This document shows, piece by piece, positions 1-64,000 of a DNA stretch of 64,000 bases. The stretch lies in NCBI GenBank assembly GCA_028753945.1, contig JAPNXP010000003.1, positions 1,860,001 through 1,924,000 of the forward strand, read 5' to 3'. Below the pieces are notes generated by a model. The model was not told the origin of the DNA. It worked only from the letters and a program-made list of their open reading frames with translations, and ran no database searches. A program made the translations under genes and the position numbers. Numbering within the stretch: position 1 is the stretch's first letter; every line of letters starts with the position of its first letter. Source of the DNA: Hexactinellida sp. DTS-2022. Its lineage: Eukaryota > Porifera > Hexactinellida.

Positions 1-176
1 TAACGTATGATGGCATTATACGTTCACCTAACGTATAATGGCACCATATATACGTTATACGTTACGTATAATGCATCTATGCTATTTCTACTTTCTATTT
101 TATGTTTTAATTGTGCTCTAGAATTTTTTAATATTTCATGTCTTCCATGATCAAACCTTTGATTTCACTTGTTTAG

Positions 177-473
177 ATGGATATCTTGGGGTTTAGTGAG
201 CCTATTCCTGAAGATCAAAAATACAGACAACTCAACGTAACTATTTTATCCGCTAGCCTAAAGGATTTAGGCTATCTCATTAAATCTGGTCCCTTTGTTG
301 AAATACGTTATGACAGTGTTTCGAGTGCTCGTAAGACTGACTTTGCAAAAAAGTCTCTAAATCCTTTTTGGGATGAAGATTTTTCTATCCTGGTGAAATT
401 TAATAGTGTTCTGGAATTTCGTTTGTGCAATCTTCATTTTGTAAAACCTATCAATGTTATTGGTACTGCAAAG
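177..473 (+). CDS. C2-domain exon of a NEDD4-family (ITCH/WWP-like) HECT ubiquitin ligase
   Basis: This 99-codon exon reads as a C2 domain. A short leader is followed by the strand QLNVTILSASLK, then GPFVEI, the NPFWDEDFS turn and LEFRLCNLHF...GTAK. That order and spacing match the N-terminal C2 domain of ITCH/WWP1/WWP2-type E3 ligases, which targets the enzyme to membranes. The exon starts directly after a pyrimidine-rich AG (175-176), with an in-frame TAG just before the ATG, so the ATG is either the initiator or the first codon of an internal exon. It ends AAG|GTTGGG (donor at 474), phase 0. The last C2 strands are missing and should lie on a downstream exon that I did not find. Copine-type or other C2 proteins are the alternative. 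Family knowledge supports the class; the exact orthologue is inference. Confidence 0.72.
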
Positions 474-663
474 GTTGGGCATGTCTAATTATTGATTATT
501 AATTTTTATTATATGTTATTGTTAATTCTTGGAGATAGTGTAGTTTTAATCCTTCTAAGATCTACATTTCTTTGTTGGCGTTTGAAAATTACCGTATTCG
601 CGAATGATTACTCTATCCGGTCTCGCTTTCGCTTTTACCATTGTAAACAACAGCTATAAATAA
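474..663. other. Intron start with no recognised feature
   Basis: AT-rich sequence directly after the C2 exon donor. I see no coding potential or repeat here. Confidence 0.5.
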
Positions 664-686
664 TCTATATTATTAAATCTCGATTG

Positions 687-714
687 TTGTGTGTGTGTGT
701 GTGTGTGTGTGTGT
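687..714. repeat. (GT)n microsatellite in the element 5' end
   Basis: A run of about 14 GT units, followed by TTTG repeats. The related copy at 8035 has only a short GTGTGTTTG, so this copy expanded. Confidence 0.9.
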
Positions 715-2684
715 TTGTTTGTTTGTCCGGATTGTAATAAAGTGATGGTGGAATAGAAACCGCAATTAATATTGGGATATAAACTAACTTTCAAATGTTA
801 TAATTGGTAAACAAATGTTATAATAGGTAAACAAGTATGCTGAACACGAATTTCCCATTTATAAATTTATAATATGAATATTTGTTGTTGTTGTTGTTTA
901 CACAAAATAGGTAAACAAATTAATGAAATTCAAACTCAACCTAGAAGTTAGCTTTCAACGGGTATTATAGGTAAACAAGTATACTGAACACGAATTTCTC
1001 ATTTATAAATTTATAATATTAATATTTGTTGTTGTTGTTTATGTTGCAGGCCAAATGCGTTTCCAGGCGAAACGCGTTTCGCCTAGGCCAAACGCGTTTC
1101 CATTTTAATATAATCCTCATGGGTGTCTATTATTAGATATTGAAATCACTATATGCTATTTATCGTTGATGTGGTAATTAGAGGCTATTATTAAGCAGTT
1201 AATTAAGATCATCCAAGCTCTTCCTTTTCATTCATACACGTATTTAATTATTATTCATTTATACGAATTAACCTAACCTTAGTTATAGTATAGTATTTTA
1301 TTATTATTATTCATTATTAATTAAGGATCAATACAATTTACACAAATTCTAATACTGAGTACTGTGAGTAGCGAATTTTTATATCTAAGTGGCCGATTTT
1401 GTGATTAGTATCTTATGTGACTTATTAACTTATTAATTTTCCAAGTTTGGTTGGTTGCTTGTTATGCTAAGTAAATGTTTGGGGCAATTGGGGCTGTCGA
1501 CATTTCAAAAGTGGCCTGCATATTCCTACCATGTTCCACTTGTGGCACAGGTGGCACAAATTTAAAGTGACTAAGTTAAAAACTAATTGTAGGAATATTT
1601 ATTGTAAGGTGTCTCCTCAAGTAATTTCTTTGTCAACAGTATGACATTTAATGTGTGTACAACAGTGGCGTAGCCAGGGAGGGGCCAGACGGGGCCAGGC
1701 CCCGGTTAGCGCGGCTGAGGCTTGGGGCCCGACCGGCTCAGGATTTCAACCCAGGGACCCTGCTGAAATACATAGTCAGGGCCTGCTGCAAAGGCGCATC
1801 TAGGACAAGGATGGGGAGCAAACATATTCTTCGTCGATACCGTTACTTTACTGTCCTATTATTGTTCAAACCAAATACTCTCGTTCAAAATCTAATTACT
1901 CTCATACTTTCTCGAGCTTTTCTTTTCAAAAGTGTGCAACCTCTATTATCCGAACTATGTACAGTGCCCTACCAAAAGTATTCGTACGCCGCCGATAAAT
2001 TCTGAATTTTAATTATAGATTTGCTGTCGAATTAAATCATACAATTAGCTAAAGGCTCGCACAAGGGTGGGGTTGGTTAACCGATGAGGCTACGGTTACA
2101 ATTCGATTTCTCGCCACGGTTAACTGGTTAACCGCCCATCCTACTCAATACTATAAATCCTTTATAAATTTTGATTATACTACAGAATAAGACTCAGCTC
2201 AGGCTCAGCTGTATATAGTATAACCGCATAAGTATAATAACTGATACATTTCGTGCTTTAGGTAAATTTAAATCAATGTTTTCTAAGAAAATTTATAAGT
2301 GGTGATGAGAAATAGATTTTGGACTACATATTCTGATAAAATTCAAAAAGATTTAATACTTTATACATTAATTTTCCAATAACTCTGCTGATATTCAACA
2401 GACCGGCTAACTGGTTAATAAAATCTCTAACCGTTAACCGAATCCAGCCTTGCCTGCAGGAGCAGGTGCGGCAGGTGTGGCCTTGACCGCAACAATATTT
2501 TAGAAAGCCGCATCAATATTCGGGTACCATTTTGAGTCAAACTGAGATCAATAACTCGACGTCACTTCGCCGCACCAATAATAATTTCCTTGCTATGAGC
2601 CTGTATGAGATTGTGCTTAATAATGGAAGGAAATTAATGTATCTAGAACAATGCACACTATCTACGAGAATTGTTGAGATTAGT

Positions 2685-2762
2685 ACCACAGAACAACCGT
2701 GAAGCGGTTGTTCTGTGGAAATTAGAGGTGTCGAAGCGACCGAGCAAGCGTTGTACGCTAGT
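2685..2762 (+). mobile_element. Helitron-type 3' terminus with hairpins
   Basis: A perfect 14-bp stem (CCACAGAACAACCG with its complement, loop TGAAG) is followed by GAAGCGACCGAGCAAGCG and CGCTAGT. The same hairpin-plus-CTAGT layout recurs at 28034 and 31470, and in mirrored form at 60699. The matching 5' end was not located. Confidence 0.5.
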
Positions 2763-2815
2763 ATTATATAATATTATAGTTAAAAATACTTTGTTGTATG
2801 GGATGCCGTATCCCC

Positions 2816-2816
<1 letters not shown>

Positions 2817-2847
<31 letters not shown>
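2817..2847. repeat. (ATT)n microsatellite
   Basis: About ten uninterrupted ATT units just after a Helitron-type terminus. Confidence 0.9.
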
Positions 2848-2850
<3 letters not shown>

Positions 2851-3384
2851 ATTGTGTGACTAGTAGCAGCAAGAACAATAATGCCCTGGTTTTTCACATA
2901 AACTCTGTGAAAGATTTTACGGGACAAGCCCACTCTAGATCGCTCGCTACGCTCGCTGGGATAAAATTTTGACCCCCTAGATTTTCTTCTGGATTCGCAT
3001 GGGTGAGTGCCCCATGTGTGTGCCCAGGTTGACCTCAAGGTCTGGCTACGCCACTGGTGTACTATGAGACCTATCTAATAGTTGTGTTCTGGATACACAA
3101 CTAACGCAACCATGATTCAAAGCGGATCATCGCCCTGTGTAGCAGCCCAGATTATACCCCCCACCAGAATATACCCGGTGTATAACTAGCCTAGCGGCGG
3201 TCCTAGCCTAGTTTGTACCCCGGGGGTTAAACTGGGCTAGCCCAGAATATTCCTCCTGTCTTCGTTTATAATAGCATGTGCAAAATATAGATTGATTGGT
3301 GTAATCTATGATAGCATTATGTTGTATAAGTTACGGACTGTCTCATAAATAGGAAACCGCCTCAGAGTTCGTTTCAGTCGACAA

Positions 3385-3895
3385 TATATATTTGATTTAA
3401 GTCTTAAGATCGATATTAAGTCTTAAGGTCGATCTTAGTTAAGATCGATCTTAAGACCGAACTTAGAGCTATTCACTAAGAATTAAGTTCGGTCTTAAGA
3501 TCGATCTTAAGACCGAACTTAAAAATAACGTTAAGGTAAATATGATTAGAATACAGCATTATCCTAATTAAATACAAAACTAATGTATAATTTAGTTATT
3601 GTTTATTTATTATTGATCTAGTAAAAATATATAATTCTATATTTTTATTTTTGAGCGCAATTAATGTCAAATTATTAGGAACAAAGAAGAAATATTTTAA
3701 GTTTATTTGAAGTCTAATATCAATCAAGGTAGATTAAATGTTCGATAGATCATAGAAGTACGTTTGAACAACGTTTATGAAGTAATTAGTTAAAATCGAA
3801 TCAAATACAATACTTAAGACACCTCTCTAAGTTGCTTAAGTTCGGTCTTAAGTTCGAACTTAAATCTTAGTGAATACCGATCTTAGTGAATACTA
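3385..3895. repeat. Palindrome cluster with TTAAG/GATC motifs
   Basis: Repeated palindromes such as TTAAGATCGATCTTAAG and TTAAGTTCGAACTTAA occur at both sides (3395-3525 and 3825-3890), with TTCACTAAGA at 3475 and its complement TCTTAGTGAA near 3865. It looks like a small inverted-repeat element with arrays of the same motif in its ends, similar in design to the element at 15248-15855. No clean TSD was seen. Confidence 0.5.
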
Positions 3896-6045
3896 CCGCT
3901 GACTGTACTTGTTTACCTTATTTAACTTTTGGAAGTTAGTTATATCTCCAATATAAATTCGGTTTCTATTCTCCTAACGTTTTAATACAATGCGAATAAC
4001 AAACACAGATGTCCTCCCGACAGCAATTATCCCATATCCTAACAGCTGACACATTATAAGGGTGTTATCCAGGCGTGCTGGGCGCGCCTAAAAGAGCGTA
4101 ATTTGGCAGGATTTTTATCTAGGCGTACAAAATCGATTCTAGGCCTACAATATCGAGAGTTATGCCATCTCTCTAAGTCCATTTTCCGTGGCATTTTTGA
4201 TGGAGGAAAAACATAGTTACTAAACTATTAGTTGTCAGTATGTAATAGTAATGCTACATAAGTCAAACAAGTCACATCGGCCACTTAGATATAAAAATTC
4301 GCTACTCACAGTACTCAGTATTAGAATTTGTGTAAATTGTATTGATCCTTAATTAATAATGAATAATAATAATAAAATACTATACTATAACTAAGGTTAG
4401 GTTAATTCGTATAAATGAATAATAATTAAATACGTGTATGAATGAAAAGGAAGAGCTCGGATGATCTTAATTAACTGCTTAATAATAGCCTCTAATTACC
4501 ACATCAACGATAAATAGCATATAGTGATTTCAATATCTAATAATAGACACCCATGAGGATTATATTAAAATGGAAACGCGTTTGGCCTAGGCGAAACGCG
4601 TTTGGCGTCTTTTCTCAGGCGAAACGCGTTTGGCCTAGGCGAAACGCGTTTCGCCTGGAAACGCATTTGGCCTGCAACATTTACACAAAATAGGTAAACA
4701 AATTAATGAAATTCAAAATCAACATAGAAGTTAGCTTTCAACGGGTATTATAGGTAAACAAGTATGCTGAACACGAATTTCGCATTTATAAATTTATAAT
4801 ATTAATATTTGTTGTTGTTGTTTACACAAAATAGGTAAACAAATTAATGAAATTCAAAATCAACCTAGAAGTTAGCTTTCAACGGGTATTATAGGTAAAC
4901 AAGTATGCTGAACACGAATTTCGCATTTATAAATTTCTAATATTAATATTTGTTGTTGTTGTTTACACAAAATAGGTAAACAAATTAATTAAAATTCAAA
5001 ATCAACCTAGAAGTTAGCTTCCAACGGGTATTATAGGTAAACAAGTATGCCGAACACGAATTTCGCATTTATAAATTTATAATATGAATATTTGTTGTTG
5101 TTGTTGACACAAAATAGGTAAACAAATTTATGATTCAAAATCAACCTAGAAGTTAGCTTTCAACGGGTATTATAGGTAAACAATTATGCTGAACACGAAT
5201 TTCGCATTTATAAATTTATAATATGAATATTTGTTGTTGTTGACACAAATAAGTAAACAAATTAATGAAAATTCAAAATTAACCTAGAAGTTTGCTCTCT
5301 ACGGGTATTATAGGTAAACAATTATGCTGAACACGAATTTCGCATTTATAAATTTATAATATGAATATTTGTTGTTGTTGTTTACACAAAATAGGTAAAC
5401 AAATTAATGAAAATTCAAAATCAACCTAGAAGTTAGCTTTCAACGGGTATTATAAGTAAACAAGTGTGCTGAACACGAATTTCGCATTTATAAAATTCTA
5501 ATATGAGTATTTGTTGTTGTTGTTGTTGTTGTTGTTTACACAAATAGGTAAAAAAATTAATGAAAATTCAAAATCATAACGTGTGAGGAGTAAGTTAACT
5601 TGAGGTGCGTAGTACCGATCTGTCGCAAAGCGACCGAGACCGAAGGGCTCGTCAAAATAGAAATTTATATATGCCAATTACCAATTTCATTATCAGCATA
5701 GTTGTTTCCCCTATAGTAGCCGTTGGAAGCTTCCCTCTAGGTTCATTTTGAATTTAATTAGTTTCTTACAAATTTTTATAAACAACAATGACAACGACGA
5801 TGAATTTTCATCGAAATTTCTAATGCGAAATTCGTTTTCAGCACACTTGTTTACCTATATCAGGCGTCGGCAACCTTATGAGCCTGCGGGCCAGATTGAG
5901 TAATTTACTCGGTTTGTCGGGCCAAGCGATTTACTATCCTTTAGTCTTAATAGTTATTTTCCATTGTAGAATTGTTAATTATGAGTAAATATGCATTGAC
6001 TTATCTTAATAATGTTACCACATTATTATTTATAAAAATATTGTA

Positions 6046-6481
6046 CTTCCTCGCTCAGGGTTTTTTTTAAGGTTGAGACCTTGGTGTAACTCAACACTGC
6101 AGCAGCTGCGGCCGACCCGAATCGTGGTGTAACTTCCCAAAATCTTGGTGGCAAAATGCCACCAAGAAGACCCTTAAAAAAACCCTGCCCTCGCTAATCC
6201 GAACCTCGTTAGTCCAAACAACGGATCCAAACTATTTTTCTTGTAAATTTGGAAAAAAAAATTGAATATTACATTGGAATTATGAAAAAAAATTCTTAGA
6301 TAATTATTTAGGTATTACTATGTTAATGTTTAGTTTAGACGTGTTTTGTTCGGTTTATCATTGTCTCATTTTATAGAGGCCTATATACCTCGTATTACTT
6401 CACTAATCCGTACGAATTGACAAATCGGAACATAATTTTTTGAATCAGAACACCTTTGTTCCGATTAGCGAGGGTGCACTG
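6046..6481. mobile_element. pogo/Tigger-like non-autonomous element (TA target)
   Basis: The left end reads TA then CTTCCTCGCTAATCCGAAC once the nested insertion is removed. The right end is the complement of CAGTGCACCCTCGCTAATCG, followed by TA. CTCGCTAATCCGAAC-type ends with TA duplication are characteristic of pogo/Tc1-like elements. A relative lies at 12654-12949. Confidence 0.65.
6056..6187. mobile_element. 132-bp hAT-type MITE
   Basis: TIRs are CAGGGTTTTTTTTAAGG and CCTTAAAAAAACCCTG. The 8-bp flanks are TCCTCGCT (6048-6055) and CCCTCGCT (6188-6195). A relative without a clear TSD lies at 44172-44362. It is the innermost level of a three-deep nest. Confidence 0.8.
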
Positions 6482-6838
6482 TATTTGGATTTCATTTAAA
6501 TGACCGAAACGGAGGTCACGATGAGCTTGTTTATAGAGAGCAGCTGCCCGGAAAATTTCGTTTCGCGGGACAGATCTGGCCCGCGGGCCCGGGGTTGACG
6601 ACCCTTGACCTATATGAATGTTTGAATGTTTGTCTCTCTCCAATATTTATACTGGTTTAGTTCCCTATCACTTATAATACAAACCTGACAAACAACCGAA
6701 CAAACAAATTAGATATTTTTAAACATTAAATTCGTAATTAGCATACTTCTTTACATATTATAACATTAGAAACTAGCCCCTAGGTTCATTCAAATTGTCA
6801 TTAAATTATTTCCCTGCAAAGACAACATCACTTAGATT

Positions 6839-6885
6839 AGTTATACTGTGCCGACTATACTATAGTATAGTGGCCCGGTTCTACT
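6839..6885. repeat. Dispersed motif around a TATACTATAGTATA palindrome
   Basis: TGTGCCGACTATACTATAG then TATAGTGGCCCGG. Related copies lie at 25018-25060 (same orientation), 42457-42490 and 42533-42571 (opposite). It may be the end of one transposon family. Which one is not resolved. Confidence 0.5.
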
Positions 6886-7127
6886 CTCACTGACTTGGTA
6901 TATTATCATTATTGGTCAGTATCCTCTCCACAGATGAGAGTTTCATTAACTAAGAGCCCAAAATTCAGGATAGGTGTCTTATGGGTTACAGATGTGAACC
7001 TGGGGTCACGATTTTAGTATCATATTTTTCGACATTTTTTATGCATTCGAAAGTGAATTGAATTCTGCTCCTTTTCACTTTGAACGAATTTTCAAATTGG
7101 GCTTAGTTTGTGCCACAATTGGGTTGC

Positions 7128-7345
7128 ATATTTCCTTTGTTTACTAACGCTTCAGTTCATTTGAACGTGTTAAATCTAATTCTATTGTTTCAGCTTGTGA
7201 TAATTATAAAGATTGTGAGATCGAGTAGGCTTCTATTTTCCAATTGAAAACTAAGATTATGTATTCCATAAAAACGACAGATTATGCGAGTATATTTCCT
7301 TCTGCAAGAATGCTTTTGCACTTTTAATATCCTGACGTATTAATT
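7128..7345. repeat. Dispersed non-coding repeat, shared with 27440, 43270 and 60510
   Basis: Blocks such as GAGATCGAGTAGGCTTCTAT, AACGACAGATTA and ATTTCCTTCTGCA recur in the same order near 27440-27560 and 43270-43470, with a fainter copy near 60510-60600. No ORF is present. Confidence 0.6.
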
Positions 7346-8111
7346 CAAATTCATTTACTCTGTATTAGACATATTTTAGAGATGGTTCAAAATAGTTTAT
7401 AGGTTGATAACTTATCGAGTGTGTTGATTTCAAATATGTATTCAAATTCATTGTAATTACTATTTATGACAAATTTAATTAGTTGAAGACTTGAAGTTGG
7501 TATTGAATTATTAATTCATAAAATAATATATTATACTAATTAGCTATATTTCATTAATCTCAGATTGATACTAGATATAAATTGGGGAGGGGATACGTAG
7601 GCACTATTAGTCTATTAATATACATGGACATGGTGCAGTCTAAGTGCAATTTTAGTTCAAGCGTACTTGGACTAGTCTAACTACACTTGAACTAGTGTAG
7701 TTAGTCTAAGTTGAATTGGACTAGTCCAAGTGTGAATAGAATTTGACTTCTTACAATTGGTAGCTAAAATTAGCTCGAGGTCATTATATATTTGAATATT
7801 TAAGAATTTTGGGGTCCTAAATTAGTTGGAGAAGTGTGTCACATGATAGATTGATAGTAGGGCAAAACTGGGGTTTAATTAACATTAAAAAATATATAAT
7901 CCGGGAAAAGTCTTTGAAAACTCAAAAAATAAACTCCTAAAACAGCCAAATGAATCAGCATTTAATTTCAAAAAGAACAACATCACACATTTATTGGTAG
8001 TAGCCTTTATATCAATATTATTAAATCTCGATTGTTGTGTGTTTGTTTTACCGGATTGTATTAAAGTGATGGGAGAATAGAAACCGCATTTCTATATGAG
8101 ATATAAACTAA

Positions 8112-8794
8112 GGCCATATAAAATAAATAACTTGTTTATCATCCCCGCCCGTCCCAAATTTTACTCCCCGTCCGGATATATTTTATTAATATCTCATGAA
8201 CATAATAGTACAAAATATTAGCTATAAACCAGGGGCGTCAGAAGGGGGGGGCACAGGGGGGCACGTGCCCCCCTCAAAAATCTCGGTGCCCCCCCCCCAC
8301 GGTGCCCCCCTCATCTGTGCATCCCCTTGCCTGTGCCCCCTTCCCCTGTCCAAATAGATGAAATAACAACACCAATGATACACATGAGTTCAAATGTCAT
8401 GATACCACTGCTCTTATCCGAAGTGAAACTATCAAAAAAGACATAAAATCACGTTGGGTTTTATACTACTAAGAATTAGCTTTTTGTCTGTGCCCCCTCT
8501 AAATTCAGATTGCCCCCTCCCCAATTTTACGCTTCCGACGCCCCTGCTATAAACTTGTGTAAAATACTCATAATGTATCAATTTTAATAAGTCTTGTATT
8601 TTGGAGCATTATTTAATAATTTAACATTGTTATGTGATTTTATAATAAAATAATATAATAATATTTGTTGTTTGGCATAGGTTAATGTTACTATTTGAAT
8701 ATCAATGGAATAAAAATAAAAATAAAATCCCATCCGCCGTCCGTATTTTCTGAAAAAATCCGGATGATAAACAATTAATTAATTTTACCTGGTC
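8112..8794. mobile_element. PIF/Harbinger-like MITE, copy 1 (TSD TAA)
   Basis: TIRs are GGCCATATAAAATAAATAAC and the complement of GTTTATCATCC...GGTC. The flanks are TAA at 8109-8111 and 8795-8797. The undisturbed related sequence near 783 reads ATAAACTAACTTTCAAATG, proving that one TAA was duplicated. A 3-bp TWA duplication is the PIF/Harbinger signature. The hAT element 8230-8546 is nested in it. Confidence 0.8.
8230..8546. mobile_element. hAT MITE nested in the Harbinger-like element
   Basis: Ends are CAGGGGCGTCAGAAGG and CTTCCGACGCCCCTG, with CTATAAAC exactly duplicated at 8222-8229 and 8547-8554. The related Harbinger-like copy at 47288-47645 (opposite strand) has the uninterrupted site TAGCTATAAACTTGTG. 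G- and C-runs fill the interior. Confidence 0.9.
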
Positions 8795-9232
8795 TAACTT
8801 TCAAATGTTATAATAGGTAAACAAGTATGCTGATTTAGACTTTCGCATTTAGAAATTTCAAATATGAATAATTATTGTTGTTGTTTGCCAAAAATAGGTA
8901 AACAAATTAATGAAAATTAAAAATCAACCTAGAAGTTTCCTTTAAACGGGATTATAGGTAAACAAGTATGCTGAACACGAATTTCGCATTTACATTTTCT
9001 AATATGAATATTTATTGTCGTTGTTGTTGTTGACAAAAGAGGTAAATAAAATTAAAAGTTAATATTTATTGTCTATTGAAAAATGCGAGACCGCGTAGCG
9101 GTTCAACTATCCATTGCACAGCAACGGATAGTTTTAGAGAATATTTCGCTAATATTTTATTAAATCATGTCCAAAGAATAAATACTAAATAAATAACTAA
9201 CTATTCTTATCGCTATTCAATTCCTAAGTTAA

Positions 9233-9620
9233 TTACTTATAGTTTATTTTGACATGCTCGTCCTTTATGACATTTCGAATGACAATGTTTTTGAGATCTT
9301 CGACAAGGGCACCTGGAGTTTTTCCAACTTTGCAGTTACAATATTGAGTTGAGAAGAGTGAAGCGTTTCGCTTTGCACTGCATTGAGATATTGTGTTTGC
9401 AGGTACTTCATCTATTCGTAATATATTCTTTGGGCAGACTTCAAATTGATTCCTTGTATAAAGAGATTCTTTTGTCCCTTGTTTGGTCGATATAGTGTAC
9501 AAATCTTCTTGTTAATCCGAAATGATACCTAACAAATTATTGCTACCTAATGTTGTCATGATATCTGGCGATGAGATTGGCATTGAGACACTGTCTCCAA
9601 TATCGGCAGGGGGTAGGGAT
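9233..9620 (-). pseudogene. Ginger/KRBA2-type C-terminal block
   Basis: Read on the minus strand it gives DIGDSVSMPI, a gap, DLYTISTKQGT, LYTRNQFEVC and NILRIDEVPANTIS, then a Cys-containing YCNCK. This motif order (GDxVxxP, then LYxIGTKxG, then LYxRNQFE) is the conserved C-terminal part of KRBA2-like integrase proteins. One in-frame stop lies upstream of DLYTIS. The frame continues upstream on the other side of the hAT element 9614-14629, whose target site interrupts the codons for P-A-D-I-G. Confidence 0.6.
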
Positions 9621-11541
9621 CGACCGGGATAAGATTTCATGCCGGGATTGTCAGATTTTTGCCGGGATTCCCGGAATGCAGGGGGATTCGGCTTTGAACA
9701 AATTAGGCCTATGAGTGAATTCGGCCTACGAGTGATTTCGGCCTGAAAATGGGTGAATTCGGCCTTAAGAAATTGGTGAATTCAGCCTTCTTGGAATGAA
9801 AAAAGGTGAAAAGGATCGCTTTCTAATTGACTATAAGTATTATGGATACTGGAGAAAAGAATTAGCCTTCTAATTGACTTGTATAAATTATAGTAAAGAA
9901 TCTCCTTACAAAGTGTGATAAGGATTAATTTGAAATGTACGCTTTTCTAATTGTGATCTATGGATCAGGGATAAAAGCAGGCCCTTTTAAGTGTGAAGGT
10001 ATGAATTATAGTGAAAAGAATGATAAAAAGCTCTCTGATTAGTATCTTGAAAGGGAAAAAGGTGAAAAGAATCCCTTTCTAATTGACTATTATGGATACT
10101 GAAGAAAAGGATTATAATTTTTCTGACAATTAAAATAACTGTAAATCTGTTTGAAAATACCGTAGGCCGAATTCACTCACAAGCCGAGTTAGCCTAAATA
10201 CTGTAGGCCGAATTCACCTAGGCCGAATTCACTGGTAGCTCGAATCGCCCGGTTACCGATTCCCGGCTTGCCGGGATTTTGTCGGGAATAGTACATAAAC
10301 TTACGTAATACACAATTATGTACTTGTATAGTAGTAGGGAAATTCCATGTCAAGTCGACCAGTCATTTCACCACTATCAATCGATTTGACTGTAAATTGC
10401 TGTGTAACAAGCTACAAGCAAGTCTATACTTTCCTCAAAATTTTAGACTAATCGGTTGAGTGGTTTTTGATTTATGAAGTCAGAAATTTTCAATTTTTTG
10501 TTGATTATACAAACATTTTTCAAAATGTTGAAGCACCATCTCACTTCAAACTCGTATAACTTTTGATATAATTATCCAATTCTTTTAAAAATTGCTATAC
10601 TTATGTTTTTATATATGGAGAATTCAAATCAGATGGATATATTAAGTTATCAGTTGTTTTTATTAGTGAAAATTAGAACTGAAACCAATACCGGAAGTAG
10701 AACCGGAACCATGACGTAGCAAAAATGTATATCTTCGGATCTCTTTTATTTTTTGGTAATTTATTCTATGTAGTCTTAAGTCATTGTGTAGAAAATTTCA
10801 TTATGGTTTCCATATCTTCCCATTGAGTTATTCACATTTTTGTCCTCTAACGCTATTTATGTGATAGTACAACTTATTAATGTTCTTTATAAAAATCGAA
10901 TACCGGCTAGAACCTTACTCTATTTTTATCATATTGATAAATATTTCATATTTAAATAATTATTATCACCAGTGTATTATACAGCCATTTGTAAATACGC
11001 TCCTAATCCTGGTCTGATGCAATTTCATACGCCTAAATCACAAATTATTGTTACCGTATAGGAGAGGATTCCAAATTTTCGCGCTCCTAAATTCCAATTT
11101 TCCAAAAATCATACTCCAAAAGGAGCGTCTCGCGCTCCTGGGTAATTCCTTGATTATCACTCATTCCAACACCATTATACAATTGATATACGTATGTATC
11201 AGAAATTTGTGGTTTGTGGTATGTTTGACCTCCGATACACTACCATGTAAATTATAATGCATTAGTATTGTTGCTATGTTTAATAAGAATGCAATTTATT
11301 AAACTATTGAGCTGTGAAGTTAATATTACAGCATAAAAGTTGTGAAACTTGATTATTATCTATTCATTCTATTTATTTGCATCACTTCGAATCTGAATTT
11401 TGAAATCAATTTTTTTTGTTCCCTCTCACTGAAAATTAACTTGTGATGACATTGGAGGTACAGTAAAAAGAGTTACCGCCCGAGCAAGTTTACAGCGACA
11501 AAAGAAGATAATATATATAACTTATTCAAATGTTTAATATA

Positions 11542-12085
11542 CACTAACCGGCCAAAAGTATTTGAACAGCAATAATTTGTATTCAGACATTTGAGGTTAT
11601 ACAAGCATAATAACATTAGCAGATGCAACAAAATGGCTATTTACATGAAACGATATGTAAAGTATAATAAAACAGGAAAATTTTCGAATTTAAATTTTTA
11701 TGGAGGCGTTAAACTCATTAAATATTTAATTTATTATCATTAAGATGCAATGTTAATATATTAATTCTGATAGCAGATTTGAATTTCTCATGGTTAAATG
11801 ACTCTAAGTGCAAAATTTCAAATCAATCCGTATATTTTCTACAGTGATACAGTAACATTTCAATTTGTGCCACTTATGCCACAAGTGGCACGTGGCAGAA
11901 ACACTTATGCCACTTCAAGGATATTTTATGAATTTATTTGAAATCATAATATTTTGTGATGTATATCTATAATAAGATATTTATAGTAATTTCAGAGTAG
12001 TTTAGATAGCCGTTAATAAGTTACTAGACGAGTATTGTGTGTGCATTGAAATCTCTGATGTTCAAATACTTTTGGCTGGCCAGTG
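11542..12085. mobile_element. Tc1/mariner-like MITE, copy 1
   Basis: TIRs are CACTAACCGGCCAAAAGTAT and the complement CACTGGCCAGCCAAAAGTAT, flanked by TA on both sides. A second copy is at 58998-59577. The body carries repeated short motifs (GTGCCACTTATGCCAC) but no ORF. Confidence 0.85.
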
Positions 12086-12319
12086 TACGTGGAGCTCTTA
12101 GATTATTTTGTAGTACACTTAATTATGTTTTAGATATGATAACATCAAAACTATACCAGTGACACGTACTTACCATAAATACACTCCAATAAGTGCAAAA
12201 TCTATAGGAGGAAAGCGAATTAGTGACCAATTAGATTACACAATGACATATGAATTTAAATGAAATCGTGTGACAAACTCTAAATATTCTACACAGCTGC
12301 CATACATAATTAACTATAG

Positions 12320-12570
12320 GTAATTATGTCGTATGGATGTATGACAAAGATTGGTATATTTGTGTGATTAAAGAAGTCTGTGAGGAAGAAGGTGATATAG
12401 AAGTCAGCTTTATGCATCCAAAAGGACCAGGGCGTCCTGAAAATAGTATCTATTGGCACTCAAAAGCAGACGTTTGTTATGTCCCTAAAAATGATGTAAT
12501 AGGCTATATATCCACTCCAAAAACTTCTTCAAAACGTGCAAGGAAGTCAAAATCTCATCGATGGACATGA
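12320..12570 (+). CDS. Exon-like ORF with WYI...VSFMHPKGP...WHSKADVCYVP domain
   Basis: The frame opens at an AG acceptor (ACTATAG ending 12319), runs NYVVWMYDKDWYICVIKEV, VSFMHPKGPGRP, WHSKADVCYVPKNDVIGYI, and ends in a Lys/Arg/Ser tail before TGA. The pattern WYIG-x-V-x(n)-E-x(n)-V-x-FMHPHGP-x(n)-W-x(n)-D-x-C-W-VP occurs at the C-terminus of many uncharacterised, apparently transposon-linked proteins of invertebrates. I recognise the motif from such proteins but know no function. The ORF lies in the centre of the foldback element and is probably the last exon of its lost transposase, or a captured host exon. Confidence 0.55.
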
Positions 12571-12653
12571 AGCTAATTACTGATTTTCAAATGTAGCAAG
12601 AGATTAAATTGTAAATATATAAACGTACGGAATCCATTTGGAAATACAGGATA

Positions 12654-12949
12654 CCCTCGCTAATCCGAACCCTCGCTAGTCCGAACAGGAGATACCTAAA
12701 TATTTTTCATATAAAAGAGGGTAAATCATAAATATTTGTATATATAATACATTGAAATTATACAAAAATAAGTATCAGGTAGTGTACTATATGATTTGTA
12801 TGGATTAAATAGAGTGGGTCGGATTATTGGGGTCTCATTTTATAGATGTCTATAGAAATGTATTACATCCCTACCCAGAACGAATTCACTAATCGGAAGA
12901 GATTTTAGTTGAATCGGAGCACCTATGTTAGGATTAGCAGGGGGTACTG
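12654..12949. mobile_element. pogo-like MITE (TA target)
   Basis: The left end CCCTCGCTAATCCGAACCC and right end AGGATTAGCAGGGGGTACTG are approximate inverted repeats flanked by TA. Related to 6046-6481. Confidence 0.6.
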
Positions 12950-14639
12950 TATATATGAATATTACATCAAAGACAATTATCAAATCATGAATTATAAGCA
13001 ATCTTAATTATTTGAATAATAATGTAAATAACAAATACATTGGTATTAATTAGGCCGAAATAACAGTGTGATAACGGCCATTAGTTAACGTAAGTAAGTT
13101 CACAGTTAATTTGTTCAATCAATTGCATTCCAATTATACATTGCAACAATACTAATGCACTTAATGCACTTAATTAACATGTGTAGTGTATCGGAGGTCA
13201 AACATACCACAAACCACAAATTTCTGATACATACGTATATCAATTGTATAATGGTGTTGGAATGAGTGATAATCAAGGAATTACCCAGGAGCGCGAGACG
13301 CTCCTTTTGGAGTATGATTTTTGGAAAATTGGAATTTAGGAGCGCGAAAATTTGGAATCCTCTCCTATACGGTAACAATAATTTGTGATTTAGGCGTATG
13401 AAATTGCATCAGACCAGGATTAGGAGCGTATTTACAAATGGCTGTATAATACACTGGTGATAATAATTATTTAAATATGAAATATTTATCAATATGATAA
13501 AAATAGAGTAAGGTTCTAGCCGGTATTCGATTTTTATAAAGAACATTAATAAGTTGTACTATCACATAAATAGCGTTAGAGGACAAAAATGTGAATAACT
13601 CAATGGGAAGATATGGAAACCATAATGAAATTTTCTACACAATGACTTAAGACTACATAGAATAAATTACCAAAAAATAAAAGAGATCCGAAGATATACA
13701 TTTTTGCTACGTCATGGTTCCGGTTCCACTTCCGGTATTGGTTTCAGTTCTAATTTTCACTAATAAAAACAACTGATAACTTAATATATCCATCTGATTT
13801 GAATTCTCCATATATAAAAACATAAGTATAGCAATTTTTAAAAGAATTGGATAATTATATCAAAAGTTATACGAGTTTGAAGTGAGATGGTGCTTCAACA
13901 TTTTGAAAAATGTTTGTATAATCAACAACAAAAATGAAAATTTGTGACGTCATAATTCAAAAACCACTCTACCGATTAGTCTAAAATTTTGAGGAAAGTA
14001 TTGACTTGCTTGTAGCTTGTTACACAGCAATTTACAGACAAATCGATTGATAGTGGTGAAATGACTGGTCGACTTGACATGGAATTCCCCAGTATGAGAA
14101 TCTAAATGTCACATTATGAAGTTCACCTATTATTTGGAACTATATGAAGGTACTAAATAGGATGACTAAATAGGATGTACATCATGTATAGATATGTACA
14201 CGTATGTATCTACATTGCAATGTATTGTCTCGTCTACTCGTATAATTGTCAATAAAATGTTTTGGTTCAACACGTAAACTATTGATTCAACAAGTTGTCA
14301 ACTATTGATATTGTGAATGGACCGTATTTCTGAGAGTAAGGTAGCCTTAGGTAGGGTTTCGTCCTAAAAGAATGGTCGGGATTCGGAATAGCGGGTGTCC
14401 AGGATTCTGAAATAATTTAATGTTAATTTCTATAGTGTATAATAAATACGTTTAACCATAAATTAATGGGTAGAATTTTAATCTTTCGGATTTCCACTAC
14501 ATAAAGGTTTTTAAAATTCCCGGCTAGATCCCGGTAAATTCAGGTGTTCCCGGCAATAATCGGGATCCCGGCAAAATAACCAAATCCCGGCAAAACCGGG
14601 AATTAACCGGGATTCCCGGTTGATCCCTAGCAGGGGTAG

Positions 14640-15245
14640 TCTATTTATACTAGATTTTAGCATACGCTGATGTTGCTCTTGTTGTTTTCTTTTAATTCAA
14701 GCCTCATTGATTCAGCATCATTTTCAAATCACATATATTACACATAATGCAACTCCCAAATCCTTCCTCTCCAATATACGACGCAAATAATGTGAACATA
14801 GCTAAAGTAATCTAGACATGAATGAGCTCCTGATGTTTCTAGCTGGCAAACTGGACAAACAGTACTTCTAGAAGCGGTCGGTTGAATCTCGTGTACTGTA
14901 CTGTTGATAAAGTTATCAATGTCTGGGCAACTAGTAGTAACTGGAGGAAATTTTGAACTGTAAGGCTCATATGTAGATGATTATCTGTAAACACGAGCAG
15001 GTTGGAAGGATAAGCAGGCTGAGAGATGTCTTATAGATAAGTGTCTGTATAATTTGACTGAAATAAATTGTTGTTAATATCTTGCTCAGATGTTTCTAGT
15101 GAGTATGATGGTATATGAAGGGGAGGAGTTAAAGCTTGAGGATTTATTTGATTTATCTCATTTACTACTTGTTAATAGTCCCCTTCTGTCACAATACTAC
15201 TGGCTACTTCATCTGGAATGCCCTGGTGGGAAAGGCCTATTAATC
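14640..15245 (-). pseudogene. Ginger/KRBA2-type Zn-binding block
   Basis: On the minus strand the upstream part reads IGLSHQGIPDEVASSIV TEGDY, a spacer, then CPVCQLETSGAHSC and, after a shift, GEEGFGSCIMC. The CxxC...ETSGAHxC...C pattern matches the cysteine-rich block that follows the integrase in KRBA2-like proteins. Stops and frameshifts break it. It sits between the P-element insertion (upstream) and the hAT element 9614-14629 (downstream). Confidence 0.55.
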
Positions 15246-15247
15246 TG

Positions 15248-15855
15248 GGGCCTTATTCACTAAACTTCTTAAACTTAGTTTGTGCTTAAACTAAGCATAA
15301 AGTTAGTTTGTGCTTAGTTCAAACTAAGTTTAAGCACAAACTAAGTCTGTATTCACAAAGCAAAACTAAGCTCAAACTAAGTCTAAACTTAGTTTGAACT
15401 TAGTTTGTGCTTAGTTTAGAGATAAAACTTAGTTCTCGCTTAGTTTTCTGTTGAAAAGTAAACAAAAAGTTATGTCTACTTCTTACCAAACTTAACTGAA
15501 TATTTCACGATAATATACTTGTATTTTACAATTATTTAATTTATTTACGAATTATTTATCGTAACTTTTCGTGGTTCTATCACTAATAGTGGTTGAATCA
15601 CTCTGAGTTTAGTTTTGAGAAGTTAAGATAACTTCGCAAAAAGGAGTAATTACTTAGTTTAGACTAAGTTTAACTTTAAGTTTAAGTTTAAGCAAAACTA
15701 AGTCAATACTTAGTTTAGACTAAGTTTAAGTTTAAGTTTAAGCAAAAACTAAGTTTTTGGATAAGTTTTGGGAAGTTAAATAAACTTAGCATAAACTAAG
15801 TCGAGGCTTAGTTTAAACTAAGTTTAAGTTTAAGAAATGTTAGTGAATAAGGCCC
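15248..15855. mobile_element. MITE rich in AAACTTAG/CTAAGTTT motifs
   Basis: Perfect TIRs GGGCCTTATTCACTAA and TTAGTGAATAAGGCCC, possibly flanked by CTG on both sides. Both halves are filled with many copies of AACTTAGTTT and its complement, making the whole element strongly self-complementary. It sits at the left edge of the palindrome that received the P element. Confidence 0.7.
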
Positions 15856-15871
15856 CTGGTCGTTGAAATCC

Positions 15872-16157
15872 CAAAATGGGTCATACCTAGAAAAAATTCA
15901 TACAAAGCGTATTTTAGTATCACTAGAAGCGGAATTTTTCGTAGAATAACATATCCAAAATCCGCTAAAATCCGTTTTGGGGAAATTTTTTTACACGGGT
16001 GGCAGTGTCGGCCATTTCATAGTAAATCGCCGACATTTTCGTAACTAACTTTCTCAAATCAAATCTAATCAAATTAAATCACCATATTTGTACTCAGCGA
16101 AAAATTTCCAGCAATTTGATATCTCACATGACAACATTTAGAGGATTTTTTCCATAG
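15872..16157. repeat. Left arm of a palindrome split by a P element
   Basis: This block is repeated inverted at 23545-23823 with few differences (for example AGAAGCGGAATTTTTCGTAG and GGCCGACACTGCC). The two arms appear to be one ~600-bp foldback element whose centre was hit by the 7-kb P element and a hairpin MITE. Confidence 0.75.
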
Positions 16158-16162
16158 CAACG

Positions 16163-16486
16163 CTGGAATGTTTCAAAAATATGTCAGGAATGTGCGAACA
16201 TTCCATTCTCAAATTGTTAGCCCATCCAATCTTGTGACCCAACTCGACCAACTCGACTAGTAGAATTATACACATATCGACCCTCTAAAATGGGATTTGA
16301 CGAGATTTATCTGAAAATCTTCAATTTTAGTTTAATCTCGAATAATCTCGACAAATCCCATTTTAGAGGGTCGACATGTGTATAATTCTACTAGTGGAGT
16401 TGTACGAGGGGTCACTAGATTGGATAGGCCCACAATTTGAGAATGGAATGTTCTAACATTCCTGACATATTTTTGATACATTCCAG
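16163..16486. mobile_element. 324-bp hairpin MITE
   Basis: Almost the entire length is an inverted repeat beginning CTGGAATGT, with inner arms containing CGACCCTCTAAAATGGGATT. The loop is about 30-40 bases near 16320. Confidence 0.75.
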
Positions 16487-17828
16487 GTCACAATGGGAAT
16501 TTAGGTGGAAATAGGATAAAATTATCATTCTCTTGAAACTTGAATTCGTGCTTACCACTGAATTCAGATTATCAAATAACCTAGTAATGCATAATTTCAA
16601 TCCGATCTAAGAAATCTTTTCGTTGTTATGACTATTCAAAGTATTAGATTTTTGACAATTCGAATTTCTATTTTGCGTTTATAGAAAGTTACTAATGCTT
16701 CATTGCAGATTTTGAGAACACTGTTCTTGAGAATGACTTCTCTTTTGAATATTCTGATATACATGGATTAATTACATATATTAGATATCATAATAACATC
16801 TCAGTATGAATTGATTATGGGGTGTGGCTAACGGACAAATATACGATTCGGACAATAAATTCTTGCTTAGTCCCCCTCCTTCAAGGTGATGGGAAATATC
16901 GTGTCCAGGCTCACGCGTTTTTTTTTGTGTTTTTAATGTAAAGTCGACATATTTAACTTCAATATAAACCATATTCCAGATGCGCTAAATTTTGCCCACA
17001 GATATTTTCCTTTGATATTAATAAATTTTTTAAGATAAGTGATTCAAGTAAAAATTATTCTCCTTCAATTGAAATTATACTCCTTCAATTAAAATTATAC
17101 TCCTTCAATTAAAATTATTTCTTAGCATAACAAGGAAGCTTTACTAATTTCTTAACTCGAATCCAGTGAGTTAGGGGTTACAATGAATTAGAATCTGACT
17201 AATATCAAACAATTCGGTGTCAATTTGATGAATTAAAGTTTAGCAGGGAGCTGAACTGTCGGCAAATTAGTGGAGACATACTTTTACATACTCAGATCTC
17301 AACAATATTGTCAAAGATAGGTTCTACTAGCTCTAAAACCTAGGTGATGTAATATTCTTATAAAATAGTTTCTAAATGCGCGAAAAGGCGCGACATAGAT
17401 TACTTAATAACTTGAACCATAGCCTACTATACATAAGGCCTCACAGTAAAATATGAAATCTGGACCAGTGGCCGCCGGGAAACGAAATTTCAATTTTTTA
17501 TCAAATTTAGTGACATTCCGCTTAAAAACAGATATTCCGGTGACTAGCAGTCTATATCTATCGAAAAATATGCATATTAACCACAAAAGCTAATTTTAGA
17601 ATTTTGCGTTGTTATTCACCCATAATATAAATAAGTGGTTTATGGTATATAACATACATAGCAAATTTATACTTTTATTACGCTCTACAGCTAAATAATC
17701 CATCTTGTTATTTATTTATGTCATTCCCATTAGTCCAATACCCCTACAGAGCCCATTTCCCTATTAATTAATTAACCTTATAATTTGATTTATGCTACTA
17801 CCATTAATTTATTAGTTTTTTTCTAACG

Positions 17829-19235
17829 ATGCCCAACAGTTGTGCCGTTTTCGGATGCTAAATCAACTACAACGACGATCACCGTGTCCCAGTTTTTAAA
17901 CTACCTACGAAACCAGATGACCTAAGACACAGATGGCTTCAGGTTCTTCGGAGAGACGATTTACAATCATTCAAGGGGGTTTACGTGTGTGTAAATCATT
18001 TTCGCCAGGAGGATGTTGAGTATACTCACAAAGTTCCAAACGGAGATGGTACTTATCGTGAAATTCCAAGAGTCAACCCAAAGCTAAAAGATGGTGCCGT
18101 TCCAGTTTTTCTTCCAGCACACCCTTCAATCTGTTCTCAATCTATTAGCTCCAAAAAGCGCAGATGTGTGTCACCTACCTCAAAAGATGAGGAAATGTTC
18201 AATGAAGCATTAACACTTAGCCTGGCATCTGAGAGCGAAGAGAAAGAGAAATATCATATCAATTGTTTCCAGGATATCCAAGCTAAGTTACCTTTGCTTT
18301 CCCTACCTAAAACATGGTCTTTATGGTACCCAGATGATCATAGTCTAATTTATATGCTACCTCTACTGACAGAACCCAATATCATTGTCAACACCCATAT
18401 ATTAGTGTCCTTCGATTTGTCAGTTAGAGCTTATCGTAATGGAGAAATTTTATCAATTCCAATTTGCTCAATCAGCGATATACGACACCTTGAATCAATT
18501 CTCTGTGAGATTTCTATATCCCCTCGTCCTGTTCTGTCCACTGAATCTGTTTCAAAGACCGTTAATCAGACTTTATCATTAGCGAAGGACAATAGCCAAC
18601 TACTCATTAACAAAGTACTTTCATCTAATGGTGAATTAGAGTAACTGATTCCCTCGAAATATCCAGGCTTCAATTCATCCAATGTCAGCTTGAAAACAGT
18701 ATTGTACCCAAAAACAGGCGGAGGTACAACATCCTCACACAGGTTATGGCACTTAAAGCACATTTAATTTCACCAGCATGTTATAAGTATCTTCAACAAA
18801 TGGCTTGCCTATCTCTGCCTCATGTCAACACTTTGGAGAAGTTGTATTCTTCATTCGGACTTGAGTGTGAATTCTTTCCTTTCCTCAAGCAAGCGACAAA
18901 TTCTTTCACTGAAGCTGAGAAACATATCGTTATGCAAATGGACGAAATTCACGTAAAATCTCATGTCACATATAAAGGAGGCAGGATATGTGGTTCTAGT
19001 CTAAGTCCAGAAGATCCAATAAAGACTGTATTCGCTATTATGGTACCAAGTCTCCAGAAAAAATGTTCTACTATAGTTCGTCTATTACCATGTGCCTCTC
19101 TTTCCGCTGAGAAGATATTCCCCATCATACTCGCTTGTATTAAAGATATCGAAACTTGTGGTTTATGTGTCGATGTAATCTCAACAGATAACTATCCTCT
19201 TAACGTCAAGTTATTCAAACTATTCTCTCCTGTTG
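17829..19235 (+). pseudogene. P-element transposase: THAP domain and first catalytic region
   Basis: The ATG at 17829 starts a THAP zinc finger: CAVFGC near residues 5-10, W near residue 37, CVNHF, and the closing AVPVFLP (18090-18108). An in-frame TAA follows the second Cys (17859). The frame stops again after NGELE at 18642, where KYPGF follows, and it shifts near 18740. It resumes with KYLQQMACLSLP, MQMDEIHVK (RNase H-like acidic residue) and ISTDNYPLN. The exon ends LFSPVG|GTAAG at 19235. P transposases use this THAP domain to bind subterminal DNA. At least three defects make it a pseudogene. Confidence 0.85.
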
Positions 19236-20235
19236 GTAAGCTTGCACAGTGGTTTATTGACAGGGAGTTGGACAATTTTTTACCTATTCTGATCTCTTCA
19301 AAAACGTTTTAATCGTGTTCAGCATAATCGTGAACCTAGGTAACTGTTTTTACAGTTTAAAATTCCGAGTAGAATTAGAAATATGATGCAGTGTCTATAG
19401 TTTCAATGACTAAATAAAATTGAAGAAATTTTGTGGTTAACTATTATGAATCATTTCATGCTCGTTTCGATCACAATTAGCTAATACTTTCACAGTGTTT
19501 AATTATAGTTTATATCATCCTAAAAATGTTGAATACTCTTCATTGAATTATTTCTCCTTTAGTATAATTATCATTGCATATTATGATTAGCTGGAAGTGT
19601 CCGAACTGCTAAATTCCATGTATTGGTATTGCGTAAACTTGTAGTGTCGTGTCGTGTCGTTTTACTAGCACTATTTTTATATAAAGTTTAAGTATATAGC
19701 TTGAATTTTAACCACTTTCCAGCCCCGCGCAACCGCGCGCAAAATATAATCTACTTGTCTATACACGGGAGCTTTGAAGATTTATATGAAGATTTTAATT
19801 TCTTTTTCAAAATTTCATCAATTAGTAAACTAAATGAATAATTTAGAAGCGTGGGATTACCTTTCAACCAAGGAAACTATACGGGTTGCTGTAAATGTAA
19901 TAGAAAATGCAAGGGTGATCAAATGCCAAAATTGGAACAAGAAAAACTGGTCGAACCGTTGATGCTAAAAAAGCTGGTTATTTGACTGGCCTAGGCTCTC
20001 GAATTACATTATCAACTTAATTTATATCTACACCATGCATTTATTTAGAGATGCATATAAATGAATTAGCTCTAGTTTATTTGAACTACTAATTTAGCAA
20101 TTATTTGTGAAATTATGGGAATAAATAAAACACTATGACGTCATAACTTAAAAATTTGAAGCCGTACTAATTTTCTGAGTCCATAAATGGATTCACAGGT
20201 ATAGATAACCCATGAGTATATAATACATTTTATAG
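19236..20235 (+). other. Intron of the P transposase
   Basis: It runs from the GTAAG donor at 19236 to TTTTATAG at 20235. It contains GTGTCGTGTCGTGTCG and CCGCGCAACCGCGCG motifs that echo 22060-22155, so it may hold part of another P-type non-autonomous copy. Confidence 0.55.
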
Positions 20236-20726
20236 GTCTATCTGCTCTGGAAATACCTACTTCCTGTGAATGATCCAAATAAACCACTGTGGCTTGAAAC
20301 ATGTGTACCTCATCCTTGTGTTCCTAACAGGCCTCTGTATCTCACTTTCGATTTCGTCCATATTTTGAAATCTGTACGAAACAATTGGCTAAATCTGAAG
20401 TCCAGTTATAAGTGTTTTTTCTACCCCGATTTTGACGATATTGGATTTGATTATTGTTCATTTCCTTTAAAGGGTGCTGCGCTTCTTTCCAAGATGTACG
20501 AGCCCTTTATAGCTCAGAGATGGAGAGTCTTGCAAAATTATCCCCGCGGTTGACATTTAAATCATGTTATCCTTCTGTATTGGAACGCCAAAATGTCAAA
20601 TTAGTCCTGAAAGTAATCCATTAGTCCACGATTGCTGCTCTAGCTCTTCAAAATGATCAACGTTGCAGTGAGTTGAAAACAAACACCTCTAGTTTCGTCA
20701 AAATTCTACTCACGTTATGGAACATG
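20236..20726 (+). pseudogene. P-element transposase: middle exon
   Basis: After the acceptor the frame reads PNRPLYLTFDFVHILKSVRN NWLN, the DxxHxxKxxRNNWL motif strongly conserved in P transposases. After a shift near 20540 it continues as LSPRLTFKSCYPSVLERQNV and, past one TAG, KILLTLWNMFNVN. The exon probably ends near 20726 (AAT|GTAAAT). Confidence 0.75.
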
Positions 20727-20820
20727 TTTAATGTAAATGTTCCATATAGCTTATTCGTTTAAATGATTCTTAATGTCGCCCTTTCACAGTTAATGACGTA
20801 CGCTTTATCTTTTTAACCAG

Positions 20821-22916
20821 GATAGTAAATTGGCTAGAGACTTGGGAATCACACTCTTTGAAAGATGGCAAATTGAGCAAGCAAACTTTTACAAGCTTAA
20901 GACACACGTGCATTGTACTCCCTCAAATAGTTAATTATCTAACTGGACAGTGTGGATATGCTTACATTTTAACACGTTTCTTACAAACATCCACTAAAGC
21001 ACCATTTCGGACTTTATCGGATGATGTCTGGATCAAATTACCATGTTTCGACCTTCAAATTTTAGAAGCTGAACGTCGTTTGAAGATCTCCATTCTATTA
21101 ACTCTATTTTCTAATACCAACACTCAACCATCCAGCCAGATTTCTATGGAGGAATTTATTCAGTCTTTCTCTCCCATTTATAGCGTACATACAGATACAG
21201 AAATTGACATTGATCCTTTTCTTGATGCTCTATCAGATGTATCAGCCATTGAGTGCGAAACCCCAAAACTCCAGTCACTAGCTTTTATTGCTGGGTATGC
21301 TGCCTACCAATACCTTAAGCATTCTTCACCGTGCTTAATATGCCGAGATCTTTTAATTATCGACAAAGATATTCTAGTAGATGAATCCTTCGAATTCCGG
21401 TACCAACTACTGCAGCTTTCTGATCGTGGTGGTCTAAAGTATCCTTCAGAGCTTGCATTGGAATCTTTAATTATTGTTTGGAAGATTCTAACTATAATCC
21501 AAAGTAATAGTGAACTTATGTCCCTGTTGATAGAAGGTCAAACTAGAAAGATTTAGTAACACTTGCTTTTGGCTCCCTAACTGGTCTTGATAGTGGTTTT
21601 GAAGGTTGGAGAACTACTTGTCCTTCTTGTAATGTGAAAGGTTCAACCATACAGTGGGCATTTTGGTGGAAATAGGATACTTTTTTCTTAACCTCAGATC
21701 ACTTAGTAATTTCCTCCATTGAATTCAGCGTATCTTCAATCATAGGAATGCAAATTTTCAAGCATATTTACTTAGCACTTTTGTTGTTATGGTGATGATT
21801 GCTAGCGACATTTTGAACAATAGGAATTTAATTTTGTGGTTTATCAAATTGACTATGTTTCATTTCAATGTAATATGTACAAGTCTTAGTAATTGAGTAA
21901 TTGATTTCAAGTAGATTTTATATCTATATATAACTACATCGATTTAATTGATTTGACCTTCTTTCAACATGCTTTGTTTCTTGACCTCGACCTTTCTTAT
22001 CATACAATTTCGGACAACAAATAATCATTTAGTCCGCCATCTAAAAGGTGATGGGATTTATAGTGTCGCGTCGTGTCGTGAAGTCTGTACTGTTTTAAAG
22101 TGTTGGTTATAGACTGATATTTAAAATACAAAAGTATTTTACCCCGCGCGGAGGCGCGCTGAACACTTTATTTTATAAATGGATAAACCACTTCAGTAAA
22201 TATATAGCATCACTTTCAATCGAGAAGCTCTTGAATTTCTCAAAATGCAACCTTTGTGAGAGAAGCTTCCAATCCAGTGACTTTATGGATTACGATCATT
22301 TGGAATCTGACTAATATCAAACAATTCGGTGTCAATTTGGTGAATTAAAGTTTAGCAGGGAGCTGAACTGTCGGCGAATTAGTGGAAACATACTTTTTTG
22401 CATACTCAGATGTCAATAATATTGCCAAAACTGTGTTCAACTTGTCTAAAACCTAGGTGTGCAATATTCTTATAAAAAAGTATCTAAATGCGCGAAAAGG
22501 GGCAACGTGGGTCACTTAATAACTTTGAACCATATATATTAGGATTTTTGAAATAATTACACCTCGTTCTAGAAATATAATCAATAATCATGGGTGAACA
22601 ATAAAATCTTTGTTAACAAACCTAAATATAATTTAGGACAGAATTAACATGAATTGTTTAGAACTACGTTTAGGAGACTACGTACATCATTTTTGATGAT
22701 GCCATTCAGTTTGCAGCTACCGATAACCTATATGTCAATAATACTTCATTAGAGTCTATCTAGATAGTTTTCCTATTTCCACTTACACCCCTGAAAATGC
22801 CCACTGTGAACCATTCTATCAAGTCTCGTTCGGAGTGAAGCAAATTGTCTAATTGCTAATCTTGTCAAGAATTACAATTCGAGCCTTACTTTAAAGGGAT
22901 TAGAAAAGCGGAAATA
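20821..22916 (+). pseudogene. P-element transposase: C-terminal exon, split by a P-type MITE
   Basis: The acceptor TTTTTAACCAG at 20820 opens VNWLETWE, then TFTSLRHTCIVLPQIVNYL, LQILEAERRLK, LQSLAFIAGYAAYQYLK and ESLIIVWKIL. This is the C-terminal helical region of P transposases. The glycine-rich DNPLEHHFG-type stretch expected here is missing, although copy 2 (35460-35520) keeps it. A TAG occurs at 21554; CPSCNVKGST follows and the frame resumes beyond the 21651-22808 insertion as NLVKNYNSSLTLKGLEKRK before the stop at 22914. Clearly non-functional. Confidence 0.8.
21651..22808. mobile_element. P-type MITE inside the P transposase
   Basis: Ends CAGTGGGCATTTTGGTGGAA and CACCCCTGAAAATGCCCACTG are inverted repeats related to the ends of the host P element. 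AACCAT flanks both sides. The body is homologous to 57407-58555 and to the host element's own non-coding ends. So a derivative of the family jumped into its own transposase gene. Confidence 0.75.
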
Positions 22917-23544
22917 GAAAAAGTTCGATTCCTGATTATTTAGATACGAGTTAGTTGTCTTATGTGAAGTAACTATATCTACCAGAGTAAATAGAGGTTT
23001 TCTTGTAGTTTCTGTATTGTGTATGTTATGTGACTGTATTCAAACTCACAAAGTAATAAGATTAATGGTATAATGAGAGTATACGTATTACTTTATTACA
23101 GTTGCTAGTTATTGAGGTAGCTGTTTTTAAGCAGTAAGTCACTATATTTGATCTAAAATTGCAATACCATAATTTTCGTTTCCCGGCGGCGACCGCATCC
23201 CTGGTCCAGATTTCATATTTTACTGTGAGGCCTTATGTATAGTAGGCTATGCTTGAACCATATATATTTGGATTTTTGAAAAAATTACACCTTGTTCAAG
23301 AAATATAATCAATAATCATAGGTGAACAATACAAATTTTGTTAACAAACCTAAAGTATATTTTAAGATAGAATTAACATGAATTGTCTAGAACTACGTTT
23401 AGGTGAATACGTACATCATTTTTGATGATGCCATTCAGTTTGCAGCTACCGATAACCTTTATGTCATTAATACTTCATTAGAGTCTATCTAGCATAGTTT
23501 TCCTATTTCCACTTGCACCCCTGAAAATTCCCACTGCACAGGTT

Positions 23545-23823
23545 TTCTATGGAAAAAATCCTCCAAATTTTGCCATGTGATATATCAAATTGCTGAAAAT
23601 TTACGCTGAGTACAAATATGGTGATTATAAGTTGATTAGATTTGATTTGAGAAATTTAGTTACGAAAATGTCGGCTATTTACTATGAAATGGCCGACACT
23701 GCCACCCGTGTGAAATTTTTCCCTAAACGGATTTTGGATATGTTATTCTACGAAAAATTCCGCTTCTAGTGATACTAAAATACCCTTTGTATGAATTTTT
23801 CTAGGTTCAACCTTGCAACGATC
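23545..23823. repeat. Right arm of the palindrome split by the P element
   Basis: Inverted copy of 15872-16157, ending TTTTTCTAGGT. Confidence 0.75.
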
Positions 23824-23831
23824 AGACTATG

Positions 23832-24760
23832 TGGGAGGTTTAGTGTTGAAAACTGCTTGAAATGGAGACATTCCTAATTTACTATGATATCTGCTATTTT
23901 TTTAATATTGTACTTCTTTTAAATGCTCAACCCAGCAAGTTGATTGCCGTTCATAGAGTAAAGCCGTAAAGTGTCTCTTGATATCTTTGCTTGCACTCTC
24001 CACCGAGCCTTCAGTTTGAGGATGTCGAGGTTTACCATGTATATATAATTTGGAAGAAGACCAGTACCGATTCAAGATATTGAGTAGTATTTCATTTTTA
24101 AATTCTCTACCGTTATCAGACTGCAATATGGTGGGTGCACCCATGTCCCAAAATATGTCCATCAAAACCTTCGCTACTTCTTCAGCTGTCATGATTTTAA
24201 GAGCGTGTATTCTCACAAACTTGGTAAAATGATTCTGATAGACAAGCAGCCATTTGTATGGCTGATTTCCTCAGGAAAAGTTTTTGAAAATCAACTAAAT
24301 CCACTTGACCACGGGACAAGTAAGAAGAAGAAGCAATAGGCTTAACGACCAAAGACTTTAGCGGTTTTTTAGCTTTTTTCAGTTGGCATAGTTCACAGTA
24401 TGAAACAAAGATTTGACATATATGATTAGTGATGCCGTAAAACTGTTGGGATATTCGTGAATAGAGTCCGTCACGTCCGCAGTGATTCACTTGAATATTG
24501 ATTCGCTTTAATGTTGCATACATGTCCTCTATAGCAATTACACGTTTATTTGATCCGGTATACTTCGCTCTTAAATATAGAATGTGCAAAGTTTTATATT
24601 GAACTATAGTAAAACGAGCTTTCAAACGGATCCATGCATAATGTTCAGGGGTATTCTTCAATAGTGGTGGTGTACGCAAACTAAGAATTTTATCGTTGAT
24701 ATCTTGTTTAGTAAAAATTTGTGAGTTATATTTGAGGTTTAGCTTATTAATATCTTCCAA
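23832..24760 (-). pseudogene. Ginger/KRBA2-type integrase (HHCC and DDE core)
   Basis: Read on the minus strand from about 24760. An N-terminal helical part is followed by the zinc-binding HCGRDGLYSRI...CELCQLKK, then QVDLVDFQ (first D), a frameshift near 24215, AEEVAKVLMDIFWDMGAPTI, LQSDNGREF (second D), KPRHPQTEGSVESA (catalytic E) and WVEHLKEVQY...GMSPFQAVFNTKPP. This is the GPY-lacking integrase type of Ginger-related transposons and the KRBA2/SCAND3 host genes. The frame breaks at the P-element insertion near 23830 and continues at 15245. At least one frameshift and several stops. Confidence 0.75.
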
Positions 24761-25111
24761 AAATCAGATTTATGATCCATAAGTTAGGAAAGTAGATACA
24801 AGATAATAAGTAATGAACAAGTGGGTTGAAGTAATGAAATAACAAATAAGTTAGATCGGTCAGTGTAATTGTATTTATTTATTTAGCTTAATAAGACCAC
24901 CTAGATGTTTTAAGCATCTCTAATAATTACTGTCCCAATAACCATAATTAACACTACTATGTAATATTTTCGATCATCACTTTCTCAATGAACATACGTC
25001 AAATTGATACATTTTTACTGTGTCGACTATCTATAGTATAGTGGCCCAGTTCTAATCTTACTGACTTGGTTTTTTTTAATTGAAAGTTGATATCATCATT
25101 CTGAAACATTG
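24761..25111. other. Ginger-like element end: non-coding
   Basis: AT-rich. Contains a copy of the GTCGACTATCTATAG...TATAGTGGCCCAG motif (25018-25060) just inside the terminal inverted repeat. Confidence 0.4.
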
Positions 25112-25264
25112 GGACAACTCGAGCTAATTTTAGCTACCCATTTGTAAGAAGTTAAATTCTATTCACACTTGGACTAGTCCAATTCCACTTAGACTAACTA
25201 CACTAGTTCAAGTACACTTAGACTAGTCCAAGTTCACTTGAACTAAAATTGCACTTAGACTGCA

Positions 25265-26031
25265 ACATACATATTAAATTGTATTTTCACGTTCAATCTC
25301 TCATGGAGTGTTTGTTAAAAGCAATTAGGTGGATTTCCCTACTTTGCAAATGTGATAATGACGTCATAAATTCCATGGTCATGCGAATTTTCTTCAATAC
25401 TCGAATTTGTCCAAGCCAGACCCAAAATACCCTTGCATGCCAAAATCCCTGTGAGTATTATAGTTTCTTCAATCAGTTCTGTACATACAAACAAATATAT
25501 AAAGATCTACTGCCTTGTGTTTTAATAGTACTGGGCTGCTTCACTGCTTCTCTTGCTAGATGCTTCGCGGTAGAACACAATCACACCGAAAATTGTCAAA
25601 TTTAACAAATTTGAGATTTTAATGTATTCTTCATCATGCGATAACGAGTAGGCAGATTGGTAATCTGGTATGACCATTATGTCAGTATTATAAATTTACA
25701 TATCCTACTAAATTTTTATCTCGTAGATATTGCGAATTATATTCGATTCAGTTAATTTCCATGCTTCTCAAATGTGACACTGACGTCATAGCTTGGCGAG
25801 GTTTTGAGAAATTTCGAATGGAAACCTAAACTTCTTGTCGGGTTCCAAAAATTATCCATATATGTCAAAAATTAGATTTATAATCAGTCCAGTTTCTTCA
25901 ATCAACTCGAAAAAGTCAACCAAATATTTAAACCATATTTACATCCACCCATGGCCATGATCCACCCTTGTGTTTTTAATAGTGTATAGATTTATACTAA
26001 CTTGCTAAATAGCATTATTAATCTCAGAGTT
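25265..26031. other. Non-coding, internally repeated
   Basis: Two diverged blocks (about 25340-25600 and 25745-25990) share TGACGTCATA, a G+C-poor body, TTCTTCAATCA and CCTTGTGTTTTAATAGT. They look like a degraded duplicated repeat. A short + frame at 25249-25605 follows no known family. Confidence 0.4.
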
Positions 26032-26039
26032 GATACAAG

Positions 26040-26593
26040 TATCCGCGGCGCCAGGTTTTTCGAACTGGGGGGGGGGGGGAGGGGGCAGAGGGGAGAAACA
26101 AAATTTTCAGGACGCAGCTTTTCCATCCTTCAGAATTTCTCTGAAAACAATGGAGCTGCGATGAACTTGTCATACTTAAAACTATCCAAGGATTAAGGGA
26201 ATTCATCGAATATTAATTGATTTTTTGAATTAAAATTTGCTTATATTCCCGTTAATGATATTCTAGAAGAAAATAATTATCTAAATAGTTCAAGAGGAAC
26301 TGTAGAATGTCCATTTCCAGGTATTTAGCAATTAAAATCCAGGGAATCTCCGTTATCTTTAGGAAATAATTTGGAATTCTTAAGAAGCTGAAAAAACTGG
26401 TAAGACACGGTTCATACAAATTGTAAAATATCTGAAAGTTTGCATGTAAACGGTAAACATTAATGATACTATTGTTTCTAGTGGGAAAAATATTTCGGAA
26501 GTTTTCGAATTCCCGCCCCCCACAAGGTGGGCGGTTCAAAACCGCCCAAAAAAAAAAAAAAGTCCCCCCGCGCCCCCCCTCGCCCAACCACTG
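26040..26593. mobile_element. hAT-type MITE with perfect 8-bp TSD
   Basis: GATACAAG flanks both sides (26032-26039 and 26594-26601). The related empty region at 43724 reads ATATACAAGATAGAAA. The right end is the complement of CAGTGGTTGGGCGAGG; the left end (CGCGGCGCCAGG) is decayed. It contains a G-run of about 11 (from 26067) and an A-run at 26548. Confidence 0.8.
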
Positions 26594-26601
26594 GATACAA
26601 G

Positions 26602-27649
26602 ATAGAAACAAACTTCCAATTTATCGATTGATTAAATCAGGCATAAAATCTTGAGGTGATGATGGCATCGTCAAAAATATGTCTTTTACATACAAATTTG
26701 TTTATTCGCCATTGCAAGTTTTTGTTTATTCGCCAACCAAAATATATACCCAACGTGCGCTTAAAATTCTAGCTCATCCCCGATTTTATTAATTCTGAAA
26801 CTCCATTATCTCTGAAATGAAGTGAGCTCAAACGAAACTCCAACACACTAAGGGTAGTTAAACCTCGACTAACACATTTCAGATTGTTTTAACGCTTCAT
26901 AGTGTTGTTGACGTCACGACAAAATCTAAAATTCCATCTGTGCCGACAACATATTCTTTTGGAGGCACTATCGATCAACCCACCACCAAGTATAGTGCCT
27001 TCGAACGGACATGCTGTCAGCACAGATGTAATTTACTTTTAAATTATTAATACTTAGCGATATAGTTTCCGAGTTATGATCTCGCTACCATGTTATATTG
27101 TTACTGTGACGACTACTACGTTTTGCGCCAATTTGAAAGGAGTGCCTTGATATATAAAAAAAGTATATCTCCCACACAACAGACTTTTATTAACTATGAT
27201 TGAGCTTGCAGTCACATTTTTTATGATTTTTGTCATATTTATATACCTATTTAATCATGTCACAACAGGAACGATAAATATAGCTTATTATTGAAATTAT
27301 AAACATTTTATACTAGTGTAATTTTGCACATTTTCACAGTGAACGATTTCTTACATGTACTAAGTTTGTTTCATAATAGAGTTACTAATTACCTTTGCTT
27401 ATTTGCACTTCGGTTCAATTAAAAGCTTTAGATCTAATAAGTACTCTTGATTCAACTTGTGACATCGATCCATTTCAAATTGAAAGATTATGTATACAAT
27501 AACAACGACTGATTAAGTGCGTATATTTCCTTCTGCAGAAAGTATATTGCACAATATGTTTATTCCGGTCAATCATAGCTAACAATAATTTATAAATAAT
27601 AGATTAAGAATCTACTGTAGTGTATTGTCATATAATTTAGGAATAGATA
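26602..27649. repeat. Dispersed non-coding repeat with a conserved hairpin
   Basis: Blocks shared with 43730-44180: GAGGTGATGATG, AATGAAGTGAG, TAAGG...GTT, then TCTAAAATTCCATCTGTGCC. The hairpin at 26935-27030 pairs CATCTGTGCCGACA with TGTCAGCACAGATG and GGAGGCACTAT with ATAGTGCCTTC. Its relatives are at 30237, 41545 and 44080. From 27440 it matches the repeat at 7185. Confidence 0.6.
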
Positions 27650-27785
27650 TTATGGCCATATACCATTTAAGGAAGCCTCCTTTATGACTACTAAGCTCTC
27701 AAGGGCTATTGGAGCCAGATTACTGCGTCTCGAGTCGAGCGTTGCACCACCAATACTAAAATGACGCTCGCTCTCTCCAAAAAAT
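27650..27785 (-). pseudogene. hAT transposase C-terminal (hATC dimerisation) fragment
   Basis: The minus strand reads GESERHFSIGGATLDSRRSN LAPIALESLVVIKE before TAA at 27650. This is the hAT dimerisation motif (SERxFSxxG...xRxxLxPxxxExLxxxK). Upstream sequence is not coding, so only about 40 residues of the element survive. Confidence 0.75.
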
Positions 27786-27814
27786 TATGATATTATGATA
27801 CCGAATAGATCATA

Positions 27815-27920
27815 TAGAGATCTCGACCGGCCGGTCAGGGTTCGACCGGCCGGTCAAGGTTCCGACCCGACCCGACCGGTCGACCGGTGCCGGTCAGATC
27901 CGACCGGTTCCGTCTCTGGC
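27815..27920. mobile_element. hAT-like terminus of CCGGCCGG repeats
   Basis: TAGAGATCTCGACCGG at the left and the complement of AGACGGAACCGGTCGG at the right enclose GC-rich ACCGGCCGGTC repeats. It may be the end of the element that left the hATC fragment beside it. Confidence 0.45.
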
Positions 27921-27964
27921 CTATTCACGCTTTATAATCAATGTTAGAAGGATATAAACCACAC

Positions 27965-28034
27965 ACAAACCGCGAAGCGGTTGGTGTATTGTTGTGTCTG
28001 CTGCGAAGCGACCTAGCAAGCGAAGCTCGCTAGT
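27965..28034 (+). mobile_element. Helitron-type 3' terminus
   Basis: AACCGCGAAGCGGTT hairpin, then GCGAAGCGACCTAGCAAGCG and the hairpin AGCGAAGCTCGCT, ending CTAGT followed by T. The layout (terminal hairpin, CTAG, no TIR) is that of Helitrons. The 5' partner was not identified. Confidence 0.55.
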
Positions 28035-28215
28035 TCCAATTAATTTAACTGAATAAATTTAACTGTATATAGAAATTGTTATTGAGAAATTCTTATCATT
28101 AATTAATTCTTTATACTCATTGGTTAAATATCATTAACCTCAGAATGATACTAGATAGATACAACTTCGAACTTATCAATTGTTCCTCGTTGCACTTATC
28201 ACCTTTACATGTTAG

Positions 28216-29513
28216 TCTTAGCTTATGCGTGACCTTCGTTATATAAGGCCTTACTACTACTCCGAACCATGGATTAACTAAAGGCCATTGTTTATTAGCT
28301 GACATATCTTTATCTCAATAGCTAGTAATGACAGACCTGAGAAATGCATTCTAACAGTATAGCCTATAGGAAGTTAGGAACATGATATCAAGGCATACAT
28401 AACACCCTTTATAATTGTGATATATCACCATTTGATTACGTAATCGCTATTTTTCGTGGGAATTATCGTGTTTTTATAGCCTGCTTTTAACATGTTAATC
28501 GCGTTATAAATGTTCAAAATTGGAACTTGAGGATGTCCATAACTGGTTGAATGAAATATATCGAAATTATGAATGGAATGTTAACAAATTCCTCGGTCGC
28601 CAGACAAATGCATATTTCTTAAAATGAGCCATAACTCAAAAACTATCTATTTTATGTAAACTATGCTAGTACTGATCTATCCGAAATTGGTAACTTCCTA
28701 TTCATTGATAGTACATATTCTAGGCCGAACTTCAATAATATTTGAGATAATGAGATTATTAGCACTTAATTCTTTATATGGTAATAATCTCATTATCTCA
28801 AGAAATATTGAAGTTAGGCCTAGAAAATTGTATTATCAATGAATAGGAAGTTACCAATTGCGGAAAGATTACTGCTAGCATTGTTTACATAATATCGATA
28901 GTTTTTGAGTTATGGCTCATTTAGGAAATATAAATTTTCCTGGCAACCGATGAATGTGCCAACATTCCATTTATAATTTCGATATACAGTAGAGCCTCTG
29001 AACAACGGACACCTTGGGACCGGAACCGTTGTCCGTTATTTAGAGGTTGTCCGCTATTTAGAGGTTGCTTTTCTATTAGACATATGCTAAATAAATAAAT
29101 CCGTGCCACGAGGGTTGTCCGTTATTTAGAGGTTGTCCGCTATTTGGAGTGTCCGTTATGGGAGGCTCCACTGTATTACATTCAACTAGTTATGTACATC
29201 CTCATGTTCCAATTTTAAACATTTATAACACGTTTAACTATGTTAAAAGCAGGCTATAAAAACACAATAATTCCCACGAAAAATAGCGATTACGTAATCA
29301 AATGGTGATATATCACAATTCTAAAGTGTGTTATGTATGGATGATATCATGTTCCTAACTTCCTATATAATTATAATGCATTTCTCTGGTCTCTCATTAC
29401 TAGCTATTGAGATAAAGATATGTCAGCTAATAATCAATTGCCTTTAAGTAATCCATGGTCCAGCAAAATTCACTCAGTAGTAAGGCTTTATATAACGAAG
29501 GTCACGGCTTATG
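28216..29513. mobile_element. ~1.3-kb near-perfect palindromic element
   Basis: The arms meet near 28763, where GATAATGAGATTATT and AATAATCTCATTATC flank a ~25-base loop, and extend to GTGACCTTCGTTATATAA at both outer ends (28220 and 29505). Shared blocks include TCACCATTTGATTACG and AGTTATGGCTCAT. The right arm carries a pogo-like MITE. No ORF. A foldback transposon is likely; no TSD was recognised. Confidence 0.8.
28987..29173. mobile_element. pogo/Tc1-like MITE in the palindrome arm
   Basis: CAGTAGAGCCTCTGAAC at the left and GGAGGCTCCACTG at the right, with TA on both sides. The left arm of the palindrome preserves the empty site (ATATATCGAAATTAT complement). The interior is a repeated GTCCGTTATTTAGAGGTT. 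Confidence 0.85.
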
Positions 29514-31389
29514 TTAACATCGTCAATTAAACTATTTTCCAATTTCAATATTCATTTTTTTCCAATTTCCAATTCGAGTTTGCAAAGTATTTGTTGTAGT
29601 TTACAGATTACCCAACTTGTACATGAAATGCTGACTCATGAGTCATTACTGATCTTATTGATCTCAAACTAGTCTAACTCTGGAATTCAATGGTTCAGTT
29701 CAGGGATGTTTTAACTCAATTGATTTTGCAAAAACTCATTTTTTTGAATGATTTTATTGAGTTGGTGACGCAAAAGTGAAGGATTTGAATGAGTTGTTAG
29801 CAGTGGAATATGAATTGAAGTGAGTTCAATTCATTCATACAGTTGATTGGTTTAATCGATCCATTTCTAGATTATTTAATTTAAGTCATGTGAAAATTTG
29901 ACTAAGATTATAATAGTTATAGTTTTTGACACTTTAAGAACATTATCATGGTGAATTTATTACCTTAATACTCCTTATTTATCAATGAATATTACAATTG
30001 AATATATACTTATGCAAAATGGGCATAATGAGATTGTACAATCAACTCGTTTTCTTTACATATATTATGAATGGGTTGGTAGGGAGAAAAGTGTTTTCGA
30101 CCAACTCAAACTGAGTTGATACAGCCCTGGTCAGAAGGAATTTACCAACTCTACAAATGGTTGTTACTTACTAAACACCTTTAGGAATTGTTTTTTCACA
30201 TCATGATGACAGTGACATGACGAAAAAATCTAAAATTTCAGCTGTTGCGACCCTAATCAGCTTTGGGAGGCACTATCAATTAATCAACCACTAAATATAC
30301 TGCCTCCAAGAGAACATGCTCTCTACACACCTGTAATTTATTATTTAGGGATGAAGCTAATATTCGAAATGCTACGAACGAATCTTTTCTAAATTAGCGA
30401 ATATTCTTATTTTTTTAAATATTCAATATTCGAATCAATCAAATTCAACACTCCAAATACTGTGGAAAATATAGTACAATGTTTCAATTACTAAATATTT
30501 AATCTTTTATCTGTATTTACAGCTGATTTTTGCAGTGTTTGCCAGGAAAGACCACCCCAGAAAAAACCTGAAAAACCTTTTTTCCCCTACCGGAATGGGC
30601 AGAAAATATGTAAAAAGAACACATAACACTCCATATACACATAATTATCACTCCACCATTCCAGGCTCATTCACGGTCAGCTTCTATATGCATGGACAGA
30701 TATTCTAAGAAGTTTTACTCTTCGAGGTCCGTCGATTGTTAAATTTAGGACCTTTGAAGTGGGTCCCTTTTATTAAACAAACCAACAATATTTCCTAAGA
30801 TGAACGCTGATAAGGAAAGTGTGGTATTTAGGAATTCTTCATAGCAAAAAATGCCATTTAAAAGTAATTGCCTCTAACCATGTAAAGAGTTGTGGAATAA
30901 GCATTAAATTGACTATATACAGTTAATATGGTATCGCACTGTCAACAAGATATATTGATTATGAGGAATCCAGTAAATTGAAATGGCAAAAAAGTCCAGG
31001 AAAGTGCGGTTTTCTACCTGCCCGGTCTTTTCAAGAAAAGGAGTTTTTTTCTGAACACTAGACTTTTGGGTCTGGCTAGGACAAGTTAAGGCTTGAACGA
31101 AGATTCACACCTACCATGGAATTATGACGTTATTATCACCTTTTTGTAAGTGTTTTATTTTATTTTTGAAAAATCCACCTAATAGTAATAACTTACTCTC
31201 CATGATGGCATGAAAATTTATTACATTATTTCCATTAATAGTAACAATATACCCTCCATCAAAATCACAATTTGCTTCTCATTTTATAAATATGGCGTGA
31301 TTGGCGTCATCATGATAATGCAAAAAAAATATTTAAAAATTCATATTTGAAAAATGAAGTTTCTTCTTTCGTGAGGCACGAAGTGTCGA
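29514..31389. other. No gene seen; decayed repeats
   Basis: AT-rich. Contains a diverged copy of the GGAGGCACTAT hairpin repeat (30230-30345) and two partly inverted GC-richer blocks with CCAGGAAAG (30538 and 30996). No coding frame of note. Confidence 0.5.
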
Positions 31390-31470
31390 GGGCAACACTC
31401 TACAAAGCGACAGTGGTTATTGTGGGATGCCACACGTCGCGAAGCTACTGAGCCAGCGTACCTCGCTAGT
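31390..31470 (+). mobile_element. Helitron-type 3' terminus
   Basis: GTCGCGAAGCTACTGAGCCA then CGTACCTCGCTAGT. A variant of the terminus at 28034. Confidence 0.4.
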
Positions 31471-31524
31471 ATGTAGTTACAAAGTGTGTTCGACAATAAG
31501 TTGTTTAATATGTCTTTTATTGGT

Positions 31525-31815
31525 ACGTATTACGTATAACACGTATAATGTAATACGTCTTATACGTATACCTCACTTATAATATCGAGCTCATGGAATT
31601 TGCTTTGAACAACTTTTGGTTTAATCGTTATTCTTTTATTTTTAATCGACTCGTAGTATAGTTTGTATAGTACAAATATGATTATTTGCTATATGTTGTA
31701 TCTATAACAATAATTAGAATTTTCTATTGAATTACTTCGAAAACATCCCTGGTTGATCATAGATTTAACGTATAATACGTTCTGGTGGATAGCGTATTAC
31801 GTATAATCGTATTAA
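31525..31815. repeat. ACGTATA-rich repeat
   Basis: Both ends are dense in TACGTAT/ATACGTAA motifs in opposite orientation. Similar sequence fills 1-60. Probably a small inverted-repeat element. Confidence 0.45.
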
Positions 31816-33175
31816 ACAACTTAGATTAGACACAAGTTAGTTATTACTCAGCTAATTAGGTAGGAATTTAAATTCACGATCTTTCCAATCTAGACAAAGT
31901 CATGTTTTTTTGACCAAAAGTTGTCGACAAATCTCCGCTTCACTATTATTCATTCAAACGATTGTTCGTAATGGGCGTAGCCAGTATACTTTATGTTAAC
32001 GTTTTCTGACTTGATAGAAAAACTAAAATTAATCTATATCGTAATCGTATTCATGCTATTTTATTAGCGTATTTATCTTTGAAATTATGGATATATTATC
32101 AATTCGTAGGATTGCACCTGCGAAAGTGCTTTTATTCAATAACAGTCGTATTCATTGAATTTCATCATAATATATACAGTAACAGTTAGTTTAATGAAAT
32201 TAACACTTTTCCTTATTGTAATAGTACTTTTAGATTCGAATTTATCAGACTTAGCCAGACTCCATTTATTATACATTTTGGGCTGTTTCATAATCGTAAT
32301 CATATACAAAAGTTTATAGTAATCGTAATCGTAATCATAATCGCTTAAAAATTATAGATTGTAATCGTAATCACAATTATAATTGTTAAAAAATATAGAT
32401 CGTAATCGTAATCGTAATCATAATCATCTGAAAGTAATCGGCCCCAACCCTGTTTCCTATTGAAGTTGTTCTACCATCTCTGGAAGGCCGATCTAGACTG
32501 TTAAATTTTATATCTGAAAAAAAACACTATTTTTAGGTTGCATACCCTTTTATTTTGTGAGTTCCATTCCGATTTGATAAAATGTTTTATAACGATCCGA
32601 TTTGTCTAACCTCAAGGAAGTTATATTCAAGGAAGTTATATTTTGTGAATTTTAGGCCCGTTTTTTAGGCCCTCAAGGAAGTTATATTTTGTGAATTTTA
32701 GGCCCGTGACTCGATAGGCATATGATTACAAAATGCAATATCGAACCATTGTCTCAGCTAGAAGTTGAGTTTATACCTTTTAGTTACATTATCTGCGGTC
32801 GATTTAATCCAAATTCCAAGCCATTTCCGATTGTCCTGAAATGGAAACCTCAATTTCACTCATGTATTAGGGTGTTTGAAAGGTTTATCGGGGACACCCT
32901 AAGAAATTTCTAAGTGTCATAAAATGATTGTGGAAAAATTTCAGCTATTTATGAACTGATTTAGGGGTCCCGCAATGGCTTCGTAAATTATATTTTACAC
33001 CTGTTTTTTGACAATTTCAAAAATTTAATTTTTGCTAGAATCTTGCTTTAAAAGGCTAACCTGGTTGAATCGACCATCCAGATTTTACTTTTACTTTCAG
33101 AAATTTCTTATCTGTACAATTTATAAATATTTTTCGAGAAGTAAAATATTTTTGTAATTCAATGTATATTATTAA
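31816..33175. other. No gene; (TAATCG)n and local duplications
   Basis: A degenerate TAATCG/TAATCA hexamer run lies at 32300-32425. CTCAAGGAAGTTATATTTTG plus TGAATTTTAGGCCCG is duplicated at 32610-32710. The remainder is AT-rich with a short unconvincing frame at 32722-32913. Confidence 0.5.
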
Positions 33176-33532
33176 GGCCATATAAAATAAATAACTTGTT
33201 TATCATCCCCGTCCGTCCCTATATTTACCCCCGTCCGGATCTATTTTATTATTATTTTATGAACATAATCGTACAGATATTAACTATAAACTTGTGTAAA
33301 GTACTCCTAATTTAGCATTTTTAATTAGTCTTGTATTTAGAACATTACTTTCATTATTTGGGCATTGTCATGTGATTTTATAATTTAATTTAATTATTAA
33401 TATTTATTGTTTGGCATAGGGTAATGTTTTTTGCATATTAACGGAAATAAAAAATAAAAATAAAATCCCGTCCGCCGTCCGTATTTTCTGAAAAAATCCG
33501 GATGATAAGCAAGTTATTTATTTTATATGGCC
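33176..33532. mobile_element. PIF/Harbinger-like MITE, copy 2 (TSD TAA)
   Basis: Starts GGCCATATAAAATAAATAAC and ends with the complement (TATTTTATATGGCC), flanked by TAA on both sides. This is the cleanest copy of the family, at 357 bp, and lacks the hAT insertion of copy 1. Confidence 0.88.
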
Positions 33533-33857
33533 TAACAAATAACTTATATAGAGCACAGTTTTTCAGTATATGTATTCAGGCCCTGAGAATGGTCAGTTTC
33601 CCCAGAGTTTGAAATTGACCTTTAGAAAGTAAGCCTGGGCTTTAGTATGGGAAAAAATCTGAACTCTACTAGAGCTCAGCTCTATATTAGGATTCTCTAT
33701 TATTGATAGATTAAATGAAATTTAGCTCAGACATAGTTGGAGTATTGCTAAAGTGTTTCCTTGCTGCTCTACCACTTGTAGTAGGCATTGCTTTTGGACC
33801 TCGTCTTTTGAACTTCTGTTGAACTGTTGAATCAACTGGATCCTAGGTTCGATGAGT

Positions 33858-34360
33858 CTAATCTTGATATCTCAAAAAATGACAGTGATGCATGAAGTTC
33901 ATTAAGAGAGCCCATAGCTTAGTTAAAAGATGTCTGCCTCGATCTTTCTGCATACCTTCAACAAGCTGAACTTTGACCTCGTCATGTACATGGTTTGAGA
34001 ATAGCGCTAGCGAAGCCAACTCCGGAGAAAGGTACCAAGAGTGTCTGACCATCATCCGCAAACCGACACGACTCAGCTTCACATCGTCGTATTCCTGTAA
34101 ACGATGAATCAGCGCGATATCGTTGAATGCAGCATCAACAGCGAGGCTGCATGAGTACCACGACTGGTGTATACTAGGATAACAAATCGGTTGAATCGTT
34201 GAAGACCTTGTAATTGTCGTATGGTGAGATGCAGTGCTTCCACATTTCCCCGAAAGAGAAGCTCTATTTTCAACGCGTAGATAGCTTTTGCCATCCAACG
34301 TGCTCTGTTTACAGCTCCAGGCCGTCGTAGAGATGAAACAACTGGTAGGCCAACCATATT
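33858..34360 (-). pseudogene. Transposon ORF fragment of unnamed family (PGAxxxARWMAK type)
   Basis: The minus strand reads RRPGAVNRARWMAKAIYALK IELL, then after a frameshift near 34160 WYSCSLAVDAAFNDIALIHR, RHSWYLSPELASLALFS and KVQLVEGMQ. A motif series RxPGAxHxARWMAKxIYxLK...WYLSxExxxLAxF is common in uncharacterised repeat-encoded proteins of invertebrates. I do not know its superfamily or reaction. It adjoins the second P-type pseudogene, in the opposite direction. Confidence 0.55.
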
Positions 34361-34436
34361 AGCAGCCAGATGGATTAACTCAAGATAGTCCTCCCTTGGA
34401 TGTTTGGCACCCTTCGTGATTCAAACTTTGGTTTAG

Positions 34437-35830
34437 AAAGGATTTTCTAGCATTTCTTAAGCAAGCGACTTCAGACTTTAGTGATAGAGACCGCAATGTA
34501 ATTTTACAAATGGACGATATACATGTCAAGTCCACCGTTGCTTATATGGGAGGAAGAATACCTGGATATTCTTTGTTACCTAATGAACCAATTAAAACTC
34601 TTTTCGCTACAATGGTATCAAGCTTATCCAGAAAGTGGTCTCAAATTGTCCGCCTAATTCCATGTTCTTCTAACTCTGCTGACGAGATATTAGCAGTTAT
34701 TAAATCTGTTATTTGTGATGTAGAATGTTGTGGTCTGACAGTGCAAGTCATCTGCACTGACAACTATCCACTTAACGTTAGTTTTTCAAAAATATTCGAC
34801 ATATAACAAGACTTTATCTCCAAAAGTGATTCAAACAATGATCCAGAAAGAAAACTCTTTTTAAACTTTGACTTCCTCCACATAATTAAATCAATTAGAA
34901 ATAATTGGCTCAATTTAAAAGATTACGACCGTGCGTTTGCCTACCCAAATGCTTTAATTTTCCTAACATTGACGACACACACAAAGTAAATATTGCTCAA
35001 TTCCAAGATGTTCGATTACTTTACAAAATTAGCAAACTTCGCTCCTCAAACTGACACATCGTTTAACTGCAAAGGCTTGTTGGCCCACTGTCAACCTGGC
35101 TTTGAAAATATTTGATACATCAACACTTACAGCTCTTTTATTTACAACTCTAAGCGAACAGATTTTGAATCCCGAAAGACATGCGAATTTCTAGACATTA
35201 TTATAAAAGTATGGAAGATATTCAATATAATTACTACACATAAACACATACGACTTAATTAAGAGCTTTCAAGACCTCTTCACAATAATGATGAACGTAT
35301 AAATTTCCTCAGGCTCATTATCAACTTGCTTGCACGTTGGAGATCTCGTGAGGGTAAATATGGAAAATTATGTCTTCAGACATTACTAGCTTTTCCCATT
35401 CATGTCTAGCGCTGATCGAAATAGTAAATCTTCTGACTCATAACTGTGGTTTCGATTATGTACTTACATCACGACCACAAGATAACCCGATTGAACATCA
35501 CTTTGGGTTGTACCGTATGGTGTCAGGTGCACAATATCATTTCACTTTTACTCAAATACTTGAAAGCGACGGCGTATTAAACTATCAAGCATACTGAAGA
35601 GTTTCTAAAAAAAAACAATCGAATTACGTGAATCTAAAAGGTATAATCGAATCATTTCCTTACCACTTGATGAACCATCAGATTCATTAAATTTAGACAC
35701 ATATCGCCTAGCAATGGAACCTTTCCGACCCTCACACTGGAAACTTCACTGCTTCAATCAATTGCCTTTGTAAAAGCTTATGCAGTCCATATGTATTTCA
35801 AACAATATACTAAGTGCAAAATCTAGTTTG
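34437..35830 (+). pseudogene. Second P-element transposase, decayed (no THAP left)
   Basis: Fragments in order: FLKQATSDF, MDDIHVKSTVAYMGGRIPGY, ICTDNYPLN (34437-34806), LNFDFLHIIKSIRNNWLNLK (34855-34920), CGFDYVLTSRPQDNPIEHHF GLYRMVSGAQY (35440-35540) and LLQSIAFVKAYAVHMYF (35735-35800). They match the order of the copy at 17829-22916 and even keep the NPIEHHFG segment missing there. Many stops and shifts. The start and the THAP domain are absent; the sequence preceding 34437 belongs to the opposite-strand unknown ORF. Confidence 0.75.
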
Positions 35831-35914
35831 TTTTCTTGTTGTTGGATGAACAAATTCATTCAGCTTATCGACCGAGGTGCCCTCAAATGACCATCACATA
35901 TTGTGATAGATGCT

Positions 35915-36066
35915 ATTATTTAGAGAGTGTGTGTGTGTGTGTCCTCGCCAAGAAGCATGAAATTTTTGAATTTTAATGCTTTTTAAAAAGCAGGAAAATT
36001 TATTAATCGAACGGTTGTTGTAGGATGTGTTCTCCCGCGAAGCGTTCTAGCAAGCGAAGCCGCTAA
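35915..36066 (+). mobile_element. Short Helitron-like element
   Basis: A (GT)n run with TCCTCGCC follows an A/T start. The 3' end reads CCCGCGAAGCGTTCTAGCAA then GCGAAGCCGCTAAT, a mutated version of the CTAGT terminus. It lies just behind the second P-type pseudogene. Confidence 0.4.
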
Positions 36067-37829
36067 TAAGTATAAAAGTGAAATCCCTATTTTACATGCT
36101 TCCTCGCTCTACCAAAAAATACGATGACGTTGTATGATTGTTGAATATTTTAGAACAATATTTATTTCCCTTTGCTTTACCATTTTTATTTTAGGTTAGA
36201 ATTTCAGACCTCTTGATTTCAACTAACGGCGATTTAACTGAATACTGTATGAATCTTCCTATCGAGAATGAACGTAAAACTATTTCTGGTTGTCTAAGTG
36301 TGAAATTTCATGGCCTCAATTTATCAGGAGCTTTAAATCAACACTCTCCAGAATTACACGTATGACCTTGTATTTCGTATATTCTCAACTAATTTGGTTA
36401 TTTCAAGGTGCATTAGTTAGTTGCTGTTTTAGTTTTTCATATCTAGTTCATTTTGTAAAACACCAAACAAATTTAATATTCTTTTTCGCTTTCCAATAAA
36501 TTAACACAGTTTATTTCCACCTCCATAATAATTGAATACTTTCTAATTTCCCACGTTATTGACACTTTTAGGCTCGGCACACTTTATTTTTATTGGCTAC
36601 CTGGTTTGTTTCGTCATAGCCTACTAAACTCAGGCCTGAGTCCGCCTGACAATAAAACAAGGTAGATGCAAACGAATTCATATTTAAAATATATATGACT
36701 TGTTATTATTGAACGCTCACAGCTATTTTGACATATATTGTGTTGTATAGTCCACCAATGCATCGGAAAGTGTAATTTAGTAATATTGTTATACTTTGGT
36801 AAAGTATTAGGTACATTGTACAAAATATATTAGCATTTTTGATTAATGCATATCATATCTACAATTTTATAATATTACACTATTTAACTTATAGATTCTT
36901 CAATTTCAACTTCAACTATCTTTTCTTTTCACTCTACCAACGAATTATAATTATTTACCATATTATTATAAGATAATTCTAAGCTTCATTATGCGATTTA
37001 CGTGCAATGTCCCGACCTTTTATTTTGTAAATTGAAAATTGTTTGCGTCAATTACCACTTGACTCATTCACAAGTAATATAATAGAAATTCCATTTAAGG
37101 TTTCCCAGGCTTACAGATAGCATTAGCCTCCAGACATCTACGCACTTCTTAGGGTCACGATTATTGTCAATATTAGGACAATTTAATTGAAGCCAGTATC
37201 CGGCCAAATAGTTGATCCTTGACCCATTATACCAATATGTTAGCCGGAATGAAAGCTAGACACTAGAGTTGTTTATCAAGTATGATATTATGTGATCTTG
37301 AAGGTTTTATAGAAAAGTCACATGATCCAACTGATTAGATTTAATAAAATTATGTCACTACTTTCTTTGAAAGAAAGCTGTTGGTAAATATTAAAGTATA
37401 CTGGAAATTTCCCGATTCTCCGTTACTTTGTTACATTTAGTAATGGAGTAAAGGTAATGGAGTAACGGCAATGGTATATGTTTAAAATAATTATGAAATA
37501 CTTAATAGTGATAATGATCAGGTACTCTCACTTTTAGCTAAGGTACATGGTGCAAAGTTTGTCCTACTTGAGTGCTCCAAGCATTCTCAATTATAGATTT
37601 TATTGGTAATATATCAGCTTCGGAGGAAGTCATTACTTAGTTTTAATCTTAATTATTTAGTTAACACATAATCTATTCATTATTAATAAATTATTGCTCG
37701 CATTACCATTGCTCTGTTACCGTTATAACTTATGAGGTTAATTTATTCATTAAATATTATGTTTTTTGTTTAGATATATACTGCAACATGTATACTGTTG
37801 CGTGTACGTATTAATTACATCTCCATGTC
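36067..37829. other. No gene recognised
   Basis: Mostly AT-rich non-coding. A short + frame near 36190-36360 (ISTNGDLTEYC, KTISGCLSVKFHG) may be a remnant of a coding exon but matches nothing I know. GTAATGGAGTAAAGG-type repeats occur near 37440. Confidence 0.4.
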
Positions 37830-38548
37830 AGAGGACAAAATCGTTTTTGCTTCCATTCTGGAGATGATGTTGTCAAGGTATCAAGTGATGAAAACGACGA
37901 GCTGTAATTTTGTCTACATTGCAAGAAGTACCTCAAGGCGGACAAGAAAGGCTTCTCAAATCTTGGGAAACACATACCCCCAGAGTTGGAGGAGGCGAAG
38001 GTGTCTCTCAATGAATACTCACAATTCAACTACACAAGAATGCATGACACAGCCCCATCTAAAGCTGACTCATGAAGGATTCCAAGGGCTCAAGCCGAAT
38101 TTTCTTTCCAAGATCTCTCCAGAGTATCTCGAATTCAGGGCTAAAGTTTAGGAGGGTCTGGCAGACTGTGTTGCCCATTACCGCCATCGAAAGTACTCTA
38201 ATGAGTTCAGCTTTGTCTTATCTGGCACCTAAGATGCCCTTAGTGACTCAATTTGAAATTACCAGACTGCACAAAGACTCTGCAATTAGGTACCAACAAG
38301 TTGTGACAGATTATGTAATCTTCAAGTGTACGATCTGTGTGTCTAAGCCTAGATGGATGGTCGATCCACCAGATGCAGCTGGTCAGGCGTTTAGCATTCG
38401 TGGGGTTTAAAAATATTAAACAGCAAGAAACTGACAAGACTGCAGCTACTCTGAAACAGATCCCTACGAAGTGGTACCAGAGTATTGTACCCCCATACAT
38501 TAAATCGTCGCAATATCCTCCAATACATGCAGTATTATCGCAAATTGG
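37830..38548 (+). pseudogene. Broken coding region with a CxxC motif, function unknown
   Basis: One frame gives FCLHCKKYLKADKKGFSNLGKH and EEAKVSLNEYSQFN; the CxxC...H arrangement recalls a partial BED-type zinc finger. A later frame gives VGFKNIKQQETDKTAATLKQ and VPPYIKSSQYPPIHAVLSQI. Frames change at least twice. The second part ends where the GGCGCC repeat begins at 38549. It may belong with the block 39246-40700. Not identified. Confidence 0.35.
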
Positions 38549-39204
38549 CGCCTAAATAGCTTAACCACAAATCTGAGATTCTCAAAAGTGGTTCTAATGG
38601 ACTCCCATGGTTGAGTATCCCATATACATAGGCGTAGAGTTATTAATTATTTTACCAAAAGCTGACGGGGCGTGATTCTGTGTTTCAAAATAATTTTTCG
38701 CTCATAAACAATGGCCAAAATTTTGAATAGCGGTGTGGTCGTTATTCCAAAATCAATCAATTAATACTAATGTTGATAAGTGGTTGAACGAGAATATAAA
38801 TAGTAGTAGCAATATCGGGATGATCGTTATTCTGAAGTGGTCGTTAAGCGGGATTCCACAATTGGTATACTCGTACAATAAATTATTGATTTAATCCCGG
38901 AAAGTATAATTATTCTCCTTTGAAATAGTCATGATTTCATACTCTGTATATATTTATATATTTTCCGGAATCTTTAACAGAAAGCTGACGTGGCGAAGAG
39001 GCCTCCGCCCCGTAATGCATACGGGTTGACGGGGCGTGCCCCGGCCGCCCCGTCATACTCTACGCCTATGCCCATATACAACCCAAATTACAACAATAGG
39101 AGGCATAGTTTATCCTAGAATGTAAATTTGAAACTGGCCTCTTTGGTTTATGGCCTTCTCGGCGACATATATAGCCGTATATTAAGTAGGCCATGGAGGC
39201 GTGA
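38549..39204. repeat. Solo arm of the GGCGCC...AAGTAGGCCAT repeat
   Basis: It is the same sequence as the inverted arms of the element at 57086-59602 (blocks CTGAGATTCTCAAAAGTGGT and TCGGCGACATATATAGCC). This copy has an intact TATATAGCC site where 58998 carries a Tc1-type MITE, and is itself interrupted by the hAT MITE 38627-39070. Confidence 0.7.
38627..39070. mobile_element. hAT MITE with perfect 8-bp TSD
   Basis: Ends CATAGGCGTAGAG and CTCTACGCCTATG. CCCATATA is duplicated at 38619-38626 and 39071-39078. The copy at 58900 has the empty site CCCCATATACAACCC. Confidence 0.9.
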
Positions 39205-39245
39205 GTGGAATTCTCTACATTTTCATCAATTAAGTATTAAAGAAT

Positions 39246-40700
39246 ATGGATGTCTTAAATGCGTATTGTATTGAGACTGATTTCATCGAGCACCAAAAAC
39301 TGTTCAAATTCGAATCCTGCAACCGAAATCTTCACAAATTCCTCGAGCCGTTCTTAAATGTCTCACCTATCTCCAACATGTAGATCCAGTGGGTTTTATT
39401 TATTCCATTTATCGGAACGTGTTACGCCTCGTTCATAATCATCCAAGATTCTATCAATATAGGGAGATTTGATTCATATGAACGACAGTTCGCGGAATGT
39501 AAGGTTAATTCTGTAGTACAACGGTGCCAGTCAAGGGGTGAACTTACGCAGTACAAAGGTTATGGCCTCTTTTGCGCACAAAGCTCTCTGCAGCCTACCA
39601 TAAATGTTTCACTTGAACATAGGTACATTGTGACTGTAAAAGATACACTGAAACAGGGATGGATCCACCGGAGGGTTCAGGGGGTTGCACCCCCCCCCAA
39701 AATGGCTCAGGGGGAGTTCAAACCCCCCCAGTGGCGTTTCCAGGGGGGGATTTGGGTGTTGAAACATCCCCCTCATAACTGGTTTCCAAAAGGGATATGT
39801 TGTTATTTATAATACCTAAACATCTAAACGTCTTTGGTTAGTTTGGTACAACTGCACAATATTACACTCCTCCTACTATGTGACAAGAATAGCTTTACAT
39901 CGATGTTTGAGCGTCTAAGATTCAAAAAAATATCTGGGGGGGTTCCCCCCCAGATCCCTCCTTACCGTTGCTCGCTTCGCTCGCTCCAGAGACCCCCCCT
40001 CACGATAATCCCGGATACGCCGCTTCCCCCCCACCAAGAATATGATAATATAATCCAAAAGTATATCTAGGGACTGGCACAATTTCCGAGATTGGTTGAG
40101 AGAAATATATGAGAGTTCTCTTCCCAATCTTTTCTGTTAGTATTTTTGGGAACGTTATATATCAAATATCAGGAAAAATCGTTAACTGTTGATTCATTGT
40201 GATTGTTGGTTGATAGTTTAATTCAATCATTATTAATTTACAGTTTTGTATGAATTTAGAATAGATTTTTTGTTATATATTAAATATATTTCAACTTTCT
40301 TGAAAGTTGCTTTCTCAAGTGCAGTCCTTAAAAAAAGAACGTCCAAAAACTGGCACATTTGACTCGCTTTCGCTTCCTACGGCGTCCACAATTCTAATGC
40401 CAAACCCTGGGCATTGCACCCCCCCAGATATTTTGTGCTGGATCCATCCCTGCACTGAAACATTGGCACAAGGCCTTTCAACAAACGCTACTATATGCAC
40501 AGTCAGCTTTAGAATCAATTTTGTCCGCGAGTGATGATGATGATGATTGTGATGATCCTCCTTCTGGGAAGCGGTCAAAACTTACTTTAAACGAAATCTT
40601 ATCTGGAGAGGGATTCAACAACTTCAAAAAAGTAGGGCAGCCGCAAATGGCATCAACAGTCAGTAACCTAGATGCCCAGTTATGGACTAATAAGGGCTAG
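39246..40700 (+). pseudogene. Unknown protein-coding block split by a hAT element
   Basis: From ATG 39246 a single frame reads MDVLNAYCIETDFIEHQKLF, one TAG at 39381, then QDSINIGRFDSYERQF, GELTQYKGYGLFCAQSSL and IVTVKDTLK up to the hAT insertion at 39654. After the insertion (and one TSD copy) the same protein resumes: HWHKAFQQTLLYAQSALESI, an acidic Asp run, GKRSKLTLNEILSG and ASTVSNLDAQLWTN before TAG at 40698. Removing the 799-bp insertion and one TSD restores the frame. I do not recognise the family. It has polar, host-like or transposon-like composition and no known motif. Confidence 0.5.
39654..40452. mobile_element. hAT element with perfect 8-bp TSD
   Basis: TIRs start CAGGGATGGATCCA at both ends. 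CACTGAAA is duplicated at 39646-39653 and 40453-40460. C-runs and GCTCGCTTCGCTCGCT lie inside. No transposase. Confidence 0.9.
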
Positions 40701-42456
40701 TACGCAATCCGCTGGAAAGTAATCCCAAACGCACTTTTATGGCTTTCTCTGTGTTCTCATCTGCAAATGATATCCAATCTAGATGGTAAAATTTTGGAAA
40801 AGACACGAAACTCGCCTTCCATGCCTCAGGGTCTTGACAGGGATGGTCCATGCCCCTTCCGTTTTGGAATGGAGATATAGAACGCATTTTCTCCATATTA
40901 AAGCTACCTAATCAGCTTCACAGGAACATGTTGATTGCAAATAAGGAATTAATAACCGATAGTGAGAAGTGCTAGAAATGGATTGAAATAATAAATGATA
41001 TCCATTACCGTTACTCGCGATGTCCGCTACCTTTTCTTTTTCCGTTTCCGTTCTCGGCGACGCCCGTTATCGTTACTTTTTCTGTTACCGTACTCCGTTA
41101 CTGAGTAACGGAGCACATCACTGATAGGAAACATCATAAGTTTATGTATTTCGCCATTTGACGATGGCATTTTTCTCTCTAACTTAACTGCTTCTTGATT
41201 CGATAAGTAATTTATTTACTATCTAATCAAAACTATGATTATATATGTTCAAGAGTATGATAGTGAGGCAATCAAGAGATTCCAGATAATTGTAGCAACT
41301 GGGAGAAATTATTTCTGAGTTGAATACCAAATATGTGTTATCGTGAAATGCATAAAATAAGCACTTGAAACGACTTAAGAAAATCGGACCATGGATGAAA
41401 ATCGTGCACCCAGGTGGAAATTCAACGTTCACTCTGCACCTACGTACATGCCAAGTTTCAGCCCATCTGCTTTAAAGCTCTGGCCAGGCACCGTCCACGC
41501 AGAAAAATATATACCTATTAAGCAAAATATACAAAATTGGAGCTGTGCCGGCAGCATGTGCCTTGGAGGCACTATTTTTTGGTGGCTAGTTAATTAATAG
41601 AAACATGCGGTTGACACGACTACAATTTTGGATTTTTTGTCATCAACACCTAAATGTGTTAAGATCCATTTGTAAAGTGGTCACTAGCCAAAGAAATAAT
41701 TGATAAATTGGAAATTAGTTTCTATCTTAAACCAGTTTCGAGATTTATGACATTCATTAAAATTCATAAATTAACAATTGTTTATACGTATAATTTGTTA
41801 TTTTTTCTGCAATATTATCCACAGTTAATTTAATTTCGTCTAAACATATTGCTTTATTTTATTTTATTTTATTATATTTTATTTTATTTATTTTATTTTA
41901 TTTTATTTTATTTTATTTTATTTTATTTTATTTTATTTTATCCATTGTATTTAACAAGTAAATAGAAGCCAGTTCGAATTCACAAGTAGAATCAATTTAA
42001 TTTTCGCATGTTTGAAACAATAGAGTAAGATTTTACCAGTTGAATCAATATAATTGTTACAAGTTGAGATAATAGATTACATTTAATATATTTATTCATC
42101 TTGAAACAATAGGAATTAGACTTGACAGTTTTACTTAATGAGAAGTGTGAGGCAATAGGCACCCTAATAATGACACAAACCTAGGCAAATTGAACATTTG
42201 TGATTTGCCGAAGGGTTTAGAGTTTAATTCTCTATTCAAATATGTAAATTTTATCAAGTCCTTATTAGTTATTTAATATTATGAGCCATAATTAAGTCAA
42301 ATGTGTGTTAAAATTATTTGATCAAAAACCTGAACCCATGTGCACATCTGTAACCCATGAGACACCTGTCCTGAAAATTTCAGTTATTAGTTGAAAAAAA
42401 TATTGTATGTGGAGGGGAGGGGATACGGAAGCAAAATAACTAACAAAGGCTGTATG
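40701..42456. other. No gene; simple repeats and old repeats
   Basis: It holds a TTACTC/GTTACC-rich block (41010-41110), a relative of the GGAGGCACTAT hairpin at 41545-41650, a pentanucleotide (ATTTT)n run (41855-41940), and a block near 42330 (ACATCTGTAACCCATGAGAC) that is inverted relative to 6975-7000. Confidence 0.55.
41855..41940. repeat. (ATTTT)n microsatellite
   Basis: About 16 pentamer units with few interruptions. Confidence 0.9.
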
Positions 42457-42571
42457 ATTAACCTGGGCCACTATACCAGACTATATTCGGCACAGTAAAT
42501 AATAGTAACTATCCAAGGCAGTAATTTTAGAGCTGGGCCACTATACCATAGTATAGTCGGCACAGTGATAA
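42457..42571. repeat. Two copies of the TGGGCCACTATAC motif
   Basis: CTGGGCCACTATACC...CGGCACAGT occurs twice 75 bp apart, inverted relative to 6839 and 25018. It directly precedes the hAT transposase fragment. Confidence 0.5.
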
Positions 42572-43248
42572 CTTATATAAAGGTAGTGAGACCATACTAC
42601 AGCACCATGGCAGATGAATGTCTAGATATCACAACGGTAGAGGCACTGTCAGTATTCTGTCGCTGGGAGGAAGAAGGTTTACCTGTGGAGCATTTCTTAG
42701 AGATAGTTCACTTGCAGAAAGTAGATGCAGACTCAGCTCTGATCGAGTGTTTGAAGCAGAAAAATCTTCAGGTGGGAAATATTGTAGGAATGGGATTTGA
42801 TGGGGCAAACACATTCTCAGGAAGGAAAACTGGTGTTCAAGCTCGATTGAAGAAACTTGCACCTCATGCTATGTTTGTACACTGCCATTGCCATATGCTC
42901 CAGTTGGCATGTGTTCAAGCGGCTAATTCTACTACAAAAATAAAACATGTTTACACAACCTTTACTTCTGTGTGGAAAATTTTTCATTTCTCACCAAAGA
43001 GAACCGAAACTCTTATAGAAGTGCAGCGCGTCATAGACCTTCCTGAGTTGAAGCTAATTAAACCTTCAGATACACGCTGGCTCGCAGATGAAAGATGCGT
43101 AAAAGGAATAAAGATGAGTTATGCTGGAATTGTTATTGCTCTTGACAACATATATGAACCTACGCATGAGCCAGAAGCACTGGGACAACAACTGCAGCTA
43201 TCTTCTTCTACGTCTGTTGGGAGAAGAAAAATATTATTAAGAGTTTAA
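42572..43248 (+). pseudogene. hAT transposase fragment (ZMYM1-like catalytic core)
   Basis: The frame is open before the ATG at 42607, so the N-terminus is missing. It reads PYYSTMADECLDITTVEALS VFCRW, VEHFLEIVHLQK, VGMGFDGANTFSGRKTGVQA, FVHCHCHMLQLACVQAANS, RTETLIEVQRV and IKPSDTRWLADERCVKGI. MADE is the first catalytic Asp, GMGFDGA the second, and C/H residues with DTRW are typical of hAT. The frame shifts near 43190 and the hATC end is absent. No BED finger is attached. Confidence 0.82.
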
Positions 43249-44171
43249 TTCATGCCATAAATGGGTGTTGAAATTTCTTTGTTTACTCACACTTCAGTTT
43301 CAGTATACTGTTAAATCTAATTCTATAGTTTCAACTTGCAATAACAATAATGATTCAACCTGTGAGATCGAGTAGGCTTCTATTTTCTAGTTGAAAACTA
43401 AGATTCTACATTCCATAACAACGACAGATTAAGTGAATATATTTCATTCTGCAAGAATACTATTGACTAATATTATACTGACGTAATTATTAAATTAAAT
43501 TTAGTCAGTATTTAATTAACATATAGAGAAGCATCCCGTTTGATTATTGGGGTTGTCCAATGTGCTGAATTAAAATTTTCGTAGTCTATTTCATCTAAAA
43601 TTGTTATTTATAAGAAATAATTGTCTTAATAAATGTAAGTTCAGCTTGAAATTGGTGTTGAATAATTAATAAAGTTATTAAATATTTATACAAATTTGTT
43701 AAATATCTTAAATCTCAGAGATATACAAGATAGAAATAAACTTTCAATTTATCAATTGATCGTTGTGCCACGGAACATCTCTACAAATGGGTCTTCACAC
43801 CTTGAGGTGATGATGACACTATCAAAAAATGTGTTTTTACAATTTTGTGAATTATACATTTCGATTGGGTTGGTTGTTGTTGGGTATTATATCACCAACA
43901 CGCACATAAAAATGCTGAGTCACGCCTTTTATATTTACTGAACTTGAATACGTATCTCAGAAATGAAGTGAGATAAATGGAAACTTCCACCACTCTAAGG
44001 GGCGTTGCCTACTGAAACAATTTCTGAGAAAATTTTACACCTCATAGTGATGATGACATTGCAAAAAAATCCAAAATTGCTGCTGTGCCGACTGCATTTT
44101 CCTTGGAGGTACTATCAATTACCAACCGGTAGCCACCAAATGGAAATGCGTCGGCACAGCTGCAATTTTGG
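43249..44171. repeat. Dispersed repeat, long copy
   Basis: From 43270 it matches 7128-7340. From 43724 it matches 26594-27030, including the hairpin at 44080-44160 (GCTGTGCCGACTGCATT with AATGCGTCGGCACAGC). It preserves the uninterrupted ATACAAGATAGAAA site hit by a hAT MITE at 26040. Confidence 0.65.
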
Positions 44172-44362
44172 ATTTTTTTTAAGGTTGAGACCTTGGTGCA
44201 ATTCAGCGCGGTCTTGTTGTAACTCAACACTGCAGCGGCCGCGGCCGACCCATAATCGTGGTGTAACTCAACTCTGCAGAGACCGCTGCCGACCCGAATC
44301 GTGGTGTAACTCCAAAAATCTTGGTACAAAATTTACACCAAGATCGGCCTTTTAAAAAACCC
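44172..44362. mobile_element. hAT-type MITE related to 6056-6187
   Basis: Starts TTTTTTTTAAGGTTGAGACC, contains two CTGCAG...GACC units and ends GGCCTTTTAAAAAACCC. The internal GTGGTGTAACTC unit is duplicated compared with the 132-bp copy. No TSD seen. Confidence 0.6.
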
Positions 44363-45312
44363 TACGCTGTATGAAATCGATCATAACTATGAAAATAATT
44401 ATAGAATAGACTCAAAAATGAAAACCACTGATAGATATGGTTCTTCTTCATTGTTTGAAGAACGAGTGTTATCTTATCGGCGGATTCGCAGACATCACGT
44501 TTATGCTAATAACGCGAAAATTTACGCTGTAAGTGAAAAATTTCACATCAGCGGAAAGATGAAAGTTGTGACAACCCATATATCATCCCAAAATGCCAAA
44601 ATTCCTTAAGATGACTTAGCTATTTTAGTTCAAATTTTGACCTCGGTTTTTCCATTACAACTCAAAAATTATTCTTTATATCAAATTTTCCTTTCAATAA
44701 ATCACATGTCTGTCTCACCTATGACAACCTGTCATGTAAATTTCAAAACTAAATATTCATTTTTGAAAAAATATTATTAACATAAATTTCACTAAAATTG
44801 GCTTACAATGATGATTTGCATACCTATCCAATATCCATAATGTAGAATATGTTGTCAATACGTGTAATACCATTGTTAAGAATCTATTATGTCCTTTGTT
44901 TATAATTCAATGATTTCTCACTATAAATGACACACTGCCTTTCGCTACTTGATTTTCTACAAATTTATTCATTTTTTTCGAACACACATTTCACTTTTTT
45001 TTCGAACATCTTTTGACTTCACAGCATATTTCTCATCTCCATTTTCTTCTCATTTCATTTTCTGCTCTCTTCTTAATTTCTCCAAGTCAATTCTTCCAAT
45101 TCAAGTGAGTTTATTCATTTTATTTGCTTTAGTTACTTTTTTATATATTAATACCACCAGGGCAGGCCATGACCGGACCGATATTTTACCACTACATTTT
45201 GAAGGATCAGATCTAAAATTTAATTTACAATAACGTGGCCCTCAAGGTTTTGATGACCAAGGCCGGCGGAATGAAATTTCGACTGCCTAGAATACTAATA
45301 TAATTTATATAA

Positions 45313-45612
45313 GGCTATATAAATTAAATAACTTGTTTATCATTCCCGTCCGTCCCAATTTTTACCCCCCATCCGGATATATTTTATTATTATTTTATGA
45401 ACATAAACGTACAGATAATAGCTATGAATTTGTGTAATGTACTTCTAATGTATGATTTTTAATTAGTCTTGTATTTCAGGGCATTACTTTAATTCATTGG
45501 GCATTGTCTTTTGATTTTTTAATAAAATATAAATAAAATCCCGTCCGCCGTCCGCCGTTCGTATTTTCTGAAAAAAATCCGGATGATGAACAATTAATTA
45601 ATTTACCTGGCC
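45313..45612. mobile_element. PIF/Harbinger-like MITE, copy 3
   Basis: GGCTATATAAATTAAATAAC at the left and CCTGGCC at the right, flanked by TAA and TAT. Same body as 33176-33532 with deletions. Confidence 0.75.
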
Positions 45613-45627
45613 TATTATTACTATATG

Positions 45628-46168
45628 CAGTCGATACCAACGGACGATAAAAATTTGTTCGCTTTTCCGGAGTTCGTATTAACCGGAGTAATACCAATTG
45701 CCAGTGGCGTAAATTTGGGGGGGTGCTGGGGGTGCATGGCACCCCCAGCGGAAAATCATGCAGGCCTGGCACCCCCATGATTTTGTGTTGCCTTGCCAAG
45801 ACGAAATGCTTGGTTGTGCCGCTTGTGCTAAGATGTAGAATGGAGCAAACCATTTTCAAATACTTGAAATTAACGCGATCGAGGGAAGAACATTTTTAAA
45901 TACATTAAATTAACGCGAATAATTTTTTTTTAATATTCAAGTTAACGTCATCTAAATTAACCCTGTAATACGCTGTAATAGTTCTATCCACTACCAAATG
46001 TCTCTTTGGTGTAAGTGGGTTTGTGCCATGTTGGCATCCCATGACCAACCTCGAAGTATACGCCCCTCCAATTCAATCGCAATTGTAGGGACCTTATTTT
46101 GTGGAATTGTTCTACTTATCCGGAAATTCGTATTAATTAACCGTGTTCGTACTAACGAGGTTCTACTG
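45628..46168. mobile_element. pogo-like MITE (TA target) holding a hAT MITE
   Basis: The left end CAGTCGATACCAACGG and right end ACGAGGTTCTACTG followed by TA are imperfect inverted repeats. GTATTAACCGGAG and its complements recur inside. Interrupted by 45702-46067. Confidence 0.5.
45702..46067. mobile_element. hAT MITE
   Basis: Left end CAGTGGCGTAAATTTGG, right end the complement of AGGGGCGTATACTTCG. Flanks CCAATTGC and CCAATTCA are a decayed 8-bp TSD. It contains AAATTAACGCGA repeats like those at 53750-54040. Confidence 0.6.
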
Positions 46169-46219
46169 TAGTATATATGTATTGATTAATAATGATAATT
46201 ATTATTATTTCATCTAGTA

Positions 46220-48930
46220 ATGACTTCAATAGAGCAATTCGTCGAAGCTCTCCAGAAACTCGGCTATGAAAGCTTCGATAGTGAGAGATGCTTTGAATAA
46301 AGGAGATAAACATAAGCCAAAATTTGTTTGTGGAAAATTGTCAATTACTCTTTTTGGGAAAAACAAGGCTACTAAGCGCGATTCTCTCAGCTCTAAATGG
46401 AGATTGAATAGAGGAAACTTTCAGCATCTCGTAAAGCAAATGATCAGTACGCGTAATTCTATCATTCCCATTGATGTATCCCAATTGGCAGTAGAGCATA
46501 TCAGTACTCAGTTAATATCTGCTATCTCATATCCTGACACTGTAGAGCTCAGTAAGATGAGTTTGAAGGATTTCGATTTCAGTTTTCTAGTTTACCGCGA
46601 GACGTAACGAATAACAGTTTGCTAGGTTTATTGGCATCTGGTTGCGATGACTGCCAACTTTACGGTCTGATGTCTAAGATAGCTTCTTCTCCTCCCCAAA
46701 TAGGGAGGACTGATAGCCATTTTTGGTCATTCGTAAACTTTAATAATAGTCTATGGTTAGATGCAATTAAATTTTTCAGCTTAGAGTGTCCGCTTATTAG
46801 TGGTGAGTTCATGCTAGTGGATGACAAACTCCACGACCAGTCGAAAAAGTTTAGTTGCTGTCTAATGGAGTCAATGCAATGGATTCGACTAATCATGCGA
46901 AATTGTAACTTAGTTAGTGGAAGCATGGATTTTAGTTGAAAACATTAGTTGTAGGATATTAGAGCTATTCGGGAATTCATATATAGCTATCACAGTCCAA
47001 CAACTAGATTTATTCACTAGCTTTATTCTATCTTGTCGAGAAAGTTCAGATACTTTAAGCTCATTTCATGAATCTTTGTCCCTAAAATTGCATCATACCT
47101 CTTCTTCTTTAGATCAACAAGTCCCGATATAGTCATCTACCGATGACCCGCAACCTGAAATTGATATTACCTCCAATATCGCGAGTCCAAATTGCTAGTG
47201 CCATCAGTAGATGACATTACTCTGGGTAATGAAGTAATAGTTGAACAATCCGTGTTTAGTGAGGAAGTCTGTGGTTAATTTTAATAAGGCCAGGTAAAAT
47301 TAATTAATTGTTTATCATCCGGATTTTTTCAGAAAATACGGACGGCGGACGGGATTTTATTTTTATTTTTATTTCCATTGATATTCAAATAGTAACATTA
47401 ACCTATGCCAAACAACAAATATTATTATATTATTTTATTATAAAATCACATAACAATGTTAAATTATTAAATAATGCTCCAAAATACAAGACTTATTAAA
47501 ATTGATACATTATGAGTATTTTACACAAGTTTATAGCTAATATTTTGTACTATTATGTTCATGAGATATTAATAAAATATATCCGGACGGGAGTAAAATT
47601 TGGGACGGGCGGGGATGATAAACAAGTTATTTATTTTATATGGCCTGAGTTGAAAGGAATGAAAAAATATTACAATAATTCATGGAGACTCTGTAGTATT
47701 TTCTAAAGATTGGACCAATTTATTTAGTTCAAAAATCGAGGGAAATTTTGTGTGTGTTCTTTCTTTTCAATACAAAAAGGTTAATAAACTTAGTAGTAGA
47801 AAACAAAATAGCTGTTTTATAGAGCTAAAGCAGCTTGTAAGTTTAAAGATTGTTTTGAATTTACATTTGTAATAAAGAAAGAGCCGTTGAGTGTAAAATT
47901 GGTGATAATATTTTTGTCGAGTATGCAGCTTATGGAACCTTATCTGAAGAGCATTTCGATAATACAACTGTGCACTCACGAAATTTATCACATTCGCATT
48001 GGTTAGAAGTAGCCAGAGGGGTAGCAGATACATCTGTAGATGCTTATTTCTATGATCAATTTGATTCTGTAGAGAACACAAACTTTGCACTTAATTATGG
48101 TAACCTAAATAAGGTTAGGAGTTCTGCAGTTCTGCGAAAAGTTAAATTTGATTTGTCTAGTTTACAGAGGTATTCTAATGATAACTGGACTGACTTAATT
48201 AGCTTACAACAGAATTAATTTATAGAAATAGTGTTATTGGTCTTCATGTTAGAGGTTACATACAGTCATTAAGTCATAATCCTTTTATTGTACATATGTA
48301 CACTGAAGTTCAAATCAAAATGTTGAAATTGTTCAAAGATACAAGAATTGTTCTTCACTTAGATGCCACAGGATCAATTGAACCCTCACTAAAGAAAGTA
48401 TTCTATTTCGCTCTTACTGTAATACATCCTACTTACTCCACTAGTCCAGTTCCACTAGCAGAAATGATTAGTTCAGGACACACCAGTGCTGAAATAAGTT
48501 ATTTTTTTGTACAAATGGTCCCTTGATGCAAAGAAAATACTGGGCGATCTAAACATTTCACAAGTTGAAATAGATTTCAGCTGGGTTTTGATTCACAGTT
48601 CTTGTAGTATTTTTCTCAAGTGTGTTATAGATACTTATCTGCATAAGTGTTGGAATATGGTAGAACTAATTTCTGCAGTTAATGAAACGGACTTTAAAGT
48701 AATTCTTCACTTAGTTCAGCTCATTTAATACACAGCATAGGATTTCATATAAATAAAAATTTAAACTACAAAAAGATGTGAGAAACTGTTTTTACATTGT
48801 TTCGAATTTATTGTACGCGCTGTTGAAATTACAAGTATCCATAATTTATTCCAATCTTTATGCATTGTATTTATGAATACGTAGTACTTTAAGTGCAATG
48901 TTACAGACACATTCTCATTTGCTAGAAACA
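46220..48930 (+). pseudogene. MULE-type transposase of the 10.75-kb element, decayed
   Basis: Pieces in several frames: MTSIEQFVEALQKLGYESFD (46220), a Lys-rich middle (KPKFVCGKLSITLFGKN), SGCDDCQLYG, then, beyond a Harbinger-like MITE, SLSHSHWLEVARGVADTSVD, YGNLNKVRSSAVLRKVKFDL, GLHVRGYIQSLSHNPF, RIVLHLDATGSI (first Asp), VPLAEMISSGHTSAEISYF, VEIDFSWVLIHS (second Asp) and, shifted, SSAHLIHSIGFH. The spacing of HLDATG, the TDFS-like block and the C/S-x-x-H resembles MULE DDE transposases. Assignment rests on that and on the 9-bp TSD of the host element. At least five frame changes or stops. Confidence 0.65.
47288..47645 (-). mobile_element. PIF/Harbinger-like MITE, copy 4
   Basis: Inverse orientation to copy 2. 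GGCCAGGTAAAATTAATTAA at the left, TTTATATGGCC at the right, flanks TAA and TGA. It interrupts the decayed MULE transposase and preserves the empty site of the hAT MITE in copy 1. Confidence 0.85.
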
Positions 48931-49002
48931 TACATTAGTAATGAATCCGTAAACTCCTTAGAGACCAGGGTGTAAATAATAATAAAAAATTCTCAAATCA
49001 AA

Positions 49003-49125
49003 TCAAATCAAATCATTTGAGGATTCAAATAATTTCAAATCAAATCAAATCAAATCATTTGAGAATTCAAATTCTCTTAAATCAAATCAAATCAAATCAA
49101 ATATTTGAAATATTTGATTTGATTT
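49003..49125. repeat. (CAAAT)n / CAAATCATTTGA cluster
   Basis: Three blocks of four to five CAAAT units separated by CATTTGAGGATT, then a palindromic AAATATTTGATTTG. Self-complementary. Confidence 0.8.
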
Positions 49126-49188
49126 ACAACACTGTTAGAGACTAATGAATATTTGTTGGAAGAACATACAGGGATTTTTAATGGGTCC

Positions 49189-49701
49189 TAATTATCGGTC
49201 TAACTAATTTAGTTAAAAGTCTACCAAAATTCGTTATACCTCTAACAAAATTTGTTAAATGTCTAACAGATTTGCCATTACCAAAATTACTAAAAAGTCT
49301 AACAAAATTAATGAAAAGTCTAACAAAATTAATGAAAAGTCTAACAAATTTAGTTAAAAGTCTAACAAAATTAATGCAAAGTACAGAATTACTGATACAG
49401 TTCATATAGTAAATTATATGGGTAAGGTTTAGATGATTTTGTTAGACTTTTCATTGATTTTGTTAGACTTTTCATTAATTTTGTTAGACCTTTCATTAAT
49501 TTTGTTAGACTTTTCATTAATTTTGTTGGACTTTTCATTAATTTTGTTAGACTTTTAGTAATTTTGTTAGACTTTTCATTAATTTTGTTAGACTTTCTAG
49601 TAATTTTGGTAATAGCATATCTGTTAGACATTTCACAAATTTTGTTAGAGGTATAACGAATTTTGGTAGACTTTTAACTAAATTTGTTAGACCGATAATT
49701 A
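49189..49701. mobile_element. Palindromic MITE built of ~21-bp GTCTAACAAAATTAATGAAAA units
   Basis: TIRs begin AATTATCGGTCTAAC at both ends. Each arm carries many tandem copies of the unit, so both arms are arrays in opposite orientation around a ~45-base centre near 49410. It ends 18 bp before the TSD of the intact MULE. No ORF: apparent frames are the repeat translated (a TKLMKS-type repeat). Confidence 0.75.
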
Positions 49702-49731
49702 TAACCGATTTTTAATTACTGATTATGATAT

Positions 49732-49850
49732 CTTCCCACTTCGTCAATTCCCATTTCGTCAATTCTCATTTCGTCAATTCCCATTTTGTCAATTCCCATA
49801 TCGTCAATTTCATATTTCGTCAATTCCCATTTCGTCAACGTTGACTAAAT
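49732..49850. repeat. Left subterminal array of the MULE
   Basis: CCCATTTCGTCAATT-type units of about 15-17 bp, ending in GTCAACGTTGAC. They are likely transposase binding sites by analogy with other MULEs; this is inference. Confidence 0.8.
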
Positions 49851-50028
49851 GGGAACTTGTATACACATAATAGTTTATGTATAACGCTCAAAAACAATTG
49901 TTCAATGGTGAATAGTTACCTTTGTCACCTACTGGGGCTTCACCGATGGTTATTTTCTTATATAATCAGTGTACAAGCAATGAAAGTATATCTTGCTAAT
50001 TGTTATTAAATATATTTACCTGGTTTGC

Positions 50029-51408
50029 ATGTTCGCCGAGACGACAAAGGGAAAACGTGCAGTAATCCATGAAGGATATTTGTATCAGAAAATTCGAGTT
50101 AATGGTCCTAAGTCATGGTGGAGATGTCAAGATAGGAGCTGTAATGGGAGGATAAGTATGGATGATGACATTGTGATTAACGTGTCAGGAATTCATCATC
50201 ATCCTCCCAATATGGCGAAGATTACTGCACAGACTGTAATAAGAAAAATGAGAAAAAGAGCTATTGAAGAAACTACATCAATCCCTAAAATATATGCTGA
50301 AGAAATAGCGGCTGTTTCAGGGTATGAAGGAGTCGAACATTCAGAATTAGCGATCAATTTACCACAGTTTCCCGCTATAAAATCGTCACTTTATCGAGGC
50401 CGGATGACAAAATATCCTTCACTACCACAAACTATTCAAGATATTACTTTTGGTGGTGATTGGACTCGTACTATTCAAGGGGAAGACATGTTTCTTGCAG
50501 ACTCTGGTGAGAATGATCCTGAAAGAATTATAATGTTTGCAACAAAGAAAAATTTGGAAATATTATGTAACTCGGACTGTATTTATCTCGATGGAACTTT
50601 CAAATCATGTCCAGATTTATTTTATCAGCTCTTCACTCTCCATGCTTTCGTAGAGGGGAAACAATTCCCGTTTGTTTATGTTCTTCTACCTGCAAAGACA
50701 AGAATTTTATATGATCGAATGTTTCATATGCTGAAAGAAGCTTGTTGGAATAGCAACTTTCAAATGAATCCAAAGAGAATAATGTCAGACTTTGAAAGTT
50801 CTTTGATCCCATCAATTGCAATTCAATTTCCAGGATCCAAGCATAAAGGTTGTTTTTATCATTTTTCTCAAGCAATCTGGAGGAAAGTTCAAAGTCTAGG
50901 TTATCAAACCGAGTACTTGAACAATGATCAATTTAGGGTATTTATACGAGAGATGATGGCACTTGCTTTCATTCCTGAGTGGGAAGTAAGCATTGCGTTC
51001 CAGTCACTTTGTGCAGATACACCTGAGGGCCTCAATGTTGGCGAATTTATAGATTATATGGACAGGACGTGGATAAATGGAACGTTCAAACCTGATTTGT
51101 GGAACGTTTTCTACTCGAATGGACCTCGCACAAATAACCATCTAGAGGGATGGCACAATAGATTGAACAGCTTTTTGGGAAGGCGGCATCCTAATATTTA
51201 TCAATTGATGCAATTTATTACAAAAGAACAAGCTGTAATTGATATTGAAATTATCCAACTACAAGCTGGTGCACTAGCTCCACCAAAGAAGGAGATGTAC
51301 ATTGCACTAGAATGTAGGATTGAAAATTTACGTCAGAAATATACGCGCGGTGAATTGGATATCGATGAATATTTGCTCAGGATAGCAAATAATTTAGCAA
51401 ATAGATAA
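50029..51408 (+). CDS. FLYWCH + MULE transposase, intact, 459 aa
   Basis: From ATG 50029 the reading frame has no stop until 51406. Residues ~15-60 form a FLYWCH-type zinc finger: GYLYQKIRVNG, WWRCQDRSCNGRI, then HHHPP. Residues ~180-300 form the MULE RNase H-like core: CIYLDGTFKSCPDLFYQLFT (first D), FPFVYVLLPAKT, MSDFESSLIPSI (second D), FPGSKHKGCFYHFSQAIWRK (CxxH). NGPRTNNHLEGWHNRLNSFL (E) follows at ~360. The C-terminus is a coiled Glu/Lys-rich helix. It catalyses cut-and-paste of its own element; FLYWCH presumably binds the terminal arrays. No intron is needed. An upstream in-frame extension lacks an ATG, so the start at 50029 is preferred. Confidence 0.9.
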   Translation: MFAETTKGKRAVIHEGYLYQKIRVNGPKSWWRCQDRSCNGRISMDDDIVINVSGIHHHPPNMAKITAQTVIRKMRKRAIEETTSIPKIYAEEIAAVSGYEGVEHSELAINLPQFPAIKSSLYRGRMTKYPSLPQTIQDITFGGDWTRTIQGEDMFLADSGENDPERIIMFATKKNLEILCNSDCIYLDGTFKSCPDLFYQLFTLHAFVEGKQFPFVYVLLPAKTRILYDRMFHMLKEACWNSNFQMNPKRIMSDFESSLIPSIAIQFPGSKHKGCFYHFSQAIWRKVQSLGYQTEYLNNDQFRVFIREMMALAFIPEWEVSIAFQSLCADTPEGLNVGEFIDYMDRTWINGTFKPDLWNVFYSNGPRTNNHLEGWHNRLNSFLGRRHPNIYQLMQFITKEQAVIDIEIIQLQAGALAPPKKEMYIALECRIENLRQKYTRGELDIDEYLLRIANNLANR

Positions 51409-51497
51409 TTGATATTTTGAGTGTTTTGTTGAGTTGTGTTAACGTGTTTTCTCAAGAATTATTAACCTATTTGAGTTTACTTGTAGTCTAGTAATTA

Positions 51498-51597
51498 TGT
51501 CCCATTTCGTCAACGTTGACGAAGTGGGAATTGAAGAAATAGCAAGTTGACAAAATGGGAATTGACGAAGTGAGAATTGGCGAAATGGGAATAATTC
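51498..51597. repeat. Right subterminal array of the MULE
   Basis: Inverted relatives of the left array (GACGAAGTGGGAATTG, GACAAAATGGGAATTG, GGCGAAATGGGAATAA), starting at the GTCAACGTTGAC palindrome. Confidence 0.8.
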
Positions 51598-51607
51598 CTG
51601 ATTATGA

Positions 51608-52734
51608 GTCAAATAATGCCTAAAAATGTCTACAGTTATGATAGTATATTCTGCCATGCATTATGTATTGACCACATAAAGGCACAACTTGGTTTATTTA
51701 TTTATTCAAGCATACATGGAATATGCACTAAATTCTATAATGTCTTGGTTGGTGTAATTAATTTCTGTGTAAGTGTATAGTAATTACTTTGACGAGCGAG
51801 CGTAGCGAGCGAGAAAACTTTTGGGAGGTCTACAGGGATTTTGGCCAATGTACAGGGAAAATTGGAGCCCTGTACAGGGATATGACTCAAATAGGTTGGC
51901 AGGTATGATAATCATTAGGAATAGTCAGAATAAAAGGGAATAGATTTGAAAGAAACTTATCAATATTTTTTAATAAACAACATAATTACAGATATCTGAT
52001 AGGTAAGAATTAGCTAAACTACAAAATAGGGTCGGGGCAATTCTCCTGTGGAGAGTGCCAACATAATAATATAGACTAAGGGGAACGCCTTAGGTAAATC
52101 AATGTGATCTACAGATAAACCAATATGATCCGTTCGATAAACCAATATGACCGTTGGACTCCCAAAATATGATTTCCTATACGACAATGATACATTTCAT
52201 ATGTATAAAGCTAACTAATCTCGAGATTTTAATAATATTACCATATATGGAAAGGTGTGAACATCGAATAACTTACATTCCACAGATATTTTCGATAAAC
52301 CAATATGACCGTTGGACTCCCAAGATATGACTTCCTATACGACAATAATACATTTCCTGTGTCTAGCATTAGCGGATTACGGGATATCAATAAGTAACAA
52401 TACTGTTTTAGGCCTACGCTAATTTTCTCCGTAAAACGAAGTTTACATTCCCTATATTAAAGAATTCCCTGGTAAAACATACAGAGAAAAATCCGCTTTC
52501 GGCAAACATTTTGTAAACATTGCAAAATTTGCTAATCTTGGATCAACAATAATCCAGGGAAAAATCCAGATCCAAATCCTTGTTATAATCCTGAGCTTAT
52601 AAAATATTTGTTAACATTCTACCTACATATATTACCTTTGTGGAGTGGAATAATCTTAGGACCTATTAGTGTAACGGTAAGAACAAGACTAGCGCTATTG
52701 TGGAGAATTGGATGCGTATTGTTAGTTAAATATT
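51608..52734. other. No gene; GAGCGAGCGTAGCGAGC block and a direct duplication
   Basis: A GAGCGAGCGTAGCGAGCGAG palindromic run lies near 51794 and TACAGGGA repeats at 51830-51885. A ~60-bp block (AAACCAATATGACCGTTGGA to CGACAATGATACATTTC) at 52137-52201 recurs at 52293-52356. Origin unknown. Confidence 0.5.
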
Positions 52735-53755
52735 TTGGAATCCAAAACTAATTTGAGGCCTGGAGATTTGATACAATTGCTATATCCTCGTATGGTAAGT
52801 AGGTTATCAGCGTTTCAATTTGCCTTTCACCCGCGAGCGAATGAGGTATTTAAAGGTCATAAAATCGTAAGAAATAGTTTGGAAGAGGAAAGTTTGAAGA
52901 ATGGTCACGAAAAAGTGTATAAGTGTATTGCGGTTATTTACAACCTAAATCATATGAATTTCAAACATTTTAGAAAAAAAAAGTTGAGAATAAAAACAAA
53001 ATATGTAAAATTAAGCGTAAATTTGTCCCACGAATTTTGAAAAGTTATCTAGTTTACGTACGCAAACTGCATCAATGGTTGTGCGATGGCATCTATAATT
53101 ACAGATGAGGAAATAGTTGAGACGGGGCTAATACGATATGTACTACCAAGCTTTCGTCTTCTACATACAGACTAGCAGATTTCTATGTGTAAAAAGTGGA
53201 AGTTTCACTTTCGCGAGGAGTTACCGTACTCCATTAATGATATTCTAGATAATGAAGATAATTTAATTAGTTATTCGCTAAACTTGACTCAATATACGTA
53301 TAATTGGCGATGCAAATTTCTATTTCTCGACAATTTCATCACTGGTAGTCAAGATTTCCATGCAGAGTTTAGGGAGCTAATAATTGATAATATGCTAGGT
53401 TACCTAAGTATGAGTTGCAATAAATATTGCGCACAAAATATGTTTATACGCAGGATAATTATCGAGATGTACAAGACTGGGTTGACAAAACAGGAATGAG
53501 GAAGAGTGGGAAATAGGCTACAGATCTTGAACTCTTAGTAACTGCTTTGTTATTTAATATAGATATCTGGGTATTATTGGGTCCGTTGGGAACCCGTTGG
53601 ATTGGATTTTCAGGGAATGGATCAATTTTTGAAGAGTTAATGAAGGCGCCAACCCCAAATGGGATCTATATACAAAATATTGGGAATCATTATGAACCTA
53701 TTATTTCTGTTAAATTCGAAAATAATAGTTACCTTATTATAGGAAATTAACGCGC
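52735..53755 (+). pseudogene. Unrecognised open frames inside the MULE
   Basis: Frames at 52735-53040 (LRPGDLIQLLYPRMVSRLSA, ending KVYKCIAVIYNLNHM) and 53185-53499 (WKFHFREELPYSINDILDN, NWRCKFLFLDNF, MLGYLSMSCNKYCAQNMF) have a protein-like mix of residues but no motif I know. They are not continuous. MULEs can carry host gene fragments, so captured exons are one explanation; chance frames are another. Confidence 0.25.
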
Positions 53756-54068
53756 CATGATTATAACGCGAATTGGAGCTGAGCATTTTAAAATACATGA
53801 AATTAACGCGAGTAAATTTTATTTTTAAAAATCATGATTATTAATCTCTTGATTGAATACTATTATTGTGCCCAAATAGGCTTCCAATCTACTTGATAGA
53901 CATGGTATATCCTCTCAAACTATTTACACATCTGAAAATATGTAGCTCGGAAGTTTGTCCATTCATTGTATAATTTTGCTAAATAGCAGGAAATTAAGGT
54001 CATGGAAATTAACGCGATTTGGAGAAATTTGCGTTATTTCATGGCGCGTTAATTTCCTATAATAAGGT
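53731..54068. mobile_element. 338-bp MITE with AAATTAACGCG motifs
   Basis: TIRs ACCTTATTATAGGAAATTAA and complement, continuing CGCGCCATGA for a 30-bp perfect match. GAAATTAACGCG recurs four or more times inside in both orientations. The same motif occurs in the hAT MITE 45702-46067. Confidence 0.8.
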
Positions 54069-54789
54069 AATTAATTTTTTAATTGAACAAGGCAGAGTTT
54101 TAGAAGACTTGCAATAGTTTCACCACAATATGTAGATGTACTATCCTGTTATATTTAATGGCGCCCTTTTAATATCGTATCAGTGAAAGGAATTCATGCA
54201 TATTATCATTAATGTGTTAAATCCTAAACCAATAAACTAGTTCACTCTTTATTTCCATGTTCTACTAAGTAGTTCTCGACCTTTTTTAGAATAACTTTGG
54301 TAATCTCGATCTTTATTATCTCATATAAGCATTACTAATATTTGTCACCATTTTAATATCATGCACTCGTTGGTAAGTCATATTCTGAGATAATATGTTG
54401 CTTTACATTTATATGAGATTCACCCTCTTTAAAAGCCAAATACGTATATTTGGAGAGAAGGAACATCGGCACAAGTAAGATCATTCAGATAGAAGTAACG
54501 CAGATTTTGGAAATGAAAAAAACCTGAAGTTGCTTAAAATACCTAACATTGTTGTAGTAATCATAATATTGTTTGTATGTCTGGTTCTAGTCTCTTAATG
54601 AAGAAATATTGCATTCAAACACTACTTGTATATTTGAAGTTGTTTGTATTATGTAAGGTATTGCAATAGTGTTTACAGAAAGTAATCACTAATCCTGATA
54701 TAATTAGGAAGTGCAGTCATGAATTATTCTTCAGAGGTACCAAAAACTTAAGTTCCTGTGAACACTGTGACGCAAATACAATAAATTAT
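54069..54789. other. No feature recognised
   Basis: AT-rich sequence between the 53731 MITE and the right TIR of the 10.75-kb MULE. No coding frame. Confidence 0.5.
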
Positions 54790-55298
54790 GATCAATAGTA
54801 TTATTACAGTTGACAACATATTCTACATTATGGATATTGGATAGGTATGCAAATCATCATTGTAAGCCGATTTAGGTGAAATTTATGTTAATAATATTTT
54901 TTTAAAATGAATATTTTGTTTTGAAATTTACATGACAGGCTGTAATAGGTGAGATAGACATGTGATTAAAAGGAAAATTTGATATAATGAATAATTTTTG
55001 AGTTATTATGGAAAAACCGAGCTCTCAATTTGAACAAAAATTGCTAAGTCATCTTAAGGAATTTTGGCATTTTGGGATGATATATGGGTTGTCACAACTT
55101 TCATCTTTCCGCTGATGTGAAATTTTTCACTTACAGTGTAAACTTTTTGCGTTATTAGCATAAACGTGAGGCTGCGATTCCGCTGATGAATCCGCCGCTA
55201 AGATAACACTCGTGTTTGAAGATAATATAAACATCTAAAGTATTAACCCGCATTAGAATATTTCAGCTCCACTACAATAGAATTAAGTAATCGACTGT

Positions 55299-55941
55299 CA
55301 GGGTTCTCGCTAGGCCTCTATCAAAAGCTACATGCCCTTCTTGAAAGCTATTGTACCCTTCATTCACATGTTGCATGTGGGCATGTGCCCTTTGAGTCAA
55401 TAATTAAACCAGTAGTGTCAAACCTTTCTAATTCACAAGCCAATTTCGGATTTACAGTCTTTATACGGGCCACAGGGTAAATTACGTGATTTTATTCAAG
55501 ACTTTTCATTCTTGTATTACGATGAGAACTATAGTTAATTACTTTAGTATAATAGTATGATGTCTTAAAGAGTCAAAATTCAAATAATAATGTTTTTTAA
55601 GCTAACTTTTTGCTCGTTTGGCACTGCTTCCCTTCGACCATCTAATCCAAATTTGGTGCACGGATGAAACAGCAAGCCTTATAGTGCAGTCTAGATTACT
55701 CTTTGTACAAATACAGCTGTGTTGTTTCCATGATTAATCGATGTAGTCGAGTTTTAAATTGCTAAAAGTCAATACAAGAAAAATCACCCCGAGGTGACTC
55801 ATGATTCCTTAGTAACTTAGCGGCCCAGTCTCAGGCTCCTTGCGGGTCATAGGTTTGACACCCCTGCATTAAACCATTGACATTAACGTCATATCTCATT
55901 CTCATGTACCCTTATAACGAAAAATCCTCGCGAGAGCCCTG
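55299..55941. mobile_element. hAT MITE
   Basis: Ends CAGGGTTCTCGC and GCGAGAGCCCTG. Flanks TCGACTGT (55291-55298) and TCGACTCT (55942-55949) form an 8-bp TSD with one mismatch. Contains the nested hAT MITE 55410-55866. Confidence 0.82.
55410..55866. mobile_element. hAT MITE nested in a hAT MITE
   Basis: Ends CAGTAGTGTCAAACC and GGTTTGACACCCCTG, a widespread hAT terminus. Flanks AATTAAAC and CATTAAAC (8 bp, one mismatch). Subterminal CGGGCCAC and GCGGCCC. Confidence 0.85.
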
Positions 55942-56211
55942 TCGACTCTACTCTATTTTTATAACTACAGTGGAGATGCTTAATAGCACCCTTGTTTGGC
56001 ACTAAATCTGTTTGCTAAGTAGGGCAATGTTGCTAATAGGGAATGAAATTTACAGTATTGTCACGCTTGGGATCTCAAAAGCGGTTGATAACAAAGCAAT
56101 AATGCTTTCAGGGTAGTTACTAATACACCAATCCACTGTACATTTATTTCTAGTAATTTTCTCGCATTCTACCACGAGTATTCAATTTGATTTTGTGGTC
56201 CCTTCTTTTAG

Positions 56212-56368
56212 ATAGACACTGAACAAAACAATTCTCAACTTTCTTCACTAAATCATAATATTCCAACTGAAGAAATTCCTTCTAATTTGGTTGTGAATTA
56301 TCCTACTCAGTGCCGCGATCTTTCTAACCCCTCTCAGTCAACTGATAATCCTTTAGATATTCCAGCAG
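56212..56368 (+). CDS. Possible linker exon of the same ligase gene
   Basis: The open stretch begins exactly at an acceptor (pyrimidine-rich CTTCTTTTAG ending at 56211) and ends before GT at 56369. An in-frame stop overlaps the acceptor, so the frame is open only from the splice site. The 52 residues (IDTEQNNSQLSS..., ...PSQSTDNPLDIPA) are polar and rich in Ser, Asn, Pro and Thr. That fits the low-complexity linker between the C2 and WW domains of NEDD4-family ligases. It starts in phase 0, matching the donor at 474, and ends in phase 1. It has no start codon of its own. The link to the 177-473 exon is inference; chance or an unrelated gene is possible. Confidence 0.4.
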
Positions 56369-56899
56369 GTCTGTTAATTATAAACATGTATTTTGTTACT
56401 TTCAATGAACTAATTTCTTTGTTTTCAATCCATTAGATAATGTACATTATTACCACATGTTTTTTGCCAAGGCTACTCCGTTGAAATATATAGATATTCA
56501 CTGCTACGGCGTTTAATTTTTTGAATGTGCTTTCTGTACTGGCCAAAGTTTGTGAGGCCAGATATTCTCGGATATGTGTCTCATTGGTTTCAGAAATGCT
56601 CCATGCTAACGATTTTGATTTGATATTTTGGGCACATTTTAAAAGCTTTGAAATTTGTCTGTTTCATAAGGAATATTTTATAACCCCCTAAATCTATCTA
56701 ATTTGAATAATTGATATATTAGTTTCAAGAATTATGATTAATTCTTGATTAACCATTGTTATGAAATAATCAGTGATTACTTATTCTGAACTAGAGTTTT
56801 TTGTCTCTTGAGATTCAAATTATTTCTACGTGCATAACATTGATTCATTTATATTCTGATTTAATGGGGTTTCTCATCCTAACATTGAATAGATTAGTA
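56369..56899. other. Intronic, no feature seen
   Basis: AT-rich sequence after the candidate linker-exon donor. No second exon was recognised. Confidence 0.5.
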
Positions 56900-57406
56900 C
56901 AGTAGAACTCGGTTAAGACACACCACTTTGGGAGACAATAAAAAGTACTTACTAACCGAGGTACGTCTTATCCGTTTGCATAATCCACAAATCGAAATAC
57001 GGACTTGTTTAATGATATGAATACGATGTATGGTATACAAGTATATAACATACTTACGATATAATTAAAGTATTTAGTTGTCACCATGGCCTACTTAATA
57101 TACGGCTATATATGTCGCCGCGAAGGGCATAAAACAAAGAGGCCAGTTTCTAATTTTCATTCTAGGATAAACTATGTCTCCTATTATTGTTGTTTGGGTT
57201 GTATATGGGGTAATCAACCATGCGAGTCCATTAGAACTACTTTTGAGAATCTCAGATTTGTGGTTAAGCTATTTAGGCGCCATTTTATGATAACGGTAAC
57301 AGTTATTGGTAAAATGAAAAAAATTCAAATATCATAAATTTCATTGCCTACTTTCTAATAATTTTATAATAGGAATACTAAATTGGGGATATATTGCATA
57401 CCCCAT

Positions 57407-58555
57407 CACAGTGGGAATTTAGGTGGGAATAGGATAAAATTATCATTCTCTTGAAACTTGAATTCGTGCTTACCACTGAATTCAGAATATCAAATAACCT
57501 AGTTATGCCTAATTTCATTCCGATCTAAGAAATATTTTGGTTGTGATGACTATTCAAAGTATTAGATTTTTGACAATTGGAATTTCTATTTTGCGGTTAT
57601 AGAAAGTTACTAATGCTTCTTTGCAGATTTTGAGAACACTGTTCTTGTTAATGACTTCTCTTTTGAATATTCTGATATACATGGATTAATATGATATATT
57701 AGATATCATAATAACATCTCAGTATAAATTGATTATGGGGTGTGGCTAACGGAAAATATACGATTCGGACAATAAATTCTTGCTTAATCCCCCTCCTTCA
57801 AGGTGATGGGAAATATCGTGTCCAGGCTCACGCGGGTTTTTTGTCTGTTTTTAATATAAAGTAGACATATTTAACTTCAATATAAACCAAAGTCCAGATG
57901 CGCTAAATTTTGCCCACAGATATTTTCCTTTAATATTAATAAATTTATTAAGATAATTGATTCAAGTAAAAATATTTCTTATGCATAACAAGGAAGCTTT
58001 ATAATTTCTTAACTCGAATCCAATGAGTTAGGGGTTACAATGAATTTGAATCTGACTAATATCAAATAATTCGGTGTCAATTTGATGAATTAAAGTTTAG
58101 CAGGGAGCTGAACTGTCGGAAAATTAGTGGAAACATACTTTTACATACTGAGATCTTAACAATATTGTCAAAACTAGGTTCTACTAGCTCTAAAACCTAG
58201 GTGATGTAATATTCTTATAAAATAGTTTCTAAATGAGCGAAAAGGCGCGGCGTAGATTCCATAATAACTTTGAACCATATATATTAGGATTTTTGAAAAA
58301 ATTATACCTTGTTCAAGAAATATAATCTATTCTCATGGGTAAACAATAAAAATTTTGTTAACAAACCTAAAGTATAATTTATTATAAAATTAACATGAAT
58401 TGTCTAGAACTACGTTTAGGTGAATACGTACATCATTTTTAATAATGCCATTCAGTTTGCAGCTACCGATAACCTATATGTAAATAATACTTCATTAGAG
58501 TCTATCTAGCATAGTTTTCCTATTTCCACTTACACCCCTGAATATTCCCACTGTG
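57407..58555. mobile_element. P-type non-autonomous element
   Basis: Ends CACAGTGGGAATTTAGGTGG and CACCCCTGAATATTCCCACTGTG. The interior is a head-to-tail match to the non-coding ends of the P element (16489-17600 and 22260-23538) with the transposase deleted. CCCCAT and CCCCAA flank it. Confidence 0.8.
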
Positions 58556-58997
58556 CCCCAATGGCTACTAAATCACAAAATGTCGACATTATAAAAAAAA
58601 AATTTCATTATAAAGCAACCGCATGCTAAACAACAAGTATTATCCGAATTACAACTTACTATTTTCGTTCATAAAACGTATATAATTGCTGGTTTATTTA
58701 TATTCTTTCTCATTATATATTCGGAAAATGTATTCTAAGTATATTAGCAGATTATTTTCATTTTCTTTTAGTTCTTCAGACTCGAATTGTATATTTTTGT
58801 ATTTTGTGGTGTCATCATAAAATGGCGCCTAAATATCTTAACCACAATTCTGAGATTCTCAAAAGTGGTTCTAATGGACTCGCAATGGTTGATTACCCCA
58901 TATACAACCCAAATAACATTAATAGGAGACATAGTTTATTCTAGAATTAAAATTACAAACTGGCCTCTTTGTTTTATGGCCTTCTCGGCGACATATA

Positions 58998-59577
58998 CAC
59001 TAACGTGCCTAAAGTATTTGGACAGCAATAATTTGTATTCAGACATTTGAGGTTATACCAGCATAATAACATTAGTAGATGCCTCAAAATGGCTATTTAC
59101 ATGAAACTGTATGTATAGTATATTCAAACAAAAATAATTCGAATTTAATTTTTTATGGAGGCGTTAAACTCATTAAATATTGAATTAGCTAATTAAATAA
59201 TTAATTCGTGATCATTTAGATGCAATGTTAATACTTTAATTCTTCTAGCAGATTTGAATTCCACATGGTTAAATTATTTTAACCATGTGGTTAAATTAAG
59301 TGCATAATTTCAAATCAATCCAAATATTTTCTCCTGTGATACAACCACATTTCAATTTATGCCACTAATCCCACAAGTGGCACGTGTCAGAAAAACTTAT
59401 GCCACTTGTTGGATATTTGCTAAATTGATTTGAAGTCACTTAATTTTGTAATGTGTATCTATAATAAGATATTTATAGTCATTTCAGAGTAGTTTAGTTT
59501 GCCGTTAATAAGTTACCAGACAAGTATTGTGAGTGGATTAAAATCCCTATTTTTCAAATACTTTTTGCTGGTTAGTG
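58998..59577. mobile_element. Tc1/mariner-like MITE, copy 2
   Basis: CACTAACGTGCCTAAAGTAT and the complement of CACTAACCAGCAAAAAGTAT, with TA on both sides. The empty site GACATATATAGCCG is preserved at 39166. Same body as 11542-12085. Confidence 0.9.
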
Positions 59578-60288
59578 TATAGCCGTATATTAAGTAGGTC
59601 ATGTTGTCACCTACTCACTTTAACCGAAATATAACTGAGTTTTGCTGATACTTTTCTAGATTAGTAGTACGTACTAACCGAATTAAAATACATACATATT
59701 ATTTACTTGGGAATAGAATGTTACGTATTATCCGAGTATGTACGTATTAACTGAATCATTTATAATGCATCAAATAGGAGGAAAATTCGGTTATTAGCGA
59801 ACAGTACGTATTATCCGAAAGTACGTCCTAAGCCGAGTACGCTCTAAGCGAGTTCCACTGCATATTAAACAATAATGTATAAATTCATCAAATTATTACC
59901 TAATGGAATATATTAATCTGAGCAATTTTTTCATTGGTACAGGACAATTCTAATTACATAAACATTAAATATTTAAAAAAATCATTCATTTGGAACGGAT
60001 CAATATTGTATAATCATCATGATCAGAATTAATAATATCTGGAGAATAAAAGTATTTGACGAATGTCTGGATTGATAAGCAAAGCAAGAGTCAGATTATG
60101 AGAACAATTATTTAAGACTGGATTCTTAAGTTGACGTTAGGATTCTAGAGTTTGAAGATAAGATAAATGATAATTCGTTCCGACATCATACGATGTAGTC
60201 CAAATTATGATAAAGTGGATCTTTTCCAAAAAGGACGATTACCATATGAAAACTCACAATTTTTTCTATATAATATAGTGCAACCTCC

Positions 60289-60447
60289 ATAGGCGTAGGC
60301 TCCTGTAGGGCTGGTAGGGCCATGGCCCTACCAATAATTGTCTTTCTTCATAGAAGCTAACACAATTATAATGCCAAGATGGCCCTACCAATCCTAACAT
60401 CCAGCCTATAAGGGTCCTACCAATCTCCAAAACGAGTCTACGCCCCT
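60289..60447. mobile_element. hAT-like MITE
   Basis: Inverted ends CATAGGCGTAG and CTACGCCCCT around repeated GGCCCTACCA motifs. ACCTC adjoins both sides but a full 8-bp TSD is not seen. Confidence 0.5.
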
Positions 60448-60698
60448 ACCTCTAAAGTTGGGGAACATTGGACAGGAAAAAAAGTTCCAGCCACTTGGGG
60501 TAGAAGGACTTTTGTTTCCTAACACTTCAGATTCTGTAAAACAGTTAAATCTAATTCTGTTGATTCAATCTGTAATAATTAGTACATTTATTCAACTAGT
60601 TTAAAATAATTATATAGATTCCAATTGTGAGGTCTAAGACTAAGAGGCTTCAATATTTTGCAGTATTTGTATACAATTAATCAAACCAAATTAGATAT

Positions 60699-60735
60699 AC
60701 TAGCGCGCTTCGCTTACTTGCAACTTGGCGGCATA
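60699..60735 (-). mobile_element. Helitron-type 3' terminus (minus strand)
   Basis: The complement reads GCAAGTAAGCGAAGCGCGCT followed by AGT, matching the CTAGT-ending termini at 28034 and 31470. Confidence 0.4.
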
Positions 60736-62116
60736 ATTATCACAACCACACACCGACTGGTCGAAATTGGTTTTCGGTGAAATACTTTACAGCATTAATT
60801 ATAGCGTAAATATGCCTAAAATAGTGAGATTTTACAAATTTTGTATGATTACGTCATCATTCGATGATGAGTGATCGTAATGATAATCTGTTATGGGAAA
60901 CACGACTGAATCATTAATGTACATGTTCTATAACATTTTAGACTCATACTGTGTGCAAATTATGAGCGATCTCTTCACTCTGGTTATAAAGTAGGAAAAA
61001 AATTGTCAAAATTAAGGTAATTACATTTAATTATTTACTTCTTTTTGGATTCAGCATAGTCGAAAACTTACACAACTCTCAATAGTGGATAATCATTAGG
61101 GATACATTTCATTTCACCTAGCTTAAGTCAGAAATTTGATATCAACTGGCTGGTTTAAATTTAAGCTGGAAATAATACATTTTCTCATTCATTCTCTAGG
61201 ATAGCTTATTTAAATAGTAACAAAAATGTGATGACATACTTCGAAAGTATTTCTTTCCTATTTCTAATGACACATTGTACAGATTCATTAACTATAAAAC
61301 CGATTTTCCTCTTCTCCACATTTCTCTTCGTTTGAATTAATTTACTTGTATTGTTAGCCTATCAAAAGTCAAAAATATACAATTGAGGGAAATTGAGAAT
61401 TGCAGTATCAACATAAATCATTTGTCTTTCATCTAGCTTATTAATTAACCATATTTAGACCCGCAGACACCGCATACATTATTATTTACTATTTAAGTCC
61501 GATTTAGAATCTGGCTCTACTTAGTAAATTTTTTATGATATTATGGTATGTTTATAATATATAGCTATGATGATATATTTCATTACTCAACTGACTCTAG
61601 ACAATAAACATACAACATAATTACGTTTACTACATACACTGTTTTTGATCAGCGATAACCTGAGTTTGGTGTTATTTCTATGTTTGATATTTTGGTTTTT
61701 TTATTTTGTTGTTAAATCGATTTCATAGGTATACAGCGCCATTAATCGTTTTTGACAACATAATAGTGGCATCACAATTCGAAAGATTGAAGCCATATAA
61801 GATTTTGGACATATTCAATCGACACCTTAGATTGAGGTAGTCTCAAGAGTAATATATTGTATAGTTCTAAAACTTCTTTTTATATAGAATTCTTCTGATT
61901 TTACATTTTTTACCACTGTGCTCTTATAGGGTGCAAATTATATGAGATTAAGTGAATTTTCAGCTTGTCAATTTGAGAGAATGATATCACAACTTACAGA
62001 GTAGCTAGAAATTACCAGTCCTAAGTTAGATGTTATTTTGACAAAAATGGTTTCCCCTACATAAATTGGTCCGGGGGCACCATTTTTGTAACATTTTAAT
62101 GATATTGAACTAAAAT

Positions 62117-62133
62117 CCCCCCCCCCCCCCCCC
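62117..62133. repeat. Poly-C run (17)
   Basis: Homopolymer in AT-rich surroundings; read length may be uncertain in any assembly. Confidence 0.85.
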
Positions 62134-62559
62134 TTCAAATTTGGGGTCCCCTCTAGTGATTAATTAATTTATATATTATTAATATCTAATTTATATTTAA
62201 AGTTGTTTGGGGGCATACTCGGACAGTTAAGATTTCCAACAAATTAACGCCTAAACAGAAGTATGACGTAATTTTCACTTATCTCAATTATATATCAATC
62301 AAGTCATGAGATCACTTATTTAAATGTGTAACATAAAATGATTACTTGATGATTTTTAAACATGTTATTATTACTTATTTTATTTTTTCTGAAATTCCTA
62401 TCTATTCGAGGATAAGTAGTCATCGTTCCAGGATAGTTTATTGACAGTTCATTTAAAACTGGCTGTAGTACCTTTGTTGAATAATTCATGCTCTTTTGTT
62501 TCCAATGTGTTGAGAACTCGATATCCTCGTTTGTATATTGGTTAATGGATATCTTGACT

Positions 62560-63860
62560 CCGAAGCTCTCTAAATACCACTGACTTGATACTCCGGACAT
62601 CTCCTGACTTTATCAATATCCATCAGTCTGTTCTCAGGGATGTTTGTTGGAGTAATGTGACATTCACATTGTCTCCAATCAAATAGCTCTTTGAAAGGAA
62701 GGGCGATATTTTGTCTCGTTGTCGATGGAATTCTGATAGTGGAGTATTAGTTGATTAGATTAATACATTCCCCTAATTAGATTGAGAAATTATACCGCCT
62801 CTTCTCGGGATTTTCTAGTGAGGTTGGTCTCAAAATTGATTCTTCAACTCCAGAGATGATGGAACTAGTGTATTTTCATCAGATATCGTTTGAAAAGAAT
62901 CATCATCATTTGGTTATCCATACACTTGGATTAGGTGATAACTCTTCTCTTTTGTCTCGATATACCTTTTCAACAGTTTTACTCTCTGAATCGATTTGTT
63001 ACGAAGTATGTGAACATTAATAAAATCACTTTACTATCGAATAGGGCCCGAAACATTTATTCTGTAGTTTCCTCCTTAGTTTTCGATTCTCGTTTAACAC
63101 GCTATCCCCTTTCTCAAGTTTCCTCAAACTAGCTCCAGGACGGCTCCACCGGGGGTGTCCTGGGTGCCGGACACCCACTGCCTCAAGGAAATGAAGCGGT
63201 GCTTGGACAGTGACACCCACTATACTATACAGTGGACACCCACTACACCCACACCTCATAATACGTGGCGCCGGGAATGAGCTCTGTATAATTTCTTATC
63301 GTATTGTTCTTACATGAGCGTTGCGAATGAGCCAGATTCTCTAAGGCTATACTGTTGTTAGTCTCTTGTGTTTCTTGCATAAAACTTATCAATTGTTCCA
63401 CTGCTCTTGTGCAGCACACCAGGCTACACCTATGTCTTCTGTCTACTAATAAGTCAGACTCTGTGGTTGAATTGTTCGTCTCGGTTTTCGGGATCCGTTC
63501 ATTAACTAGAAAGCAGAGAATAAAGTAGTTATTTTAGGGCTTATGTTAATTGAAATCCTTTTTTCTTCGAGAAAAAGTGATCAATTGTAATCTTTCTCAT
63601 TTAACCAATCAATTAGTTTGAGGATGGTAGGGTGTCGAAAATATTAGCTTATAGTCTTAATATTCGTCTAAGGCCTTTGAGATTTTATTGGTAAATTCAC
63701 GTCCCTGTTCTTTTTGATCATTTGATGTCTTTGAACATGCCCGGCCAATAATTGCGGTCTTTTGAAATTTCAGATTAATAACTAGCCACTGATTTCCCGC
63801 ATTATCGTGGATTTCCTTAACAATGCCTTCTAATTCAAACCCATTGGCTACCAATAATTT
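62560..63860 (-). pseudogene. Decayed minus-strand coding region with a GPY-like motif
   Basis: Minus-strand pieces in order: FELEGIVKEIHDNAGNQWLV (63854-63657), NNSTTESDLLVDRRHRCSLV and AVEQLISFMQETQETNN (from an acceptor-like TTTCTAG near 63510), LEKGDSVLNENRKLRRKLQN then KCFGPYSIV (63150-63026), ENTLVPSSLELKNQ, and LPFKELFDWRQCECHITPTN IPENRLMDIDKV (62740-62580). GDxVLxxNxK..LQxKxxGPYxIV resembles the GPY/F module at the C-terminus of Ty3/gypsy-type integrases. Frames change and stops occur. Retroelement or Ginger-like remnant is the best guess; a split host gene is possible. Confidence 0.35.
63128..63285. other. GC-rich insertion in the decayed coding region
   Basis: A block rich in GGACACCCACT/GTGGACACCC repeats separates two parts of the minus-strand frame. 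It looks like a small insertion of MITE type but clear TIRs and TSD are lacking. Confidence 0.4.
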
Positions 63861-64000
63861 ATTTGTGGATCAAGATATTAATAACCTGTCTCCTATGATG
63901 CTTTCTTACGAATTAATCTATTCTGGTCTTTTGTAATCTGTTCACAATAAGATTTGGACACACAATTTTTTTTTCATTTTTCCAAATTATTTAGCATCCA

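What the first reader, a model, noticed from the sequence alone, without database searches (positions are those of the whole stretch)
49729..51597. Compact, apparently intact MULE with array-type termini
A 1.87-kb element carries one uninterrupted 459-codon FLYWCH-MULE transposase, an identical 10-bp duplication (CTGATTATGA) and mirrored arrays of TTCCCATTTCGTCAA units that end in the same GTCAACGTTGAC palindrome. Everything around it is decayed, so it is young and may be active. Array-type ends suggest multiple transposase binding sites, possibly bound by the FLYWCH finger.
Basis: partly seen in the sequence, partly recalled or inferred. Interest (0 to 1): 0.75.

Follow-up and report, generated by a model that had tools for sequence, protein, structure and literature searches.

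The report
Intact jumping gene with repeat-array ends
This is a small, structurally complete cut-and-paste jumping gene of a kind already described in mosquitoes and nematodes, whose ends are built from stacked copies of a short DNA word that its own enzyme probably grips; it is a tidy new example rather than a new kind of thing.

Summary
Window 49729-51597 is a 1,869-bp element between identical 10-bp direct repeats. It carries one uninterrupted 459-codon transposase gene (FLYWCH finger plus MULE, Mutator-like, domain), with the catalytic and zinc-binding positions I could name intact. Both ends are arrays of a 15-bp unit: seven units plus one reversed on the left, five plus one reversed on the right. 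The reported 12-bp palindrome is the centre of a 30-32-bp near-palindrome where the reversed unit meets its neighbour.

Best reading: an autonomous cut-and-paste MULE of the Phantom/Muta type with Foldback-style composite ends. This plan is in print: Muta1 of Aedes aegypti, active in yeast, and Tm1 of root-knot nematodes. Binding of many units by the finger is plausible but unproven; it was shown for Galileo's THAP finger, not for FLYWCH.

'Everything around it is decayed' is wrong: a second array-ended element with its own identical 10-bp duplication ends 22 bp away. 'Young' is supported by the open frame, but the two ends differ at 9-15% of positions, and copy number could not be tested: no genome is held and the host is unidentified. 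New member of a known kind; low-moderate interest.

The parts
49719..49728 (+). left target-site duplication CTGATTATGA
   Evidence: identical to 51598-51607; only two copies in the window
49729..49732 (+). TATC between duplication and array, not mirrored at the other end
   Evidence: read directly
49733..49838 (+). left array: seven units of the 15-bp repeat, consensus TTCCCATTTCGTCAA (one extra base at 49808)
   Evidence: tandem score 161; units listed
49824..49855 (.). left inner near-palindrome: last forward unit head to head with one reversed unit (49841-49855) around GTCAACGTTGAC
   Evidence: 15 of 16 pairs; inverted pair I18
50029..51408 (+). transposase gene, one open frame, 459 codons plus stop
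50032..50202 (+). FLYWCH finger, residues 2-58; C33, C38, H56, H58
   Evidence: PF04500 8.9e-08, whole profile 1-62/62; 2rpr_A 9e-06; residue numbers
50581..50871 (+). MULE transposase domain, residues 185-281, with D188, D254 and the C275-x2-H278 pair
   Evidence: PF10551 1.3e-13; residue numbers
51100..51147 (+). W358 to E373, taken as the conserved tryptophan and the third catalytic residue
   Evidence: residue numbers; assignment by motif and spacing against Muta1, not by alignment
51500..51529 (.). right inner near-palindrome around GTCAACGTTGAC; its forward unit is 51499-51513
   Evidence: 14 of 15 pairs
51516..51591 (-). right array: five reversed units (one degenerate, 51531-51545, and one extra base at 51546)
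51592..51597 (+). TAATTC between array and duplication
   Evidence: read directly
51598..51607 (+). right target-site duplication CTGATTATGA
49183..49706 (.). context, not part of the MULE: neighbouring array-ended (foldback) element without a recognisable gene, 21-bp units of unrelated sequence; flanked by GATTTTTAAT at 49173-49182 and 49707-49716

Best explanation
An autonomous, structurally complete cut-and-paste DNA transposon of the Mutator superfamily, of the FLYWCH-MULE (Phantom/Muta) type, with Foldback-style composite ends. Shown here: duplication, composite inverted ends, one open gene, finger and catalytic residues in place. Inferred: the transposase is made from the single open frame; its N-terminal FLYWCH finger binds the 15-bp units, several molecules per end; the two loaded ends pair, the DDE core (D188, D254, E373) cuts the element out and joins it to a staggered target, and repair leaves a duplication of about 10 bp. 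The number of units per end can drift by slippage or unequal exchange, which would explain 8 against 6 units. The reversed innermost unit at both ends would seat two molecules head to head and may mark the inner limit of the binding platform or damp transcription of the gene, whose ATG is 174 bp inside the left one.
For: Domains above curated cut-offs; FLYWCH similarity to a solved FLYWCH1 finger (2rpr_A); D188/D254/E373, C275-x2-H278 and W358. The interval from the second D to the H is 24 residues both here (254 to 278) and in Muta1 (283 to 307), where alanine at D214, D283, E419, H307 or W401 abolished or nearly abolished activity in yeast. Identical duplication. The unit array is confined to the element. 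Muta1 (FLYWCH, 145-bp ends with nine 12-bp repeats, mobile in yeast) and Muta5 (nine 15-bp repeats) share the plan; Tm1 also shares unequal arrays and unmirrored outermost bases. [quoted passage not shown]
Against: No second copy or empty site could be examined: no genome is held, and no relative was found in IMG/VR or GTDB contigs. The ends differ at 9-15% of positions. Other catalytic intervals differ from Muta1: D to D 66 against 69, D to E 119 against 136, W to E 15 against 18 (from the residue numbers). Muta5, with three identical copies, did not move in yeast, so intactness does not prove activity. No binding data for a FLYWCH finger on a MULE end appear in what I read; Tm1's authors note that some FLYWCH domains act through other proteins rather than on DNA directly. 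The structure model without relatives was unusable (mean pLDDT 35.9), so the third catalytic residue rests on motif and spacing.
Confidence: 0.85

Rival explanations
1. A recently immobilised copy: structurally whole but no longer, or never, mobile in this host (silenced, or with end arrays too altered to be paired). This concerns activity, not identity, and is compatible with the best reading's classification.
For: Unequal arrays with degenerate units (L6, 49809-49823, and R4, 51531-51545, depart from consensus at 2 and 3 positions) and 9-15% divergence between ends; Muta5 failed in yeast; Tm1 was judged currently inactive and decaying by its authors.
Against: An open 459-codon frame with the key residues; under assumed indel-to-substitution ratios of 0.05-0.15, neutral drift since the last selection is at most about 1.1-2.3%. 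Muta1 transposase moved all five natural non-autonomous elements tried, despite differing end lengths.
Confidence: 0.35
2. The gene has been taken over by the host as a DNA-binding protein and the surrounding ends are leftovers.
For: FLYWCH proteins are reported as repeatedly derived from transposons in animals (passages).
Against: Composite ends, identical duplication and catalytic residues are kept; from general knowledge, domesticated copies tend to lose these.
Confidence: 0.04
3. The arrays are not transposase sites but products of slippage, or sites for another factor (promoter, host protein), with recognition lying elsewhere in the ends.
For: Unit number varies and the outermost bases are not mirrored, as expected if only part of each end matters; slippage makes arrays readily (general knowledge).
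Against: Six of 15 unit positions (2, 6, 9, 13, 14, 15) are identical in 14 of 14 copies and five more (1, 3, 8, 11, 12) in 13 of 14, at both ends and in opposite orientation; the same plan recurs in other families. Recent slippage could also give such uniformity, so this is not decisive.
Confidence: 0.2

Closest known systems
Muta1 and Muta5 of Aedes aegypti (PMC5225508; Results section and other passages read)
   Same: 13 of 14 families there have an N-terminal FLYWCH finger before the DDE core; Muta1 and Muta5 have long ends with 12-bp and 15-bp tandem repeats and 8-9 bp duplications; Muta1 is classed there as a type 2 Foldback element; D-D-E, CxxH and W residues
   Different: They are 3.2-3.5 kb with two or three exons and 504-554 aa; this one is 1.87 kb, one open frame, 459 aa; Muta1 has a 10-bp imperfect palindrome as terminal motif, here the palindrome is at the inner edge of the arrays
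Tm1 of Meloidogyne (PMC3169594; abstract, one Results section and passages read)
   Same: FLYWCH at 5-66 and MULE at 197-294 of a 496-aa protein (here 2-58 and 185-281 of 459); ends of variable numbers of about 14-bp units; unmirrored outer motifs; duplications mostly of 8-10 bp (45 of 53); one additional unit at the inner edge
   Different: Tm1-A's finger lacks the last histidine, here the C2H2 set is complete; Tm1 has a purine-rich motif before its additional inner unit, here that unit is simply reversed (the orientation of Tm1's was not stated in what I read); unit sequence differs
Phantom, group 20 of the MULE tree (PMC6446971; passages and part of Table 1 read)
   Same: FLYWCH finger in some members, duplications of 8-10 bp, ends of 18-613 bp
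   Different: placement by a tree was not done here; FLYWCH occurs in other groups too
Galileo of Drosophila (PMC3688188; abstract read)
   Same: tandem repeats inside long ends, with multiple binding sites for the transposase's zinc-finger (THAP) domain
   Different: P-superfamily transposase with a THAP finger; analogy of mechanism only

Membership tests
Mutator-like element (MULE) | MULE transposase domain with D, D, E and CxxH | tested here: met
   PF10551 51.6 bits against a cut-off of 27.6; D188, D254, C275-x2-H278, E373; E by motif and spacing only
Mutator-like element (MULE) | target duplication of about 8-11 bp | tested here: met
   CTGATTATGA twice, 10 bp, boundary not certain
Phantom (group 20) | FLYWCH finger N-terminal to the MULE domain (present in some members) | tested here: met
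   PF04500 32.6 bits against a cut-off of 23.6, residues 2-58
Phantom (group 20) | place in the Phantom clade of the transposase tree | not tested
   no relative was found in the collections searched; FLYWCH is listed for members of groups 1, 16 and 17 as well, so the finger alone does not decide
Foldback-type (composite) ends | long inverted ends made of tandem units, variable in number between ends | tested here: met
   7+1 and 5+1 units; inverted pair of 93 nt, 86%
active autonomous element | several near-identical copies, empty sites or new insertions | not testable with these tools
   no genome held; one copy in the window

The most novel reading that the evidence does not exclude
The reversed innermost unit at both ends is a distinct functional site: a head-to-head dimer seat that ends the binding platform and acts as an operator for the transposase gene, so that the same finger both pairs the ends and limits its own supply; ends with forward units only would then be less well paired or over-expressed.
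Probability: 0.2. Interest if true: 0.45.

Novelty: new member of a known kind. Interest (0 to 1): 0.22.

Why it matters
It is a compact FLYWCH-MULE with one open frame and well-ordered binding-site candidates. At 1,869 bp it is at the short end for complete MULEs: one table for arthropods gives 1,875-9,972 bp (passage of PMC13359780), though the summary of the same paper gives 1.4-10.0 kb (start of abstract in the listing). If active, it would be a convenient small test system for whether a FLYWCH finger binds end arrays and how many units are needed. As a kind of element it is already known.

Tried and rejected
Searching the window's own genome: no genome is held. Relatives by protein: IMG/VR, 1 pattern stretch, 0 confirmed; GTDB contigs, 8 pattern stretches, 0 confirmed. 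Array or palindrome DNA patterns (exact, so diverged arrays would be missed): 0 in IMG/VR, 0 in GTDB contigs. These collections hold viral and prokaryote DNA, so the blanks say little about a eukaryote element. Host identification: 0 Rfam matches at gathering score, 0 tRNAs with the bacterial setting. Pfam on 10 other stretches gave transposon-type hits in 4 of 10 (THAP; TNP-like RNase H in two; rve below its curated cut-off) and nothing in 6 of 10. Fold prediction without relatives: mean pLDDT 35.9, so no fold search was made. Second copy in the window: blastn found only the element and its own ends; tblastn up to E 10 gave three further hits at E 4.1-9.6, taken as chance. Dating by end divergence was rejected because the two ends of elements of this class commonly differ (Tm1); dating by the duplication was rejected because 20 bases bound divergence only to about 15%.

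Paper searches: six. No search used words for a reversed or head-to-head inner unit, so I claim no absence from print. The original Phantom paper (Marquez and Pritham 2010) was not read; I know it through citations in the passages and from recall.

Full report
What is there. The element at 49729-51597 is real and as described. It has an identical 10-bp direct duplication on both sides, inverted ends made of a 15-bp unit, and one open gene of 459 codons. Of 18 places in the window that match the unit with at most three mismatches, 14 are in the element; the four others each have three mismatches, and 2.65 are expected by chance. The longest stop-free run in 30 Markov versions of the window was 167 codons. 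A 10-base shared word between two random 25-mers of the window came up in 25 of 20,000 draws, and in 149 of 19,609 draws from the repeat-rich neighbourhood.

The ends. Read inward, the left end is TATC, seven units, then one unit in the opposite direction; the right end is GAATTA, five units, then one in the opposite direction. Across the 14 units, positions 2, 6, 9, 13, 14 and 15 never vary. In both ends the second unit out from the palindrome is the irregular one (49809-49823 and 51531-51545), each preceded, read inward, by one extra base (49808 and 51546), so the ends look like copies of one ancestral end with gain or loss of units. A pairing chosen by me that leaves two left units without partner gives 8 differences in 90 positions (counted from the matrix); in register there are 14 differing columns in 93.

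The protein. Pfam gives FLYWCH at residues 2-58 and MULE at 185-281, both above their curated cut-offs. The finger aligns to the solved FLYWCH1 finger 2rpr_A at 9e-06, the only chain found at E up to 1. The catalytic positions are D188, D254 and, by motif and spacing, E373; the CxxH pair is C275/H278 and the conserved tryptophan is taken as W358. In Muta1 the corresponding residues D214, D283, E419, H307 and W401 were tested by alanine change and activity was abolished or nearly so. The interval between second D and H is 24 in both; the other intervals differ (D to D 66 here, 69 there; D to E 119 and 136; W to E 15 and 18).

How it most likely works. Shown in sequence: duplication, composite ends, intact gene. 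Inferred: several transposase molecules bind the units of each end through the FLYWCH finger, the loaded ends pair, the DDE core cuts and joins, and repair leaves the duplication. Muta1 shows that this type of element can excise precisely and reinsert with 8-9 bp duplications in yeast; five natural non-autonomous derivatives with differing ends also moved, though none as often as the artificial one with 250 bp of each end. Galileo, in another superfamily, shows that a transposase zinc finger can have repeated sites within long ends (abstract). No source I read shows a FLYWCH finger bound to a MULE end.

Age. The intact frame is the best clock: 4.7% of substitutions in it would make a stop, and with indel-to-substitution ratios of 0.05-0.15 (assumed) an intact frame bounds neutral divergence to 2.3-1.1% at 95%; with stops alone the bound is 4.7%. 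The duplication adds little (bound 15%). End divergence is not an insertion clock in this class. Whether the family is active now cannot be told: only one copy is in the window and no genome is held.

Surroundings. The statement that everything around is decayed does not hold. At 49183-49706 there is a 524-bp element made mostly of inverted 21-bp arrays, without a recognisable gene, with an identical 10-bp duplication GATTTTTAAT and outer ends that agree at 155 of 166 columns. It ends 22 bp before the MULE; its right duplication ends at 49716, and two bases separate it from the MULE's left duplication. Its unit is unrelated in sequence, so it would presumably need another transposase. At 1042-4679 a 3.6-kb element with arrays of about 20 bp and inverted stretches of 60 bp (100%) and 328 bp (99.7%) sits in a 142-bp satellite with a 4-bp duplication TTTA; joining its flanks gives a satellite unit (96.9% over 229 columns with two gaps; my cut left out two bases). 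Against its youth, a plain global alignment of the outer 360 bases of its ends agrees at only 311 of 408 columns, which I put down to unequal arrays. Other stretches do look broken: P-like transposase pieces in separate frames and an integrase piece whose rve match is below its cut-off.

Comparison with the known. Ten of the twelve long-ended MULE families in Aedes aegypti have short subterminal tandem repeats of 9-15 bp, and 13 of 14 families have an N-terminal FLYWCH finger. Tm1 is described as Phantom-type with Foldback ends. So the combination is established. What differs is size, the single open frame, the complete C2H2 set (against Tm1-A) and the reversed inner unit. I file it as a FLYWCH-MULE with Foldback-type ends; Phantom membership proper is untested because no tree was made.

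Verdict. Ordinary in kind, well preserved, useful as a small test element. The most novel reading not excluded is a dedicated role for the reversed inner unit.

Noticed in passing
49183-49706: Second array-ended element, no recognisable gene, 21-bp units in inverted arrays, identical 10-bp duplication GATTTTTAAT; two bases separate its right duplication from the MULE's left duplication, so two foldback-type insertions sit side by side.
   Followed up: partly
1042-4679: 3.6-kb element with array ends containing GGCGAAACGCGTTTCGCC-type palindromes, inverted stretches 99.7-100% identical, inserted in a 142-bp satellite with 4-bp duplication TTTA; longest stop-free run 138 codons, so apparently not autonomous.
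   Followed up: partly
9701-10233: Possible third array-ended element with units around TAGGCCGAATTCAC in opposite directions, about 530 bp in span; flanks hold short repeats but no duplication was settled.
   Followed up: partly
10337-14090: Inverted stretches of 996 bp, 96.9% identical, about 1.8 kb apart; no direct duplication of 7 or more bases found at the edges examined.
   Followed up: partly
17862-19312 and 34420-34806: Pieces of THAP/P-like transposases (THAP domain; TNP-like RNase H) in separate frames.
   Followed up: no
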